Shown here: positions 1 to 64,000 of the stretch, piece after piece
Layout of the letters: each line of letters begins with the position of its first letter
Numbering within the stretch: position 1 is the first letter of the stretch
From: Komagataeibacter swingsii
Lineage (GTDB): Bacteria; Pseudomonadota; Alphaproteobacteria; Acetobacterales; Acetobacteraceae
Direction of reading: 5' to 3'
NCBI RefSeq assembly: GCF_003207895.1
Contig: NZ_NKUB01000002.1
Coordinates: 1-64,000, forward strand
Length of the DNA stretch: 64,000 nucleotides
The notes under the pieces: generated by a model
What the model was told of the DNA's origin: nothing
What the model saw: the letters and a program-made list of their open reading frames with translations, nothing else
The model's database searches: none
Made by a program: the position numbers and the translations under genes

Positions 1-48
1 CAACTGTTATCTGGAGAGGAATGTCTCGCCTGGCAGATATCGTTACAG

Positions 49-858
49 GTGCTCTCTCCTATCAAATTACAGAAGAAAAAATTTATGGGTAACTGCAAGG
101 TTGGCCGGGCGTTTACATTCCAGACCCTGTCATGGGGCTTCATGTTCTTTGAAAACGAGTACCTCAACCCGTTCATGAACACTGGCGCCCTTGCGACCCA
201 GATCGACGATTTCAATGGCGACAACTTCGACCATACCGGCCTGGGCTTCATTGGCGGGGCGGGTATCCAGTCGCTGAGCAACCAGGGCCTGCCGATCGGC
301 ATGGCGGGGCTGCTGCCGCAGGGCAGCCCGCAATGGGGCAAGGGCTGGAAACAGGCCTTCCAGAAAGGCTACCAGAATTACGCCCAGATCCAGGGACAGG
401 GCACGAGCTTCGCCCATCGCGAGCAGTTCCTTGACCTTGACCCGACCTACAGGGACCGCTTCGGCCAGCCGCTGCTGCGCATTACGTTTGACTATAACGA
501 AAACGACCGGCGTTCGGGCCGGTTCATCCGTGACAAATGCGTTGAAATCGCGCGTGAGATGGGGGCTGCGCAGGTGGGGGGGGATTCCTTCGCCGAGCGT
601 CCCTATTCCGGTTACACGCCGTGGGATTCATCGCATGTGCAGGGTGGTGTGGTGATGGGCGAGGACCCGCGCACCAGCGTGCAGAACCGCTTCCAGCAGA
701 ACTGGGATGTCCCCAACCTGTTCGTGATCGGCGCATCCTCCTTTCCCAACAATGCCGGCTACAACCCGACCGTCGCCGTGGGGGCCACGACCCTGTGGAC
801 CGCGAAGGCGATCACGGACCTGTACCTCAAGAACCCCGGCCCGCTGGTAAGGCTATGA
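49..858 (+). CDS. GMC-type membrane dehydrogenase flavoprotein subunit, C-terminal part (5' end abnormal)
   Basis: C-terminal part of a glucose-methanol-choline (GMC) oxidoreductase of the gluconate/sorbitol dehydrogenase type, which oxidises sugars or polyols in the periplasm and passes electrons to a cytochrome c subunit. Family landmarks are NFDHTGLGFIGG, the catalytic His region (SSHVQGG) and the Asn region (NNAGYNPTVAVG). The next gene overlaps its stop (ATGA) and encodes a three-heme cytochrome c, the usual partner. The N-terminal FAD domain is not in the window. The frame is open back to base 1, but GMC-like sequence starts only near base 100 (VGRAFTFQ). The preceding ~95 bases are clearly lower in GC and encode nothing GMC-like apart from a possible LLSG. 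The gene may therefore be truncated or interrupted here. The substrate cannot be told. Confidence 0.8.
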   Translation: MLSPIKLQKKKFMGNCKVGRAFTFQTLSWGFMFFENEYLNPFMNTGALATQIDDFNGDNFDHTGLGFIGGAGIQSLSNQGLPIGMAGLLPQGSPQWGKGWKQAFQKGYQNYAQIQGQGTSFAHREQFLDLDPTYRDRFGQPLLRITFDYNENDRRSGRFIRDKCVEIAREMGAAQVGGDSFAERPYSGYTPWDSSHVQGGVVMGEDPRTSVQNRFQQNWDVPNLFVIGASSFPNNAGYNPTVAVGATTLWTAKAITDLYLKNPGPLVRL

Positions 859-2129
859 TCATGGCAAGAAACCTGCTTCGCACTGCACTGCGCACCTGCA
901 TGCGCGGTGGACTGCTCCTGTCTGCTGTCACCTTCCTGGCCCACGGCGCGAAAGCACAGGACGGGGGCGCGGATGCACAGGTCGAACGCGGCCGTTACCT
1001 GGCGATCGCGGGTGACTGCCTGGCCTGTCATACCGCGCCCGGCGGCAAGCCGTTCGCGGGTGGGCTGGACCTGAAAACCCCCTTTGGCATCATTACCGCC
1101 AGCAACATCACATCGGACCGGGAAACCGGCATCGGGTCATGGACGCAGCAGCAGTTCGAGCGCGCGGTGCGCCATGGCAGAAGCCCGGACCGCTATCTCT
1201 ATCCCGCCATGCCCTATACCGCCTACGCCAAGGTCACGGATGCGGACATCGCGGACCTGTGGGCCTATATCCGGACCATCCCGGCGGTCAGCAACAGGGT
1301 TGTCACGAACAGGCTGCCGTTCCCGTACAATATCCGCATGCTCATGATCGGGTGGAACATGCTGTTCTTCGACCGCACCCCGTTTACCCCCGACGCATCC
1401 CGAAGCGCGCAGGTCAACCGTGGCGCCTATCTGGTCGAGGGGCTGGAGCATTGCGGCACCTGCCATACCACCAAGAACGCCTTTGGCGGCGATACACGCG
1501 CCACCTACCAGGGCACGTCGCTACAGGGATGGTACGCCCCGGACCTGAGCAACAACACCCATACGGGACTGGGTGGGTGGAATGCCGATGACATCGTGAC
1601 CTACCTGCGCGCCGGCACCAACCGCCATACGGCGGCATCCGGGCCAATGATGGAGACGATCGAAAATTCCACCCAGCACCTGACGGAGGCGGACCTGCAG
1701 GCCATCGCCGCCTATTTCAAGTCCCTGCCGCAACGCACGGTGGCCGTGCCCGCCCCCCTGCCCGCCAGCAACCGGCAGATGGTGGCGGGCGCGCGGGAGT
1801 TCATCGTGCAGTGCAGCGCCTGCCATGTCAGTAATGGCGCGGGTATCGCGAACATGATCCCCACGCTACGGAACAACCCGGCAGTCAACGCGCCCAACCC
1901 GGACAGCCTGATAAACATCGTGCTGCGCGGGACCGATGGCCCTGTCACGACCGCGAACCCGACCGGGGCGGCCATGCCGTCCTTTGGCTGGAAACTGCAT
2001 GATGACCAGATTGCCAACATCCTGACCTACATCCGCAACAGCATGGGCAACGCGGCCCCCGCGGTTCTGGCCAGCGATGTCGCACGCGCACGCAAGGCCA
2101 TCGATGCCCAGCAGGTGGTCTGGCACTGA
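855..2129 (+). CDS. Tri-heme cytochrome c subunit of membrane-bound dehydrogenase
   Basis: Membrane-associated cytochrome c subunit that takes electrons from the preceding GMC flavoprotein and delivers them to ubiquinone, as in acetic acid bacterial gluconate, sorbitol and alcohol dehydrogenases. Three CxxCH heme sites are visible at about residues 55-59 (CLACH), 200-204 (CGTCH) and 320-324 (CSACH). A Sec signal peptide ends near HGAKAQ. The length (424 aa) is normal for the family. The start at 855 overlaps the upstream stop (ATGA), which indicates translational coupling; a second ATG at 861 is equally usable. A longer open frame upstream of 855 is only a shadow of the GMC gene. A strong hairpin follows the stop. 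Confidence 0.92.
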   Translation: MIMARNLLRTALRTCMRGGLLLSAVTFLAHGAKAQDGGADAQVERGRYLAIAGDCLACHTAPGGKPFAGGLDLKTPFGIITASNITSDRETGIGSWTQQQFERAVRHGRSPDRYLYPAMPYTAYAKVTDADIADLWAYIRTIPAVSNRVVTNRLPFPYNIRMLMIGWNMLFFDRTPFTPDASRSAQVNRGAYLVEGLEHCGTCHTTKNAFGGDTRATYQGTSLQGWYAPDLSNNTHTGLGGWNADDIVTYLRAGTNRHTAASGPMMETIENSTQHLTEADLQAIAAYFKSLPQRTVAVPAPLPASNRQMVAGAREFIVQCSACHVSNGAGIANMIPTLRNNPAVNAPNPDSLINIVLRGTDGPVTTANPTGAAMPSFGWKLHDDQIANILTYIRNSMGNAAPAVLASDVARARKAIDAQQVVWH

Positions 2130-2132
2130 CAA

Positions 2133-2166
2133 CCGCCCCCCTTTCAGTCACCTGAAAGGGGGGTGG
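2133..2166 (+). terminator. Hairpin terminator after cytochrome c gene
   Basis: Perfect 12-bp stem (CCCCCCTTTCAG, loop TCAC, CTGAAAGGGGGG) at 2136-2163, extended to about 15 bp by C-G and G-T pairs. It begins 3 bases after the stop. There is no clear T-run, so it could also be an mRNA 3'-stabilising stem. Confidence 0.7.
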
Positions 2167-2174
2167 CTCATCCT

Positions 2175-2280
2175 GAACACTGCTTGAAAACAATGCGCTG
2201 ACAGGGGCTTCCCGGTGCCGCCTTTCTTGAAAAAAGGCAGTTTTCTCAAAACTTCTTTATGATTGCAGGAAGTTTCCTGA
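2175..2280 (+). repeat. Intergenic repeat copy A (degenerate)
   Basis: Degenerate member of the window's repeat family. It retains a left-end-like ACTGCTTGAAAACAA and the core GGTGCCGCCTTTCTTGAAAA, but the right terminal repeat is lost. It lies about 45 bp after the cytochrome stop codon. Confidence 0.6.
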
Positions 2281-2289
2281 CCTGAGCGT

Positions 2290-3102
2290 TCAGTACGCCC
2301 CGCCCTGCACCACCGTCACGCTGTCACGGCTGACCAGCTTGCGAAACTGCGCGACGCTGGCCCCGGCGGCCGCCGCCAGCAGGCGGGAATCACCCGATAC
2401 GGTGGTCATGTTGAACCCCCAGCCTATGGCGCGGGCGGCATATTCCGGCGTACCGCAATGCAGCGCCGCACGAATGCCGCTGCCACGACAGGCGGCAAGG
2501 ATTGCATGCAGGCTTTCGATCATCTCGGGTTCCTCGCGGTCAAATCCCGGCGCCAGGCGGCCGCCAGCCAGGCTGAGCGTCAGGTCCGCAGGGCCGACGT
2601 AAATGCCATCCAGGCCCGGTGTCGCGGCGATTTCCGCCAGGTTGTCCATGCCCTGCCGTGTCTCGATCATGGCGAAGGCCAGGATTTCGTCATTCGCCCC
2701 GCCGGCATAATTGCCGCCCGCCGCGAACGAGACCCGCGTGGGACCAAAGCTGCGCTGCCCATAGGGGGGGTACCGCATGTAGCTTACGAATTCGGCCGCC
2801 TGTGCGGCCGTGTTCACCATGGGGCAGATGACACCATACGCACCGGCATCAAGCATTTTCATGATGACGCCGGGTTCCATCCACGGCACGCGGACCATGG
2901 GCACCACGCCGGATGCCCGCATGGCCTGCATCATGGGTAGCGCACTGGAATAATCCAGCGCGCCATGCTGCACATCTATGGTGACGGAATCATAGCCCTG
3001 CGCGGCCATGATTTCGGCCGTGAAGGGATTGCCGATGGAACACCAGCCATTGAGCGTGGGTTTCCCTTCGGCCCAGAGCTGCTTGAGTCGATTGGGGATC
3101 AT
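2290..3102 (-). CDS. HpaI/HpcH-family 2-oxo-acid aldolase
   Basis: Class II pyruvate aldolase of the HpcH/HpaI family (4-hydroxy-2-oxoheptanedioate or 2-keto-3-deoxy-sugar-acid aldolase type), which cleaves 2-keto-4-hydroxy acids to pyruvate plus an aldehyde. Visible family features are DVQHGALD with the conserved His, the metal-binding Glu in AMIETRQGM, and YVGPADLTLS. The start chosen (MIPNRLKQLW, base 3102) gives 270 aa, normal for the family. The frame stays open to 3246, but that extension (Arg/Pro-rich) resembles no domain. It is transcribed alone, leftward. The substrate is unknown; a role in sugar-acid breakdown is inference. Confidence 0.87.
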   Translation of the reverse strand: MIPNRLKQLWAEGKPTLNGWCSIGNPFTAEIMAAQGYDSVTIDVQHGALDYSSALPMMQAMRASGVVPMVRVPWMEPGVIMKMLDAGAYGVICPMVNTAAQAAEFVSYMRYPPYGQRSFGPTRVSFAAGGNYAGGANDEILAFAMIETRQGMDNLAEIAATPGLDGIYVGPADLTLSLAGGRLAPGFDREEPEMIESLHAILAACRGSGIRAALHCGTPEYAARAIGWGFNMTTVSGDSRLLAAAAGASVAQFRKLVSRDSVTVVQGGAY

Positions 3103-3770
3103 GTCAGGATGCCGCCTGTGCCAGTGTCGCGACCGGACAACCCGCAACACCATCCCGGCCGGACAGGCAGGTGCCCCCACAGGCCATCCCGGCCGCGGCA
3201 ACACCAGCCGGTTCTGCCCGTCCCCTGGCCGCCGGGCGGTATCCACCTTTACGAAACAATTCGGAATTCGTGTACATTATTCGGTTCCTGTTATTTTTAT
3301 GACACGACATGTGGCGACCGGGCGGGTCGCCATGACTGTAAAAGCAGGCGGGCGTTCCGCGTTCCCCGTTACAGTAAAACCGTGCAGTTTCCGGCCGCCT
3401 TTTTCGGGCGCGGGTCTGTCCATCATATCGACGACAGACATCTTTTTTTCCATGAATCCGTGAAAATGGCCCCGGCATTCCATCACCGTCATGGCGCAAT
3501 GACCATGACCGGATGATGGAGCGAACCGGGCGGACATCGCGACATTCGCCGCCTGCAAATCATTGGTCCGGTCAAGGTTGCATGACGCCCGGCAATCACC
3601 GGGCCGGGCCAGGAAACGCCCCGTTTCCTTTTTTATACATGCGCCCGATATTGTGCATTTATTATATTTTCAAATTATGTTGTATCCGGATACGGGGATA
3701 CGGCACCGGGCGCGGGCGCCCGCCGGGCCTGCCCTTCCCACAGCCCGGATTGCCCGCGCTGCCCTTCCCT
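3103..3770. other. Intergenic region without recognisable gene
   Basis: About 670 bases between two leftward genes. The open frames here are inconsistent with coding (mixed composition, no domain, no convincing ribosome binding site). The stretch around 3250-3310 is AT-richer and would fit the promoter of the aldolase. 3640-3680 is also AT-rich and is followed by GC-rich self-complementary sequence near 3700-3730 that may end the TonB receptor transcript. No RNA gene recognised. Confidence 0.5.
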
Positions 3771-6095
3771 TCAGAATCCCGTGCTGAATGTGCCCAGGCA
3801 GGCAAAATTGGGCGCCGTGTAATACGATGCCTGCCCTGCCACGGCCCCGGTATTATAGACCCCGGAGAGATAATGGTGATCCGCCAGGTTGATGACATTC
3901 AGGCGCAGTGACGGCGCCTTGAGAAACCCGATATCCGGCGCGCGGGCGCCGATCATCATGTCAACCTGCTTGTGGCCCGCAATCCGTTCATCGTTCATGA
4001 ATGTTCCGTATTCCTTGTCCACATATTTCAGCGAAACACTGCCAAAGAAACGGCCGTCATCATATTGCAGGCCCGCCGCCGCCATCCAGCGCGGGGCCGA
4101 TGTCGCAACCTTGCCTGCGGTGTGATAGGTGACGCCATTCATCGTGATGTCCGTATCCTGTCGCGCATAAAGATATTCCACCGATCCGTATGGCGAAATA
4201 TGGTGCCAGGGATGGATCGCCAGTTCACCATCAAACCCCCGTGTCGTCATGCTGCCCGCATCCTGGTAGTAGGGGATGTTGGCGATATATTCATTAATCT
4301 GATGATGCGAGAAATTGTAATTGAACAGGGTCAGTGACGCCGTAACCCATTTGTCATGGTAGCGTGCGCCGACTTCCTCGGACACACTGTATTCATCATG
4401 CAGATGGGTATTGGCGGTCTGGTATGTGCCACCATCCCACGGGCTGTCATACTGGTTATAGAACGCGGTCCCCAATGGCAGGCGATAGCTGGTCGTCACG
4501 TTACCGAAAACCATGATATGCGGATTGACACGGTAGCTGACAGACATGCGCGGCAGTGGCTTGGCCGAGTAATAGTTGGCGTTATACTGTGGTCCCGGCT
4601 GGTTCAGCGTGCCATTGCGGGCAGCCATGACCTCCTTGAAACCCAGGTCCAGTGTCAGCTTCCGGTTCAGGAAATGCATGGTGTCGCCAACATACAGGGC
4701 ATTGATCTGTGTAATGGTGTGATAGGCCCATTCACTTAGTGGCGTACCGTCCGTCAGGTGCAGGTAACCTGTTGAATTGCCGGCCGCGTCAAGCCCGGAC
4801 AGGGGTTCCTCGACATGCATGTCGGTATAACCGTACCAGTAGCCGAATACGAGGTCATGATTGGCGACCTTGTAATGCAGGGCCGAATTGAATCCGGTAA
4901 AACTTTCTACACCCAGCCAGTTTTCGGTAACGGCGGTCTGCCCGTCCTCTGAATAGTGGTTTCCGGCCAGCGGTGAATTGACCTGCTGTGTCCCGTTGAA
5001 ATACGGCCCCGTCGTGCCAATGGTCGTGACCCCGAACGGGTAATCACCACTGCCATGATAGAAATATGGCGTGACATCCAGCGTCAGGTTACGCGCCAGC
5101 TTGAAATGCGAGGGCGCGCTAAGGATGTAGTCGGCCCAGCTTACCGTCCATGCCTTGTAATAATTCCCCTCGCCAAATTTATAGCTTCCCTGCAGATCAT
5201 ACGGATTGTTCTTCAGGCCGTACATGTTCCACTGCTGCAGGGTGGGCGTGCTGTACCACGCGGTATGTTCGTTATTGTAGGAACCGGACAGGGAAATGTA
5301 ATTCCCGTCACCCCATTCCTTGACCAGCTTGTAGTCCACATGCTTGCGGTCATTGCGGCCCGGACCACGCCATGCACGGCTGCTCAGATCGGAAAAGGAT
5401 GCAAAGGCGCGCAACCCGGTATTGGCGATATCGCCACTGTCATAGCGGATGAACTGGCGGTTCATCTGATGCGTGCCATAGCTTACATCGAATTCTCCAC
5501 CACGGGTATGCTTGGGATCGCGCATCCGGACCGCCAGCGTCCCACCCGATGACGCCGTCGTGGGCGTGTCGATACTGGGCGCGCCCTGCTGTAGCTGAAC
5601 ATTGTCCATGTTCTCGCTATCGACCCAGTTGGCGGTTTCGGGCGTATAATCGTCCGAATCATTCATCGGCGCCCCTTCAAAGGTAAAGCCGATTTCCTGC
5701 TGGTTCAGGCCACGGACATTGATGGTCGATTCATTGGAGACCCCAAACGGATCCCCCATCGACACATTCGCACCCGGTGACATGCTGACAAGCGCAAGCG
5801 CGTTGGATGCAGGGGCTTGCTTTGCAATATATTCATGGGATACGGTACTGACCGATTTCGCCGCCGTTTCATTACGGATCAGCCCGCCACCATAAGACCG
5901 CGCGCCGGTAACGTGCAACGTTTCCCCCGCCCCACGCGCGGTAATGCCCGTTTCAGCCGTTTTATGAACAGTATCAGCCTTGTTGGGGGATTTATGCGCA
6001 ATATCCTGCGCATTGGCGGCCAGTGCCGGAAAACCATCACATATGATGGTCGATGACAGAATGAAAAACGTGAATTTTCTTATGTATCCAGACAT
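3771..6095 (-). CDS. TonB-dependent outer membrane receptor
   Basis: Outer membrane active transporter for a siderophore, metal complex or other large nutrient, powered by TonB-ExbBD. It has an N-terminal signal peptide (cleavage near FPALAANAQ), a plug domain around residues 75-195 (STINVRGLNQQE, GAPMNDSDDY), and a long beta-barrel with aromatic-girdle strands, ending in Phe (FSTGF) as outer membrane proteins do. 774 aa is typical. It lies downstream of the secreted lipase gene on the same strand, 178 bp apart. A 7-bp-arm inverted repeat (6111-6128) sits just upstream of the start and may be an operator. The ligand is not identifiable; no siderophore genes are nearby. Confidence 0.92.
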   Translation of the reverse strand: MSGYIRKFTFFILSSTIICDGFPALAANAQDIAHKSPNKADTVHKTAETGITARGAGETLHVTGARSYGGGLIRNETAAKSVSTVSHEYIAKQAPASNALALVSMSPGANVSMGDPFGVSNESTINVRGLNQQEIGFTFEGAPMNDSDDYTPETANWVDSENMDNVQLQQGAPSIDTPTTASSGGTLAVRMRDPKHTRGGEFDVSYGTHQMNRQFIRYDSGDIANTGLRAFASFSDLSSRAWRGPGRNDRKHVDYKLVKEWGDGNYISLSGSYNNEHTAWYSTPTLQQWNMYGLKNNPYDLQGSYKFGEGNYYKAWTVSWADYILSAPSHFKLARNLTLDVTPYFYHGSGDYPFGVTTIGTTGPYFNGTQQVNSPLAGNHYSEDGQTAVTENWLGVESFTGFNSALHYKVANHDLVFGYWYGYTDMHVEEPLSGLDAAGNSTGYLHLTDGTPLSEWAYHTITQINALYVGDTMHFLNRKLTLDLGFKEVMAARNGTLNQPGPQYNANYYSAKPLPRMSVSYRVNPHIMVFGNVTTSYRLPLGTAFYNQYDSPWDGGTYQTANTHLHDEYSVSEEVGARYHDKWVTASLTLFNYNFSHHQINEYIANIPYYQDAGSMTTRGFDGELAIHPWHHISPYGSVEYLYARQDTDITMNGVTYHTAGKVATSAPRWMAAAGLQYDDGRFFGSVSLKYVDKEYGTFMNDERIAGHKQVDMMIGARAPDIGFLKAPSLRLNVINLADHHYLSGVYNTGAVAGQASYYTAPNFACLGTFSTGF

Positions 6096-6110
6096 ACGCC
6101 CCCCAATTGC

Positions 6111-6128
6111 AATTGATATTCATCAATT
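6111..6128. promoter_or_regulatory. Inverted repeat upstream of TonB receptor (candidate operator)
   Basis: AATTGAT-ATTC-ATCAATT, perfect 7-bp arms, ending 16 bp before the receptor start codon. The AT-rich dyad has a loose resemblance to Fur-type sites. Position fits a repressor site or an mRNA leader hairpin. Confidence 0.4.
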
Positions 6129-6273
6129 ACATTCCAACACGTATCTTATTTCTTAAAAGTAATGGAAATGCGCGGGTAACGCGCCCGTCACGGTCGGCCA
6201 GTCATGTGGCCCTGGAACCACGGCCCGGACGGCAAGCGCCCGGAATCCGCGATCCCATGGCGGTCGTTGCTAT

Positions 6274-7506
6274 TCAGAACTTGCCGCAGTCAGACGAAAA
6301 CGTTTTTCCATTAAAACGATCCTTGATCCATGCGATCTGATCATCTGTTGAATTGGCCATGGTCGGGTCATGATCCAGGCCAGGATACAGCCGGAACGCC
6401 AGACTGATGCCATTATGGCAGGCTGCGCGCGCCACGTCCCTTACGCCACCCGGCGGGACGGATACGTCGCCACCTCCGGTAATGACAAATAACGGCCCTT
6501 TTATTTCCTGCTTCCCGATCTCGTCCTCCTTCAGCATGGCCTGAACATCAGGGTTACGGGTCCATCCGTCTTTGGTAATCTGGTCACCGCTCTTGCCGAA
6601 ATAGGACGCATAATCGACAAACCAGCATCCCTTGCTGGCGACAACGTCGTAATGCGACATCCCCACGGGTGTCAGCATGTCCTGCGGCTTGTAATCGGGA
6701 TAACGGGCCGCCAGACCAACCGCGACCATGGGAAGATAGAACGGCGCACCGCCCTCTTCACGACGGGGATGAATGAAGTCAAGCATGTTGATCGTGCCCG
6801 AAACGGATACCGTGCCCAGGAAGTGCGGGTCGTCGATCTGGTGCTCCATTTCCGCGACGCTCCAACTGGCCATGCCGCCCTGGGAATGGCCATCGACAAC
6901 CCAGTCCGCACCCAGTTGGGGAAGCGCCGCCCTTGCCGCCATGACCGAATAGATGACGTCATAGGCCTGCGCATCCTTGTTCATGTACTGGTGGGGGCCA
7001 GCCGTTCCCAGGCCATGATAATCGGTGCCGACAACCGCAAGCCCCGCCTGGGGAAATTTGAACAGGCCCTCACTGCCATAATACAGATCCTTCATGCGCG
7101 AAGGCGCGCAGGCCTGGGCCACGCCGCTGGTGCCATGCGCCCAGGCGACCACGGGCCAGCCGGATGCGGGCCTGGGGCCATCAGGGACCAGGATAAACGC
7201 GGAACTGACCACATCCTGCCGTGTTGCGCTGAGTGAATGATACAGTATCCGGTACGCGGAAACATGGGGTGGCAGCGTATAATCCGTCGCTTTTTCAAAA
7301 CGGATCAATGCACCCGGGTAAACTTCCCCTTTGCCCGGCGTTGTATAGAATGGCGTGATGGGCAGAAGGTCAGCGGCTTCAAGGGCTGCTGCCTTGGGAA
7401 CGGTTTCTGGCAACTGGTCATCCGCACGGGCGTCGGATGCCAGACCGCAGGCGGCGGTTGATAGTGACGCGATGGCCGCGCACGCAAGCAACAGGTTCTT
7501 GTCCAT
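6274..7506 (-). CDS. Secreted alpha/beta-hydrolase (secretory lipase family)
   Basis: Exported esterase/lipase with an alpha/beta-hydrolase fold, related to secretory lipases. The nucleophile elbow is GHSQGG (Ser near residue 208-210), with a candidate acid in GGGDVSVP and a candidate catalytic His in GLDHDP. The N-terminus is a signal peptide (CAAIASLSTAACGLASDARA); TAAC could be a weak lipobox. The start at 7506 is preferred because AAGG lies 9 bases upstream; the ATG at 7512 leaves only 3 bases. About 410 aa is normal. It is oriented with the downstream TonB receptor and divergent from the XRE-cupin regulator. The natural substrate is unknown. Confidence 0.85.
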   Translation of the reverse strand: MDKNLLLACAAIASLSTAACGLASDARADDQLPETVPKAAALEAADLLPITPFYTTPGKGEVYPGALIRFEKATDYTLPPHVSAYRILYHSLSATRQDVVSSAFILVPDGPRPASGWPVVAWAHGTSGVAQACAPSRMKDLYYGSEGLFKFPQAGLAVVGTDYHGLGTAGPHQYMNKDAQAYDVIYSVMAARAALPQLGADWVVDGHSQGGMASWSVAEMEHQIDDPHFLGTVSVSGTINMLDFIHPRREEGGAPFYLPMVAVGLAARYPDYKPQDMLTPVGMSHYDVVASKGCWFVDYASYFGKSGDQITKDGWTRNPDVQAMLKEDEIGKQEIKGPLFVITGGGDVSVPPGGVRDVARAACHNGISLAFRLYPGLDHDPTMANSTDDQIAWIKDRFNGKTFSSDCGKF

Positions 7507-7832
7507 ACCCATCTACCTTACATTTGTTCCATTATTTCTGAATGACTTGTACTGTTTATATGGGGCCATATCCCGTCCCCGTGACCGGACATAGGGTTTA
7601 CCGGCTGGCGCATCGCGGGGGCCAACAAAAAGATTGTTCATAACCATGAAATCATGCCATGACCGCGCAGACAGCAAGGCGGTGCATTCCCCTTTCGTCC
7701 CATGTGTGGAACCGAAGGGGCCGGCATCAAAAACCTGTATCGCTTCAGTCCATCATATATAATCCCTATTTTCAAAAGGCTCTGATGATTGTATAGAAAC
7801 CAGAACGTTTTGCATGATTTTTTGTATAGCAT

Positions 7833-7875
7833 CCGGAACGTTTCCGGTGCAACAGGTTTTTCATATATATGAAAA
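7833..7875. promoter_or_regulatory. Two palindromes upstream of XRE-cupin regulator
   Basis: CCGGAA-CGT-TTCCGG at 7833-7847 and a perfect 18-bp palindrome TTTTCATATATATGAAAA at 7858-7875, ending 16 bp before the regulator start. Position suggests autoregulation and possibly control of the divergent lipase gene. The rest of 7513-7891 holds only AT-rich promoter-like sequence. Confidence 0.5.
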
Positions 7876-7891
7876 TAGGTGGTGCCATTTG

Positions 7892-8488
7892 ATGGGAAAG
7901 GACAAGGCGGTGATCTTACAGGACGATCGGGCAACAGTCGGAAGTCGCATACGTGAACGCCGTAAACAGATGGGATTGTCATTACAGGCCGTAGCAGACC
8001 GCGTTGACCTGTCTGTCGGGTATCTCAGCCAGATTGAACGCGAACTTTCTTCGCCATCCATAGCTGAACTTGTGGTCATCGCCACCGCCCTGCATACGCC
8101 AGCCACCGAATTCCTGGAAGATCACTGCAATGCGCAGCATGATTCCTTTATTGTACGGAATTCCCGCCGCGGCCTGACAATGCTGGCAGATGGCGTGACC
8201 AAGCAGCGCCTGACCCCACTGGGTGACTGTCCGCTGCAGATGTTCATCCTGACATTGGAACCCGGCGGCCATACGGGGGCCACATCATATGCCTATACCG
8301 GACTGGAAACGGGGCTGGTGCAACAGGGGCGGCTCATCGTCTGCATAGACGATCAGGAATTCCTGCTGAGCGAGGGAGACAGTTTCCGCTTTTCCAGCAC
8401 GCGGCCCCACCGCTTTGTCAATGCCTTTGACGGCGTGACCCGCTTCCTGTGGGTCGGATGCGCGCCCTGGATGCCGGATGCAACCTGA
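7892..8488 (+). CDS. XRE-family regulator with C-terminal cupin sensor domain
   Basis: Transcriptional regulator of the HTH_XRE plus cupin_2 class, which often controls amino acid, polyamine or sulfur-compound genes. The HTH is at about residues 17-72 (GSRIRERRKQMGLSLQAVADR, GYLSQIERELSSPS) and the cupin beta-barrel at about 120-190 (PGGHTGATSYAYTG, LLSEGDSFRFSSTRPHRF). The start at 7892 (MGKDKAV) has AGGTGG 8-9 bases upstream; the frame is open further up without a better start. The next gene is an amino acid permease in the same direction after an AT-rich gap, a likely target. The palindromes just upstream suggest autoregulation. The ligand is unknown. Confidence 0.88.
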   Translation: MGKDKAVILQDDRATVGSRIRERRKQMGLSLQAVADRVDLSVGYLSQIERELSSPSIAELVVIATALHTPATEFLEDHCNAQHDSFIVRNSRRGLTMLADGVTKQRLTPLGDCPLQMFILTLEPGGHTGATSYAYTGLETGLVQQGRLIVCIDDQEFLLSEGDSFRFSSTRPHRFVNAFDGVTRFLWVGCAPWMPDAT

Positions 8489-8835
8489 CACCCCGTTTTA
8501 GTCCTGACAGACATGATCTGCCCGGTCACAAGGCCACCAAGGGAATGCCGCCGGCCCCACCTGTCCGCTGGTCACCAATGAATGCCACATGCCGGGCGTG
8601 GTTGCCGTCTGACCTGGAAACCACGCAACCCGTGGCATATGGCGGCCAGCCGACATGCAGGCCGTCACGGCCCGGCGCGCATTGCCCTGTTGCATAAGGC
8701 GTGTCCGACACAGGGCAATTCATATTGATAGAGAAATATTAGATTAATTATATACTGAATACATAAATAAATAAATGATTGGTCATACTGGTATCGTTAT
8801 GAAATAATCATGACAGTAAATTTATAGGTCAATAC
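8489..8835. other. Intergenic region with two inverted repeats and AT-rich promoter
   Basis: It contains an imperfect long hairpin at 8582-8638 (ATGCCAC/GTGGCAT outer and GCGTGGTT/AACCACGC inner arms) and a perfect 10-bp inverted repeat, ATTGCCCTGT at 8681-8690 with ACAGGGCAAT at 8710-8719. These may terminate the regulator transcript. 8720-8830 is very AT-rich and is the likely promoter and leader of the APC permease. Confidence 0.5.
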
Positions 8836-10176
8836 ATGAATCCAGCACCGCTCGCCAGAAGCCTGAGATCCCGCCACGTTGCCATGATCTCTATTGGCGG
8901 CATAATCGGCGCGGGTTTTTTTATTGGCGCCTCGACCCCCATTTCCATAGCCGGCCCCGCCAGCCTGCTGTCATATGCCATAGCGGGCTTACTGACATTC
9001 CTGATAAACTGCATGTTGCGTGATGTTGCCCTGCATGCGCCAGACAGGGGATCTTTCGTCAATCATATCCGCCACACCCTTGGCGCGCCGATCGGTTTCA
9101 TGACCGGATGGATCTACTGGCTGGTATGGGTCACGACGCTGGGTATGGAAAGCATGGCGCTTGCCTCGTTACTCGCGCCCATTATGCATATTCCTTATGG
9201 GCTGATTGAATTCCTGATCCTCGCCATCATGACAGCCGCCAACCTTATGGCCGTTCATGTTTATGGTGAGTTTGAATACTGGTTTTCGATGCTGAAAATC
9301 ATCGCCATCCTGGTTTTCATCATGATCGGCGTTTCATTACTGGTACAGGGACACGTACCGGTCTGGCGCAATGTCGCCAGTCAGGGCCTGGCGCCCCATG
9401 GCGCAATGGCGATCCTGGCGGCCGTGCCGTCCATCATTTTTTCAATGGCCGGTACGGAAGTCGTAACAATCGCCGCCGGAGAATCCGACGACCCGGCACG
9501 CAATGTCGCCAATACCGCGCGTACCGTCGCATTCCGTATTATTGTCTTCTACCTTGCCTCCGTCGCACTTATCCTGTGCCTTGTTCCGTGGACTTCCCTT
9601 GTCGCGGGGCAGTCGCCGTTTCTTTACACCCTCAATGCAATACATGTGCCCTTTGCTGGCGTGGCGATGGAAATCGTTATTGTCTGCGCAATGCTTTCAA
9701 CCGTAAATTCCGGTCTGTACGCAACGTCGCGTGTCATGTTTGAACTGGCTGCCGTCCGGGATGCGCCATCCTCCTTCATGCGCCTTCATCCCGTTACGCA
9801 GGCACCGTGGGTTACGGTCCTGTTCAGTGCGTCCGCAGCGCTGCTTATTGCGATTACAGCGGTCTTTTCACCCGATGTTGTCTTTGCCTTCCTTTTGAAT
9901 GCGACTGGTGCTTTCGTCATTTTCGAGTATTTTTTTATTGTCCTGTGCCGCATCCGGGTATGTGGTTTCACCCTGCTTCCCCTCTTGACCATTGTTCTCC
10001 TGCTATGCGCGCTTGTCGCCATGGCCCAGGTCGAACATACAAGGCATGAACTGGAAACCGGTGCGGGCATGATGGGTGTTGTCGTCATCATTGCCATGGC
10101 GCGGCGGGCATATGGCAATTTCTCCCGACCCGGACGGAAACACGCTGAAGAACACGGATATCCACGAAAATTTTGA
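8836..10176 (+). CDS. APC-superfamily amino acid permease
   Basis: Inner-membrane amino acid/polyamine:proton symporter with about 12 hydrophobic segments. Family marks are the N-terminal GGIIGAGFFIGASTP loop of transmembrane segment 1 (residues ~17-31) and the SMAGTEVVTIAAGESDDPARN region typical of the GABA/aromatic/proline permease branch. 446 aa is full length. AGGTC lies about 10 bases before the ATG. The upstream XRE-cupin regulator suggests amino-acid- or amine-responsive control (inference). The C-terminal tail is short and basic. The substrate cannot be assigned from sequence alone. Confidence 0.9.
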   Translation: MNPAPLARSLRSRHVAMISIGGIIGAGFFIGASTPISIAGPASLLSYAIAGLLTFLINCMLRDVALHAPDRGSFVNHIRHTLGAPIGFMTGWIYWLVWVTTLGMESMALASLLAPIMHIPYGLIEFLILAIMTAANLMAVHVYGEFEYWFSMLKIIAILVFIMIGVSLLVQGHVPVWRNVASQGLAPHGAMAILAAVPSIIFSMAGTEVVTIAAGESDDPARNVANTARTVAFRIIVFYLASVALILCLVPWTSLVAGQSPFLYTLNAIHVPFAGVAMEIVIVCAMLSTVNSGLYATSRVMFELAAVRDAPSSFMRLHPVTQAPWVTVLFSASAALLIAITAVFSPDVVFAFLLNATGAFVIFEYFFIVLCRIRVCGFTLLPLLTIVLLLCALVAMAQVEHTRHELETGAGMMGVVVIIAMARRAYGNFSRPGRKHAEEHGYPRKF

Positions 10177-10467
10177 TGACAGGGAAGCCTGCCGCAGCCC
10201 GATGGGAACGGCTTCGGGCATCTGGGCTTCCTTGCCGGTCATGGCATGGCCCGCGCGCAGGCCGGGTGCGCGGATACGTGGCGCGCTGGCGCCAGGCCAG
10301 GTTGGCCGCCTTTCCTTCCACCTGCCGGAGACCACCCATTCGCAATGACCGTTTGAACGAAACCGGCGGTTCTGGCATCCCGATGCGGATGTGCCGTGTT
10401 CCGGGCCTGTGAATGACGTGGGGCACGGGCATATCCTGACCGATCGAGCGTAGTTAAGGACGGAAGC

Positions 10468-11118
10468 ATGCCTGTACCATCAAGACCGCCGCATACAGGG
10501 GGACGCCCGACGCCGGAAGGCTCGGCGCAGCTTGACCGGCATGTGCTTGATGTCGCGACCACACTGTTTGTAAGGCAGGGCTATGCCGCGACATCCCTGG
10601 AACAGATCGCCCGTGTCGCGGAATGCAGCAAGGCCAGCCTGTACCGGCGCTATTCCTGCAAGGCGGCCCTGTTCAAGGCGGTGGTGGCCGCACGCGGCGC
10701 GCACCTGCTGGAGGAAGCCCGCGCGGTCGAAGCCTGTTCAAGGGACCCGCTGCTGGCCACCAGGGAAATCGCCCTGTTCTTCCTGGACTTCATGCTGCGC
10801 CCCGAAACGACGGAAGCCTACCGGATCGTCATCGCCGACGGGCACCGCATCCCGTCCGTGGTTGACGACATGATGGCGACCAGCGTGGAACCCTTTGTCG
10901 CAACAATCAGCCGCCTGCTGAAAGCCGCCGCCGATGCGGGACACATTGAATCAACCGATCATGAGGAAACCACCCGTGTCCTGATGGGCCTTGTCCTTGG
11001 CTGGCCATTGCAGAATACCCTGCTGGGCCAGAACAAGATGCTGGACCCGCAGGCGCGCCAGCGTTTTTTTGACCGGGCGTGGCAGGTTTTCCTGTCAGGC
11101 ATCAGGCGCGCGCCCTGA
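10468..11118 (+). CDS. TetR/AcrR-family transcriptional regulator
   Basis: One-component repressor. The N-terminal HTH is at about residues 22-68 (VATTLFVRQGYAATSLEQIA, ECSKASLYRRYSCKAALF), followed by a ligand-binding helical domain with a TetR_C-like C-terminus (MGLVLGWPLQNTLLG). 216 aa is typical. TAAGGA lies about 10 bases before the ATG. Two rho-independent-type hairpins follow at 11134-11193. No efflux pump lies directly beside it, so its target is unclear. Confidence 0.88.
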   Translation: MPVPSRPPHTGGRPTPEGSAQLDRHVLDVATTLFVRQGYAATSLEQIARVAECSKASLYRRYSCKAALFKAVVAARGAHLLEEARAVEACSRDPLLATREIALFFLDFMLRPETTEAYRIVIADGHRIPSVVDDMMATSVEPFVATISRLLKAAADAGHIESTDHEETTRVLMGLVLGWPLQNTLLGQNKMLDPQARQRFFDRAWQVFLSGIRRAP

Positions 11119-11133
11119 CGCCACCGCGCATGA

Positions 11134-11158
11134 CCGCCCCTGTAGCCTGGCGGTTTTT
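11134..11158 (+). terminator. Rho-independent terminator after TetR gene
   Basis: CCGCC ... GGCGG stem followed by TTTTT, beginning about 15 bp after the stop. Confidence 0.7.
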
Positions 11159-11172
11159 AACGGATCAAGGCC

Positions 11173-11193
11173 CGGCCACGCAGGCCGTTTTTT
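11173..11193 (+). terminator. Second tandem terminator
   Basis: CGGCC-ACGCA-GGCCG followed by six T. Tandem with the previous hairpin, it insulates the downstream Crp/Fnr gene. Confidence 0.7.
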
Positions 11194-11219
11194 AGCGCGC
11201 ATTGACATGCCATATTGAG

Positions 11220-11238
11220 ATACGAAACGGTATCGTAT
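11220..11238. promoter_or_regulatory. Inverted repeat in Crp/Fnr gene promoter
   Basis: ATACGA-N7-TCGTAT, directly before a TATAAT (11240-11245) and upstream of the Crp/Fnr gene. Candidate operator overlapping the promoter. Confidence 0.4.
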
Positions 11239-11348
11239 ATATAATTCGGAACAGCCGGTCCCCCCTTGCCCCACATATGGTCGGGCAGACAGGGTGATCC
11301 ATCGCAGGCACGCCATGACTTATTACGATAGAGAAACAGACGGTCATA

Positions 11349-11990
11349 ATGTTCAGTAGCTTCAGACTGACCGGTGCGGAACGGGAGGCGCTGAACGCGA
11401 TCTCGACCCGAATACACCGGCCTGCAAAACGCCGTATCTACGCGCAGGGGGATCAGGGGCATTACATCTATCGTATCCGCTCGGGCGCCGTGCGCCTGGA
11501 ACACCAGCTAAAGGACGGGCGCAACCAGATTTTCGCTTTCCTGTGGCCCGATGACATGTTCGGCACGCTGGACGGCGGGCTGTACCATACCTCCGCCATT
11601 ACCCTGGTGGATACATACCTGTTCCAGATTTCCTATCCCGCGCTCAAAAGCCTGGTGGAGGTCCATCCCCGCATACAGACGCTGTTCCTGCGGCAGGCGC
11701 TGGATTACGCAAAAACGACGGAACGCCACCTGTTGCTTGCGACCTATCCCCTTGTGGTCAAGAGGCTGGCCGGTTTCCTGCTGGAATGCAGCAGGCAGGC
11801 GGATTTCTTCGACCGGACATCCGGCATCCTGACGCTGGCCATGGACCGCAAGGATATCGCCGACTACCTGGGCTTCGCCATCGAGACCACCAGCCGCACC
11901 CTCAAGGAACTGGAGGATATGGGCCTGATACAGCGCCTGTCCGCCCAGCGCATAAGGATAGACCGCGACAGGATCGGGGCGATCATCTGA
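11349..11990 (+). CDS. Crp/Fnr-family transcriptional regulator
   Basis: Regulator with an N-terminal cyclic-nucleotide-like beta-roll (residues ~15-120) and a C-terminal winged helix (~145-213) whose recognition region reads DYLGFAIETTSRTLKEL, typical of the Fnr/FixK branch. No Fnr-type N-terminal cysteine cluster is seen, so it is unlikely to carry an iron-sulfur cluster. 213 aa is normal. The promoter region carries an inverted repeat and a TATAAT. Its neighbours do not form an operon with it, and the effector is unknown. Confidence 0.88.
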   Translation: MFSSFRLTGAEREALNAISTRIHRPAKRRIYAQGDQGHYIYRIRSGAVRLEHQLKDGRNQIFAFLWPDDMFGTLDGGLYHTSAITLVDTYLFQISYPALKSLVEVHPRIQTLFLRQALDYAKTTERHLLLATYPLVVKRLAGFLLECSRQADFFDRTSGILTLAMDRKDIADYLGFAIETTSRTLKELEDMGLIQRLSAQRIRIDRDRIGAII

Positions 11991-12041
11991 CTTCCCCCCC
12001 TTTTCCCTAACCGTGCTGCCCCGACCGGGAAAACCGCGTCC

Positions 12042-12629
12042 TTATTCCCGCCATGGCAGGGGCACGAAGCCCGGCAACGCCTCGATCCGTTCCAGCCATG
12101 CCCTGACGGCGGGATAGGGATCAAGGGAAATGCCACCTTCAGGCGCATGGGCGGTATAGCCGTAGCACGCCAGGTCAGCCAGCGTCGGGCAGTCCGCCGC
12201 AAGGTAGCTGCGCCCGCGCAGGAACGCATCCATGAAACCCAGCAGCTTCGCCGCCCGCGCCCGCGCATCGGCCGGCTCCCCTGCCTTGTGGAACAACGCC
12301 ACCATGCGGGCCGCCGCCGGTCCCTGCCGCAGTTCGCCAGCCGCGATCGACAGCCATCGCTGCACATGCGCCGCCCCCACGGGATCATCGGGCAGCCATT
12401 GCGTGCCCGCGCCATAGGCCTTCGCCACATAGACAAGGATCGCATTGCTGTCCGCCAGAACCAGATCCCCGTCACGCAGCACCGGGACCTGCCCCAGCGG
12501 GTTGATGTGCCGCAGTTCCGGCGAGGACGCATCCACGACCTCGAAATGGTAATCAAGGCCAAGCATCGACAGAAGTAGCCTGACGCGATGCGCATGACCC
12601 GATAGCGGCGTGCCGTAGAGTGTTATCAT
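12042..12629 (-). CDS. Glutathione S-transferase family protein
   Basis: Cytosolic GST-fold protein that conjugates or reduces electrophiles with glutathione. The thioredoxin-like N-domain (residues 1-78) contains NPLGQVPVLRDGDLVLADSN with the cis-Pro and the glutathione-contacting acidic-Ser pair (DS). The alpha-helical C-domain (~88-195) has the N-cap-like PTLADLACYGY. The start at base 12629 (MITLYGTPLSG) fits the family. The frame is open to 12707 but that extension has no GST homology. Convergent with the Crp/Fnr gene. Substrate unknown. Confidence 0.9.
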   Translation of the reverse strand: MITLYGTPLSGHAHRVRLLLSMLGLDYHFEVVDASSPELRHINPLGQVPVLRDGDLVLADSNAILVYVAKAYGAGTQWLPDDPVGAAHVQRWLSIAAGELRQGPAAARMVALFHKAGEPADARARAAKLLGFMDAFLRGRSYLAADCPTLADLACYGYTAHAPEGGISLDPYPAVRAWLERIEALPGFVPLPWRE

Positions 12630-12770
12630 GAGGAAGCGTTCCCATCGTGTTTTCCCGACCATGGCATTGCAGCCGTAGCCACGGATAGCCCCGCCACATG
12701 GCCCCACGCCGCGGGAATGGCGTTGCTGGCGGGCCGCGCGCCCTGTCCGCCGGTGCCCGACGGGGGCAGG

Positions 12771-13721
12771 CTATTCCATGGCGGCCGGAATGGCGGCGGC
12801 GCGGGCGGGGTCATGCATGTGCCGCCGTGCCCGCCGCTCCTCCACCGCGAGGCGTTCGAAGTGGATGCGCTGGCGGATCCAGTTCAGCATGCCAGAAAAG
12901 GTCACGACGATGATGCCGACAATCGTCCAGTGGTCCAGCGGCTGGTGAAACAGGAAGTAGCTGAACGCCACGGCCCACAACATCTGGCTGTATTGCGGCA
13001 GCGCCACACGGTTGGCGGGCGCGCGGGCCGTCGCCATCATCATCAACAACTGGCCCAGCGCGGCCAGGAACCCGTAGCCGAACAGGAACAGCCACGTCTT
13101 AAGCCCATGCGGCCAGTGCGCATGCCCCAGCATGAGCAGCCCGTCACCCACCAGCGGGCCGAACAGGCTAGACCCGAATAGCGACAGCCGTGGCGTATTG
13201 TTGCCCGCCAGCCGGTAGGCAATGACGCCCACGGCATTGGCCACCGCCGCGATCACGGCGCACAGATGCCCCAGATGCAGCGCCCGCACGCCGGGCCGCA
13301 GCACGATCAGCACGCCCACGAACCCCAGGATGACCGACAGCCACGCCCAGCCCGAAACCTTTTCACGCAGCAGCGTGACCGACAGGACCGTCACGAAAAA
13401 CGGCATGAGGAACATGAGCGAAAGCGCCTCGGGCATGGGCAGCAGCATGAAGGCTTCGACACTGGCCGCGGTGGAGGCAAAGATGGCGATCGCGCGCACC
13501 ACCCACATGCCCGGCCGCTGGGGGGAAAAGATGTCGCGCAGGGATTCATCGGGCCTGCGGATGAACGGGATGATCAGGAAACCGAACACGCCACCGGAAA
13601 ACGCGACCTCGAAGGGATCAAGCTGGCCGGCCAGCAGCTTTGAATACGCATCACTGATCGAAAAGGAGGAATACGCCGCAAAGGCCAGCATCATCCCCGA
13701 GGTAAAGAAAGACATGTTCAT
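12771..13721 (-). CDS. EamA/DMT-family transporter
   Basis: Drug/metabolite superfamily inner-membrane exporter with ten predicted hydrophobic helices in two EamA repeats (residues ~8-140 and ~155-290). The end of the first repeat (VTLLREKVSGWAWLSVILGF, VGVLIVLRPG) is typical. The start at 13721 gives 316 aa; the ATG at 13715 is a near alternative, and the open frame to 13829 adds no hydrophobic segment. The C-terminal tail is Arg/Ala-rich. The exported compound is unknown. Confidence 0.87.
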   Translation of the reverse strand: MNMSFFTSGMMLAFAAYSSFSISDAYSKLLAGQLDPFEVAFSGGVFGFLIIPFIRRPDESLRDIFSPQRPGMWVVRAIAIFASTAASVEAFMLLPMPEALSLMFLMPFFVTVLSVTLLREKVSGWAWLSVILGFVGVLIVLRPGVRALHLGHLCAVIAAVANAVGVIAYRLAGNNTPRLSLFGSSLFGPLVGDGLLMLGHAHWPHGLKTWLFLFGYGFLAALGQLLMMMATARAPANRVALPQYSQMLWAVAFSYFLFHQPLDHWTIVGIIVVTFSGMLNWIRQRIHFERLAVEERRARRHMHDPARAAAIPAAME

Positions 13722-13925
13722 CTGCGTTGCCCGTAGCCGGAGGAGCGGGCAGTATGGATGCAAAAGGGGGTCAGGGCCAACATTGGATGAGACGACCTGA
13801 TATGCCAGCGTCCCACCCATGCCCGCCATGGCAGCGCCGCGGAATATCCTGTCGCACGGAAACGGCGATGCGCCCGCCCCTGTCCCCGGTCACGGAGCGG
13901 CACGCCAGCGTATGACGATCCGGTT

Positions 13926-14897
13926 TTAATCAGCCGTCCGGTCCGGCACATGCCCTTTCATGCCGGTGCCTGCGACCGGGTCATCCACGCGGCTGAGGGT
14001 GCGGACATCATGGCGGTAGCGCCGTGGCGTCGTGCGGCAAATCTCCATGAACTGCCGGTTGAAGTTGGACAGGTTGGCAAAGCCCGCGGCGCTGCTGATT
14101 TCGGCGATGGACGCATCGGTTTCCGCCAGCATGCGGCAGGCGCGGCTTACCCGCAGCCTGCGCATGAAGGATACGAATGTCGAACCCGTCGCCCGGCGGA
14201 ACAGGCGTGAAAACGCAGGCCCGCTCAACCCGACCTGCCGGGCCATGTCCGCCTGCCGGATATCGTGCGGGCCGCCTGACAGCAGGTGGCGGATCACCCG
14301 GTCCATGCGCTCCAGGTCCCGGTCCGCGACCCGCGCCTGCCCTTCCCCGCCAAACGGGGCGATCCCCGTCAGAATCTGGCGCGGGCAGGCCGCCAGCCCC
14401 GACAGCAGCCCGATCAGGGCCGCAAGGCGCGCCGCGTCATGCATGTCCCCCATCGCCGCCAGGCGTGCGCCCAGCACCGGCGCCATCGGCCCCGTAAACA
14501 CGACCCCGTAGCGTGCATCCGCCAGTAGGGCGGACACCGTTTCCAGTTCCGGGCACAGGGCCACCAGTTGTTGCAGCCAGTCATCATGGGCCTGCAGCAC
14601 GATATCACGTCCCGCGATCCGCTCGCCCATCGACAGGTCACTGAACCACCCGTGCGGCAGGTCCGGCCCCACCAGCACCAGGTGGCCGGGGGCGAACGTG
14701 CCCAGGAAATCCCCCACCATGAAATGCCCCGTCCCGGCCGTGATCAGGTGCAGTTCATATTCGGGGTGGTAGTTCCATCGCGCACAGGCGGCAGGGTAGT
14801 CATGGCGGTGCCAGACAAAGCTCTGCCGGGGGCCGGGCTGGATGACCTCGAAGACCGGGGGGCGTACCGTACGGCTTTCCCCCATGCGGGCTGGCAT
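13926..14897 (-). CDS. AraC-family transcriptional regulator of polyol operon
   Basis: Regulator with an N-terminal cupin-like sensor (HPEYELHLITAGTGHFMVGD, PGHLVLVGPDLPHGW at about residues 45-90) and a C-terminal AraC double HTH (~225-310; IRQADMARQVGLSGPAFSRL and SNFNRQFMEICRTTPRRYR). Its ATG overlaps the stop of the upstream MFS gene (TGATG), so the two are translationally coupled. Last gene of the leftward dehydrogenase-transporter-regulator operon, so it likely senses the transported polyol. A longer frame to 15320 is a shadow of the MFS gene. Confidence 0.9.
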   Translation of the reverse strand: MPARMGESRTVRPPVFEVIQPGPRQSFVWHRHDYPAACARWNYHPEYELHLITAGTGHFMVGDFLGTFAPGHLVLVGPDLPHGWFSDLSMGERIAGRDIVLQAHDDWLQQLVALCPELETVSALLADARYGVVFTGPMAPVLGARLAAMGDMHDAARLAALIGLLSGLAACPRQILTGIAPFGGEGQARVADRDLERMDRVIRHLLSGGPHDIRQADMARQVGLSGPAFSRLFRRATGSTFVSFMRRLRVSRACRMLAETDASIAEISSAAGFANLSNFNRQFMEICRTTPRRYRHDVRTLSRVDDPVAGTGMKGHVPDRTAD

Positions 14898-16276
14898 CAC
14901 CGCGCCGGCGTGTGCGATGCAAGCGTGGTCTCCATCCCCTCGCGCACCGCCTGCGCCTTGGCGCTGGAGGCGACATCCACGGCATGGGCGCCACGGGGCT
15001 GGACCAGCCGGATGAAGCCTGTCAGCACCGCGCCAAGGAAATACAGCGCCGCGAACGCAATCACCACGCCCTGCGTGCCATACCCCGACACCAGCATCGT
15101 CGCCAGCGCCGGCCCGGCAAAATTGGCCAGGCCGCCCCCAAGGTTCTGCACCGATACCGCCGCCCCCTTGTGTTCGGGCGCCAGCATGGGAAAGATCGCC
15201 CCCATCGGCACGAAGGACGTGATCGTCAGCGCAAACAGCAGGGCCGCGACAATCGCCACCGCCATGTTGCCCGGTGCCGCGCGCGGCAGGTAGTAGAACG
15301 CCAGCGTGGCGATGCCGCACCCCACGAAGCCGACCCAGCGCATCTGCCGCAGCCAGCCGATCCGGTCACCCACGATCCCCCACATGACATTGGTAAAGGG
15401 CTGCACCACAAAGAATATGCCGTATATGCGCAGCCATTGCGGCATGGTGAACCCGCCTTCGGCCGAGGTATAGAACAGCGGCATCACCACCGGGAAACCG
15501 AACAGCGACAGGTTGCATATGATCCGTATGAGCAGCGCCAGCGCGATATCACGGTTATGGGCGATCAGCGTCAGGCCCCGGCTGATTTCGGTCAACTGGT
15601 GGCGCAGGCTGCGCCCCTTGTTCCTGTCGATCGCGGCGGGCGCGTCATCACGTATGGCGAAAAACGCCAGCAGGCCACCACACACGACCCATGCCAGCGA
15701 CATCCACAACGTTGGCAGGAAGCCAATGGCGGGGATGGTGAAGCTGGGCAGGAAGGATGCAATGATGCCATAGCCGATCGTGAACATGGACCACACCCAG
15801 CCAATGGCCGAAGCCAGCCGGTGGTCAGGCGTGCGCTGCACGATCCAGAAGAAGAATGCATAGAAAAACAGTGGATAGGCAAACCCGCGCAGCCCGTAGA
15901 ACACCAGCATCAGCACGAAGTCATGCCGCATGACCCCACCGGACAGGAACGCGACATGGCACGCCACCCACCACAGCGTCCCGATGGCCATGATGCGCCG
16001 GGGGCCATATACTTCCGCCAGCACGCCGGACAGCCAGCTTGCCACCGCCGCCGTCGCCCCGTACACGGTAAACAGCAGGCCAGCCTGCCGGGCGGAAAAC
16101 CCGATGCCCGTCACGTATTTGGACAGGAACGCGACCTCGATCCCGTCGCCGGTCATATACAGCGCAACCGCGACATAACCCCAGAACAGCACGACCGGCA
16201 TGCCCCATATGATCGGGGATGCCGAAGGCTTCATGGATGCGCCGCCGTTACCGGCGGAACCGTTCATGGCATTCAT
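14897..16276 (-). CDS. MFS transporter, RbtT/DalT-like polyol carrier
   Basis: Major facilitator superfamily symporter of the ribitol/D-arabinitol (RbtT/DalT/CsbX) type. The TGDGIEVAFLSKY and FSARQAGLLFTVYG segments near the N-terminus are characteristic of that group. About twelve membrane helices in 459 aa. The start is uncertain among three Met codons within the first 15 residues. It lies between a polyol dehydrogenase (79 bp upstream) and an AraC regulator (overlapping downstream), consistent with uptake of a pentitol or hexitol. The substrate assignment is inference from family and context. Confidence 0.87.
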   Translation of the reverse strand: MNAMNGSAGNGGASMKPSASPIIWGMPVVLFWGYVAVALYMTGDGIEVAFLSKYVTGIGFSARQAGLLFTVYGATAAVASWLSGVLAEVYGPRRIMAIGTLWWVACHVAFLSGGVMRHDFVLMLVFYGLRGFAYPLFFYAFFFWIVQRTPDHRLASAIGWVWSMFTIGYGIIASFLPSFTIPAIGFLPTLWMSLAWVVCGGLLAFFAIRDDAPAAIDRNKGRSLRHQLTEISRGLTLIAHNRDIALALLIRIICNLSLFGFPVVMPLFYTSAEGGFTMPQWLRIYGIFFVVQPFTNVMWGIVGDRIGWLRQMRWVGFVGCGIATLAFYYLPRAAPGNMAVAIVAALLFALTITSFVPMGAIFPMLAPEHKGAAVSVQNLGGGLANFAGPALATMLVSGYGTQGVVIAFAALYFLGAVLTGFIRLVQPRGAHAVDVASSAKAQAVREGMETTLASHTPAR

Positions 16277-16355
16277 TTTTTCATGCCTTTTTGTTTTTAT
16301 TGGGCAGGCAACCCGAAGGTCGCCTGCCTTGGGTGATGTTACGCCACGCGGGCGG

Positions 16356-17411
16356 TCAGGTGGCGGTTGCCCCCGGCATCGTGATCTGCAGCTTTACATC
16401 CGTGGGGTCCGCCGACGCCGCGCGTTCAAACGCCGCAACCCCCTGCGTGAATGCAAATGTTCCCGAAATGAGGGGCTTGAGGTCCACCTTGCCCGATGCG
16501 ATCAGGGCTATGGCGCGTTCATATACGTTGGCGTAGCGGAAAACCGTTTCCATGCGGATTTCCCTGGCCTGCGCGGCCACGATGTCAAAGGGCACCTTTT
16601 CCACCGGCATGCCCACGAACACCACCGTACCACCCGGTCGCACGCAGGACAGGACATCGTCATACGCACCGGCAAAGCCACTGGCTTCGAACACCACATC
16701 CGCGCCCCAGTCGGCCCCGACATGGCGGGATATGACGTCACGCGGGTTTTCATCACGCACGTTGACCGGCTCGATCCCGTCATAGCGACCGGCGATTTCC
16801 AGTTTCGGCGCGGCGATGTCGGTTATGAACACCACCCCCGCCCCGGACGCCAGCGCGGCCAGCGCGGTCATCAGCCCGATCGGCCCGCACCCGGTCACAA
16901 GGCAGGTATCACCCGGTTTGATCGCCGCCTTGACGGCCGCCTGCACGCCAATGGCGAACGGCTCGACCATCGCCCCTTCGCCAAAGGAAACGTTGTCGGG
17001 CAGGCGATAGGTAAAGGCGGCCGGATGGACCACTTCCGGCATCAGGCAGCCATGGACGGGCGGCGTGGCCCAGAAGGTCACGGCGGGGTCGACATTGTAG
17101 ATCCCCATGCGCGACGCCCGCGACAGGGGGTCGGGAATGCCCGGCTCCATGCACACGCGATCACCCACTTTCAGGTTTCTGACGCGCGATCCGGTTTCAA
17201 TGACCGTGCCTGCGGCTTCATGCCCCGGCACCATCGGGTCATTGACGACAAAGGGGCCGATGCGCCCGTGTGTATAGTAATGGACATCACTGCCACAGAT
17301 GCCGACCGTATGGATCCTGATGCGCACGTCATCAGGCCCCAGTTCCTGTGGCAGGTCGATATTACGGATGGAAAGAACGCCTTGGCGTTCAAGGACCAGA
17401 GCTTCCGCCAT
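16356..17411 (-). CDS. Zinc-dependent polyol dehydrogenase (xylitol/sorbitol dehydrogenase type)
   Basis: NAD-dependent medium-chain dehydrogenase that oxidises a polyol to a ketose. Catalytic zinc ligands are Cys39 ([10 protein letters not shown]), His64-Glu65 (PGHEAAG) and Glu in MVEPFAIG; the Rossmann nucleotide motif is [12 protein letters not shown]. The four-cysteine structural-zinc loop is replaced by [20 protein letters not shown], a variant seen in bacterial xylitol dehydrogenases. 351 aa is normal. First gene of the polyol operon. A perfect inverted repeat (17560-17575) lies about 150 bp upstream and may bind the AraC protein. Confidence 0.9.
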
Positions 17412-17559
17412 TTATTGCCTGACGCCCTTCGGGCGCCCCTTCTTTTTGTTTTTGGCGAAATCATATGAAAAGATCGGCAGGCATCACGTCTAGCCCGTCT
17501 TTTGCCGGAAAATGATACTTTTTTGACATCCGTGAATTTCCGCCACAAAACGGCGAAAC

Positions 17560-17575
17560 GTCACGCATTCGTGAC
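17560..17575. promoter_or_regulatory. Candidate operator of polyol operon
   Basis: GTCACG-CATT-CGTGAC, perfect 6-bp arms, in the ~190-bp gap before the dehydrogenase gene. A plausible regulator site by position only. Confidence 0.4.
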
Positions 17576-17600
17576 ACCCGGCATCCTGCCTGTCCGGTCC

Positions 17601-18638
17601 CTATGGTCCCGATATGACAGTATAGTCGGCGGAAAGATGCGCCGGGTCATGGAACGCCGCAATGATATCATTCATGATACGCGCCGCCGTCATCAGCCGG
17701 TAATGGATCGGGTCCCAGAACATGTCGCGGTTGCTGACGATCGGGCCGGGAATATCAAAATCGATCACCAGCGTATTGGGCATGCCTGCCGCAACCGACG
17801 CCACATGGCGGTGGCAGGCGCTGAACATGGCGTCATACATCGACCCCTGCGGGTTATGCCGGATGGCCTGCACCGGCGGAAACCAGATGATACGTAATGT
17901 CGTATCCGGCACGGCATGCAGGATCAGGGGCAGATACATCTGCATGGCCGGGGCGGCCGCCACGGGGGCGGGCGGCGGTGGCATATGGTCCGGCCCCCAC
18001 TGGGCAAACACCCTGTCAACGCGCGCACGGGTATAGCTGACGTCCGGCCCGACGAAATTGGTGTAGCCGTCTTCCCCGTAATGTTCGTGTCGCAGGCCGG
18101 CCTGTAGCATGAATTCATTGGCGGCTTCCTGCAGCGCATACAGGTTGGCCATGTGCAGGTAACCCGTCCACGGGGCGTCCTGATAGATCCAGTCAGGCCA
18201 CGGTTCCGGGTTCAGCGGTACCTGCTTGGGACCATACAGGCACCATGAGCGGTCGATATCAACCATCAGCACTTTCGGGTCGGGATGGTGGCGCGTGAAC
18301 TCCCGCAGCAGGCGGTACTGCTCATGGGGCTGGGCGTTGTTCATCGCCATATTCAGGAAATGCGCCCCGAACGGGCCATCCATGACCGCAGGCTGCATCA
18401 ACCGGCCCGTGGATGTGCCCAGCATGACGGAATCAAACCCTGCCTTTTGCGCCAGCATGGGCATGGTAAAACGCGCGTTGCTTGTCACCGGCACGCGGTG
18501 CAGCGGCAAGGACAGGGGCAGCCCGCCCCACGGGTCGACCAGCACCACGAACAGATAGAGGCACCCGCCGGCAACCCCGACCGTGGCCAGAAACACCAGG
18601 CAGAATTGATGCCAGACAGGCCTGTTGTGTATCTGCAC
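17601..18638 (-). CDS. Membrane-anchored SGNH-hydrolase-like protein of unknown function
   Basis: Function not recognised. One N-terminal membrane segment (residues ~11-32, FCLVFLATVGVAGGCLYLFVV) is followed by a periplasmic domain. VMLGTSTGR near residue 71 resembles block I of SGNH hydrolases (as in AlgX/DltD-type acyltransferase partners), and WDPIHYR near the C-terminus supplies a possible Asp-x-x-His pair. 345 aa. It lies upstream of the polyol operon on the same strand and divergent from the methyltransferase gene. A role in O-acylation or deacylation of a surface polymer is speculative. Confidence 0.7.
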   Translation of the reverse strand: MQIHNRPVWHQFCLVFLATVGVAGGCLYLFVVLVDPWGGLPLSLPLHRVPVTSNARFTMPMLAQKAGFDSVMLGTSTGRLMQPAVMDGPFGAHFLNMAMNNAQPHEQYRLLREFTRHHPDPKVLMVDIDRSWCLYGPKQVPLNPEPWPDWIYQDAPWTGYLHMANLYALQEAANEFMLQAGLRHEHYGEDGYTNFVGPDVSYTRARVDRVFAQWGPDHMPPPPAPVAAAPAMQMYLPLILHAVPDTTLRIIWFPPVQAIRHNPQGSMYDAMFSACHRHVASVAAGMPNTLVIDFDIPGPIVSNRDMFWDPIHYRLMTAARIMNDIIAAFHDPAHLSADYTVISGP

Positions 18639-18800
18639 CGATCCTTCAGTTCCGAACGCGGGGAGGACACGGTGTGGAAACCATAATTCCCCTGCCGGCG
18701 CAACCCGGCACGGGCCAGGAACCCGGCTTTCGCGGCGGTGGGGATGGCAGTATCATGAACGCCGTATTGTGTATGAAGCGGATCGGGGGCACACGAGGCG

Positions 18801-19439
18801 ATGGATGAGACCTTCTGGCATGGCAAATGGCAGCGCAACGAAATCGGTTTTCACGAACCACGGCCCAATGCCCTGCTGACCGATCACTTCGCGGCCCTGC
18901 ATCTGCCTGCCGGCGCGCGGGTCTTTGTACCATTATGCGGCAAAAGCCGCGATATCCACTGGCTGCTTGAACGCGGATATCGGGTCGTGGGCAGCGAATT
19001 GAGCCAGATCGCCATAACCCAGCTTTTTTCCGAACTGGGGCTTGCGCCACGCATTTCCCCCGCTGGCCCCCTGGTGCGGTACGAGGCGGGACATCTGTGC
19101 GTTTTCGCAGGCAACATCTTCAGCCTGACGCAGGCGGAACTGGGTCATGTTGACGCCGTCTATGACCGCGCGGCGCTTATTGCCCTGCCCGCCCCCGCCC
19201 GCGTGGCCTATGCCCGGCATCTCATTGCCCTTACCGACGCGGCGCCTGAACTGGTGGTCAGCATGGACTATGACCAGTCACGCAAGGCGGGGCCGCCATT
19301 TTCAGTCGATGAAGGCGCGCTGCGACAGTATTATGGCGATACATTCACCCTGGACCGCGTGGCGCACAGGGCCATACCGGGCGGCCTGAAGGGGGCCTGC
19401 CCCGCAACCGAAAGCGTATGGATCATGAAACCGCGCTGA
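18801..19439 (+). CDS. tpm: Thiopurine S-methyltransferase family protein
   Basis: SAM-dependent methyltransferase of the bacterial TPMT family, known to methylate thiopurines and, in bacteria, inorganic selenium or tellurium species. The N-terminal FWHGKWQRNEIGFHEPRPN is diagnostic; SAM motif I is VFVPLCGKSRDIHWLLERGY and the VDAVYDRAALIALP block follows. 212 aa is standard. Divergent from the SGNH-like gene and followed 97 bp later by a small lipoprotein gene. Confidence 0.92.
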   Translation: MDETFWHGKWQRNEIGFHEPRPNALLTDHFAALHLPAGARVFVPLCGKSRDIHWLLERGYRVVGSELSQIAITQLFSELGLAPRISPAGPLVRYEAGHLCVFAGNIFSLTQAELGHVDAVYDRAALIALPAPARVAYARHLIALTDAAPELVVSMDYDQSRKAGPPFSVDEGALRQYYGDTFTLDRVAHRAIPGGLKGACPATESVWIMKPR

Positions 19440-19536
19440 TCGGGCAGGAACACGCCCCGGCTCCCGCCACGCGGCGCCATGCCGGGCAAACTTCCCTGCG
19501 GCCCACACGTTCTGGCCGCATCCGCAGGAGGTTGCG

Positions 19537-19695
19537 ATGCGCCACGCCATCAGGATTTTCGCCGTCCTCGTCACCCTGTCCGCCACAGGCTGCTACGGCC
19601 CCGAACGCCACCACCCCTACCGTGATGAAGATACGGCAGCGGATTACCGCAATCCTCAGCAGCACTGGAGCCGTGGCCCCCATACCGATCACTGA
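19537..19695 (+). CDS. His-rich mini-lipoprotein (52 aa)
   Basis: Small lipoprotein beginning MRHAIRIFAVLVTLSATGC, a lipid-modification signal with the lipobox ending at Cys19, then a short polar tail rich in His, Tyr and Asp (YGPERHHPYRDED). GGAGG lies 6 bases upstream of the ATG. It has the same architecture as the small genes at 35490 and 61773: basic start, about 18-residue signal, GC followed by a His/Asp/Arg tail. Function unknown; metal binding is conceivable. It sits between the TPMT gene and a convergent hydrolase. Confidence 0.75.
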   Translation: MRHAIRIFAVLVTLSATGCYGPERHHPYRDEDTAADYRNPQQHWSRGPHTDH

Positions 19696-19709
19696 ACCGG
19701 CTTGCGGGT

Positions 19710-20495
19710 TCAGGCGGCGCGCAGGAAATGTTCCAGCGTGGCCAGGAACGCCTGCGGCGCCTGCGCATGCACCCAGTGCCCGGCGTCCGGTATGGTTTCC
19801 AGCCGGTAATGCGGGAACAGCCTGCGCATGGCGGGGTAGTTGTCGGGCTGGATGTAGCGCGAGCGCCCCCCCGCCACAAACAGGGTTGGCCCGTCATAAT
19901 GGAGACCGGCCGGAAGGTCGGGCCACCCGATGATGGCAGGCATGGACGCTGCTATTTCCCCCAGCCCGATATTCCAGCGCGGCTTTTCCCCCAGGTCGAG
20001 GTTCATCAGCATGAGGTCACGTACGGGTTTTTCGGCAATGACCTGACCCAGCCAGGCATCCGCCCCCGCGCGGTCAAGGAAGCCGGGCAACGGGAGGCCA
20101 GCCAGCCTGCGGGCCAGTTCATGGGATTGGGAAAAACCGCCCTCGCCGGGTGCGATATCCACCACCATCAGTGAATGCACATCGGCAGGAAAGCTGAGCG
20201 CCAGCATCATCGCGGTCTTTCCCCCCATCGAATGCCCCACCACCGTGGCGGGCAGCGCGTTATGGGTAACCAGTGTTTCATGCACATCCGCCGCAAGGGT
20301 CGGGTAGTCCATCGGGCCATGCGGGCTTGCGCCATGATTGCGCAGGTCCAGCGCCAGCGTGCGGCGGCCTGCTGCGATCCGGCGCTGGAAAAAACCGAAA
20401 TTGCGCGCCCGTCCGAACAACCCGTGCAGGAAGACAACGGGCGGTTGGGACAGGTCGCCGTTTTCGGGGCCAAGTTCGATGGTATTGAGCAACAT
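19710..20495 (-). CDS. Alpha/beta-hydrolase (YbfF-like esterase)
   Basis: Cytoplasmic esterase of the alpha/beta-hydrolase family. Oxyanion region FLHGLFGRARNFG, nucleophile elbow VGHSMGGKTAM (Ser near residue 93), and catalytic His in DAGHWVHAQAP near the C-terminus. The layout matches YbfF-type acyl-CoA esterases. The start at 20495 (MLLNTIELG) has GGAGC about 9 bases upstream and gives 261 aa; the longer frame to 20615 has no family match. Convergent with the mini-lipoprotein. Substrate unknown. Confidence 0.88.
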   Translation of the reverse strand: MLLNTIELGPENGDLSQPPVVFLHGLFGRARNFGFFQRRIAAGRRTLALDLRNHGASPHGPMDYPTLAADVHETLVTHNALPATVVGHSMGGKTAMMLALSFPADVHSLMVVDIAPGEGGFSQSHELARRLAGLPLPGFLDRAGADAWLGQVIAEKPVRDLMLMNLDLGEKPRWNIGLGEIAASMPAIIGWPDLPAGLHYDGPTLFVAGGRSRYIQPDNYPAMRRLFPHYRLETIPDAGHWVHAQAPQAFLATLEHFLRAA

Positions 20496-20781
20496 GGCAG
20501 CACAGGCTCCGGTTCTTTCCACGAAATATCCGGGGCATATTAGGGGGATCGGGCCATTCCCGCCTGTCATAATTCTGTGGGGCGGAAGCGTGCATGCAAC
20601 AGCCTGCCGTATCACGCGCCGCCCTGATGCCGGGTGGCCATAACGGTTTCCATTTATAAATTAATTTATAGACCGCGTGAAACCGACCTCAACCTTTACA
20701 TTTCATTAACGTTAACAAATCGTGTGGGATCGCAAGATCACCCCAACCTTCTTTCACGCAGCTTCCTGTAGGGTGATCCCC

Positions 20782-22878
20782 ATGAGCCTGAATCTGCACG
20801 CCAATTACCGGCGCGATATTGATGGCCTGCGCGCAATCGCGGTAACGGCCGTCGTTCTTTTCCATGCCAGCGTCTATCCTGTACAGTCAGGGTTTGTTGG
20901 CGTGGATATTTTCTTTGTTATTTCCGGATTCCTGATTGGCGGTATCGTTTACAGGGATATCGGGCTGGGCACCTTCAGCTTTGCCGGGTTCTACGCCCGG
21001 CGCGCCCGGCGTATCCTGCCAGCACTCATGGCCGTCATCGCCGCCGTCATGCTGGCGGGACTGCTGCTTTCCAGCCCGGCGGAACTGCGCCAGACCAGCC
21101 TGGGGGCCATCAGCGCGTTACTTGGATGGTCCAACATACTGTTCTGGAAACAGATCAGTTATTTTTCACCCGATGCGCACCTCAACCCGTTCCTCATGAC
21201 ATGGTCGCTGGGGGTCGAGGAGCAGTTTTACCTGTTTTTCCCGCTGCTTTTACTTGTAATCGGCCGGTTGCGGCATGTCGCCGTTCTATGCGTGATCGGG
21301 GCGCTGTGCCTCGGGTCGCTGTGCATGGCGCAGTTCGGGCTGGGCAGGTGGCCTGCCGCCGTATTCTACCTGCTGCCCACGCGGGCGTGGGAGATGGGGG
21401 CCGGCACGTTCCTTGCCGTGGCAAAATCGAACTATGCCTTGTCCCTTCCCCGCCCCGTCAATCATTTAACTGGTTGGACGGGGCTTTTTCTTGTAGGGCT
21501 GTCCATATTCATTTTTAATGAACATACGCCCTTTCCCGGGCTGGCGGCCCTCCTGCCGGTCGGGGGCACGCTGGCGCTGCTGCTGTCGGATGGCAGTTTC
21601 GTCAACCGCGCCATCCTGTCCACGCGGCCATTCATATGGATCGGGCGCATTTCCTATTCATGGTATCTGTGGCACTGGCCGCTTATGGCGTTCATCTGGT
21701 TGTGTTCGGCACGCGCGCCCTCGCCACTGCTGCTTGCGGGTGCTGGCATCGTGTCACTGGTGCCGGCCGCGCTGTCATGGCGCTATGTCGAACAGCCCTT
21801 CCGTCGGGGCGGGGGCAGCAACCCTGTCGTCGTAATCCGGTACGCGGGCAGCCTTGCGCTGGGTGTCAGCATGCTGGCGGCGGTGTTCCTGTCCAATGGG
21901 CTGCCCCGGCGTTTTGACCCGGCCCTGGTCATTGCGGAACAGGTGCTGGCGCAGGGACGCGGCGAACCGTGCCTGGCCAATTACGGGGTTTCCAGCCTGA
22001 ACCTGTCGCCACGCTGCGTGCGCGATACGGGACGCCCGCGCGTCGCCCTGCTGGGGGACAGCCATGCATCCGCGCTTGCCACATCCCTTTCCCACATGGC
22101 GGACCAGGCGGGATTTGATTTCGTGCAGTTCACGAAATCCTCCTGCCCGCCCCTGCTGGGGACCACGCGGCTCATGCCCGCCCATCCCGGCCACGCCATG
22201 CAGTGCGCGCATTATAACGAACTGGCCTTCGCCGCCGTCATGCACGATCCCCGTGTCCGGACGGTCGTGCTGGCCGGTTACTGGGCCGCGCCCTTTGCCG
22301 CTGACGCCGGGCGCGACACCTATACCGACCCGCATGACATGACGGACCATGGCGTGCCCGCCAGCCTTGCCCGGCTGGACATCGCATTACGCAATACAAC
22401 GCAGGTACTGGTCAATGCGCACAAGCAGGTCGTCGTGCTGGGAGACGTGCCCCAGTTCCGCTTCGATCCCGCCAAGGAAGCCGTGACCGCGTTCATGCCC
22501 ATGCGCCGGGAAGCCGAGCACGCGCTGGACCCGTCATTCGAGGCCATAGGGGAAATCGCGCCCGCGGGCCTGCTTGTCCTGCCCACGCAACCCGTCGCGG
22601 AGCTGGTGCGCCACGCGGTGGCCGGCAGGCAGGACGTTACCTATTTCTCACTGGCTGATGGGCTGTGTTCATCCGCGGGATGCAAATTCCGCGATGGGGA
22701 CAACCCGTTCTATGTCGATCCGCAGCACCTGTCGCGCGCGGGGGCGGACTTCCTGCTGGCGCGGCTTGACGGGCTGCTGCCCGTCACGGACGAGCGCATG
22801 GCGCGGATTGCGGCACAGCCCCCCATTCCCACGACATCGCTGCCCCTGTCCGCGGCGACGCAGGTTGCCATCCACTAG
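20782..22878 (+). CDS. Acyltransferase-3 / SGNH fusion (OafA-like O-acetyltransferase)
   Basis: Large inner-membrane protein that transfers acetyl groups to surface polysaccharide or lipopolysaccharide. Residues 1-~360 form the acyltransferase-3 domain, opening with YRRDIDGLRAIAVTAVVLFH and carrying the catalytic-type His, FFVISGFLI and the SLGVEEQFYLFFPLL motif. Residues ~400-690 form a periplasmic SGNH domain with LGDSHASAL and VDPQHLSRAG. 698 aa is typical of this two-domain type. The start at 20782 has AGGGTGA upstream. Not beside other polysaccharide genes, so the acceptor is unknown. A bidirectional hairpin follows. Confidence 0.92.
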   Translation: MSLNLHANYRRDIDGLRAIAVTAVVLFHASVYPVQSGFVGVDIFFVISGFLIGGIVYRDIGLGTFSFAGFYARRARRILPALMAVIAAVMLAGLLLSSPAELRQTSLGAISALLGWSNILFWKQISYFSPDAHLNPFLMTWSLGVEEQFYLFFPLLLLVIGRLRHVAVLCVIGALCLGSLCMAQFGLGRWPAAVFYLLPTRAWEMGAGTFLAVAKSNYALSLPRPVNHLTGWTGLFLVGLSIFIFNEHTPFPGLAALLPVGGTLALLLSDGSFVNRAILSTRPFIWIGRISYSWYLWHWPLMAFIWLCSARAPSPLLLAGAGIVSLVPAALSWRYVEQPFRRGGGSNPVVVIRYAGSLALGVSMLAAVFLSNGLPRRFDPALVIAEQVLAQGRGEPCLANYGVSSLNLSPRCVRDTGRPRVALLGDSHASALATSLSHMADQAGFDFVQFTKSSCPPLLGTTRLMPAHPGHAMQCAHYNELAFAAVMHDPRVRTVVLAGYWAAPFAADAGRDTYTDPHDMTDHGVPASLARLDIALRNTTQVLVNAHKQVVVLGDVPQFRFDPAKEAVTAFMPMRREAEHALDPSFEAIGEIAPAGLLVLPTQPVAELVRHAVAGRQDVTYFSLADGLCSSAGCKFRDGDNPFYVDPQHLSRAGADFLLARLDGLLPVTDERMARIAAQPPIPTTSLPLSAATQVAIH

Positions 22879-22895
22879 GCAAGCGCCGGAAAAGC

Positions 22896-22945
22896 CAGCC
22901 CGGGCAGAGCGCCCCGTAATCAAGGGGACGTTTTTGACCGGGCTG
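22896..22945. terminator. Hairpin between convergent genes
   Basis: CAGCCCGG at 22896-22903 pairs with CCGGGCTG at 22938-22945, with an inner CCCC/GGGG stem and a T5 run. Located between convergent acyltransferase and MFS genes, so likely a two-way terminator. Confidence 0.55.
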
Positions 22946-22981
22946 TTTCCAGACAGTCGCCTGCGTTTTCGCGGGGCGGGG

Positions 22982-24178
22982 CTATCCTTCCTCATCGGCG
23001 GGGATCAGCGCACGGGGAAAAGCGGCGGGATTGAAAAAGGCCAGCATGATGCCCAGCAGCACCATGCCGCAGGACAACGGGACCAGGATGGCAAACCCGC
23101 CATGCGACAGGACCTGCCCCCCCATGGCCGACCCCAGCAGGATGCCCGCGTTACACGCGGCATTGATCGCAGCCCCCGCGACATCGGGGCGTGTCGCGCG
23201 CGCACGGATCGCACCCGACATGACAAAGGGCACGATGGCAGCATAGCCGATACACCACAGGCCAACAGCCGCAACCGCCATCCAGCCCGACAGGACATGC
23301 CCGTACATAAGCCCCATGCCCACCAGCATGGCCAGCCCACTGCCCAGCAATCCGGCGGCGGGCCGGCTGTCAACCACCAGCCCCGCCCCCCACAGGCCAA
23401 GGATGCTGAAGCCCCCCGTCAGCAGCAGCGCGATGCTGAGCGCACCCACCGACAGGCCATGCGCCAGTAATAAGGGCGTGATGTATGTGTACAGCAGGTG
23501 ATGGGAAAGGAAGAACACCGCATCAACCAGTACCACGACAAGGAATATCCGCATGGCCCGGCGGCCGCCGATCGTGGGCAGCCCTTCGCGGACCTGCACC
23601 GACGACGTGACCGGCGGCAGGAAAAACGCGATACAGACCGTCAGCACCACCGCCAGCACGGTCATGACGCCCATGGCCACGCGCCACCCCGCCAGATGCC
23701 CGATCGCCGCCGCCCCCGGCATACCCAGGATCATGCCCAGCGATGTCCCGCCATAGACGAATGAAATGGCCCGTCCCGTCATGTTCTGCGGCACGAGGCG
23801 GGCGGCATAGGCGGCGGCGATGGACATGAGCAGCGCATGCGCCATCCCCCCGATCAGGCGCCCCGCGCACAGGACCAGGAAGGTCGGCGCCACCGTCACC
23901 GCAAGGTTGGACACGACATAACCCAGCAGGGACACAAGCACGAGCCGCTTGCGGTCGATATGCGCCGTCATGATCGTAAGCGGCACGGCCCCCAGCATGA
24001 CCATCAGCGCAAAGGCGCTGACGGACAACCCTGCCTGCCCTTCGGGAATATGGAAGGCCCGCGCCATTTCAATCAGGATGCCCACGGGGGCGACCTCACT
24101 GGTCAGGGCGGTGAACGTACAGGCGAACAGGGCGCACAGCCCGATCACGGCGCCTGTTGGAAGGGTCTTGAACAGCAT
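22982..24178 (-). CDS. MFS exporter (AraJ/sugar-efflux-like)
   Basis: Major facilitator transporter with about twelve helices in the AraJ/YdhP/NepI-like efflux group. Family features are SEVAPVGILIEMARAF in helix 1, the post-helix-2 AHIDRKRLVLVSLLGYVVSN loop, and RLIGGMAHALLMSIAAAYAARLVP in helix 4. The start at 24178 has AGG about 8 bases upstream; the frame extends to 24214. 398 aa. Exported compound unknown. Convergent with the acyltransferase. Confidence 0.88.
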   Translation of the reverse strand: MLFKTLPTGAVIGLCALFACTFTALTSEVAPVGILIEMARAFHIPEGQAGLSVSAFALMVMLGAVPLTIMTAHIDRKRLVLVSLLGYVVSNLAVTVAPTFLVLCAGRLIGGMAHALLMSIAAAYAARLVPQNMTGRAISFVYGGTSLGMILGMPGAAAIGHLAGWRVAMGVMTVLAVVLTVCIAFFLPPVTSSVQVREGLPTIGGRRAMRIFLVVVLVDAVFFLSHHLLYTYITPLLLAHGLSVGALSIALLLTGGFSILGLWGAGLVVDSRPAAGLLGSGLAMLVGMGLMYGHVLSGWMAVAAVGLWCIGYAAIVPFVMSGAIRARATRPDVAGAAINAACNAGILLGSAMGGQVLSHGGFAILVPLSCGMVLLGIMLAFFNPAAFPRALIPADEEG

Positions 24179-24526
24179 GATGACCTGCTCTGGGTTGCGT
24201 GCGCCATATGTCACGACAGCGATTTTCCGCTGCCTTTTGGCACTTTCCGCACCCCTGTGGAATAGGCGTATTTTCCGTTTTGGCCTTTTGGCGGAACAAA
24301 ATTTTCACGGGGACATCACTGCGGGAAAAACCGGCCCGAAAACCCGCCGGATACCCGGTGGAAAATGCTGTTTTCCCGGTTGACCCGCTCCCGCAACCCA
24401 TGGCGCCCGGTGTGCGGCGACCCCATGCCGGCCGTCACCTTCGCGGCGACAGGCGTATCCTGCGCGCGGCATGGCATGTCCCAGCCCCGCGAATGGACCA
24501 CGGGGCGGCAATGGGGGCTGCGGCAG
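24179..24526. other. Intergenic region without recognisable gene
   Basis: About 350 bases between two leftward genes. Several TTTTCC/GGAAAA-like elements occur, including a small hairpin GGAAAA-TGCTG-TTTTCC at 24360-24376 flanked by CCGG/CGG, possibly ending the upstream transcript. The rest presumably holds the MFS promoter. No coding signal. Confidence 0.45.
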
Positions 24527-25249
24527 TTATGGCTGGCGTTTGTCCAGGTTTTTGCGGATATCCTGGACAAAGCGCGAATAGCGCACGCCCAGAAAGAAAA
24601 CATCCATCAGCAGGCGCGCGGGCCAGCGACAGGGACGCCTGACCTGGACCAGCAGGACATAACGGGTGTCGGCCGTGTTGTTCCACACTTCGTGGTTGTA
24701 GGTATCGTCAAACAGTATCGACCGGCCTTCCGTCCATGGACAGACATACAGCCTTTCGCCTTCCTCGAACTGGATCCAGCAGTTTTCGCGGTCAGCGGGA
24801 ACATGCAGCGCCAGGTGATAGGTCAGCATGCCCTTGGTCATGCCCCGGTGGCGGGGGATATGGCAGCCTGCCTCCAGCACGGAAAGGCTGGCGGTGCATA
24901 AATTGGGTATCCGGTCGATCAGCGCCGCGGTGGTCGGCATGCGCGCCCGGTTTTCCTGCCGCCTGTAACCGTACCCTTCCAGAAAGAAGGAATGCCAGCG
25001 GCGGTCGGCGGCAATGCGCCCGTGATCGGGCGATATGTCCCCAAGGGACGGGATGTCGGTCGCCGTTATCTGCAGCGCCTCGTCTCGTATTCTTTCCCAG
25101 TTCCGTTCCAGGTCGCGCGCCCACTGCATGATGTGGGGATCGAAAAGGGCCTGGTCCGGCAGGAGGGAAAACCGCATGATGAAGGCATCCACCCTGTCAC
25201 GCAGGTTCCTGGTCAGATGATAGATGGTCTTCCTTTTCACCACATGCAT
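24527..25249 (-). CDS. Aspartyl/asparaginyl beta-hydroxylase family protein (LpxO/OlsC-like)
   Basis: Fe(II)/2-oxoglutarate-dependent hydroxylase of the Asp/Asn beta-hydroxylase family. In bacteria these mostly hydroxylate lipid A or ornithine-lipid acyl chains (LpxO, OlsC/OlsD) or peptides. The family core is clear: CHIPRHRGMTKGMLTYHLAL, then LYVCPWTEGRSILFDDTYNH and the downstream Arg (VLLVQVRRP). The start at 25249 (MHVVKRKTIYH) is uncertain because AGGGAA is only a few bases away; the frame is open to 25456. About 240 aa fits the family minimum. The C-terminus is hydrophobic and basic, compatible with membrane association. Confidence 0.82.
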   Translation of the reverse strand: MHVVKRKTIYHLTRNLRDRVDAFIMRFSLLPDQALFDPHIMQWARDLERNWERIRDEALQITATDIPSLGDISPDHGRIAADRRWHSFFLEGYGYRRQENRARMPTTAALIDRIPNLCTASLSVLEAGCHIPRHRGMTKGMLTYHLALHVPADRENCWIQFEEGERLYVCPWTEGRSILFDDTYNHEVWNNTADTRYVLLVQVRRPCRWPARLLMDVFFLGVRYSRFVQDIRKNLDKRQP

Positions 25250-25567
25250 TTCCCTGAACTGGACTGAGGCGCGGGAATATATTTCAGCCGATAATGCATG
25301 AAAATCCCTTCCGCCCCCTTCGCCCGCATGGCAGCCTTTCGGGCCGTGGGGCGCAACATGCCCGCACGATTGCGCGAAACCACATGCCAACGCCCGGACA
25401 GCGTTCAGGAATGCGCCCGGATCATGCCACGGCCGAACATGGGGCGAAATCATCACGGCGGCCCTTTTGCTGGCGGCGCGAAGTGTATAGCATCCTGTTC
25501 CGACAGCAGACCTACGCCGCGCCGGGCCTGCCGCGTGTTCCTCATGGCGCCATGCAGGGAGTAAGGC
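25250..25567. other. Divergent intergenic region
   Basis: About 320 bases between the hydroxylase and the DyP peroxidase, divergently transcribed. No domain-bearing frame; it presumably holds both promoters. AGGGAG/TAAGG immediately precedes the GTG start of the peroxidase. Confidence 0.4.
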
Positions 25568-26605
25568 GTGCCTTCAGCTACACCACAGCCCGTTGACACC
25601 ACATTGACCAGCGCCGCGATTTTCCTGATCTTCACGCTGGCCCCCGATGGCGGGGATGATGGGGCCACCTTGCGTGGCCTGTATGGCGACCTGTCCGCGC
25701 TGGCGCGCGGGGTGGGTTTCCGCATTCCCGACGGGCGGCTGTCCTGTGTCGCGGGGATCGGGTCGGATGCGTGGGAACGTGTTTTCAAGGGACCGAAACC
25801 AAAGGAACTGCACCCCTTCCGCGCCATCCATGGGGTGCATGAAGCCCCTGCCACCCCCGGTGACCTGATGTTCCACATCCGTGCGACGCGCATGGACCTG
25901 TGTTTTGAACTGGCGGCCGCCATCACCGCCCGGCTGGACGGCGTTGCGCGGGTGGTGGATGAAGTCCACGGGTTCAGGTATTTCGATGCCCGTGACCTGC
26001 TGGGCTTTGTCGATGGCACGGAAAACCCGGTCAACCAGGCCGCGACCGACGCCACCGTGATTGGTGGGGAAGACCCCGATTTTGCGGGCGGCAGTTACGT
26101 CATCATCCAGAAATACCTGCATGACCTGAAAAAATGGGACGCCATTCCCGTCGAGCAGCAGGAAAGGATCATCGGCCGCAAGAAGCTGTCGGACATTGAA
26201 CTGCCCGAGGCGGCCAAGCCCAGCTACGCCCATAACGTCCTGACCAATATCGAGGAAAATGGCGAGCAGTTGCAGATCGTGCGCGACAACATGCCCTTTG
26301 GCGAAGTGGGCAAGGGTGAATTCGGAACCTACTTCATAGGCTACGCAAAGACCCCCACCCGTGTGGAACGGATGCTGGACAACATGTTCATTGGCAACCC
26401 GCCGGGCAATTACGACCGCCTGCTGGATGTCAGCCGCGCGGTGACGGGCGTGCTGTTTTTCATTCCCACTGCCGATTTCCTTGACGCCGCCCCCACATAT
26501 GGCGATGCGGCCGCACCTGCGGACAGCCCTGAAAACGCACCAGCCCGCCCGCCCGCCACGCCCAATGATTCGCTTGGCATCGGGTCACTGAAGGAAGAAG
26601 CCTGA
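25568..26605 (+). CDS. DyP-type peroxidase with C-terminal encapsulin-targeting peptide
   Basis: Dye-decolorizing heme peroxidase. The GxxDG motif is GFVDG (146-150, catalytic Asp149), the likely proximal heme His is His222 (SYAHNV), and the distal Arg is Arg239 (IVRDNMPF). After the barrel, an Ala/Pro-rich linker (~311-333) leads to DSLGIGSLKEEA (334-345), which carries the LGIGSLK-type cargo-loading peptide that docks enzymes inside encapsulin shells. The GTG start at 25568 follows GGAGTAAGG. The shell gene begins 1 base after this stop, so they form an operon encoding a peroxidase-filled nanocompartment for peroxide handling. The physiological substrate is unknown. Confidence 0.95.
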   Translation: MPSATPQPVDTTLTSAAIFLIFTLAPDGGDDGATLRGLYGDLSALARGVGFRIPDGRLSCVAGIGSDAWERVFKGPKPKELHPFRAIHGVHEAPATPGDLMFHIRATRMDLCFELAAAITARLDGVARVVDEVHGFRYFDARDLLGFVDGTENPVNQAATDATVIGGEDPDFAGGSYVIIQKYLHDLKKWDAIPVEQQERIIGRKKLSDIELPEAAKPSYAHNVLTNIEENGEQLQIVRDNMPFGEVGKGEFGTYFIGYAKTPTRVERMLDNMFIGNPPGNYDRLLDVSRAVTGVLFFIPTADFLDAAPTYGDAAAPADSPENAPARPPATPNDSLGIGSLKEEA

Positions 26606-26606
26606 C

Positions 26607-27413
26607 ATGGACAACCTGCACCGCAACCTTGCCCCAATTTCCGACGCCGCATGGGCGGATATCGAACAGGAGGCATCCCGCACGCTGCGGCGCTACCTTG
26701 CCGGCCGCCGTGTCGTGGACGTGCCCGAAGCCCGTGGCGTCGGCCTTGCCGCCGTGGATACCGGCCATACCGCCCGTATCGACAGCCCGGCGGACGGCGT
26801 GCGGGCGCTGCAGCGCAAGGTCCTGGCGCTGGTGGAACTGCGCGTCCCCTTCTCACTCAGCCGCGATGCGATTGACGATGTGGAACGCGGGGCGCTGGAT
26901 TCCGACTGGCAGCCGCTGAAGGACGCGGCAAGGAAAATCGCCTATGCCGAGGACCGCGCGATATTCGACGGCTATGCCGCAGCCGGAATCCGGGGGATCG
27001 GGCAGGATACATCCAACGGCCAGTTCTCGCTGCCCGCATCCCCCCGCGACTATCCCGCCATCATTGCCAATGGCCTGAATGAACTGCGGATCGCGGGCGT
27101 AAACGGCCCCTATTCGGTCGTGCTGGGCGCGCGCGCTTTTGCCGCCGTAAGCGGCGGGAGCGAGGACGGCTACCCGGTCCTGCGCCACCTTGAACGGATG
27201 ATCGAGGGCAGGATCATCTGCGCCCCGGCCATCGAAGGGGCCTATATCCTGTCCACCCGTGGCGGTGATTTTGAACTGGATATCGGGCAGGACGTCTCCA
27301 TCGGCTACAGCAGCCATTCCGCCACATCGGTGGAGCTGTACCTGCAGGAAAGCTTCACCTTCCGCGTGCTGACGACCGAAGCCTCGGTCGTGATAAGGCA
27401 TGCTGGCGCGTAA
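26607..27413 (+). CDS. Encapsulin nanocompartment shell protein (family 1)
   Basis: Family 1 encapsulin (linocin M18/CFP29-like, HK97 fold), which self-assembles into a shell around the DyP cargo. The N-terminal NLHRNLAPISDAAWADIEQE segment, which forms the cargo-peptide binding site, is well conserved; RVPFSLSRDAIDDVERGALD and YPVLRHLERMIEGRIICAPA follow. 268 aa matches T=1 encapsulins. It starts 1 base after the peroxidase stop. No ferritin-like second cargo is seen nearby. Confidence 0.96.
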   Translation: MDNLHRNLAPISDAAWADIEQEASRTLRRYLAGRRVVDVPEARGVGLAAVDTGHTARIDSPADGVRALQRKVLALVELRVPFSLSRDAIDDVERGALDSDWQPLKDAARKIAYAEDRAIFDGYAAAGIRGIGQDTSNGQFSLPASPRDYPAIIANGLNELRIAGVNGPYSVVLGARAFAAVSGGSEDGYPVLRHLERMIEGRIICAPAIEGAYILSTRGGDFELDIGQDVSIGYSSHSATSVELYLQESFTFRVLTTEASVVIRHAGA

Positions 27414-27478
27414 CCTGCGCCCAGGCCCCAGCACCCATGGGCAGGCGCCATTCGCGGATGCCGGGTAACGCGCCCCGG

Positions 27479-28477
27479 CTACCTGGGCATGGCCAGCGGC
27501 CCGTCGGGTGGCGTGCAGCCATGCGGGCCGCAGCGTAGCGCCTTCATCATGGCGGCGGCGACAAGACCATGCGCCCTGCCGGTGGGGTGGATTTCATCCC
27601 ACCACAGATGGGTGTCGGGCCGGGCGCAGGCCTTGCGTGGCTGGGGTAGCGTGACCTGGCACGGCGTTGTCACGTCACGGATATGATAACGGGCGGCGTC
27701 ATGGATGATCGCGTCCGTTGCCGCCTTCCATGAAAACCAGCCGATCGTGGCATTGCCCGCCTGTACCGCAGGCAGCAGGGCCGTACGCAACTGCTGGTCG
27801 AAATCCGTTTCAAACTGCCGGGCCTGCGCCACGGCTGCCGCGCTGGCCGATACCGCCGGGATCGTATCCAGCCCATAACTTCCAAAAACCATGAAATGGC
27901 GCGCCCCGTGCCGGATCAGGAGCATGGTGGCATCAGCCACGTCGGTTGCACAGGCAAATGCCATGTCCGGCAGGGAAACCGGCGTTGAATAATCCATTTT
28001 CTGCAGGAAATCGTTCGCGGACGCCCCAAGGACATAAAGGGCATCCGGGTCCACCCTACGGTTTGTCGCAATGAAGGACAGGACCTGCGCGCGCAATCCC
28101 GTGTCGCGCCATCCGTCCAGCCATGCAAAGTAATTGCCGCTGCCACACCGCGCACCACCCACGGCAAGGTTGGTCAGCCCGACCCCAAGCTTCCGGGCCA
28201 GGTATTCCACCGCCGTCGGGCCGTTGCTCCACCGGCCATGCCAGTACTCCATGCTGGCCGGGGCGGCAGGCAGGGGAACCGCACCCGTAATCCGCGCGCG
28301 TATGGCGTCACCCGATATGGCTTCAGCCGCACCATCATCACTGTAGCTGTCGCCAAAAACGTACAGATGGCTGTACCCGGTGGATCGCGCCCATCCCATA
28401 TGGGGCATGCAGCCTGCCGCCATAAACGCGGCAAAGGCCACCATGGCAGCCATTTTTACGGTCTTGGGTATCTTCAT
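27479..28477 (-). CDS. GDSL/SGNH-family lipase/esterase, lipoprotein
   Basis: Exported esterase with SGNH blocks: VFGDSYSD (block I, Ser near residue 44), GGAR (block II Gly), GASANDF (block III Asn, one residue longer than GxND) and DEIHPTG (block V Asp-His). The signal ends in MAAGC, a good lipobox, so it is probably an outer membrane lipoprotein. 332 aa resembles the thermolabile-hemolysin/lipase branch. Leftward, with its 3' end facing the encapsulin gene. Substrate unknown. Confidence 0.88.
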   Translation of the reverse strand: MKIPKTVKMAAMVAFAAFMAAGCMPHMGWARSTGYSHLYVFGDSYSDDGAAEAISGDAIRARITGAVPLPAAPASMEYWHGRWSNGPTAVEYLARKLGVGLTNLAVGGARCGSGNYFAWLDGWRDTGLRAQVLSFIATNRRVDPDALYVLGASANDFLQKMDYSTPVSLPDMAFACATDVADATMLLIRHGARHFMVFGSYGLDTIPAVSASAAAVAQARQFETDFDQQLRTALLPAVQAGNATIGWFSWKAATDAIIHDAARYHIRDVTTPCQVTLPQPRKACARPDTHLWWDEIHPTGRAHGLVAAAMMKALRCGPHGCTPPDGPLAMPR

Positions 28478-28841
28478 GTCCTATCCAGCCCGGGCCGCGC
28501 CCCTGTCACCACAGGGTCATTGTACGTTCCCTGGCCGGAACAAGACAACCCCGTTCCCCTGCCATGCGGCATTATGTGACTGCCCTGCAACCGCCCGCGC
28601 CCTGAACGGCACCATGTTTCCATGGCCGGTCACCTGTCATCCGCCCCTGACCCTGTCCCTGCCACGGGCCTGAATGCCACCGCCAGCATTGACGGGCATG
28701 GCCTGCACCGGATCAGGCATGCGGCGTGACGGGCGGCGGCACGATGGTGCCCCGGCAGGCCCCGCTACAGGACATGGTTTGATTTTCCGCCCGTTTCGTG
28801 ATTACAGCCAGTATGGCGACACCGTAAAGGAAAGACAGACC
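28478..28841. other. Divergent intergenic region
   Basis: About 360 bases between the leftward GDSL gene and the rightward molbindin gene. No coding or RNA signal that I can support; probably two promoters. Confidence 0.4.
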
Positions 28842-29045
28842 ATGAAGATCAGCGCACGTAACCAGATCGCAGGCCGGATCACGTCCATCACCAAGGGCGC
28901 GACCACATCCCATGTCAGCATCGATATTGGCGGTTCCGTCATCACCGCCTCGATTACCAATGAAGCGGTCGCCGACCTGAAGCTGAAGGTTGGCGAGCAT
29001 GCGACCGCCATCATCAAGGCGTCCGATGTCATGGTGGGCGTGTAA
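28842..29045 (+). CDS. Molbindin (Mop, single TOBE domain)
   Basis: 67-residue molybdate-binding protein of the Mop/TOBE family, beginning MKISARNQIAGRITSITKGA and ending in the TAIIKASDVMVGV strand typical of this fold. Such proteins oligomerise to store or buffer molybdate or tungstate. AAGGA is about 12 bases upstream. It stands alone with its own strong terminator; no modABC or molybdoenzyme gene is in the window. Confidence 0.92.
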   Translation: MKISARNQIAGRITSITKGATTSHVSIDIGGSVITASITNEAVADLKLKVGEHATAIIKASDVMVGV

Positions 29046-29054
29046 GGCCACGCT

Positions 29055-29099
29055 GGCGGTCGCCGCCCATCCGCAAGGGCGGATGGCGACCGCCTTTTT
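29055..29099 (+). terminator. Strong rho-independent terminator after mop
   Basis: Stem GGCGGTCG with CGACCGCC plus inner CCATCCGC/GCGGATGG, followed by TTTTT. Confidence 0.85.
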
Positions 29100-29220
29100 A
29101 CCGACACGCACGGTCCCTGACCGGCAAGATACCATTACAATAAAGACAGGATCAAAACACAGGCCAGCCACATTGGGCGCGTAGGCTGCGATCATTCAAC
29201 CTTTGAGGTAATGCCCCCCT

Positions 29221-29541
29221 GTGACCCTGAAAATCGTATTCCCCGGCATATTCGCCCTGCTGGCGATCGCCGCCTGTGTCCCGGCACAGGCTAGGTCGTA
29301 CCATATCCACATTCCCGCAACCAGCCGCCACGTGCAGGAAATCAACACGGAAATGGGCTATATACGCGGCCATGCCGCCGTCATGCCAACCGACAGCAGC
29401 GCGTATCGCAACATGGACGCCAAATGCGCCGGACGCGGGCTGAACAGCGTCACCACGCAAAGCGCGACGGTTGGCATCAACAGGTCATCACGTCGTAATT
29501 TCTATACGCAATGCATGATCGAAAGCGGCGTGTGGCGATAG
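29221..29541 (+). CDS. Small exported protein of unknown function
   Basis: 106-residue protein with an N-terminal signal (IVFPGIFALLAIAACVPAQA) in which AIAAC could be a lipobox. The mature part has two Cys (DAKCAGRG, FYTQCMIESG) that could form a disulfide, and no recognisable domain. The start is a GTG at 29221, with GAGG 12 bases upstream. It precedes the phosphoribosyltransferase gene by about 90 bp on the same strand. Confidence 0.65.
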   Translation: MTLKIVFPGIFALLAIAACVPAQARSYHIHIPATSRHVQEINTEMGYIRGHAAVMPTDSSAYRNMDAKCAGRGLNSVTTQSATVGINRSSRRNFYTQCMIESGVWR

Positions 29542-29629
29542 CACGCGGGGACTGGCGCACCGGAATCCGGCCGGATATCGTAACGGGCAGACAGGCTGTT
29601 GCCCTGACAGCCCCAACCGGAAGACATTC

Positions 29630-30316
29630 GTGCAGACACCACCCTATCACGCCCAATGGCACCCGCACGCCATGACAGCAGAGCGGACATGCCACGACAC
29701 CACCTATCCCGTGCAACTGGTGGATGGATCAACGCTGGTCCTGCCGCTGCGTCCCCTGCCGGGCGGGGAAAAGGCGATTGCGCTGCTCATGTCCAACCAG
29801 ACGGGATTTGCCGTCGAGGGCGCGCTGGTGCGCCTGCTGACCGGCATGGCGCGGGAACTGGGGCCGGAGGTCATCGTGGGCGTGCCGACAATGGGGCTGG
29901 CCTATGCCCGGCCGGTGGCGGAAAAGCTGGGGTTCAGTGACTACGTCGCGCTGGGGCACTCGCGCAAATTCTGGTACGACGATGCGCTGTCGCAATGCCT
30001 GACATCCTCCACCAGCCCCGATCAGGCCAAGCACCTGTATCTTGATCCCGCCCTTGTCGAACGCGTGCGCGGCAGGCGCGTCGTGGTCATGGATGACGTG
30101 CTGAACACCGGCCGGACGGCGGCGGCGGCCATCCGGCTCATGCACGCGGTACAGGCGCAGGTCGTCGGCATCACGGCAGTCCTGACCGAGGGCTGGGCCT
30201 GGCGGGCCGAACTGGAGCAAACAGGCCCCGGCGTGCCGGGACGTGTGCATGCCCTTGGCCATATTCCCATGTTCGGCCGCGCCGACGGGGGCTGGCGGCC
30301 GCTTGCCGGCACCTGA
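29630..30316 (+). CDS. Phosphoribosyltransferase family protein
   Basis: Type I PRTase-fold enzyme (purine salvage type or a regulator with this fold). The 13-residue PRPP motif is clear: VVVMDDVLNTGRTA (near residue 148-161), preceded by the PPi loop region VGVPTMGLAYARPVAEKLGF. 228 aa with an N-terminal extension. GTG start at 29630 with GGAAG 6-7 bases upstream; an internal ATG at 29672 is an alternative. It resembles adenine-PRTase-like proteins, but the base specificity is not evident. Confidence 0.85.
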   Translation: MQTPPYHAQWHPHAMTAERTCHDTTYPVQLVDGSTLVLPLRPLPGGEKAIALLMSNQTGFAVEGALVRLLTGMARELGPEVIVGVPTMGLAYARPVAEKLGFSDYVALGHSRKFWYDDALSQCLTSSTSPDQAKHLYLDPALVERVRGRRVVVMDDVLNTGRTAAAAIRLMHAVQAQVVGITAVLTEGWAWRAELEQTGPGVPGRVHALGHIPMFGRADGGWRPLAGT

Positions 30317-30469
30317 TCCCGGCTGCGCGCACGCAACACAAGGACGGGAAACGAAGCGTTTCCGATTTTGGCGTATGCAGCCCTGCTGCGCGGCGTATTG
30401 TCAGGAAGGCCGCCATAAACTTCCATCCATCAACGGCGTGCTTTCACGCAGCCGGGCGGAAAGCCGTCC

Positions 30470-31093
30470 ATGACGCAGCAAGGGATTACGAAATTGTCCA
30501 AGGTTCTCGTACTGTATTATTCCACCTACGGCCATGTCGAGACCATGGCCCATGCCGTGGCGGAAGGGGTCCGTGCGGCGGGGCTGGAGGCGGACGTGAA
30601 ACGCGTGCCCGAACTGGTGCCCGAAGACGTGGCGAAAGCCCATCATTTCAAGACCGGGCAGGCCGCCCCCATCGCCACTACGGCGGAACTGCCCGAATAT
30701 GATGCGATCATTGTCGGCGCGCCGACGCGTTTCGGGCGGCTGCCCTCACAGATGGCCAATTTCTGGGACCAGACGGGCGGCCTGTGGCTGAAGGGCGCGC
30801 TGGTGGGCAAGGTGGGCGCGGTCTTTACCTCCACCGCGTCGCAGCATGGCGGGCAGGAAACGACCCTGTATTCGCTCATGTCCAACCTGCTGCACCACGG
30901 CATGGTGATTACCGGCCTGCCCTACACCTTCCAGGGGCAGCTAAAGGTGGATGAAGTGACCGGCGGCGCGCCCTATGGCGCCACCACGATCGCGGCCGGT
31001 GACGGGTCGCGCCAGCCCAGCGCCACCGAACTGGATGGCGCGCGCTTCCTGGGCGGGCATGTGGCGGGACTGGCCAGAAAACTGGCTTCCTGA
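30470..31093 (+). CDS. wrbA: NAD(P)H:quinone oxidoreductase, WrbA type
   Basis: Flavodoxin-like FMN enzyme that reduces quinones by two electrons, protecting against redox cycling. Landmarks are the FMN phosphate loop [39 protein letters not shown] and [14 protein letters not shown], all typical of WrbA. 207 aa is normal (about 200). Convergent with the LysR gene. Confidence 0.94.
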
Positions 31094-31141
31094 CCCATCC
31101 GGCGCGCCCGGCCTACCGCCGGGCGTGTCCTGCCCGGTCTG

Positions 31142-32059
31142 TCAGCCTTCCTTCGCCCATGGCGGGTGCCCGAACGCACCCGTCAGGTAATCAATGAAGG
31201 CCGTGACCCGCATGGGGCGCAGGGTGCTGGCGGGGGTGACCAGGTACAGGGCCACCGGCGCCGCCGCCCATTGGGGCAGGAGCCGGATGAACCTGCCCGC
31301 TTTCAGCCCGTCCCACACCATGAATTCCGGGAACAGCCCGAACCCCAGGCCGGCGGCGAGCGCGGGCAGGAAGGTTTCGGCATTGTCCGCGCGCAGCCGC
31401 GCGGTCTGGCACAGGACGAATTCCCGCCCGTTCCCCTCATGCCGCAGGCGGATCATGCCGGGGGCGGCGGTGTTGGTGTAGACGAAGCTCCTGTGCCCTT
31501 CCAGCGCGCGGGGATCATCGGGATGGCCGATCCGCTCCACATAACCCGGCGTCGCCACAAGCAGCAGCCGCACCGTGCACAGCCGCCGCGCCAGCAGGGC
31601 TGAATCCGCCAGCGACGCAATGCGCAGCGCCATGTCGTAGCCCCCCGCCACCAGGTCCACGATGGCATCGCTGTAATCGATGGTGATGTCGATCTCGGGG
31701 TGGCGCACAAGGAAATCCGGCAACAGGGGCGCGAGATGCCGGACCCCGAACACCATGGGGGCCGCGACCCGGATCAGGCCAGATGGCGTCAGCGTGCCGC
31801 CACGGGCTTCCATTTCCGCGGCCTCGGCTTCCGCCAGTATCCGGTTGGCATGCCCCAGCAGCATGCGCCCCGTCTCGGTCAGCGACATCTGGCGTGAATT
31901 GCGGTTGAACAGGGCAACGCCCAGCGACTGCTCCAGCCGGCCTATGGCCTTGGACACGGTGGGCTTGGATAGCTGGATATCCTCCGCCGCGCGCGCGAAG
32001 GAGCCGCGTTCCGCCACCTTTGCGAAAATGGCCCATGCCTCGAAATCCGGCAGCCGCAT
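31142..32059 (-). CDS. LysR-family transcriptional regulator
   Basis: LTTR with N-terminal winged HTH (residues ~5-62; RGSFARAAEDIQLSKPTVSKA then RLEQSLGVALFNRNSR) and a substrate-binding-like effector domain (~90-300) with the usual GLGFGLFPEFMV turn. The start at base 32059 (MRLPDFEAWAIF) gives 305 aa, normal; the longer open frame to 32620 is the antisense shadow of the pirin gene. It is divergent from pirin with a 10-bp-arm inverted repeat between them, so it probably controls pirin and itself. Confidence 0.93.
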   Translation of the reverse strand: MRLPDFEAWAIFAKVAERGSFARAAEDIQLSKPTVSKAIGRLEQSLGVALFNRNSRQMSLTETGRMLLGHANRILAEAEAAEMEARGGTLTPSGLIRVAAPMVFGVRHLAPLLPDFLVRHPEIDITIDYSDAIVDLVAGGYDMALRIASLADSALLARRLCTVRLLLVATPGYVERIGHPDDPRALEGHRSFVYTNTAAPGMIRLRHEGNGREFVLCQTARLRADNAETFLPALAAGLGFGLFPEFMVWDGLKAGRFIRLLPQWAAAPVALYLVTPASTLRPMRVTAFIDYLTGAFGHPPWAKEG

Positions 32060-32151
32060 TGCACAATCCCACGCAATGATTCCCACTGCCCGTTTCCATA
32101 ACTTATCGCCTCGGGCATGTCTCCCTTCCCGGAACGCCCAATGGGCAATAA

Positions 32152-32181
32152 ATGGAAATGATGCCTTTCTTTCATTTCCAT
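32152..32181. promoter_or_regulatory. Inverted repeat in LysR-pirin divergent promoter
   Basis: ATGGAAATGA at 32152-32161 and TCATTTCCAT at 32172-32181, perfect 10-bp arms with a 10-bp spacer. Typical size and location for a LysR-type site, though the exact T-N11-A pattern is not the core of the dyad. Confidence 0.55.
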
Positions 32182-32245
32182 ATACGCAATGGAGACCGGG
32201 CGCTAACGTGTCCTCATGGCCAACACAGCCAACAGGAGAAAACCG

Positions 32246-32947
32246 ATGATTGAAGTCCGCCCCTTTGGCCAGCTGGGCCACGCCGACCATGGCTGGCTGG
32301 ATGCGCGCCACCATTTCTCGTTCGCGCATTACCATGACCCCGCCCGCATGCACTGGGGCGCGCTGCGGGTATGGAATGATGACATGATCGCCCCCGGCAC
32401 CGGCTTTGGCACCCACCCGCACCGGGACATGGAAATCATCACCTATATCCGCGAAGGCGCGATCACCCACACCGACAGCCTTGGCAACACCGGGCGGACG
32501 GATGCGGGCGATGTGCAGGTCATGTCGGCGGGCACCGGCATCCGCCATGCCGAACACAACCGCGAGGACGTGGCCACCCGCCTGTTCCAGATCTGGATCA
32601 TGCCCGACCGTGCGGGCCATGCGCCGTCATGGGGCACGCGATCCTTTCCCAGGGGGGACCGGGCGGGACGTTTCGTGGTCCTCGCCTCGGGCCATGCGGG
32701 AGATGGCGACGCCCTGCCGATCCATGCCGATGCCCGCGTGCTGGGCGCGACGCTGAAGGCGGGGCAGGTTGTCGATTACCCGCTGGGCGCGGACCGGCTT
32801 GGTTATCTGGTGCCCGCGCGCGGCAGCGTGGAAATCGAGGGCACGCCCGTGCATGAACGTGACGGCGCCGCCATTTCCGATACCCCGACGCTTCGTGTCC
32901 ATGCGCTGGAGGACAGTGAAATCATACTGGTCGATACCGCCGCGTAA
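32246..32947 (+). CDS. Pirin family protein (bicupin)
   Basis: Iron-binding bicupin. Pirins include quercetin 2,3-dioxygenases and redox regulators. The N-terminal cupin shows HHFSFAHYHDPARMHWGALR, the metal ligands in GTHPHRDMEIITYI, and VMSAGTGIRHAEHN. The start MIEVRPFGQ at 32246 has AGGAG 9 bases upstream, giving 233 aa (normal); the frame is open to 32216. Divergent LysR gene upstream suggests induction by an aromatic or electrophile (inference). Confidence 0.93.
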   Translation: MIEVRPFGQLGHADHGWLDARHHFSFAHYHDPARMHWGALRVWNDDMIAPGTGFGTHPHRDMEIITYIREGAITHTDSLGNTGRTDAGDVQVMSAGTGIRHAEHNREDVATRLFQIWIMPDRAGHAPSWGTRSFPRGDRAGRFVVLASGHAGDGDALPIHADARVLGATLKAGQVVDYPLGADRLGYLVPARGSVEIEGTPVHERDGAAISDTPTLRVHALEDSEIILVDTAA

Positions 32948-33036
32948 GCGGACGTGGACGGGATACGCGCCAGCCGGCGCAACGCGGCTGACAGATTTTG
33001 ATACAGACGGTGCGCCATCATGCCATACCGCCCCAT

Positions 33037-33067
33037 GCCGCCCTGCCCATGGTTGTGGCAGGGCGGC
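33037..33067 (+). terminator. Perfect 11-bp hairpin after pirin
   Basis: GCCGCCCTGCC paired with GGCAGGGCGGC, 9-nt loop, no T-run. About 90 bp after the pirin stop. Confidence 0.5.
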
Positions 33068-33238
33068 ACAGGGGCCGTAAACAGCGATTCATCAGGGGAT
33101 GGCATGGTCCATCCACCCGGCCATGGCGCCTTGCCCCACGCGCCGGGACCCGGCGGATGCGTCGCTGCCATGCAGTTTGCGGCTACCTGACAATGTGACG
33201 GTATGTAACACCCCCTTCGTGTTCATGGAGGGAATGTA

Positions 33239-33604
33239 ATGAAAAGAATTCTGGCCCTGTCGGGCCTCGCCTTGCTGGCCGGGTGCGCGTCCAGCCCGAA
33301 GGACGTCAAGCCCAGCTATGTGCCTGATACCGCCTATGCCAGCATGGACTGCCAGCAGCTTGGTCAGGAAGAACTGAAGGAAGGCGACGTGCTGGAGGGC
33401 CTGACCAACAAGCAGCGCCGGGCGCACAAGACCGATACATGGGGCGTGCTGGCGCTGGGCGTGCCGCTGTCTGAAATGACCGGATCGGACGTGGCGGGGG
33501 TTCTCGCACGTGAAAAAGGCAAGATGGAAGCCATCCAGCGCATGCAGGTCGCGAAGTCGTGCCCTGGCGCGGGTGTGGCGAACGTGCCGGCGACGCTGGA
33601 TTGA
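33239..33604 (+). CDS. Lipoprotein of unknown function (121 aa)
   Basis: Lipoprotein with a strong lipobox (LALLAGC, Cys16) after the signal MKRILALSGL. The mature part begins ASSPKDVKPSYVPDTAYASM and contains a Cys pair (MDCQQLG, KSCPGAG) and a Gly/Val-rich middle stretch (WGVLALGVPLSEMTGSDVAG) that may contact a membrane. The arrangement resembles small metal-stress or cell-envelope lipoproteins, but no function can be given. GGAGG lies 7 bases upstream. A terminator-like stem follows. Confidence 0.8.
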   Translation: MKRILALSGLALLAGCASSPKDVKPSYVPDTAYASMDCQQLGQEELKEGDVLEGLTNKQRRAHKTDTWGVLALGVPLSEMTGSDVAGVLAREKGKMEAIQRMQVAKSCPGAGVANVPATLD

Positions 33605-33608
33605 TCCC

Positions 33609-33636
33609 TGCCCCCTTTTCCATCGCGCGGGGGGCA
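33609..33636 (+). terminator. Terminator-like hairpin after lipoprotein
   Basis: TGCCCCC at 33609-33615 pairs with GGGGGCA at 33630-33636, 5 bp after the stop. No T-run. Confidence 0.45.
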
Positions 33637-33902
33637 TGATCCGACAGGCCTGTCATGCGCCCCATGGCAGGTCCCCGCCCCATTGCGCGCCAGATGGAAA
33701 CAGGAGGCTTTTTCCAGCCGCATTTTCATGATCCACTGGACGGCATGATCCTGATGGAAAAAAGACGGTGCGACATGATGGGCCGAAGCCCGCCCGCCCC
33801 CGGCTGCGGGCCTGCCCGGCCCTGTCCGCCATCCCCGCCGTCCCGCATGTGTCCAGTCGGGTCAACATGCGCCCTGCCCCGTCACAGTTGTGAGAAAAAT
33901 AC

Positions 33903-35378
33903 ATGAAAATAGCCCAGTGGATGAAGCAGTCCGGTGTCGCCTTCGGTACCAGCGGCGCACGTGGCCTTGTGACCGCCATGACGGATTCCGTCTGCTTTGC
34001 CTATACGGTGGGCTATCTCCGGCATCTGGCCGGCGTGGGTGAATTCGCACCCGGTACGCAGGTCGCGGTGGCAGGCGACCTGCGCCCCAGCACGCCGCGC
34101 ATCCTGCGCGCCTGTATCGCGGCCATTACCTATATGGGGGGCGTGCCGGTTTTCTGCGGGTACGTGCCGACACCGGCGCTGTGCCTGCATGCGTTCACGC
34201 TGGGTATTCCGTCACTCATGGTAACGGGCAGCCATATCCCGGCCGATCGCAACGGCATCAAGTTCAACCGCGCGCGCGGCGAATTCCTCAAGGCCGACGA
34301 GGCCGCCATGCGCGAACAGGACGTGACCCTGCCCGATGGCTGGTTTGACGCGGCCGGCGCGCTGGCGCGTGGCATCACCCTGCCCGTCATCACCGATGTC
34401 GTGCCGGGCTTTGTCGCCCGTTACCGTGACTTCTTCGGCCCCGATGCCCTGTCGGGGCTGCGGCTGGGCATCTACCAGCATTCCGCCGTGGGGCGTGACG
34501 TGATGGTGGAGATTGTCGAGGCGCTGGGCGGCACCGCCGTGCCGCTGGGCCGCATGGACACGTTCATTCCCGTCGATACCGAGGCCGTGCGCCCCGAAGA
34601 CGCCGCCCTGGCGCGCGAATGGGCCAGCGATGGCACGCTGGACGCCATCCTGACCACCGATGGCGATTCCGACCGCCCGCTACTGGCCGACCGGCATGGC
34701 GACTGGCTGCGGGGGGACGTGCTGGGGATCATTGCCGCCCGCTTCCTGGGCGCTGCCGCCGTAACCACGCCGGTCAGCAGCAACACTGCGCTGGAACAGG
34801 CCGGTTTTGCCCGTGACATACGGCGCACCCGCATCGGCTCCCCCTTTGTCGTCGCGGCCATGACCGAAGCGGCCGGGGCCGGACTGCTGCCCTCCGTCGG
34901 GTATGAAGCCAATGGCGGTTTCCTGCTGGCCAGTGACGTGACGCAGGGTGCCCGTACCCTTGGCGCACTGCCCACGCGGGATTCCATCCTGCCCATGATC
35001 TGCGCGCTGGTCGCCGCACGGCGGCAGGGCGTGGACCTGGCGGGGCTTGTGGCCGCCCTTCCCCCGCGCTTCACGCTCAGCGACCGGCTGGTGGACATGC
35101 CGACGGCGCAGAGCCAGGCGCGGATTGCCGCGCTGCGCGCGGACCCGGCCAGGGGGGCCGCGGCACTGGGGCTGGTGGACGCCTGTGGCGGGCTTGCGCA
35201 TGTCGATGAAACCGACGGCCTGCGCATGACCTTTGCAAATGGGGAAATCGTGCACCTGCGCCCCTCGGGCAACGCGCCGGAACTGCGGGTCTATGTGGAA
35301 GGTGACAGCCCCGGACGCACGGCGGACCTGCTGAAAACCGGCATGGATGCCGTCAGTGCATGGCGCGGCACGCCATAA
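33903..35378 (+). CDS. Phosphomannomutase/phosphoglucomutase family protein
   Basis: Alpha-D-phosphohexomutase superfamily enzyme interconverting hexose 1- and 6-phosphates for nucleotide-sugar synthesis. Active-site phosphoserine loop VTGSHIPADRNGIKF (Ser110; usually TASHNP), metal loop TTDGDSDRP (Asp253, 255, 257), sugar loop GYEANGGF (GEESGH equivalent) and phosphate-binding RPSGNAPELRVY. 491 aa, slightly longer than typical PMM/PGM. The divergence of the Ser and sugar loops from consensus may mean an unusual sugar. It is monocistronic here. Confidence 0.92.
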   Translation: MKIAQWMKQSGVAFGTSGARGLVTAMTDSVCFAYTVGYLRHLAGVGEFAPGTQVAVAGDLRPSTPRILRACIAAITYMGGVPVFCGYVPTPALCLHAFTLGIPSLMVTGSHIPADRNGIKFNRARGEFLKADEAAMREQDVTLPDGWFDAAGALARGITLPVITDVVPGFVARYRDFFGPDALSGLRLGIYQHSAVGRDVMVEIVEALGGTAVPLGRMDTFIPVDTEAVRPEDAALAREWASDGTLDAILTTDGDSDRPLLADRHGDWLRGDVLGIIAARFLGAAAVTTPVSSNTALEQAGFARDIRRTRIGSPFVVAAMTEAAGAGLLPSVGYEANGGFLLASDVTQGARTLGALPTRDSILPMICALVAARRQGVDLAGLVAALPPRFTLSDRLVDMPTAQSQARIAALRADPARGAAALGLVDACGGLAHVDETDGLRMTFANGEIVHLRPSGNAPELRVYVEGDSPGRTADLLKTGMDAVSAWRGTP

Positions 35379-35489
35379 CCGGCGACAGAGCGCATCCACC
35401 CTGCCCCCGGGGGAACAGCGTGCCTTGCATCTCCTTCAAACCTTCCCCCCGCGCCTGCGTTGCACAGGCGCAGCGACAGGGAGAAGGTC

Positions 35490-35639
35490 ATGCGCCATAT
35501 TTCCCGGATCGTCATGGCCTGTGCCATGACCATCTGCCTTGCCGGGTGCCATGACCCGCGCCGGGACCACCCGCTGTACTGGCATGAAGACCAGCAGCGT
35601 GGAAAACACCACCCGCGTGATGCCCGTGGTGCCTGTTGA
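35490..35639 (+). CDS. His-rich mini-lipoprotein (49 aa)
   Basis: Second small lipoprotein: MRHISRIVMACAMTICLAGC with a textbook LAGC lipobox (Cys20), then a polar tail HDPRRDHPLYWHEDQQRGKHH rich in His, Asp and Arg. GAGAAGG precedes the ATG. Starts like the 19537 gene (MRH.IRI/ISRI) and shares a GC-H/Y-D/G-P/R-R pattern after the lipidated Cys. Function unknown. Followed by reverse-oriented repeat copy B. Confidence 0.78.
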   Translation: MRHISRIVMACAMTICLAGCHDPRRDHPLYWHEDQQRGKHHPRDARGAC

Positions 35640-35661
35640 TCCTGCTCTGCCTGGCGATCAT

Positions 35662-35740
35662 GGAAAAGTTTAAAGCTTCGGGAAACGCCGCCTTTTTGGA
35701 TAAAGGCGGCACCCAAAAACTTTTACTTTGTTTATCATTG
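35662..35740 (-). repeat. Intergenic repeat copy B (reverse orientation)
   Basis: On the minus strand it reads AAAGTTTTTGGGTGCCGCC, then a spacer and AAAAAGGCGGCG, matching the family core. The only copy in reverse orientation; terminal repeats missing. Lies between a mini-lipoprotein and the MYG1-family gene. Confidence 0.8.
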
Positions 35741-35936
35741 CCTTATTTAATACGGACACCGACTGCGGCATCATCGGTCCCTCACGCGACATGTCGCCAT
35801 CAAGGGCATGAAGTACGGGATTTTCACCCTGCGCCCGGCGCTGGCGGCGCGGTAAGGATGCCTGTTGTCTTGGGCTGGCCTTTGCGGCATGAGGGGGCAT
35901 ACCAGAATTCCATTCCAGTCTGTCAGCAGGTTCCCC

Positions 35937-36965
35937 ATGTCCGAACATACCCCCATTGGTCTTGATAATGCAGCCGCCCCCGTCCGCGCGCTGACCCATT
36001 CGGGGAATTTCCACGTTGATGAGACGCTGGGATATGTCATCCTTCACTACGCCCTTGCGCCGGAAGGTGACCTGCGCGCACGCATTCTGGGCGACAGGTC
36101 CGCTGACCGGCTGGAATTTACCCGTTCGCGCGCGCCCGAACGGATCGCGGCGTCCGATATCGTGTTTGACGTGGGGGGGCAGTATGCCCCGGAAAATGGC
36201 CGTTACGACCATCACATGAAGGACAAGCCCCTGCGTGATGACGGAACGCCCTACAGCGCGGCGGGCCTGCTGTGGAAGGATTACGGGGTCGCCGCCATCC
36301 GCAACATCGTGCAAGCGCAGGTGGATGAAGCGGATATTGCCGCCATATGGCAGGCCATCGACAGGTCACTGGTCCAGCCGATTGACGAGGACGACAATGG
36401 CGTTGTGAAAATGGGCAGGCTGTCGCTGGCCGATATCGTATCGTCCTGCCGCCCGGCATGGGACACCACCGAGCTGTATGGCCCCGAGGAAGCGAAGCGG
36501 CGCGAGACGCTGGGCTTCGCCAATGCCGCGACGACCGTGGCCTCCCACCTGGTCAACGTGGTGGACCGCGTGCGCGCCAGCCTGAAGGCGGCGGCCCGGG
36601 TCATGGCCGCCTATGAGGCGGCCGAGGACAAGCGCATCCTGCTGATGGATACGGGCATGCCGACCGAGAAGGTCATTTTTGAAAACGACCTGCCCGTCGT
36701 CTACGTCGTCTCCCCCGCCGCCCCCGGCCGCTGGAACGTCAAGGCGGTGCCCCCCACTCGCGGTGATTTCGGGCAGCGCGTCTCCCTGCCCGAGGCATGG
36801 CGCGGGCTGGACGGGGAAACACTGGCCAGGGTATCGGGCGTGCCCGATGCGGTATTCGCCCATCCCGCGCGCTTCATATGCGGCGCGGGCAGCAAAGAAG
36901 GGGCGCTGCAAATGGCGCGCCTTGCGCTGAAGATCAATGATGAACTGGAACAGGCCGGGGACTGA
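35937..36965 (+). CDS. MYG1-family protein (DHH-like phosphoesterase)
   Basis: MYG1/UPF0160 family protein, DHH-superfamily related; the eukaryotic member is an RNA exonuclease. The N-terminal signature THSGNFHVDE and the block DVGGQYAPENGRYDHHMKD hold the metal-binding Asp and His residues. ICGAGSKEGALQMARLAL near the C-terminus is also conserved. The start at 35937 has AGCAGG 8 bases upstream and gives 342 aa (normal); the open frame to 35865 is not supported. The biological role in bacteria is unclear. Confidence 0.9.
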   Translation: MSEHTPIGLDNAAAPVRALTHSGNFHVDETLGYVILHYALAPEGDLRARILGDRSADRLEFTRSRAPERIAASDIVFDVGGQYAPENGRYDHHMKDKPLRDDGTPYSAAGLLWKDYGVAAIRNIVQAQVDEADIAAIWQAIDRSLVQPIDEDDNGVVKMGRLSLADIVSSCRPAWDTTELYGPEEAKRRETLGFANAATTVASHLVNVVDRVRASLKAAARVMAAYEAAEDKRILLMDTGMPTEKVIFENDLPVVYVVSPAAPGRWNVKAVPPTRGDFGQRVSLPEAWRGLDGETLARVSGVPDAVFAHPARFICGAGSKEGALQMARLALKINDELEQAGD

Positions 36966-36990
36966 GCGGCCCCCGCTTATCCACCCCCGC

Positions 36991-37028
36991 CCCGCCAGCC
37001 CGCACCGGATGCGGCGCGGCCTGGCGGG
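36991..37028 (+). terminator. Hairpin after MYG1-family gene
   Basis: CCCGCCAG pairs with CTGGCGGG, with an inner CCGCA/TGCGG stem. No T-run. Confidence 0.5.
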
Positions 37029-37162
37029 CATGATGCCATAAACGTGATGAACCAACGGGGCCGCCTTAGCACTTGTGGGGCATGCCTGCCCCTTTCCGCC
37101 CGGTCCCTGCGTGCCTACATCGCCTCCATCGGGTGATTTTTTCACCCGGACTGGAGGTTACC

Positions 37163-37270
37163 ATGGATAGGGGAACCCGCTACCGCTCCAATCCCGATGT
37201 CATCGACATGATCGGCATCGGCATGGTCCTGCTTACGCTCGCACTATGGCTGTCGTTTATCTTCATATGA
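37163..37270 (+). CDS. Small single-pass membrane protein (35 aa)
   Basis: A 35-codon gene preceded by GGAGG 5 bases upstream. The N-terminus is charged (MDRGTRYRSNPDVIDM), followed by one hydrophobic helix (IGIGMVLLTLALWLSFIFI) running to the C-terminus. No family recognised. It is the first of two tiny membrane-protein genes 61 bp apart that appear to share one terminator. Confidence 0.65.
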   Translation: MDRGTRYRSNPDVIDMIGIGMVLLTLALWLSFIFI

Positions 37271-37331
37271 TGGTCCAGCCCGTGCCCTGATCGGGACGCC
37301 GCTGGCCTGAACGCTTCTGCCGGAGGCTACA

Positions 37332-37466
37332 ATGTGGATACACCTGCGCCGCCAGCGCCTTGCTGGCACACCACGGACCGGACGCCTTGAAGGATGGGAT
37401 ATCGCGGGGCCGGCGCTGATCGCCGCCGCGTTCGCCATCTCGACGGCGCTGATCTTCCTGTTCTGA
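37332..37466 (+). CDS. Small single-pass membrane protein (44 aa)
   Basis: 44-codon gene with GGAGG 6 bases before the ATG. The basic N-terminus (MWIHLRRQRLAGTPRTGR) is followed by a C-terminal helix (GPALIAAAFAISTALIFLF). Same topology as the 35-aa protein upstream, and a strong terminator follows 20 bp after the stop. Function unknown. Confidence 0.68.
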   Translation: MWIHLRRQRLAGTPRTGRLEGWDIAGPALIAAAFAISTALIFLF

Positions 37467-37486
37467 AACGCCACACCCACACTACG

Positions 37487-37517
37487 AAAGCCCGGCATGG
37501 TGGTGCCGGGCTTTTTT
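37487..37517 (+). terminator. Strong rho-independent terminator
   Basis: AAAGCCCGGCA-TGGTGG-TGCCGGGCTTTTTT: 11-bp stem with a six-T run, ending the small membrane-protein operon. Confidence 0.9.
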
Positions 37518-37639
37518 CATGCCCATGCCCCTGCCCTGTCGCTGCGGGGCGTGCGCAGGGCATACCTCCCCTGATTGGCGCCTGTGCCACGGGTGCGTTA
37601 AGCTCGCACGCCCTGTAGCCGGGAGAGGAAGATCACATC

Positions 37640-37972
37640 ATGGACACCAGGACCATTGCCGAAGCCTACTTCACGCTGGGCACCCATATCGAGGAAAGCC
37701 AGGCCCGCATCAGTGATGCGGCTGAAGCCCTGATCCCCCTTGTCAAACGCGGCGATGCGGATGCGGCAAGCGCGCTGGACAACCTGCGCAAGGCGGCTGT
37801 TTCCATGCAGGCCGAACGGCTGTGGGCGGAATATCTCTGGCAGCTCGCATCCGGCAAGACCCCGCCCCCGCCCGTCGATCCTGCCGCGACACCGGGCAAT
37901 CCCCAGCCGCGCACGTTCCTTGACAGCCTGCTGGGTGAACTGACCAACTATATCAGGTATGGGAATTCCTGA
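37640..37972 (+). CDS. Conserved-looking hypothetical protein (110 aa)
   Basis: Soluble, mainly alpha-helical protein (residues 1-72), then a Pro-rich hinge (KTPPPPVDPAATPGNPQP) and a short C-terminal helix (FLDSLLGELTNYIRY). No signal peptide or known domain. GAGGAAG lies about 10 bases before the ATG. Stands alone, convergent with the sulfoxide reductase. Confidence 0.7.
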   Translation: MDTRTIAEAYFTLGTHIEESQARISDAAEALIPLVKRGDADAASALDNLRKAAVSMQAERLWAEYLWQLASGKTPPPPVDPAATPGNPQPRTFLDSLLGELTNYIRYGNS

Positions 37973-38014
37973 TCCCCTTGCGGGCTGCCCGGCCATGGGC
38001 CGGGCAGCCCGCCC

Positions 38015-38515
38015 TTACATGGGGATATGGCTGTCCCCCGCCGCCCCGGCCGTGACGGCATGCACCAGCAGGTCAACGATCTTTTCCAGCATGATCCGGT
38101 CGGCATCGGAAAAACGGTCTGGCACCGGGCTGTCGATATCCAGCACGCCCAGCAGCCGGTCCCCCGCGATGACCGGCACCACGATTTCGGAAGCCGAGGC
38201 GGCGTCACAGGCGATATGGCCGGGAAAGGCATGCACGTCGGGCACAACCAGCGTCCGCCGTTCCTGCGCCGCCGTCCCGCATACCCCCCTGCCACAGGCG
38301 ATGCGGGTGCAGGCCACGCGCCCCTGAAACGGCCCCAGCACAAGCTGGCCTTCTTTCCAGATATAGAATCCCGCCCAGTTCAGGTCGGGCAGCGCCTCGA
38401 AAACCATGGCCGCGATATTGGCCATGTCCGCGATCATGTCCGCCTCGCCCGCCACGACCGATGCCACGGCGGGAACCAGTCCGTCCACACATAGGTGCTG
38501 CGCGGGTGCCGACAT
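38015..38515 (-). CDS. msrC: Free methionine-(R)-sulfoxide reductase (GAF domain)
   Basis: GAF-fold enzyme that reduces free methionine-R-sulfoxide with thioredoxin, repairing oxidised methionine. The catalytic cysteines align with the E. coli enzyme: Cys69 (RVACTRI), Cys79 (GRGVCGTA) and Cys103 (HIACDAAS). DLNWAGFYIWKEGQLVLGPF is the conserved N-terminal block. 166 aa is standard. The cytosolic location fits the other oxidative-stress genes in the window. Confidence 0.94.
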   Translation of the reverse strand: MSAPAQHLCVDGLVPAVASVVAGEADMIADMANIAAMVFEALPDLNWAGFYIWKEGQLVLGPFQGRVACTRIACGRGVCGTAAQERRTLVVPDVHAFPGHIACDAASASEIVVPVIAGDRLLGVLDIDSPVPDRFSDADRIMLEKIVDLLVHAVTAGAAGDSHIPM

Positions 38516-38770
38516 CGGTTCTTTCCTTCCTGCACGACATGGGGCGAGGGATCATGATGCCCGCCCCTGCCCTGGAGCATAGCCCATATCCGCCCGGCCG
38601 GACAGGCCGCGCGCCCATGCCGCTTCCTGTGCCCCGCCTGATGCAACCTGTCGCCGTCAGGCGGGTTTAACACGCGACACATGATGGCCGCAAAGGGTCA
38701 AAAGAGCCAGCCCGAACGCGCCATCCCACCCAGCCACGTCATTTCACGTCCCGCCAGAAGGATGCCACGA

Positions 38771-39172
38771 ATGTCGTACCGTCCAATGATGACCCTGCCT
38801 GCCATGACAATCGGCGTCCTGTTCGGGTGCGGCACGCTGCCCGCCATGGCGCGTGACATGGTCATGCCACCGGCCGGAACGCCGCAGGCCATGATCGACG
38901 CGGCGCCGGGCGCGCGGCTGGCGGGATACCTGAATTTCTGCATCGAAAATGGCCTGGCGGAGCATGCCGGTGTCACGCCGCTCATGGATACGCTGATCCG
39001 CAACACCGGCGCGGTCCCGCCAGACGAACACGGCAACATGGATTACGCCTATGGCACGGCGGGCGTCCTGCAGCCCGGTGCCGGCGCCATGCCGCGCATG
39101 ACCGACCTTGATATCCCGGCGCGACGCGATGCGTGCGCGCATGCCGTTAAAAAGGCGGGCATGGGGGCGTGA
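38771..39172 (+). CDS. Small exported protein, DUF2501-like
   Basis: 133-residue secreted protein with a signal peptide (PMMTLPAMTIGVLFGCGTLPA, cleavage near AMARD). The mature part contains LAGYLNFCIENGLAEHAGVT and a second Cys (RRDACAHAV). The pattern of an N-terminal Cys helix followed by a C-terminal Cys resembles DUF2501-type periplasmic proteins, but this is a memory-based guess. The start at 38771 has AAGGA about 8 bases upstream. Confidence 0.65.
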   Translation: MSYRPMMTLPAMTIGVLFGCGTLPAMARDMVMPPAGTPQAMIDAAPGARLAGYLNFCIENGLAEHAGVTPLMDTLIRNTGAVPPDEHGNMDYAYGTAGVLQPGAGAMPRMTDLDIPARRDACAHAVKKAGMGA

Positions 39173-39250
39173 CGGGCGGTTTTCCCAACCTTTCCCTTAC
39201 GGGCATCCCCTTATGGGCACATCCTGCAAACCACATGACGGAGGCCGCGC

Positions 39251-40111
39251 ATGTCCCACAGCATTCCCGCACAGAGCCAGCCCCACCAACCCGGCATTGA
39301 ACGCCTGCTTGACCCGCCGGCGGAGCATATCCGCGCTGATTACCAAGGCAGCGGCAAGCTGGCGGGACGGCGCGCGCTGGTCAGCGGCGGCGACAGCGGC
39401 ATAGGCCGCGCCGCCGCCTTGCATTTCGCGCGCGAAGGGGCCGATGTCGCCATCATGTACCTGGAAGAGGACGAGGACGCCAACGAAACGGTGCGCCTGA
39501 TCAAGGCCGAAGGGGGCCGCGCGCTGGCCATACGTGGCGACGTATCATGCAGCACGGTGTGCGATGACGCGGTGGCGCGTACGGTACAGGTCCTTGGCGG
39601 GCTTGATGTGGTGGTCAACAACGCCGCCGTCCAGTACGTCAGCAGCGACCTGGCCGATATCACGGACGAAACCTGGCAGCGCCACATGGACGTGAACATC
39701 AACGGCTATTTCTACCTGACCCGCGCGGCCCTGCCGCATCTGGGCCGCGACAGCGCGATCATCAACACATCCTCGGTCAATGCGTTTGCGGGCAATGCGG
39801 CGCTGGTCGCCTATACCACGACCAAGGCGGCGGAAATGGGCTTTACCCGTGCGCTTGCGCTGCAGCTTGCCCCAAGGGGCATACGGGTCAACGCGGTCGC
39901 GCCCGGCCCGGTCTGGACGCCCCTGCAGCCGGCAAGCTGGGGGCCGGTGGACCCGCTGGCGGTCGCAGCCCTTGGCAAGGATACACCCATGGGCCGCATC
40001 GGCCAGCCCTGCGAGCTTGGCCCGGCCTATGTCTACCTTGCCGCACAGGATTCATCATACGTGACCGGGCAGACGCTGCACGTGAACGGGGGCATGATCA
40101 TCAATGGGTGA
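39251..40111 (+). CDS. SDR-family oxidoreductase
   Basis: NAD(P)-dependent short-chain dehydrogenase of the long-N-terminus type (YhdG/YgdG, general-stress-like). Nucleotide motif SGGDSGIGRAA, NNAAV, and catalytic Ser-Tyr-Lys in INTSSVNAFAGN and YTTTKAA. The usual YxxxK is intact, although the residue after Tyr is Thr. 286 aa. The downstream AGE-family gene starts inside this gene's last codons (8-bp overlap), so they are co-translated and may act on the same sugar. Confidence 0.92.
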   Translation: MSHSIPAQSQPHQPGIERLLDPPAEHIRADYQGSGKLAGRRALVSGGDSGIGRAAALHFAREGADVAIMYLEEDEDANETVRLIKAEGGRALAIRGDVSCSTVCDDAVARTVQVLGGLDVVVNNAAVQYVSSDLADITDETWQRHMDVNINGYFYLTRAALPHLGRDSAIINTSSVNAFAGNAALVAYTTTKAAEMGFTRALALQLAPRGIRVNAVAPGPVWTPLQPASWGPVDPLAVAALGKDTPMGRIGQPCELGPAYVYLAAQDSSYVTGQTLHVNGGMIING

Positions 40112-41399
40112 AGCGCTGCCCTCGCTCATGGTGCCGGCATCGTCATGGTTGCGCCGCCTGCCCCACCGGCGCTGGCTGGACATGCAGGGACAGCGCCTGC
40201 TGGATTTTTCCAGGACCGCCCGCGTGGCCTGCGGCTTCGCGGCGCTGGACGACCGGGGCAACCTGCCACCCGGTGCCATGCCCGACACCACGCTGGGCGC
40301 GCGCATGACCCATGTCTATGCCGTAGCAACGGGGCGTGGCCTGCCCGGATGCGGGCCGCTGGCGGCCCATGGGGTCAACTGCCTGCTGGGGCCACTGGCG
40401 GACCATGAAAACGGCGGCTGGTTCCCTGCCCCGCCCACCGATGGGCAAGAACCGGATGCCGGGCGCAAGCAGGCGTACCTGCATGCCTTTGTCGTGCTGG
40501 CGGCATCCTCGGCCACGGTTGCGGGGATCGCGGGCGCGCGCAGGCTGCTGGACAAGGCGCTTGCCGTCTGGGAGCGGCATTTCTGGAGCGAGGACGAAGG
40601 CGTTTTCCGTGAAAGCTTCGCCGCCGACTGGTCGGATGAGGAAGATTACCGGGGTGCGAACGCCAACATGCATTCGCTTGAAGCCTGCATGGCGGCAGCC
40701 GATGTCACCGGCGACCCCATCTGGCGCAACCGCGGCCTGCGCGTGGCCGAGCGCTTCATCCATACCCTGGCGCGCGATGCGGGTTACAGCCTGCCCGAAC
40801 ATTACGACCGCGACTGGCGGCGGCAGGACGATTACAACCGGGACCGGCCCGCTGATCCGCTACGGCCCTATGGCATGACGCCGGGCCATTTCACGGAATG
40901 GGCGCACCTGCTGCTGAAGCTGGAGGCCGCATTGCTGCGCGCCGATGGCCGCGCGCCCGCGTGGCTGCTGGAAGACGCCACCGAACTGTTCCATAACGGC
41001 ATGACGGCGGGATGGGCGCGCGATGGCGCGCCGGGGCTGGTTTACACGATCGACTGGAACCATGAACCCGTGGTCCATAACCGCCCCCACTGGTGCCAGG
41101 CGGAAGCCATGACGGCCGCCGCCGCCCTGCTCAAACGCACGGACCACCGGCAGTATGAACACTGGTACCGCACGCTGTGGGATTATATCGACACCTTCAT
41201 GATCGACCGCAGGCATGGCGGGTGGATACAGGAACTGGACCGCGACAACCGCCCGTCCGCCGTGGTGTATGAAGGCAAGGCCGACCTGTACCATGCATGG
41301 CAGGCGACCATGGCCCCGCTCCTGCCGCTTGCCCCCAGCTTCGCCACGGCTGTCGCCCGGATGGAAAACCATGACGATGCGGCTGATGCCCGGGACTGA
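40104..41399 (+). CDS. AGE-family sugar epimerase/isomerase (YihS-like)
   Basis: N-acylglucosamine 2-epimerase superfamily enzyme with an (alpha/alpha)6 barrel; members interconvert aldoses and ketoses or epimerise at C2. Family segments are ARMTHVYAVATGRG, KQAYLHAFVVLAASSA, NANMHSLEACMAA (general base His), TPGHFTEWAHLLLKLE and RPHWCQAEAM. 431 aa fits YihS-like aldose-ketose isomerases. The ATG overlaps the SDR stop. An isomerase plus sugar-alcohol dehydrogenase pair is plausible (inference). Followed within 7 bp by repeat copy C. Confidence 0.9.
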   Translation: MGEALPSLMVPASSWLRRLPHRRWLDMQGQRLLDFSRTARVACGFAALDDRGNLPPGAMPDTTLGARMTHVYAVATGRGLPGCGPLAAHGVNCLLGPLADHENGGWFPAPPTDGQEPDAGRKQAYLHAFVVLAASSATVAGIAGARRLLDKALAVWERHFWSEDEGVFRESFAADWSDEEDYRGANANMHSLEACMAAADVTGDPIWRNRGLRVAERFIHTLARDAGYSLPEHYDRDWRRQDDYNRDRPADPLRPYGMTPGHFTEWAHLLLKLEAALLRADGRAPAWLLEDATELFHNGMTAGWARDGAPGLVYTIDWNHEPVVHNRPHWCQAEAMTAAAALLKRTDHRQYEHWYRTLWDYIDTFMIDRRHGGWIQELDRDNRPSAVVYEGKADLYHAWQATMAPLLPLAPSFATAVARMENHDDAADARD

Positions 41400-41405
41400 C
41401 CGGCC

Positions 41406-41503
41406 GATTGACAAGAAAACCAAAATTGCCGGGTGGCGCCGTTTTTGGAAAAGACGGCGTTTTCCGAAACGTTTTGAAAAAATCTTCACCAAAAACGTCT
41501 TAT
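41406..41503 (+). repeat. Intergenic repeat copy C
   Basis: Core-only copy: GGGTGGCGCCGTTTTTGG, then AAAAGACGGCG, and TTCACCAAAAACGTC at the right. Starts 7 bp after the AGE stop. Confidence 0.75.
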
Positions 41504-41721
41504 AATCAGCGGTCTGGGCCTGCTTACGCCCGAAGGGGCCAGAGCCGCGCGCATGGCACCTTTACCCGTCATGGAACATGCTTCGCCCGCAAGCCATGCC
41601 CGGCCAGCCGGCAAAACCGGATAAAACATGGCCCCGGTCATGACAGCCCCTTCGCAAGCGCGGGATATGGTGCCACCCTGCATCCGTGTCCTGAACCCAT
41701 GTTTCTGAGTGCCATACCATC

Positions 41722-42723
41722 ATGTCCGCCCAGACCCAGCCCGCATCCCCCGGCCCATGGCGGCAGGCCGCGCGCGTGCTTGCACGCACCCCTTCGGCCA
41801 TCATGGCGCTGGGCGTGCTTGGGGTCGTAACAGTGGCGTGCCTGCTGGCCCCGTTCTATGCCCATACCATTGCCCGGACCGACCCGTTCCAGTCCACCGT
41901 GGCGGGCACCATCGTGCTGGACGGGCACGAGATGGACATCATGCAGCCCAATGACAACCCGCTGCACCTTGGCCTCAGCCCCATCGGGCCGACATGGCGC
42001 ACAACCTACATGCTGGGCGCCGACAGCCAGGGGCGCGACGTGATGGCCCGCCTGCTGTATGGCGGTCGCAATTCGCTGCTGATTTCGGCCGGGGCGGCCA
42101 TCACGTGCCTGCTGCTGGCGGCGGGCGTGGGGATTGTCGCGGGATTTTTCGGCGGGATTGTCGATACCGTCCTGTCGCGGATCATGGATATCATGTGGGC
42201 GGTGCCGGTCTACCTGTTCGCCATATCGCTTTCCATTGTCATGACCAGCCAGCAGGTGCGCCTTGGCCCGTTCGTGCTGCGGGCGGACAGCCTGTCCATC
42301 CCCGTCATGATCATCGCGCTGGTTTACGTGCCCTATGCCGCGCGCCCCATACGCGGGCGGGTGATGGCGTTGCGGCAGGCGGAATTCGTAACCGCCGCGC
42401 GCTGCCTGGGCGTGCCGGGATGGCGGATCATGCTGCGCGACATCGTGCCCAATGTCATGACCACGCTGGTCACACTCGGCCCGCTGCTGATGGCGCTGGC
42501 GCTGCTGGCGGAAAGCGCGCTGTCCTTCCTCTCGCTGGGGGTGCAGGCGCCACAGCCGTCGTGGGGGACCATCATCCAGGATGGCGAGGGCCTGATCTAT
42601 ACCCGCCCCATGGTGGCCGTCGCACCCGGGCTTGCAATCGTGGTCGTGGTGCTGGCGCTGAACATCCTTGGCGACGGGCTGCGTGACGCGCTGGACGTGC
42701 GCGACGGGGGGCGGCGTCCATGA
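41722..42723 (+). CDS. ABC transporter permease (DppC/OppC-like)
   Basis: Inner-membrane permease of a dipeptide/oligopeptide/nickel-type ABC importer. DppC hallmarks are the LGADSQGRDVMARLLYGGRNSL block after the first periplasmic loop and the EAA-like loop FVTAARCLGVPGWRIMLRDIVPN contacting the ATPase. Six membrane helices in 333 aa. ATGA overlap with the next permease. The order (C then B) is the reverse of classical dppBC, and no binding-protein gene precedes it; a repeat and about 215 bp lie upstream. Confidence 0.9.
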   Translation: MSAQTQPASPGPWRQAARVLARTPSAIMALGVLGVVTVACLLAPFYAHTIARTDPFQSTVAGTIVLDGHEMDIMQPNDNPLHLGLSPIGPTWRTTYMLGADSQGRDVMARLLYGGRNSLLISAGAAITCLLLAAGVGIVAGFFGGIVDTVLSRIMDIMWAVPVYLFAISLSIVMTSQQVRLGPFVLRADSLSIPVMIIALVYVPYAARPIRGRVMALRQAEFVTAARCLGVPGWRIMLRDIVPNVMTTLVTLGPLLMALALLAESALSFLSLGVQAPQPSWGTIIQDGEGLIYTRPMVAVAPGLAIVVVVLALNILGDGLRDALDVRDGGRRP

Positions 42724-43691
42724 CCGCCCTGCTGCGCCGCGCGGGCCAGACGCTGCTGGTGCTGCTTGGCGTGTCGGTACTGGTGTTCGGCGTCTTTTTC
42801 GCAACGCCGGGCGCGGACCCCACCGCGCGCATCGCCGGGCGGAACGCATCGCCACAGACCATGGAAAAAGTGCGCCACGAATACGGCTTCGACCGCCCGC
42901 TGCCGGTACAGTACGCGATCATGATGAAGAAGCTGTTCATCACCCGCGACCTTGCATCCTACGCCAACCGTGGCGAACGGGTAGTGCCCGAAATCATGCA
43001 GGCCGCCCCCGTCACGGCCTGCCTTGTGTGCGGGGCGGCGTTCATCTGGGTTACGGTTTCCATCGCCATGGGCACGGTCGCCGCCGCCATGAAGGATACA
43101 TGGGTTGACCGGGGGCTTATGATGCTGGGGCTGGTGGGCATTTCCATTCCCGTATTCTGGCTGGGGGAAGTCGCCAACCTGGTCACCCAGAACCGCTATC
43201 ATGACACATGGCTGTTTTCATGGGTGCCGGGACTGGGTTACGTGCCGTTCAGCCAAAGCCCGCTGGGGTGGCTCCGCGCCCTGGTCATTCCATGGACCGT
43301 GCTGGCGGTCATGTTCATCGGCATATACAGCCGCGTGCTGCGCACCGACCTTGTCACCCTGGCGGGCGAGGATTTCATGCGCACCGCGCGCGCCAAGGGG
43401 CTGTCGCCCGCGCGCGTGCTGCTGTGGCACGGGCTGCGCACGTCCATGGTCACGTTCGTCTCCCTGTTCGGGATGGATTTCGCGCAACTGGTGGGCGGCG
43501 GCGCGCTGCTGACCGAAGTGGTGTTCGGCCTGCCCGGTGTCGGCCGCCTGACCTATCGCGCGCTGACCACGCTGGACCTGCCGGTCATCATGGCCACCGT
43601 CATGTATTCCGCCGTGTTCGTGGTGCTGGCCAACGCGGCGGTGGACGTGGTCTACCTGTTCCTTGACCCGAGGGTGCGTGATGCAGGCTGA
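42720..43691 (+). CDS. ABC transporter permease (DppB/OppB-like)
   Basis: Second permease. N-terminal helix LLRRAGQTLLVLLGVSVLVFGVF, then DPTARIAGRNASPQTMEKVR typical of DppB, and the EAA loop FMRTARAKGLSPARVLLWHG. 323 aa. Its ATG overlaps the stop of the first permease by 4 bases and its end overlaps the next ATPase gene by 11, so four transporter genes are tightly coupled. Confidence 0.9.
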   Translation: MTALLRRAGQTLLVLLGVSVLVFGVFFATPGADPTARIAGRNASPQTMEKVRHEYGFDRPLPVQYAIMMKKLFITRDLASYANRGERVVPEIMQAAPVTACLVCGAAFIWVTVSIAMGTVAAAMKDTWVDRGLMMLGLVGISIPVFWLGEVANLVTQNRYHDTWLFSWVPGLGYVPFSQSPLGWLRALVIPWTVLAVMFIGIYSRVLRTDLVTLAGEDFMRTARAKGLSPARVLLWHGLRTSMVTFVSLFGMDFAQLVGGGALLTEVVFGLPGVGRLTYRALTTLDLPVIMATVMYSAVFVVLANAAVDVVYLFLDPRVRDAG

Positions 43692-44712
43692 TCCCGCGAT
43701 CCCGCTGCTGGATGTCCGTGACCTGTGTGTCAGCTTCCCCGCGCGCGGACGCATGGTGCCGATTGTCGAACATGTCTCCTTCAGCGTGCCGGAAGCGGGG
43801 ATACTGGGGCTGGTGGGGGAATCCGGGTCCGGCAAGTCCGTCACCGCCATGGCGATCATGGGGCTGATCGACACGCCGGGGGCGCAGGTCAGCGGGTCGG
43901 TGCGTTTTCGCGGGCGGGAACTGGTCGGGCTGCCGCCACGCCAGATGCGCCGCCTGCGCGGGCGCGACATCGCCATGATCTTCCAGGACCCGATGACGGC
44001 CTTCACCCCCGTCTATACCATCGGCTGGCAGATTGATGAACAGATCCGCGCCCATGAACGCCTCTCCCGCACGCAGGCGCGCGCACGCACGGTGCGGATA
44101 CTGGGTGACATGGGCGTGCCCGACCCCGAACGCGTGGCGGGCCGTTATCCGCACCAGCTATCGGGCGGCCTGCGGCAACGCGCGATGATCGCCATGGCGC
44201 TGTCCTGCAACCCCACGCTGCTGATTGCCGATGAACCGACAACCGCGCTGGATGTAACGGTGCAGGCGCAGATCCTTGACCTGATCCGGTCCCTGCGCGG
44301 CACGTACGGGTCGTCAGTGCTGCTGATTACGCATGACATGGGCGTCGTGGCCCAGACCTGTGACGCCACGCTGGTGCTGTATTCGGGCCGGGTGGCGGAA
44401 ACGGGGCCATCGGGCCGGGTATTCGGCCATCCTGGCCATCCCTATACCGCCGCCCTGCTGGATTCCATCCCGCCGCTTTATGGCCCGCGGCCCGACCGCC
44501 TGCCCGCCATTGCCGGTGCGCCGCCCCAGCCGGTGGAGCGCCCGCCCGGCTGCGCGTTCGGCCCCCGCTGCGCCCATGTCCACGCCGCCTGCACGACGGC
44601 CCCGCCCGCGCTGGCGCCGCTTGGCCCCGGCCATGCGGCGGCCTGCGTGCTGCCAGCCGAGGGCACGCCCCTGCCGCCGCGCACGCCCGCATGGGGGAAT
44701 ACATGCCCATGA
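43681..44712 (+). CDS. ABC transporter ATP-binding protein (DppD/OppD-like)
   Basis: ATPase of the peptide/nickel importer family: Walker [10 protein letters not shown]-loop FQDP, signature [16 protein letters not shown], Walker B LLIADEPT and H-loop LITHDMGVV. The C-terminal oligopeptide-transporter domain includes [11 protein letters not shown] and the Cys-containing [19 protein letters not shown]. The start at 43681 has GAGGGTG 8 bases upstream. 343 aa. Confidence 0.93.
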
Positions 44713-45695
44713 CCGATACACCACCCCACGCCCCGCTGATGGCGGTGCGCAACCTGTCCAAGACATACCATGTGGGCCATGGGCAGCACCTGGTGGCGGT
44801 GGACGGCATATCCCTGTCGGTCATGCCGGGCGAGATGCTGGGGCTGGTGGGGGAGTCCGGCTGCGGCAAGTCAACGCTGGGGCGGTGCATGCTGCGGCTG
44901 ACGGACATATCAGCGGGACAGGTGATGTTTGAAGGCCGCGACATCACCACCCTGCCCGAACGCCGCCTGCGCCCGCTGCGCCCCCGCATGCAGATGGTGT
45001 TCCAGGATTCCAGCGCCTGCCTGAACCCGCGCCGCCGCATCGGGGACCTGCTGGCCGAACCCCTGCGTGTCCATCGCGGGCCGGACGGGCGCAGGCGGCG
45101 GGCGGCGGACATCGAACGGCGCGTGCGCGACCTCATGGACCTGGTCAGCCTGCCTGCTGGCGCGCTGGCGCGGTATCCGCACGAATTTTCCGGCGGGCAG
45201 CGCCAGCGCATCAACATCGCCCGCGCGCTTGCATTGTCCCCCCGGCTGGTGGTGGCCGATGAGCCTGTCTCGGCGCTGGATGTCTCGGTGCAGGCGCAGA
45301 TCGTCAACCTGTTTGCCGACCTGCGCGCACGCCTCGGGCTGACCTATGTGTTCGTGGCGCATGACCTTGCGGTGGTGCGGCAGGTCTCCACCCGCGTGGC
45401 CGTCATGTATCTGGGCGCGATTGTCGAAATCGGGGCGACGGATGATGTGCTGCACCATCCCGCCCATCCCTACACCGCCGCCCTGACCGCCGCCGTGCCC
45501 CGTCCCGTGGTGGGCGCCCCTCCCCCGCCGCCGCTGGGGGGCGACATACCCAGCCCCGTCAACCGCCCCGCCGGGTGCCGCTTCCATACACGCTGCCCAT
45601 ATGTGCAGGACCGCTGCGGGGTGGAGACGCCCGCCCTGCGGCCCATCGGCCCCGGCCATGAAGTAGCGTGTCATTTTCCCCTTGCGCCATCGTGA
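44703..45695 (+). CDS. ABC transporter ATP-binding protein (DppF/OppF-like)
   Basis: Partner ATPase: Walker A GESGCGKS, signature FSGGQRQRINIARALA, Walker B LVVADEPV, H-loop FVAHDLAVV, and the C-terminal HPYTAALTAAVP followed by a Cys cluster (GCRFHTRCPYVQDRC). The ATG at 44703 has GGGGGAA 3-5 bases upstream and overlaps the DppD end; neighbouring ATGs at 44691 and 44709 are possible. 330 aa. Repeat copy D follows the stop by 7 bp. Confidence 0.92.
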   Translation: MPMTDTPPHAPLMAVRNLSKTYHVGHGQHLVAVDGISLSVMPGEMLGLVGESGCGKSTLGRCMLRLTDISAGQVMFEGRDITTLPERRLRPLRPRMQMVFQDSSACLNPRRRIGDLLAEPLRVHRGPDGRRRRAADIERRVRDLMDLVSLPAGALARYPHEFSGGQRQRINIARALALSPRLVVADEPVSALDVSVQAQIVNLFADLRARLGLTYVFVAHDLAVVRQVSTRVAVMYLGAIVEIGATDDVLHHPAHPYTAALTAAVPRPVVGAPPPPPLGGDIPSPVNRPAGCRFHTRCPYVQDRCGVETPALRPIGPGHEVACHFPLAPS

Positions 45696-45702
45696 CAGAC
45701 CC

Positions 45703-45797
45703 GTTGATGAATAACAAAAGTTTTTGGGTGTCGCCTTTTTTCAAAATGGCGGCGTCTTTCGAAGCTTTTTGAACAAGGCTTCACCAAAAACTTTTGA
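45703..45797 (+). repeat. Intergenic repeat copy D
   Basis: AAAGTTTTTGGGTGTCGCC, spacer TTTTTTCAAAAT, GGCGGCGTC, right arm TTCACCAAAAACTTTTG. Stem position G-C is replaced by a G-T wobble, so pairing is kept. Confidence 0.85.
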
Positions 45798-45914
45798 CGG
45801 TGCCGGGGGCGTCCTGTCGGCCCCACGGGGCACCTCTCCGGTCGTGGCATGGCGTGCGGGGGTGTAATGTGCCATCGTGCCGGGGTCATGACCGTATCAG
45901 GGAACACACTTTCC

Positions 45915-46670
45915 ATGCCTGCCATCACCAGCCTGCCAGAACTGCTCCTTGCCGTCCGGCGCGGCTGGTTGCCGCCGCCAGCCCACGTGGACGGGGCCTT
46001 GGTACCGGCCACGCAGGCCGATGCCTACGCGGTGCAGGATATGGTGGGGCGGTCCCTTGGCCCGGTTGGCGGGTGGAAGGTGGGCGCGCCCGCCCCGGAT
46101 GCCGAACCCGCCTGCGCGCCCATCCATACCGCGACCATTTTCAGTGATGGCGCGACCGTCCCGGCGGATACCTGCCGCCATCTGGGGGTCGAGGCCGAGA
46201 TCGGCTACCGTTTCGCCCGCGCCCTGCCCCCACGGGCCGCGCCATGGACACGTGATGAGGTGCTGGACGCCATCGGCACGGCCCATCCGGTGATCGAAAT
46301 CCTTGATACCCGCTTCGCCCGGCCCGGGTCCCTGCATAAACTGCTGCATGCCGCCGACCAGCAGAGCCATGGCGCACTGATCGTAGGCCCCGGCACCACC
46401 ACGTGGCGCACGCTTGATCCGGTACACGAACGCGTGGTGCTGCGGATTGATGGCAAGGTCGCGGCCGACCATACTGGCGGCAATTCGGCGGGCGACCCGT
46501 TGCGCATGCTGGTCTGGCTGGCCAACCATGCAGCCCGGCGCGGCATGGGCATCGATGCAGGCTGCGTGGTGACGACCGGGTCCACCACCGGCACCATTTT
46601 CGTGCCCCACGGCACGGATGTCGAAGCCAGCTTTCCCGCGCTGGGTTCGGTATGCGCCCATCTGGCCTGA
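45915..46670 (+). CDS. 2-keto-4-pentenoate hydratase / FAH-superfamily enzyme
   Basis: Fumarylacetoacetase-superfamily enzyme resembling 2-oxopent-4-enoate hydratases, which add water to dienoate products of aromatic meta-cleavage; decarboxylase function is possible. Metal-binding Glu-x-Glu in GVEAEIGYRFARAL; the family blocks GGWKVGAPAP and CVVTTGSTTGTIFVPHGT are present. The start is uncertain: 45915 (MPAITSLPELL) with AGGGA 12 bases upstream, or 45888. About 250 aa. Followed by a 2-hydroxyacid dehydrogenase gene 30 bp later, probably one transcript. Confidence 0.85.
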   Translation: MPAITSLPELLLAVRRGWLPPPAHVDGALVPATQADAYAVQDMVGRSLGPVGGWKVGAPAPDAEPACAPIHTATIFSDGATVPADTCRHLGVEAEIGYRFARALPPRAAPWTRDEVLDAIGTAHPVIEILDTRFARPGSLHKLLHAADQQSHGALIVGPGTTTWRTLDPVHERVVLRIDGKVAADHTGGNSAGDPLRMLVWLANHAARRGMGIDAGCVVTTGSTTGTIFVPHGTDVEASFPALGSVCAHLA

Positions 46671-46700
46671 ACCCCGCGCTGCCCGTACGAAAGGTCTGAC

Positions 46701-47630
46701 ATGAAGCCCGATATCCTGCTGCTTGAACCCATGATGCCTGAAATCGAGAAACAGCTTGATGCGGCCTATAACGTCCATCGCCCGACAGCGGGTGAACCGC
46801 TAGACAAAATCGCCGGATCGATACGCGGCATCGCGACCGGCGGCGGCACCGGCGTGCCCCGCGCCATCATGGACAGCCTGCCCCACCTTGAGATCATCGC
46901 CATCAACGGCATCGGCACGGACGCCGTTGACCTGAATGAAGCAAGGCGGCGCGGCATCCATGTCACCACCACGCCGGGCGTGCTGACCGATGACGTGGCG
47001 GACATGGCGATGGGCCTGCTGCTGGCGCTGCTGCGCGGCCTGCCGGCGGCGGACCGTTACGTGCGCGACGGCGCATGGGGCCACACGCCCGCGCCCCCGC
47101 TGGGCCACAGGGTGTCGGGGCGCAGGCTGGGCATACTGGGCATGGGCCATGTGGGACAGGCCGTGGCGACACGCGCCAGTGCGTTCGCTATGCCGGTTTC
47201 CTATACCGATCGCTGTGACAAGGCCCTGCCCGGCTATACTTTCGTGCCGGAACTGCTGGCCCTTGCACGGGACAGCGACGTGCTGGTGGTGGCGGCGTCC
47301 GGCGGCGCGGGGTCACGGCATCTGGTCAACCGGCAGGTTCTTGATGCGCTGGGGCCGGATGGTGTGCTGATCAACGTGGCGCGCGGGTCGGTGGTGGACG
47401 AAGCCGCCCTTGTCGCCGCCCTGGCACAGGGGACGCTGGGTGGGGCGGGGCTGGATGTGTTCGAGCATGAACCCGACGTGCCCGAGGGCCTGCGCACCTC
47501 GCCCCGCACGGTCCTGCAACCCCATCGCGCCAGCGCCACGGTGGAAACCCGGCTGGCGATGGGCAGGCTGGTCATAGGCAACCTTGCCGCCCATTTTGCC
47601 GGCAGGCCGCTGCTGTCGCCGGTGGCCTGA
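46701..47630 (+). CDS. D-isomer-specific 2-hydroxyacid dehydrogenase (2-ketogluconate/hydroxypyruvate reductase type)
   Basis: NAD(P)H-dependent reductase of 2-keto acids. Rossmann motif GILGMGHVGQAVATR, catalytic Arg in NVARGSVVDE, Glu in FEHEPDVPEG and His in LQPHRASATVETR. The TGGGTGVPR and NGIGTDAVDLNEARRRGIHV blocks resemble 2-ketogluconate and hydroxypyruvate reductases of acetic acid bacteria. 309 aa is normal. It would return extracellularly made ketogluconate to the cell's metabolism (inference). Repeat copy E follows. Confidence 0.92.
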   Translation: MKPDILLLEPMMPEIEKQLDAAYNVHRPTAGEPLDKIAGSIRGIATGGGTGVPRAIMDSLPHLEIIAINGIGTDAVDLNEARRRGIHVTTTPGVLTDDVADMAMGLLLALLRGLPAADRYVRDGAWGHTPAPPLGHRVSGRRLGILGMGHVGQAVATRASAFAMPVSYTDRCDKALPGYTFVPELLALARDSDVLVVAASGGAGSRHLVNRQVLDALGPDGVLINVARGSVVDEAALVAALAQGTLGGAGLDVFEHEPDVPEGLRTSPRTVLQPHRASATVETRLAMGRLVIGNLAAHFAGRPLLSPVA

Positions 47631-47639
47631 ACAGGTCAC

Positions 47640-47730
47640 CTGAAAAGACAGGTTTCCAGACGCCACCTTTTTCCAGAAAGGGTGGCGTTTGCGGAATCCT
47701 TTCAAAAGAAGCTTCACCAGGACCTTTGGG
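47640..47730 (+). repeat. Intergenic repeat copy E
   Basis: CGCCACCTTT, short loop, AAAGGGTGGCG: both arms differ from the family GCCGCC/GGCGGC yet remain complementary, a compensatory change. Right arm GAAGCTTCACCAGG retained. The next 230 bases up to 47961 hold nothing recognisable. Confidence 0.75.
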
Positions 47731-47961
47731 CAATCCGGTGCTGGCAAGGAAATTCTGCGGCAATCCAAGGAAAACACGGAACCAGGCACCTGGCTGTCGG
47801 GACGGGCCACCCGTCATATCCGGCGGTTCAATGGCCTATGGGCGGCCCGGCCCGGCTTTATTCAATGATCCTTTACCCCGCATGTCCCACACGGGCCTGA
47901 ATACAGGAACCATCCCTGTCATGGCCCGTTGGACCAGCAGGCATTTTGCGGAGTACATCCC

Positions 47962-48150
47962 ATGCTGACCCTTCTTGTCATTGCCCTCATCATCTTCGCC
48001 ATTGGCGGGGGTGGTTACGGTTACCGCTCCGGCTGGTACGGCGGGCCAAGGGGAACCGGATTCAACGGCCTTGGGCTGCTGCCAATCATCCTGCTGGTCA
48101 TCGCGCTTTTTTTGTTGCTGCACACGCCTGGTAGCGCGCCGCCGCCATGA
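47962..48150 (+). CDS. Small hydrophobic protein, DUF3309-like (62 aa)
   Basis: Tiny membrane protein with two hydrophobic segments (MLTLLVIALIIFAIGGGG and LGLLPIILLVIALFLLLH) joined by an aromatic/Gly loop (YGYRSGWYGGPRGTGF). This resembles the DUF3309 family of 50-60 aa proteins of unknown role. GGAG lies about 10 bases upstream. Convergent with the BASS transporter gene 18 bp away. Confidence 0.78.
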   Translation: MLTLLVIALIIFAIGGGGYGYRSGWYGGPRGTGFNGLGLLPIILLVIALFLLLHTPGSAPPP

Positions 48151-48168
48151 CGGTGAACATGCGTGGGG

Positions 48169-49089
48169 CTACGGGCGGCCATCGCGCGGGGGATGCCCCG
48201 CCCACAGGGCGGCAAGGACCGACCCCGATATGTTGTGCCATACTGAAAACACCGCCCCCGGCAGGGCCGCCAGCGGGGTGAAATACAGCCGCCCCAATGT
48301 TGCGGCCAGGCCGGAATTCTGCATGCCGACCTCCAGCGCCAGCGTGCGGCACACGCCCTCGTCAAGGCCCAGCAGGCGACCACCCCAGTACCCGCCCAGC
48401 AGCCCGATCGCGTTGTGCAGCACCACGCCCGCCAGCACCAGCGGCCCCACCGCCGCAAGCGACGGGCGCACGCCCACCACGATACTGCCGATGATGGCCA
48501 TGATCGACACCATGGCCACCAGCGGCAGGGCCGGTCCGACCCGCCGGACCATCTGCGGAAACGTGGTATTGACCACCACGCCCCCCATCACCGGCAGGGC
48601 CACGATTTCGACAATGCTGCGGAACAGTCCCCAGCTATCGACACTGACACCCGCCGAGACATAGAGCCGTGTCAGCACCGGGGTGACAATGATACCCACC
48701 AGCGTGGACAGCGTGCTGATGCTGACCGACAGCGCCACGTCACCACGTGACAGGTAGATCATGACATTGGACGCCGTGCCGCTGGAAACACAGCCCACCA
48801 GGACCATGCCGGTGGCGATCATGGGCGGCATGCGCAGCACATGCGCAATCGCCCACGCCGCCAGCGGCATGACCAGGTAATGCAGCACGACACCCGCCAC
48901 GACCGGCAGTGGCCTGCGCGCGATACGCATGAAATCACCCGCCGCCAGCGTTACCCCCATGGTGAACATGATGAAGGCGAGCAGCGGTGTTATGGCTGGC
49001 GTCAATGCCAGGAACGGCGCGGGAGACGCGATCGCCCCGGCCGAGACAAGGACCGCCCATAGCGGGAACAGCCGTGTCAGGGCCGGCAT
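48169..49089 (-). CDS. BASS-family (bile acid:sodium symporter) transporter
   Basis: Sodium-coupled organic anion carrier; bacterial members move bile acids, pantothenate/ketopantoate or other keto acids. The EVGMQNSGLAATLGRLYF motif and GCVSSGTASNVMIYLSRGD crossover region are characteristic. About nine or ten helices in 306 aa. The start at 49089 (MPALTRLFP) has GGAAC upstream; the open frame to 49206 adds a hydrophilic stretch without support. It neighbours keto-acid enzymes, which fits keto-acid transport (inference). Confidence 0.9.
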   Translation of the reverse strand: MPALTRLFPLWAVLVSAGAIASPAPFLALTPAITPLLAFIMFTMGVTLAAGDFMRIARRPLPVVAGVVLHYLVMPLAAWAIAHVLRMPPMIATGMVLVGCVSSGTASNVMIYLSRGDVALSVSISTLSTLVGIIVTPVLTRLYVSAGVSVDSWGLFRSIVEIVALPVMGGVVVNTTFPQMVRRVGPALPLVAMVSIMAIIGSIVVGVRPSLAAVGPLVLAGVVLHNAIGLLGGYWGGRLLGLDEGVCRTLALEVGMQNSGLAATLGRLYFTPLAALPGAVFSVWHNISGSVLAALWAGHPPRDGRP

Positions 49090-49343
49090 GTCATGTTCCG
49101 TATCCGTGGCATATGTTCCCCCATGCTGTCCTGCCTGTCCGTGCGGGATGCCTGCATACGCATGGATGCGTGACATGGCCAGAGCGCGGGGCGGGCGATG
49201 GATCATTTTGTGAAGTCATCAACATTGTCCGGCGCAACCCCGCCCGCGCCCGGCTGTTGTCATGAATACGGGAGGCATCATCTCCATGGCCGCGCCGCGC
49301 CATGCCTGCTACCGTACCCACCTGCTGTCCTGGGGAGGCCCGC

Positions 49344-51236
49344 GTGCCCGACACCGTTTACCGCAACGCGCTTTTTTTTGACGGCACGGGCTGCCACCCT
49401 GTGATTGCAGACATCGCCATATCCGGTGGCCGGGTCGCGGCCATTGGCCCATCGCTGGACTGGGATGAAAACGCGGTACAGGTGGACTGCACCGGCCTGT
49501 GGCTGATGCCGGGGCTGCTGGACATTCACACCCATCTGGACCTTGAACTGGAACTGGCCCCCGAACTGCCCGAAGTGGTGCGCCACGGCATCACCACGGT
49601 GGTGATTGGCAACTGTTCCATCGGTGTCACCTATGGCCACCAGCGCAGCCCGGGGGAAGACCCCGTCGTGGACTGCTTCGCCCGTGTTGAAAACATGCCA
49701 AAACCCGTGCTGGCCCGCGTGGCGGACCGCTGCACATGGACGGATTCACAGGGGTATCTGGATCACCTGGGCAGCCTGCCGCTTGGCGCCAACGTTGTTC
49801 CGCTCATCCCCCATTCCATGCTGCGCATCGCGGTCATGGGGCTGCGGCAGTCCATTACCCGCCCGCCCACCAAGCGCGAGCGCGCGCAGATGGAACGCCT
49901 GTTGGATGCAGGCATGGCGCAGGGTTACGCGGGTTTTTCCACCGATGCCCTGCCCTTCCACTTCCTGGCGAACAATCCGCACAAGAAACGCAAGATCCCG
50001 ACCCAGTACGCCAGCTACCGTGAACTGGCGCAACTGACCAATGTCGTGCGCCGCTACGGGCGCGTATGGCAGGCGACCCCGCCCAAGGACGATATCATCG
50101 AGGCGGTGCGCACCTTCCTGCTGACCAGCGGGCGGCTGTTCGGCCGTCCGCTGCGCACCACGGTCCTGGCGGCGATCGACCTGTGGACCAACCGCGCGGC
50201 GGTCACGATGTGCCTCATGCTGTCCGCCATCCTCAATTCCCGGCTGCTGGACGGGATGTTCCGTTTCCAGGTGCTGTCAGGCACGTTCCGTATATGGAGC
50301 GACGGGGCCATCAACCCCATAGCCGACGAAATACCCGAACTGCGCGCCCTGAACGAACTGGAACCCGATGACCGGGCGGGGCGCCTGCGCATCCTTGATG
50401 ACCCGCAATGGATCGCGGCCTTCCGCGCCATGTGGCTGAAAGGCCGGACGGGATGGTCCATTGCCCGGCTGCGCCGGCTGCTGCGGCTGGAGGGCACCGT
50501 GCTGACCCGCCGCCTGGCGGATATGAAGGTGGCTGAATGCCCCCTGTCCCTGTGGCGGGGCGAGACGCTGCAGTACCCCTATCACCGTCTGCGGCAATGG
50601 CAGGCGACCAGGGGGCGGCATGGGGCGGTCAATCCGGAAGAAGCCGTGTTTTTCGCAACCTTTCCCAACCCCATCGGGGATGACGCCGCTTTCTTCATCC
50701 ACCTGCTGCGGCGGTGGGATACGGACCTGCGGTGGGAGACGGCGTTTGCCAACCGCAATCCGGTCACGCTGAAAAAACTGCTGTTCAATCCCCACACGCT
50801 GCCGGGGTTCAATGACAGTGGCGCGCACCTGGCCAATATCGCCTTTTATGACGGAAACCTGCGAACCCTGAAGATCGCCCAGCCCGACGGGCCATGGCGG
50901 GTGGCTGTCGCCGTTCACCGCCTGACCGGCCTGCCCGCGGGCTTTTTCAACCTCAACGCGGGCGTGCTGAAGGTGGGCGCGCAGGCCGATCTGTGCGTGA
51001 TCGACCCTGATGCCCTGCGGCGGTGGGACCCGGAAAAAACCTATGAATTCGTCTATCGCAGCGCATTTGGCTGCCGCCAGGTCATCAACCGGCCACCCGG
51101 CGTCGTACGCCATGTCATGGTCGCGGGCCTGACCGCGTGGACTGATGGCGATTACACCCGTGACTTTGGCCACACGGCCTTTGGCCGGGTCATGCGCGCG
51201 AAGGACCACCCGGATGAACGCACCCTGCATGCCTGA
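49344..51236 (+). CDS. Amidohydrolase, N-acyl-D-amino-acid deacylase group
   Basis: Metal-dependent amidohydrolase (amidohydrolase_3, D-aminoacylase-like). N-terminal metal motif GLLDIHTHLD, then VVIGNCSIGV (equivalent of the GNCG block with a metal-ligand Cys), and the late catalytic Asp region GFNDSGAHLANIAFYD. The C-terminal beta domain closes with VGAQADLCVIDPD. The GTG start at 49344 has GGAGG 7 bases upstream. 630 aa is longer than classical D-aminoacylases (~490-530) because of a helical insert around 240-420. The substrate is uncertain; N-acyl-D-amino acids or a related amide are likely. Confidence 0.85.
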   Translation: MPDTVYRNALFFDGTGCHPVIADIAISGGRVAAIGPSLDWDENAVQVDCTGLWLMPGLLDIHTHLDLELELAPELPEVVRHGITTVVIGNCSIGVTYGHQRSPGEDPVVDCFARVENMPKPVLARVADRCTWTDSQGYLDHLGSLPLGANVVPLIPHSMLRIAVMGLRQSITRPPTKRERAQMERLLDAGMAQGYAGFSTDALPFHFLANNPHKKRKIPTQYASYRELAQLTNVVRRYGRVWQATPPKDDIIEAVRTFLLTSGRLFGRPLRTTVLAAIDLWTNRAAVTMCLMLSAILNSRLLDGMFRFQVLSGTFRIWSDGAINPIADEIPELRALNELEPDDRAGRLRILDDPQWIAAFRAMWLKGRTGWSIARLRRLLRLEGTVLTRRLADMKVAECPLSLWRGETLQYPYHRLRQWQATRGRHGAVNPEEAVFFATFPNPIGDDAAFFIHLLRRWDTDLRWETAFANRNPVTLKKLLFNPHTLPGFNDSGAHLANIAFYDGNLRTLKIAQPDGPWRVAVAVHRLTGLPAGFFNLNAGVLKVGAQADLCVIDPDALRRWDPEKTYEFVYRSAFGCRQVINRPPGVVRHVMVAGLTAWTDGDYTRDFGHTAFGRVMRAKDHPDERTLHA

Positions 51237-51415
51237 ACCCCGGATGGCGCGAACCGGGAAACGGGGCCGGGGACCATGGCCGGCCCGCCTGTCCACGCGC
51301 CGGTGTTTCCAAACGGGCAACACGCTCCCGCGCAGATTTGATGGCCTGTCCCCCTGCCCGTCCATGCTATGGGCTGCGGGTCAGCCCCAGTGCATTGCGT
51401 GGAGAGTACCATCCC

Positions 51416-52621
51416 TTGTCATGCCGATTGCAAGCCGGGTCCGCGTTCTACGCCTTCGTGCTGCTGCACGCGGGCACGGCCCGCGCCCAGAACGTGCCCA
51501 CCATTGACCTGCATGGCATAACCATAAAACCCTATGCCACGGACCAGCTTGACGTGGGCGGGTTCGCCAATGCATCCCCCGCCCGTCCGGGCACGGGGGC
51601 GCGGGGGGCGCGCATGCGCAATGGCGTGCGGCTGAATATCCACAAACAGGTCGAAATCGGGGCCATATGGGATTTCGGGCCGGCGCCCGGTGGGCCGATG
51701 CGCCTGTTTGAGGGGCAGGTTTCCTATGTCGGGCTGCGGCATTTCGTATTCACGGCGGGGATTTTCAAACCCAGCTTCGGCCTTGAATCCATGCAGGCGC
51801 AGGGTGATACCGTCTTTATCGAACGTTCCAGCATTTCCACCCTGACGCGCAACCTGGCCACGGGTATCGAACGGCAGGCGGTGCAGGCGGAAACATACGG
51901 CAAACGTTATCATTTCGCACTATCCGCCACCGCGGGCACGGCGGGGCCGGGCGAAAACGGCAACCAGCGCGCCATGGCCTTCCGCCTTGTCGGCCTGCCG
52001 GTCCGCACACGCTCCGTGCTGTTCCATCTGGGATTTTCGGGGGAGTGGGTGTTCCGCCCCGCATCCGCCCGCAACGCCGCCCCGGCGCTGTCGCTGTCCG
52101 ACAATCCGGAAATCAATCCGGGCACGGTTTCAAAATACCTCGATACAGGCAGTATCCGGGCCGACAGCGCGGGGGCCTTCGGGGTGGAGGCCGCCGTATC
52201 ATGGAAACGACTGCTGTTCCAGGGCGAGGCCTATGACATCCTGCTGAACAGCCGCATCAATAACGTGGCGGCACAACTCCGCTTTCACGGATGGTACGGG
52301 CAGCTTGGCTACACCATCAATGGAAAGCAGCGGGAGTGGAAGGGCCGCACGGCGGCGTTTTCCGCGCCGTCATGTGACAGGAAGCAGAGCGTGCTGTGCA
52401 ACGGTTATGGCGTGCTGGAAATCGCGGCCCGTTATTCACAGGCCGACCTTGAATCCGGTCCCATACATGGCGGCGACCAGCAGACCGGGTCGCTGGCCGT
52501 GAACTGGTGGCCCACGGGCATCATCCGCACGACCGTGCAGTACGAATACGGGCAGGTGACGCGCACGCCATCGGCCGAACACTTCCATGCGGTCATGTCG
52601 ATGTTCCAGATAAAATTCTAA
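51416..52621 (+). CDS. OprP/OprO-like outer membrane porin
   Basis: Phosphate-selective-porin-family beta-barrel for uptake of small anions or oligomers. A signal peptide (AGSAFYAFVLLHAGTARA, cleaved before Q) and a C-terminal Phe (MFQIKF) fit an outer membrane protein. Internal features include IGAIWDFGPAPGGPMRLFEG and LRHFVFTAGIFKPSFGLESM, typical of OprP. I prefer a TTG start at 51416: GGAGAG lies 10 bases upstream and it yields a clean signal peptide. The ATG at 51338 adds an implausible N-terminus. A full MITE starts right after the TAA. It probably works with the adjacent amidohydrolase. Confidence 0.8.
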   Translation: MSCRLQAGSAFYAFVLLHAGTARAQNVPTIDLHGITIKPYATDQLDVGGFANASPARPGTGARGARMRNGVRLNIHKQVEIGAIWDFGPAPGGPMRLFEGQVSYVGLRHFVFTAGIFKPSFGLESMQAQGDTVFIERSSISTLTRNLATGIERQAVQAETYGKRYHFALSATAGTAGPGENGNQRAMAFRLVGLPVRTRSVLFHLGFSGEWVFRPASARNAAPALSLSDNPEINPGTVSKYLDTGSIRADSAGAFGVEAAVSWKRLLFQGEAYDILLNSRINNVAAQLRFHGWYGQLGYTINGKQREWKGRTAAFSAPSCDRKQSVLCNGYGVLEIAARYSQADLESGPIHGGDQQTGSLAVNWWPTGIIRTTVQYEYGQVTRTPSAEHFHAVMSMFQIKF

Positions 52622-52780
52622 GAAACTGTTTGAAAACAACCCATTGATAAAAAACAAAAGTTTTTGGGTGCCGCCTTTTTTCAAAAAGGCGGCATTCTTT
52701 CGAAGCTTTTGCAAAACGCCTCACCAAAAACTTCATTTAATTTTAAAGCACTATCATGGGCTGTCTTTTCAGACAGTCTT
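52622..52780 (+). mobile_element. MITE-like repeat copy F, full length 159 bp
   Basis: Complete element: left end GAAACTGTTTGAAAAC, right end TTTTCAGACAGTCTT (terminal inverted repeats with two or three mismatches). Inside is a second inverted repeat, AAGTTTTTGG with CCAAAAACTT, around the hairpin GCCGCCTTTTTTCAAAAAGG CGGC. Begins immediately after the porin TAA. Encodes no transposase. No clear target duplication (TAA left, GCG right). Short frames across it are not genes. Confidence 0.88.
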
Positions 52781-52939
52781 GCGCAACAATTCCCCGATAG
52801 CCCTTTTTCATGATGCCGCCGGTCACGCAATAACTGGCGCACCCACACCGATCCGCCGTAACGTATCCGCATGCCGGGCGTTGATTCCGACACGGATGGA
52901 TGAACAGATCATGACGACCACGACAGGAAGATGACCGGC

Positions 52940-53764
52940 ATGGAACAGCAACCCGGCCCCGGGAATGATACGGCACGCCAGCCGGTCCTGTTCCTGCCGC
53001 ATGGCGGGGGACCGTGCTTTTTCATGGACTGGCCGGATACATGGGACCATATGGCGGCCTACCTGCGTGGGGTCGCCGCCACCCTGCCCCGGCGCCCCGA
53101 CGGGATCGTGGTTATGTCCAGCCATTGGGAAACGGGCATGCCCACGGTGACATCGGGCGCCCACCCGCCGCTGATATACGACTATTCCGGCTTTCCGCCC
53201 CATACGTACCAGCTCCGCTATCCCGCACCGGGTTCCCCCCGCCTTGCCGCGCAGGTCTGCGCCCTGCTGGACAGGGCGGGCATCACCAGCGCGCAGGACC
53301 CCGGGCGGGGCTTTGACCATGGCGTATTCATACCGTTCATGCTGGCCTTTCCGCAGGCGGATATCCCGGTTGTGGAACTGTCGCTGCAACGCGAGCTGAA
53401 CGCCGCGATGGAAATCCGGACCGGGGCGGCGCTGCAGCCGCTGCGCGCGCAGAACGTGCTGATCGTGGGCACGGGCATGACGTACCACAACCTGCATCAC
53501 TTCATGGGGCAGAACCCGCAATCCGATGCCGTATCGCGGGAATTCGACACATGGCTGGCCCATGCGGTGGAATCCCCGCCGGACATACGGACCGAGGCCC
53601 TGACGCAGTGGACCCACGCGCCGGGCGCACGGATCTGCCATCCCCGCCCCGAACACCTGCTGCCGCTCATGTTCGCCGCAGGGGCCGCCGGGACGGACCG
53701 GGGCGTGCGCGATTACAGCGATACGGTCATGGGCAAGGCGCTATCGGGCTTCCGGTTTGGCTGA
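52940..53764 (+). CDS. Class III extradiol ring-cleavage dioxygenase (DODA type)
   Basis: LigB-superfamily non-heme dioxygenase of the 4,5-DOPA dioxygenase (YgiD) type. Metal ligands are His in FLPHGGGPC, His in VMSSHWE and His in FDHGVFIPFML; VGTGMTYHNLHHF supplies the catalytic His pair. The start at 52940 is preferred because AGGAAG sits 9 bases upstream; it abuts the ATG at 52931. 274 aa is normal. A hydratase-like gene 7 kb upstream could in principle act on its product, but no full meta-pathway is present. Confidence 0.9.
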   Translation: MEQQPGPGNDTARQPVLFLPHGGGPCFFMDWPDTWDHMAAYLRGVAATLPRRPDGIVVMSSHWETGMPTVTSGAHPPLIYDYSGFPPHTYQLRYPAPGSPRLAAQVCALLDRAGITSAQDPGRGFDHGVFIPFMLAFPQADIPVVELSLQRELNAAMEIRTGAALQPLRAQNVLIVGTGMTYHNLHHFMGQNPQSDAVSREFDTWLAHAVESPPDIRTEALTQWTHAPGARICHPRPEHLLPLMFAAGAAGTDRGVRDYSDTVMGKALSGFRFG

Positions 53765-53817
53765 TGGCGGCATTCCGGCCGTTCTTTCCAGTCCCGACAG
53801 ATTAAAGGCATGACACG

Positions 53818-54441
53818 ATGAAAAAAGGCATTACGAAAAAAGGTATTCCGGGCGACATGGCGGCCGCCTGCATGTGGGTGCTGCTCATGGCCCCGGCGCT
53901 GGCCGCAACGCCCGCTCATGACGTGCGGGCCGGGCGTTACCGGGTCGAACCCGGACATACCCAGATTACCTTTTCCCTGATGCATATGGGCTTTACGCCC
54001 TATTCCGGCATGTTTTCAGGCATCAGCGGCACGTTGCAGCTTGATCCCGCCCACCCGTCCGCATCCCGGCTGGATGTCAGCGTGCCGGTCAGCAGCCTCT
54101 ACACCCCCAGCGACAGGCTGACCGGGGAACTGAAGGCGGCGGACTGGTTTGACGCCGCCCGCTACCCGGACGCCACCTTTGCCTCGACCTCGGTCGTGGC
54201 CGACGGGGCTGACAATGCCACGATTACGGGCAACCTGACGCTGCATGGCGTGACAAGGCCGGTCGTGCTGCATGCGCATTATGTCGGCGCGGGCGTCAAC
54301 CCGATGGACAAGGCCTATACGGTCGGGTTCGCGGCCACGGCAACCATCCGGCGCAGCGATTTCGGGATCAAAGCCTATGTACCGATGGTGGGTGATGACG
54401 TGACCCTGAATATTGCCGGTGCGTTTGAAAGGCAGGACTGA
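53818..54441 (+). CDS. YceI-family periplasmic protein
   Basis: Lipocalin-like YceI domain that binds isoprenoid or polyprenyl lipids. Signal peptide (MAAACMWVLLMAPALAA), then the typical VEPGHTQITFSLMHMGFTPYSGMF, LKAADWFDAARYPDATF and TITGNLTLHGVTRPVVL blocks. 207 aa is normal. AAAGG is about 10 bases upstream of the ATG. Often stress-induced in relatives. Monocistronic, 53 bp after the dioxygenase. Confidence 0.92.
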   Translation: MKKGITKKGIPGDMAAACMWVLLMAPALAATPAHDVRAGRYRVEPGHTQITFSLMHMGFTPYSGMFSGISGTLQLDPAHPSASRLDVSVPVSSLYTPSDRLTGELKAADWFDAARYPDATFASTSVVADGADNATITGNLTLHGVTRPVVLHAHYVGAGVNPMDKAYTVGFAATATIRRSDFGIKAYVPMVGDDVTLNIAGAFERQD

Positions 54442-54591
54442 GCCTGATGGCGGGGCGTTGGATGCGTCCCGCCATGCCATATCGGTTACATTTCGAAATA
54501 AAACTTCCGCATCCGTACGCCTGCCCGGATATTGCCTTGGCCCTGATCTGAATTCATAAGGGTCGGACGGCCACGGGCGGGAGACTGAGTC

Positions 54592-56166
54592 TTGCATTCT
54601 CGACCAAGGGGGAGACACGCGCGTGCCTTCCTGTCAGCCCTTGTCCTTGCCGCCTGCGCGCCGGGGCTATGCGCGCGGGCCGCGGATGGTGTCGTAGGCA
54701 ACGCGGTCGCAGCCCCGTCCGTTCCCCATCTATCCGCCAGTGCGGCGGATAACGCCCTGACAGACGATCTGGAACGCCGGACCTTCCGCTGGTTCTGGGA
54801 CGCGGGCGACCCGAAAACGGGGCTGGTACCTGATCGCTACCCATCACCGCAGACATTGAGCAGCGTGGCCTCCATCGGGTTTGGCCTGACAGCCTATGGC
54901 ATCGGGGCCAGCCGGGGTTACGTCACCCGCGCGCAGGCCGCGACACGGACGCTGGCCACCCTGCATTACCTTATGGACGGCCCGCAGAATGACAGCGCCG
55001 ATAACGCCATGGGGTACCAGGGGTTTTACTATCACTTCCTCAACAGGGGGACGGGGCTGCGCTTCAGCCATGATATCGAACTGTCCAGCATCGACACCGC
55101 GCTGCTGATGCAGGGCGTGCTGTTCGCCCAGTCCTATTATGACCGCCAGACGCCACGCGAGGCAGAGATCCGCAACCTGGCCGACCAGTTGTACAAACGC
55201 GTCAACTGGCAATGGATGACCCGCCCCGACAACCGGCTGAGCATGGGATGGAGTCCCGAACACGCCTTCATCCCCAGCTACTGGGAAGGCTACAGCGAGG
55301 GGATGATGGCCTATATCCTCGGCCTCGGTTCGCCCACCCATGCGCTGGCGCCCGTATCGTGGCAGGCGTGGCTGGCCACCAACAACCAGCGCTGGGGCGA
55401 TTATTATGGCCAGACCTTCCTGAATTTCGCGCCCCTGTTCGGCCACCAGTACAGCCATGCGTGGATCGATTTCCGTGGCGTGCAGGATGCATGGGCGCGT
55501 GAAAAACAGATCGATTATTTTGAAAACAGCCGTCGCGCCGTCTATGCCCAGCGGGCCTATGCCATCGCCAACCCCGGCAAGTGGCAGGATTACAGTGCCA
55601 CGATGTGGGGCCTGACCGCCTGTGACGGCCCCGGTGACGTAACCCGGCAGATTGATGGGCAGTCACGGCACTTCCTGTCCTATTCCGCCCGTGGCGCGGG
55701 CCGCGACTATACGCAGGATGACGGCACCGTGGCCCCCACCGCCGCCGCCGGGTCCATTGCGTTCGCACCGGAAATCGTGCTGCCGACGTTGCGGAACATG
55801 AAAAACCGCTACGGTCAGGGCATTTATGGCCGGTACGGGTTTGTGGATGCGTTCAACCCCAGTTTCCGCAACGGGCAGACCTTCTGGACCGACCGGGAAT
55901 ACCTGGGCATTGACCAGGGGCCGATCCTGCTCATGATCGAAAACTGGCGCAGCGGGCTGGTATGGAACGTGATGAAGCGCAACCCCTATATCCGCGCGGG
56001 GCTGGAACGCGCGGGATTTGAAGGGGGATGGCTGCCTGCCCCGACCGCCACCGCAACCGGGCGGGATACCAGGACGTTGCAGCTTGCCCTGCCGTCCGCC
56101 ACGGCGGCAACGGCCAGCGATGCCGCGCGGGGACCGGCGGCGGCCCCCCCGGCCAACCCGTCGTAA
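54592..56166 (+). CDS. Glucoamylase-like glycoside hydrolase, exported (probable lipoprotein)
   Basis: Putative glucoamylase family (PF10091 type), with an (alpha/alpha)6 barrel; relatives act on beta-glucans or cyclic glucans. The DLERRTFRWFWDAGDPKTGL and YWEGYSEGMMAYILGLGSPT blocks and LFGHQYSHAWIDFRG are characteristic. The TTG start at 54592, with GGGAG about 8-9 bases upstream, gives a twin-basic n-region and a signal ending LVLAAC, a lipobox. 524 aa is normal. The Ala/Thr-rich tail (residues ~485-524) is likely disordered. A role in trimming exopolysaccharide or glucan is inference. Confidence 0.85.
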   Translation: MHSRPRGRHARAFLSALVLAACAPGLCARAADGVVGNAVAAPSVPHLSASAADNALTDDLERRTFRWFWDAGDPKTGLVPDRYPSPQTLSSVASIGFGLTAYGIGASRGYVTRAQAATRTLATLHYLMDGPQNDSADNAMGYQGFYYHFLNRGTGLRFSHDIELSSIDTALLMQGVLFAQSYYDRQTPREAEIRNLADQLYKRVNWQWMTRPDNRLSMGWSPEHAFIPSYWEGYSEGMMAYILGLGSPTHALAPVSWQAWLATNNQRWGDYYGQTFLNFAPLFGHQYSHAWIDFRGVQDAWAREKQIDYFENSRRAVYAQRAYAIANPGKWQDYSATMWGLTACDGPGDVTRQIDGQSRHFLSYSARGAGRDYTQDDGTVAPTAAAGSIAFAPEIVLPTLRNMKNRYGQGIYGRYGFVDAFNPSFRNGQTFWTDREYLGIDQGPILLMIENWRSGLVWNVMKRNPYIRAGLERAGFEGGWLPAPTATATGRDTRTLQLALPSATAATASDAARGPAAAPPANPS

Positions 56167-56187
56167 CGTGTTTTTGACTGCCTGAAC

Positions 56188-56297
56188 GATCGTTTGAAAA
56201 TAAATCTTTAATAAATAAACGTTTTTGGGTGCCGCCTTTTTTCAAAAAGGCGGCCTTCCCTGAAGCTTCCTGAAAAATGCTTCACCAGAAACGTCCT
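56188..56297 (+). repeat. Intergenic repeat copy G
   Basis: Left end GATCGTTTGAAAATAA, core GTTTTTGGGTGCCGCC with TTTTTTCAAAAAGG CGGC, and right arm CTTCACCAGAAACGTC. Right terminal repeat missing. It lies 22 bp after the glucoamylase stop and before the convergent aldehyde dehydrogenase. Confidence 0.85.
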
Positions 56298-56306
56298 GCG
56301 ACAGAT

Positions 56307-57698
56307 TTACGGACCTGCATCAATCGGCACGACATCAATCAGCTTCTTGTTGACGAATTCCTGTATGCCCATGGAGGACAGCTCGCGCCCGAACCCCGAC
56401 CGCTTGACCCCGCCAAAGGGCAGGTCGGATGTTGTCCATGTGGGGTGGTTGACATAGACCATGCCCGTCTCGATCTGTTCGGCCACCCGGATGCCGCGCG
56501 CCGTATCGGACGTAAAGACCGAGCCACCCAGCCCGTACGGGTTGTCATTGGCCAGGGCTATGGCCTCGTCTTCATCGCGCACACGGAAGAACATGGCGAC
56601 CGGACCAAACAGTTCCTGATGGAAAACCGGGTTGTCGGGCGCGATATCGGTCAGGATGCTGGTCTGCACGAACGCGCCCCGGTTGGGGGGCGTGGGGCCG
56701 ACCCGCATGACCTTTGCGCCGTTCCTGACCGCCAGTTCCACCTGTTCGTTCAACTGGTCGGCGGCACCCTGTGATGACAGGGGCGGCACGCCGCTTTTTT
56801 CATCCATCGGGTCACCGGGGACCAGCTTGCCCAGTTCGGTCGCGAAGCGGTCCAGAAAGGCATCGGCTATCGGTTCGGCCACAATGATGCGCTTGGCCGC
56901 GACACAGCACTGGCCACCGTTGTTCATGCGGCCCCAGACCGCCCATTTCACGGATTTTTCAAGGTCGGCATCTTCCAGCACGATAAAGGCGTCGCTGCCC
57001 CCCAGTTCCATGGTGGTCTTTTTCAGCGCCTTGCCCGCCTGTGACGCCACGATGGCCCCTGCCCCCTCGCTACCGGTCAGGGCGACGCCAATCACGCGAT
57101 CATCGGCAATGATCCTGCCCACCTGGTCACGGGTGGCGTACAGGTTGGTATAAAGCCCTTCCGGCGCGCCGGCATCGCGGAACAACTGTTCAAACGCGGC
57201 GGCCGCCTGCGGCACGTTGGAGGCATGTTTCACCACCACCACATTGCCCGCCATGAACTGTGGCCCCACCACGCGGGCAAGCTGGTAGTAGGGAAAATTC
57301 CATGGCTCGATCGCAAAGACGATGCCCAGCGGCTGGCTGACCACCATGGCCTGGTCCCCCCGCCCGCTTTTTTCCTTCAGCTTCTGCGGGGCGAGGAAAG
57401 TTTCGGCATTATCGGCGTAATATTGCAGGATATCGGCGGACAGTTCGACTTCCGCCAGGCTTTCACGATACAGCTTGCCCATTTCCAGTGTCAGCAGGCG
57501 GGCATATTTATCCTTTTGCGTGCGCAGCAGGTCGGCGGCCCTGCCCACGATTACCGCGCGCCTGGCAAAGGGCAGCTTCGACCATTCCCTGTATGTCGCC
57601 TGCGCACGGTCCAGCTTCCGCGCCAGTTCCGCATCCGTCAGGTCGGGGAATGTTGCAATGGTCTCATTGGTGTACGGGTTGACTGTCTTGTACGCCAT
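56307..57698 (-). CDS. NAD(P)-dependent succinate-semialdehyde dehydrogenase-like aldehyde dehydrogenase
   Basis: Aldehyde dehydrogenase superfamily enzyme of the SSADH (GabD/Sad) branch, oxidising short-chain semialdehydes to acids. VFAIEPWNFPYYQLARVVGP is the cofactor-binding start; catalytic Glu is in TMELGGSDAF and catalytic Cys in NNGGQCCVAAKR. ELFGPVAMFFRV and the C-terminal PFGGVKRSGFGRELS follow. The start at 57698 (MAYKTVNPY) gives 463 aa, normal. GGAG is 11 bases upstream. It is leftward behind ahpF, separated by a hairpin, so probably not in its operon. Confidence 0.93.
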   Translation of the reverse strand: MAYKTVNPYTNETIATFPDLTDAELARKLDRAQATYREWSKLPFARRAVIVGRAADLLRTQKDKYARLLTLEMGKLYRESLAEVELSADILQYYADNAETFLAPQKLKEKSGRGDQAMVVSQPLGIVFAIEPWNFPYYQLARVVGPQFMAGNVVVVKHASNVPQAAAAFEQLFRDAGAPEGLYTNLYATRDQVGRIIADDRVIGVALTGSEGAGAIVASQAGKALKKTTMELGGSDAFIVLEDADLEKSVKWAVWGRMNNGGQCCVAAKRIIVAEPIADAFLDRFATELGKLVPGDPMDEKSGVPPLSSQGAADQLNEQVELAVRNGAKVMRVGPTPPNRGAFVQTSILTDIAPDNPVFHQELFGPVAMFFRVRDEDEAIALANDNPYGLGGSVFTSDTARGIRVAEQIETGMVYVNHPTWTTSDLPFGGVKRSGFGRELSSMGIQEFVNKKLIDVVPIDAGP

Positions 57699-57775
57699 TG
57701 GCCTGTCTCCATCCAGTTCTTGGGGCAACAGGCGTGGTCCATGCGGCGGCGTTGCGTCTCAACCGGCCAACGCCA

Positions 57776-57812
57776 CCTTCATGCCGCCTGTGCGGGCACA
57801 ACGGCATGAAGG
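57776..57812 (-). terminator. Hairpin between ahpF and aldehyde dehydrogenase
   Basis: CCTTCATGCCG pairs with CGGCATGAAGG, perfect 11-bp arms, in the gap after ahpF (reading leftward). No T-run. Confidence 0.55.
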
Positions 57813-57865
57813 CGACCGGGTTGCGTGGCGTTTGCACGGCTTGGCATCCGGCGGCCGGCCAGCCA

Positions 57866-59449
57866 TCAGGCCGTAACCAGCTTTTGCGGCGCAGGCGCGG
57901 GCACGCGGATCAGGTAGTCAAAGGCGGACAGCGCGGCCTTTGCCCCCTCGCCTATGGCAATGACAATCTGCTTGTAGGGCGTGGTCGTCGCATCGCCTGC
58001 CGCGAACACGCCGGGGATCGAGGTCGCGCCATGGTCGTTGACGATGATTTCACCAAAGTCATTCAGCTTCAGCGTGTCCTTCAGCCAGCCGGTGTTGGGC
58101 AGCAGGCCGATCTGCACGAACACCCCTTCCAGATCGATATGATGGTCCGCGCCATCCCCGCCGCGATAGGTCAGCCCCGTCACGTTACGGCCATTGCCCT
58201 CGATCCGCGTGGTCAGGGCCTCGGTCAAGACCGTGACATTGGACAGCGTATGCAGCTTGTCCTGCAATACCTTGTCCGCCTTCAGGTGCGACCCGCGCTG
58301 CAGCAGCGTCACGTGGGCCACGATGCCGGCCAGGTCGATGGCCGCTTCCACCCCGCTATTGCCACCGCCCGCCACGGCCACGCGCTTGCCCTTGTAGAAG
58401 GGACCATCGCAATGCGGGCAGTAGGCAACGCCCCTGGTGCGGTATTCCTCCTCGCCCGGCACGCCAAGGTGGCGCCAGTGCGCGCCGGTGGCCAGTATGA
58501 CCGTGCGGGAATGCAGGACCGCGCCATTTTCCAGCACCACGCCATGCAGGCCACCGGGTTGCGTCGCGGGAAACAGTTCCTTGGCGCGCTGGCCGGGAAT
58601 GATCTCCACGTCATACTGCCGGACATGCGCCTCCAGCGCCGCCGCCAGTTTCGGGCCATCGGTTTCGGGAATGGAGATGAAGTTCTCGATGCCCGCGGTA
58701 TCCATGACCTGCCCGCCAAAACGGTCGCCCAGCAGGCCCGTGCGCAGCCCCTTGCGCGCGGCGTAGATCGCAGCCGACGCGCCGGCCGGGCCTTCCCCGA
58801 TGATCAGGACATCGAACGGCGCGATATCCTTCAGCTTTTCAGCGGCCTGACGGGGGGCGTCGGTATCCAGCTTCGCCAGGATCTGCTCGATTTCCATGCG
58901 TCCCGTCTCGAACAGTTTACCATTGAGGTAAACCTGCGGCACGGACATGATGTTGCGGGCCGCGACCTCATCGGGGAACAGCGCCCCGTCGATCGTGACG
59001 TTATGAATGTTGGGGTTCAGCACGCACATCGCATTGAGCGCCTGCACCACGTCGGGGCAGTTCTGGCACGACAGGGCGACGTAGGTCTCGAAATTGTACG
59101 GTCCCGGCAGGGCGCGTATCCGGGCCGCCACGTCATCGGGGATCTTTGGCGCGTGGCCGCCCACCTGCAGCATCGCCAGCACGAAGGAGGTGAACTCATG
59201 CCCCAGCGGGATGGCGGCGAACGTCACCCCCGTTTTCGCCCCATCACGGCGGATGACGAAGCTGGGCCGCCGGGTGGCCTGCCCTGTCTCGGACACCTGC
59301 ACCTTGTCCGAAAGGGCGGCGACCTCGTGCAGGAGTTCATGCATCTCACGCGATTTGGGGGTGTCATCCAGGCTGGCCTCCAGCACGATCGGGTGCGCAA
59401 GGTCGGTCAGATAACCCTTGAGCTGCGTCTTGATGGGATCTTGCAACAT
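57866..59449 (-). CDS. ahpF: Alkyl hydroperoxide reductase subunit F
   Basis: Flavoprotein that transfers electrons from NADH to the peroxiredoxin AhpC. The N-terminal thioredoxin-like tandem has CQNC (Cys128/131), the FAD motif is [12 protein letters not shown] (~217-228), the redox-active disulfide is CPHC (Cys344/347), and a second nucleotide fold [18 protein letters not shown] follows. 527 aa is full length. GGAG is about 9 bases upstream. Downstream of ahpC on the same strand with a 76-bp gap, the usual operon. Confidence 0.97.
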
Positions 59450-59525
59450 GGGAATGGACTCCGCTCTTTGGGGAAAGGTGGCGTGGGTGGCCCGGCCCCA
59501 CGGGACCGGACCATGACCACTGGCG

Positions 59526-60089
59526 TCAGATCTTGCCGACGAGGTCCAGCGACGGGGTCAGCGTGGCGCCGCCTTCCTTCCACTTCGCCGGGCAGACTTC
59601 GCCGGGGTGGGAGGCGACGTACTGCGCGGCCTCGATCTTGGCGATCAGTTCGGCTGCACTGCGGCCGACGCTGCCAGCGGTGATTTCGATGTACTGGATC
59701 CGGCCTTCGGGATCGATCAGGAAGGTGCCGCGGTCGGCCACGCCCGCTTCCTCGATATACACATCAAAATTACGTGCGATGTGCCCGGTCGGGTCGCCCA
59801 GCATGACATACTTGATCTTGCTGATGGCCGGCGAGGTGTCGTGCCATGCCTTGTGGGTGAAATGCTTGTCGGTCGAAACCGAATAGATTTCCACGCCCAG
59901 CTTCTGGAATGTCCCGTAATTTTCAGCCAGGTCTTCCAGCTCCGTCGGGCAGACGAAGGTGAAGTCCGCCGGGTAGAAGAAGAAGACGGACCATTTGCCC
60001 TTCACGTCGGCATCGCTCACCTTGATGAACTTTCCGTTGTGGAAGGCGTCTGTCTCGAACGGCTTCAAAGACGAATTGATGCGTGCCAT
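59526..60089 (-). CDS. ahpC: Peroxiredoxin AhpC
   Basis: Typical 2-Cys peroxiredoxin reducing H2O2 and organic peroxides. The peroxidatic Cys47 is in [12 protein letters not shown] and the resolving Cys166 in GEVCPAKW. The [16 protein letters not shown]-terminus matches the AhpC subgroup. 187 aa. AAGGAG is 8-9 bases upstream. Divergent from oxyR, with palindromes in the shared promoter, so OxyR control is likely. Confidence 0.97.
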
Positions 60090-60157
60090 GCGGAATGCTC
60101 CTTGCTTTGGCTTGTCAGTTATTGACCGGGTATCTGTCCCACAAACACGAAATGGGG

Positions 60158-60170
60158 AGAAACCGTTTCT
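60158..60170. promoter_or_regulatory. Palindrome in ahpC-oxyR promoter
   Basis: AGAAAC-C-GTTTCT, touching a TTGACA-like -35 for ahpC on the minus strand (60175-60170). Candidate operator; no matching -10 hexamer at standard spacing was found. Confidence 0.35.
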
Positions 60171-60227
60171 GTCAATGGGTGTGATCGGAAAAACCTTTTT
60201 ACAAACAGCCCAAAATCGGTCCTATCT

Positions 60228-60242
60228 ATAGATATGAGCTAT
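60228..60242. promoter_or_regulatory. OxyR-type half-site at oxyR start
   Basis: ATAG-N7-CTAT, one half of the OxyR recognition pattern, overlapping the oxyR ATG (60234). Suggests autorepression; the second half-site at the correct phase was not seen. Confidence 0.4.
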
Positions 60243-61190
60243 ATTCCCCTTTCCGGCCTGTCGCTGCGCGACATCGAATATGTGGTGGCGGTGGATGACC
60301 TGCGCAACTTCTCCCGCGCGGCGGAACGCTGTGGGGTCAGCCAGGGCGGCCTGTCGGAACAGGTGCGCAAGCTTGAATCCCTGCTGGGCGTCGTGCTGTT
60401 CGAGCGCACGCGCCGCCATGTGGCGGTCACGCCCGATGGGGCGCGCCTGATCGCGATGGGCCGCGACGTGCTGGCCGCCGCCCGCGCCATGATCGAGGCC
60501 GCGCGCATGCGCACCGGCCCGCTGGAAGGCGTGCTGCGCGTGGGGATCATAGCAACCCTTGGCCCCTATTACGTGCCTGACCTGCTGCCCCTGCTGCGGC
60601 GGGCCTATCCGCAACTGAAGCTGCAACTGACCGACAGCCTGACGGATACAATGCTGCGGATGCTGCGCCATGATGAACTGGACGTGGTATTCGCCGCCCT
60701 GCCGGCAAGCGGGGAGGGATTCCACTGCGCGCCCCTGTTCCGCGAACCGTTTCTTGCCGCCTTTCCCGCCAGCCACCCGCTGGCGCGGCGCAGGGCGCTG
60801 GCGATGCCGGACCTGAAGGGGCCGGACCTTCTGCTGCTGGAAGACGGGCACTGCCTGCGTGACCAGGCGCTGGCGCTATGTGGCCCGCCGCCACAGCGCG
60901 ACCCGCCACGCCTGGCCACCAGCCTTGAAATGCTGTGGCACATGATTGGCGCGGGCGAGGGATATTCCCTGATCCCCCGGCTTGCGCTGCGCCACCGGGG
61001 CGAATGGGACGGGCTGATAAGCGTAGTGGCCCTGCCATCCGCCAGCCGCACGATCGGGCTTGTCTGGCGCGCATCCGACCCGCGTGGCCCGGCATTTGAG
61101 GAATTTGCCCGCTTCCTGCGCGAAAACCCGCCCGAAGGCTGCGCACCCGCCGATGCCCCGCCACACGCACCCCGCATCCCGCCCGCATGA
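60234..61190 (+). CDS. oxyR: Hydrogen-peroxide-sensing LysR regulator OxyR
   Basis: LTTR that activates peroxide defence when an intramolecular disulfide forms. N-terminal HTH at about residues 8-68 (NFSRAAERCGVSQGGLSEQV). The redox pair is Cys207 and Cys216 (GHCLRDQALALCG), spaced like E. coli Cys199/208. 318 aa with a Pro-rich tail. Divergent from ahpC-ahpF. Transcript end not obvious; a complete MITE lies 122 bp downstream. Confidence 0.96.
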   Translation: MSYIPLSGLSLRDIEYVVAVDDLRNFSRAAERCGVSQGGLSEQVRKLESLLGVVLFERTRRHVAVTPDGARLIAMGRDVLAAARAMIEAARMRTGPLEGVLRVGIIATLGPYYVPDLLPLLRRAYPQLKLQLTDSLTDTMLRMLRHDELDVVFAALPASGEGFHCAPLFREPFLAAFPASHPLARRRALAMPDLKGPDLLLLEDGHCLRDQALALCGPPPQRDPPRLATSLEMLWHMIGAGEGYSLIPRLALRHRGEWDGLISVVALPSASRTIGLVWRASDPRGPAFEEFARFLRENPPEGCAPADAPPHAPRIPPA

Positions 61191-61312
61191 CCATGTCATG
61201 CCCGGCGGGTCTTTTTCCGGACCATGTGGTGATAATGACGGACAAACACCTTTGTCGCGCTTTCCATCCATGGGCATGGTCAGGTCATGAACCGCGGCCA
61301 CCGCATGGCTGA

Positions 61313-61474
61313 GAGACTGTTTGAAAACAACCAATTGATAAAAAACAATAAAAGTTTTTGGGTGCTGCCTTTTTTCAAAAAGGCGGCGTTCTTTCGAAGC
61401 TTTTGCAAAAAGCTTCACCAAAAACTTCCTTTAATTTTAAAGTGCTATCATGAGCTGACTTTTCAAACAGTCTC
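61313..61474 (+). mobile_element. MITE-like repeat copy H, full length 162 bp, with TGA target duplication
   Basis: Complete element with perfect terminal inverted repeats GAGACTGTTTGAAAA and TTTTCAAACAGTCTC, flanked on both sides by TGA (61310-61312 and 61475-61477). A TNA duplication of 3 bp is typical of the IS5/IS1031 transposase group. The interior closely matches copy F, with an extra ATA near the left side. No transposase. The 298 bases to the next gene hold nothing recognisable. The open frame 61287-61967 only includes the real small gene at its 3' end. Confidence 0.92.
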
Positions 61475-61772
61475 TGACTCCCGGACCCGCGATACAGTCC
61501 TGAAAACAATCCGGGCCGGACGCTACGGCCCCCCGTCAGCCATTCGCTCGACCTTGCGGCCTGCGCGCCAGCGCTGGCGGGCGGCAGGCGCCCGCTGGCC
61601 CGGATCGTGCGACCTTCCAGCCCGTCGTGAAAAAAGCCCGCGCCATGCATGGCCTGCCCGCGCCGCGCGTGGCCTGATTGTACGCAAACGCCGCCGCCAG
61701 CATGCATTCAGGCGGCAATTACCAAACCTTTGCGCCGCCATGGCGTTGTCACGATATTATCAGGAGGCGCCC

Positions 61773-61967
61773 ATGATACGTCCCATCAGGTTATTCATCG
61801 CCCTAGCCATCGGCCTGTCCGTGGCAGGATGCCACGACGGTCGCTACCATCATCACCACCGTGGGTATGACGGCTATCACCGTGGCGGCTATGGAAACGG
61901 ATATGGCGGACCGGGACGCGGATACGGTGGTCCCTATATGGGCGGCGGGGGCATGGGCAGGCCATGA
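61773..61967 (+). CDS. His/Gly-rich mini-lipoprotein (64 aa)
   Basis: Third small lipoprotein: signal MIRPIRLFIALAIGLSVAGC with lipobox VAGC (Cys20), then a tail HDGRYHHHHRGYDGYHRGGY that is rich in His, Gly and Tyr. CAGGAGG precedes the ATG. Shares GCHD and the MxRxIRxF/V start with the genes at 19537 and 35490. The His cluster could bind metals; function unknown. Convergent with the CNNM-type gene 12 bp away. Confidence 0.8.
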   Translation: MIRPIRLFIALAIGLSVAGCHDGRYHHHHRGYDGYHRGGYGNGYGGPGRGYGGPYMGGGGMGRP

Positions 61968-61979
61968 CCCCCGGGGCGG

Positions 61980-63332
61980 TTACGGCCCGGCCAGCCGGGT
62001 GACCAGCAACTGGTTGATGCGAAAGCCCTCGACATCCACGACCTCAAAACGGAAACGCTGCGTATCCACGCGGTCGGCCTTGCGGGCCATGCGGCGCAGG
62101 CGGTGCATGACAAAACCGCCAATGGTGTCGAATGGCCCGGCTTCATCCAGGTCGGCGGCTTCCAGTTCACGGCGTACGTCGCCTATCGACGCTGCGCCAT
62201 CAATCAGCCATGAATTGGCGTCGCGGCGCACGATCAGCTGTTCCTCGAACGGGTTGGCAAGCCCGCCCATCAGGGCGCCCATGATGTCCTTGAAGGTAAT
62301 CAGCCCCACGACCAGCCCGTATTCGTTCACCACCAGCGCGAAACCCACGCCATGCGTGTCGAACTGCGCCAGCGTATCCCACAGGTTGATCGTCTCGGGC
62401 ACGGACAGCACATCGCGCCGCACCTGAAAGATCGCGTTGCCACTGGACAGGCCGCCCTGTGGCCCCTTGGCGGGCTGCTGGGTCGGGTCACGGTCCACCA
62501 CGGCCGCCAGCACGTCTTCCGCGCGGATGGACCCCACGACGTTATCCAGCCCGCCATTGCACAGCGGGTAGCGTGAATAGGGCTTGGCGCGGACCTTGGT
62601 CTTCTGTTCCTCGATGGTTTCCTGCAGGTCGAGGAACACGATTTCATCACGCGGGGTCATGGCGGATGTGATCGAACGGTCCTGCAGCCCCAGCACGTTC
62701 TGGATCATCTGGTGTTCCTGTTCCAGCAGCACGCCCGACGCCGTGCCGGCGGCCAGGATGGCGCGCAGGTCCTCTGGCGTAACAGGTTCGACCGCCGATG
62801 CCGCCGGGATCTTCAGGGCGCGCAGGATGGTGTCCGACAGCTTGGAAAACACCCAGACGATGGGATAGAGCAGTTTGAGCGCCAGGGCCGGGAACCAGCC
62901 CACGGCCAGCGCGATCTTGTCCGGCGCGTTCATGGCGACACGTTTGGGCAGCAGGTCGGCAAACAGCACGAACAGCCCCGTCACCAGCACGAACCCGAAG
63001 ACCGAGGCCAGCGTTTCCGCGGTCGGGGCCGGCAGGCCCCACCCCATCAGCCCATGGGTGACGGACGGCGCGATCATTTCCGAACTGATCATGCCGCCCA
63101 GCACGCCCACGCCATTGAGGCATATCTGCAGGACGGTCATGACCTGCCCGCTGTTGCGCCGCAGTTTCAGGAACGCTGTGGCCCGTTCATCACCCGCTTC
63201 CGCGCGCGAACGCAGGCGTACGTCACGCGCGGCGGCAAAGGATATTTCAGACAGTGAAATGAAGATATTCAGTGCGACCAGAAGGACAAGCGCGATCAGG
63301 CCAGAGAAAAACAGAATCACCGGGACACCCAT
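61980..63332 (-). CDS. CNNM/CorC-type membrane protein (hemolysin C-like, CBS domains)
   Basis: TlyC/HlyC-like CNNM family protein; relatives export magnesium or cobalt, although many are annotated as hemolysins. An N-terminal DUF21/CNNM membrane domain (residues ~1-190), a CBS pair (~205-350; SAMTPRDEIVFLDLQETIEE, then NEYGLVVGLITFKDIMGALMG), and a C-terminal CorC_HlyC domain (~365-450; WLIDGAASIGDVRRELEA, DTIGGFVMHRL). The start at 63332 gives 450 aa; the GTG at 63368 is an alternative. Convergent with the mini-lipoprotein. Confidence 0.92.
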   Translation of the reverse strand: MGVPVILFFSGLIALVLLVALNIFISLSEISFAAARDVRLRSRAEAGDERATAFLKLRRNSGQVMTVLQICLNGVGVLGGMISSEMIAPSVTHGLMGWGLPAPTAETLASVFGFVLVTGLFVLFADLLPKRVAMNAPDKIALAVGWFPALALKLLYPIVWVFSKLSDTILRALKIPAASAVEPVTPEDLRAILAAGTASGVLLEQEHQMIQNVLGLQDRSITSAMTPRDEIVFLDLQETIEEQKTKVRAKPYSRYPLCNGGLDNVVGSIRAEDVLAAVVDRDPTQQPAKGPQGGLSSGNAIFQVRRDVLSVPETINLWDTLAQFDTHGVGFALVVNEYGLVVGLITFKDIMGALMGGLANPFEEQLIVRRDANSWLIDGAASIGDVRRELEAADLDEAGPFDTIGGFVMHRLRRMARKADRVDTQRFRFEVVDVEGFRINQLLVTRLAGP

Positions 63333-63504
63333 AAGACAACGGCCATTCAATATAGCACGTAATTTCACAAATCCGCACGGATATGTTCAATCAGGTGAAA
63401 TCGTTTTTTACTTGTACTACATCATGGATTGTTGATAATGGAATACTGGCCGACTGTCCCGGCGCAAGGGACAGCCATGGCGATACGCGCCATGGCCCGC
63501 CCCG

Positions 63505-64000
63505 TCAGGGCGCCGGGTTGGAATGGACCTGGTGGATGGCGTTGATCCGTTCTTCCAGTTCCGGGGTAATGGTCACGTTTTCCGCCCCCACGATGGTCTC
63601 CAGTTGCGCCGTGCTGGTGGCCCCGATGATGTTGGAGGTCACGAACGGACGCGACGTGACAAAGGCGATGGCCAGTTGCACCGGATCAATCGCGTATTCA
63701 TGCGCAAGCTGGATATAGGCGCGAATGGCGTCGTCTACCCCCGGCTTCTCATAACGCTGCCCACGTTTGAACAGGGTCGTGCGCGCACCGGCGGGCCGCG
63801 CGCCGTCAAGGTACTTGCCCGTCAGGTATCCCTGCGCCAGCGGGGAATAGGCCAGCAGCCCCACCCCTTCGCGCAGCGACATTTCCGCCAGCCCGATTTC
63901 AAACGTGCGGTTGATCAGGTTATAGGCGTTCTGGATCGACACCACGCGCGGCGCGCCGTTGCGGGCTTCGGCCAGGTATTGCGACAGGCCCCATGCGGTC
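63505..64000 (-). CDS. Aldo/keto reductase, Tas-like (5' end beyond window)
   Basis: C-terminal part of an NADP(H)-dependent aldo/keto reductase, closest in layout to E. coli Tas. IQNAYNLINRTFEIGLAEMS, AYSPLAQGYLTGKYLDGARP and PFVTSNIIGATSTAQLETIV are the substrate loop and cofactor-binding end. The frame stays open to base 64000 (AWGLSQYLAEARNGAPRVV), so the gene starts outside the window. Confidence 0.93.
   Translation of the reverse strand, partial: TAWGLSQYLAEARNGAPRVVSIQNAYNLINRTFEIGLAEMSLREGVGLLAYSPLAQGYLTGKYLDGARPAGARTTLFKRGQRYEKPGVDDAIRAYIQLAHEYAIDPVQLAIAFVTSRPFVTSNIIGATSTAQLETIVGAENVTITPELEERINAIHQVHSNPAP

Follow-up and report, generated by a model that had tools for sequence, protein, structure and literature searches.

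Why does the peroxidase encoded at this locus carry three further residues, Glu-Glu-Ala (EEA), after the peptide that loads it into an encapsulin shell? The two adjoining genes lie in a stretch of 64,000 nucleotides of Komagataeibacter swingsii DNA (contig NZ_NKUB01000002.1, positions 1 to 64,000), which we call the window. Our answer, held with good confidence and drawn from sequence comparison, is that the genes form a two-gene DyP-encapsulin operon in which EEA probably results from in-frame translation of the shell gene's Shine-Dalgarno sequence, rather than being a loading element.

The operon and its products

The features of the locus are as follows.

25555-25564, + strand: probable ribosome-binding site of the DyP gene (CAGGGAGTAA; the same in all five aligned Komagataeibacter loci)
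25568-26605, + strand: DyP-type heme peroxidase gene, the predicted encapsulin cargo (GTG start, 345 aa, C-terminal end ...ARPPATPNDSLGIGSLKEEA)
26486-26566, + strand: Ala/Pro-rich flexible linker of DyP (27 aa, 9 Ala and 7 Pro)
26567-26593, + strand: cargo-loading peptide D-SLGIGSLK (published motif GSLxIGSLK in passages of PMC10960027)
26591-26602, + strand: probable ribosome-binding site of the shell gene (codons AAG GAA GAA GCC, K-E-E-A)
26607-27413, + strand: Family 1 encapsulin shell gene (ATG start, 268 aa)

A single base separates the end of the DyP reading frame (26605) from the start of the shell reading frame (26607). The original prediction had described both this interval and the Pro/Ala linker followed by a loading peptide, and both are as it described them. 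The two products scored far above the cut-offs of their families in searches with Pfam and NCBIfam profiles. DyP contains both the N- and C-terminal Dyp_perox domains (Dyp_perox_C, 195 bits; TIGR01413, 282 bits with a cut-off of 100.5), and the shell matched Linocin_M18 (306 bits) and encap_f1 (NF041155, 335.9 bits with a cut-off of 100). Linocin M18, the name of a bacteriocin, is the older name of the shell family.

The closest solved chains to DyP are 8u4z and 9e5e_B, and the shell is 61% identical to that of the E. coli DyP encapsulin (9e5e) and 62% identical to that of Klebsiella (8u4z/8u50). The proximal His222 and distal Arg239 of DyP align with His225 and Arg242 of the Klebsiella enzyme, and Asp149, which we take to be the distal heme-site Asp, sits in the sequence DGTEN. 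In the shell, Arg34, Asp38 and Asp229 match, by ungapped alignment, the residues that passages of PMC10960027 name as peptide-binding in Klebsiella, and they are invariant in 21 of 21 aligned shells. The Klebsiella pneumoniae system (8u4z, 8u50; PMC10960027) shares gene order, loading motif, heme His/Arg and docking residues with the window. It differs in having Gly instead of Asp before SLGIGSLK, so that DSLGIGSLK matches the motif with Asp for its first Gly, and Ile instead of Val at shell position 230. The predicted shell model appears to have the HK97 fold of a Family 1 encapsulin (mean pLDDT 75.7; TM about 0.84 to 9e5e and 8u50), with a weak stretch at residues 35-53 and an rmsd of about 9 Å to PDB encapsulins.

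Because family models, solved relatives and conserved residues agree, a DyP cargo loaded into an encapsulin shell by a C-terminal peptide is well supported as the system type, as originally predicted; the system as such is already known. By comparison with solved relatives, DyP would fold in the cytosol as a heme-bearing hexamer, and its C-terminal SLGIGSLK would dock in a groove of the shell protomers, on their inward-facing side. Sixty shell subunits (T=1 in the solved relatives) would then enclose about one or two DyP hexamers, and peroxide would enter by the pores and be reduced while a small reductant is oxidised.

A pattern coding for LGIGSLK matched once in the 3.73 Mb genome, at DyP, and the reversed control pattern did not match. 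This search, limited to the exact pattern, found no second cargo, and no further DyP relative was found in the same genome. Between 25380 and 27560 there were no sigma-70-like promoter sites, with 0.6 expected by chance, and four terminator-like sites with 1.4 expected, all of them within the two genes. A conserved upstream block at 25486-25493 reads TATAGAAT in four relatives and TATAGCAT in the window.

The tail beyond the loading core

The tail was compared across related operons. We examined 127 loci and compared 125, leaving out L052 and L104 (tail not near the shell, or no shell start); another 9 loci were set aside because they duplicated a place already sampled. Loci L001-L080, the best 80 of 123 relatives of the window shell, bias the sample towards close kin. 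For counting, 10 rows were dropped from the 125: six that duplicate a species or sequence already present (L082-L086, L115), two whose shell is broken or truncated (L098, L099), and the Epilithonimonas loci L053 and L054, which have the same tail and spacing as L046 (97 nt, no extension). This gave 115 rows, or 110 without Bacteroidota, and the identical pairs L009/L116, L031/L108 and L093/L101 were kept. The loci are related and were chosen by likeness to the window shell, so the counts given here are not independent and are inflated by kinship. A second set of 14 plasmid operons, picked for spread and lying outside the set from which the idea was formed, includes Klebsiella, E. coli, Burkholderia, Caballeronia, two Streptomyces, Tsukamurella and Rhodococcus.

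The original prediction regarded the EEA extension as unusual, a view that the comparison of 125 loci overturned. At least one residue follows the SLK core in 101 of 115 loci, and in 32 of the 42 rows from acetic acid bacteria. Two Glu residues follow the core in 18/115 loci and exactly EEA in 4/115. The first residue after the core is Glu in 33 and Lys in 32 of the 115, and the second is Glu in 60.

This frequency of Glu and Lys would fit a reading in which EEA belongs to the loading signal and tunes the binding of DyP to the shell. A purine-rich Shine-Dalgarno sequence in that frame would also yield Lys and Glu codons, however, and the extensions vary widely among loci. The tag ends exactly at SLK in 11/110 loci, and seven of these rows, from six genomes, belong to the same genus as the window. 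In the Klebsiella structure ten peptide residues were modelled, ending at the core Lys, and loading changed little when the Lys that follows it was mutated (passages of PMC10960027). We consider a loading role for EEA very improbable.

The nearly constant feature is the number of nucleotides between the core's final codon and the shell start. Of the 110 non-Bacteroidota loci, 83 have 13 nt, 107 fall within 12-16 nt and the remaining three have 17, 19 and 25 nt; across all 125 loci, 117 fall within 12-16 nt. The distance from the DyP stop to the shell start ranges from -20 to +16 nt in the same 110 loci. The window has 13 nt from core to shell start and a stop-to-start gap of 1 bp. In many Alphaproteobacteria tails of the KEAGHE kind extend past the shell start, with an overlap of 8 nt (seen in 45/110 loci); in the window's group a TGA replaces the Gly codon of such tails, which leaves EEA and the 1 bp gap. 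A distance of about 13 nt is found with stop-to-start values of -20, -8, -4, +1, +7 and +12.

The plasmid set behaved similarly. Core and shell start are 13 nt apart in seven operons, 14 nt in three, and 12, 11, 10 and 25 nt in one each, so that 12 of 14 fall within 11-14 nt and the exceptions are 25 and 10 nt. The E. coli plasmid copy (L159), with the tail SLNIGSLK-KEVQNE, has the same 13 nt as the window. In a Nitrospira metagenome-assembled genome (L055) the KEAG unit is doubled (KEAGKEAGYE); the core lies 25 nt from the start and a second purine block stands at the usual distance.

The window has a candidate ribosome-binding stretch for the shell gene, containing AAGGAAGAA, at this place. 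Its AAGGA (26591-26595) runs through the tag's Lys codon and on to the second base of the next one, which encodes the first Glu. Over positions -18 to -4, a Shine-Dalgarno match of at least 5 bases was present in 54/110 loci, compared to a mean of 7.7% of intervals within DyP genes (107 loci), and 43 of these 54 sites fall entirely within DyP codons. The match was just 3-4 bases in the other 56/110. Where the tag ends exactly at SLK, the purine block lies in the spacer, and 10 of these 11 loci have a match of 5-6 bases. None of the five Bacteroidota loci has a match of at least 5 bases. A free-energy (duplex) test for Shine-Dalgarno pairing gave a weak result (median percentile about 0.10; window 0.14).

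Could the constant spacing instead reflect common descent with few insertions or deletions, and have no role in ribosome binding? Many of the loci are close kin, and the weak energy test fits this view. So does parsimony on the tree, where the core-to-start distance needs at least 17 changes and the stop gap at least 22; the contrast between the two lies in their range more than in the number of changes, which does not differ by a wide margin. Yet about 13 nt is kept while the overlap changes, including in Actinomycetota and in Enterobacteriaceae plasmid operons. The five Bacteroidota rows, all lacking the motif, have spacings of 16, 16, 18, 52 and 97 nt, two of them thus still at 16 nt, and in the Sphingobacterium contig L052 the distance is 1422 nt. 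We regard descent alone as an unlikely explanation.

The comparison favours the reading of the EEA codons as the shell gene's Shine-Dalgarno sequence, in frame and 13 nt from the shell start, and translation of the shell would then be coupled to the end of cargo translation. Ribosome-binding sites that overlap the end of the preceding gene are common in bacterial operons, so this reading of the tail is an explanation and not a new principle. In passages of one paper the DyP stop of M. tuberculosis is described as overlapping the shell start; judged by title and abstract, the papers found on encapsulins and Shine-Dalgarno sequences do not deal with an overlap of tag and ribosome-binding site. 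On balance, though less firmly than for the window itself, we favour a broader proposal: outside the sampled Bacteroidota, the last codons of the tag may also serve the shell gene as its ribosome-binding site. For the window, this site, about 13 nt from the start, would begin with the tag Lys codon; in Klebsiella that Lys is essential to loading. Tag and cage translation would then evolve as one element that may set the ratio of cargo to shell, and residues beyond the tag would be by-products.

The residue before the core

The residue preceding SLGIGSLK is Gly in 100/115 loci and in the other loci of the window's own lineage (lineage A, below), and Asp in the window. The change is visible in the codons, GAT in the window compared to GGT in Komagataeibacter sp. 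FXV3 (L002, NGSLGIG), and Asp occurs there in just two of the 115 loci, the window and L126. Replacing Gly with Ala at the same place in Klebsiella substantially decreased loading (passages of PMC10960027). Loading of DyP might therefore be poor or fail altogether in this strain. Against this, the SLGIGSLK core is unchanged, neither reading frame is interrupted and the docking residues are conserved, and we think poor loading rather improbable. Impaired loading caused by Asp would be a prediction and not a conclusion, because Thr, Ser, His, Ala and Gln also occur naturally at this position (13/115).

Distribution and likely use in acetic acid bacteria

Of the loci with a species name among the best 80 of 123 relatives, that of Komagataeibacter europaeus LMG 18890 is closest to the window's (shell 97%, DyP 93%). 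All 19 genomes of the genus that were searched have a shell match, each with a DyP gene adjoining one, and passages of PMC8776678 report the operon in all Komagataeibacter type strains, with mixing between genera. In genome G007 the shell is cut by contig ends, and in G009 (L099/L103) it is divided over two frames, and the operon there may be broken or the result of misassembly. In a wider sample of the family the shell was found in 39/299 genomes (31/250 among good genomes).

Lineage A comprises six genomes, including that of the window, with shells 89-97% identical to the window's. As far as the contigs reach, its operon lies between an LpxO/OlsC-like hydroxylase gene and a Mop-type gene. 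Other shells of the genus are 62-68% identical and lie, judged by shared flanking families, in at least four other neighbourhoods. Over the 19 genomes, the operons (L136-L155) sit in at least five different neighbourhoods. G011 carries both lineages, G018 has two operons in different neighbourhoods, and in G017 (L148) two operons about 12.7 kb from each other encode the same shell and the same DyP and have repeated flanking genes. Simple insertion into an empty slot was considered and not borne out: the 13 genomes of the genus without lineage A have the hydroxylase (4) or a phosphoribosyltransferase (9), never both. In the window, the shell and Mop genes are separated by a GDSL lipase-like gene (27479-28477, - strand). 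It is absent from the compared loci of other genomes, many of which have short flanks; the remaining loci of lineage A have some 120-260 bp at that point.

Klebsiella operons occur with formate dehydrogenase and rpoH genes in mobile regions (passages of PMC10960027), and neither gene flanks the window operon. On the Klebsiella (L158), E. coli (L159) and Roseateles (L161) plasmids a gene of the rpoH/sigma-70 family lies downstream of the shell and faces it; no such gene stands beside the window operon. The enterobacterial operon is transposon-associated (passages of PMC12140327), whereas lineage A of Komagataeibacter has a fixed neighbourhood.

In a quick tree with a midpoint root, the 42 rows from acetic acid bacteria form one starred clade beside, not inside, a Bradyrhizobium group. 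As its root is not an inferred one, the tree is only a caution regarding the transfer from Bradyrhizobium considered in PMC8776678. The Linocin M18 clusters of that source are the same kind of operon, described there as encapsulin plus Dyp-type peroxidase. It lists them among peptide (RiPP) clusters, in a section that does not discuss tail or spacing, and its passages describe the cluster as found exclusively in acetous species. The operon is also present in Acidisphaera sp. S103 (L043) and in an Acetobacteraceae metagenome-assembled genome (L031). The original prediction held the role of the system in acetic acid bacteria to be little explored. This stands as regards experiments on acetic acid bacterial DyP-encapsulin operons, of which we found none in the literature, but not as regards presence, spread and the encapsulin-DyP assignment, which PMC8776678 had already published.

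The suggested link between the caged DyP and oxidants from periplasmic sugar oxidation is weak, because DyP has no visible signal peptide: inspection by eye showed no export signal, and its N-terminus aligns with those of solved encapsulin-associated DyPs. Furthermore, the periplasmic dehydrogenases of acetic acid bacteria feed quinones and are not known to make peroxide directly.

Use of the operon in lignin or phenolic breakdown has been proposed for acetic acid bacteria by analogy with DypB of Rhodococcus jostii (passages of PMC8776678). A caged enzyme with no visible export signal would hardly reach polymeric lignin, although small phenolics are possible substrates, and we judge this use highly unlikely. 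In passages of PMC12654741 a Dyp-type peroxidase is mentioned solely as a degrader of pigment.

Peroxide defence is the likely use, by analogy with related systems, and perhaps peroxide defence under acid conditions. The cage would not be the sole such defence, since the genome has a catalase gene: two places match the catalase family, with 602 and 61 bits. PF00141, the family of KatG-type peroxidases, had no match in this genome.

The interior of acetic acid bacteria acidifies during growth on acetic acid, and the low-pH behaviour of the enterobacterial system would suit such cells. In passages of PMC12140327, activity of the enterobacterial DyP encapsulin rises towards low pH, the shell is intact to pH 4.6 and disassembled at pH 3.6, and on a bulky dye the free enzyme is more active than the caged one. 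Intracellular pH homeostasis is among the means of acid resistance of acetic acid bacteria given in passages of a vinegar metaproteome study (PMC13214618), the main text of which contains none of the terms dyp, encapsul, bacteriocin, linocin or peroxidase.

If the residues after the loading core are, as is probable, the trace of a nucleotide signal, trimming or recoding them in the native operon should alter shell output and not loading. The natural Gly-to-Asp change in the tag would provide a cheap test of how strict the tag is, in a harmless food bacterium that faces both acid and oxygen.
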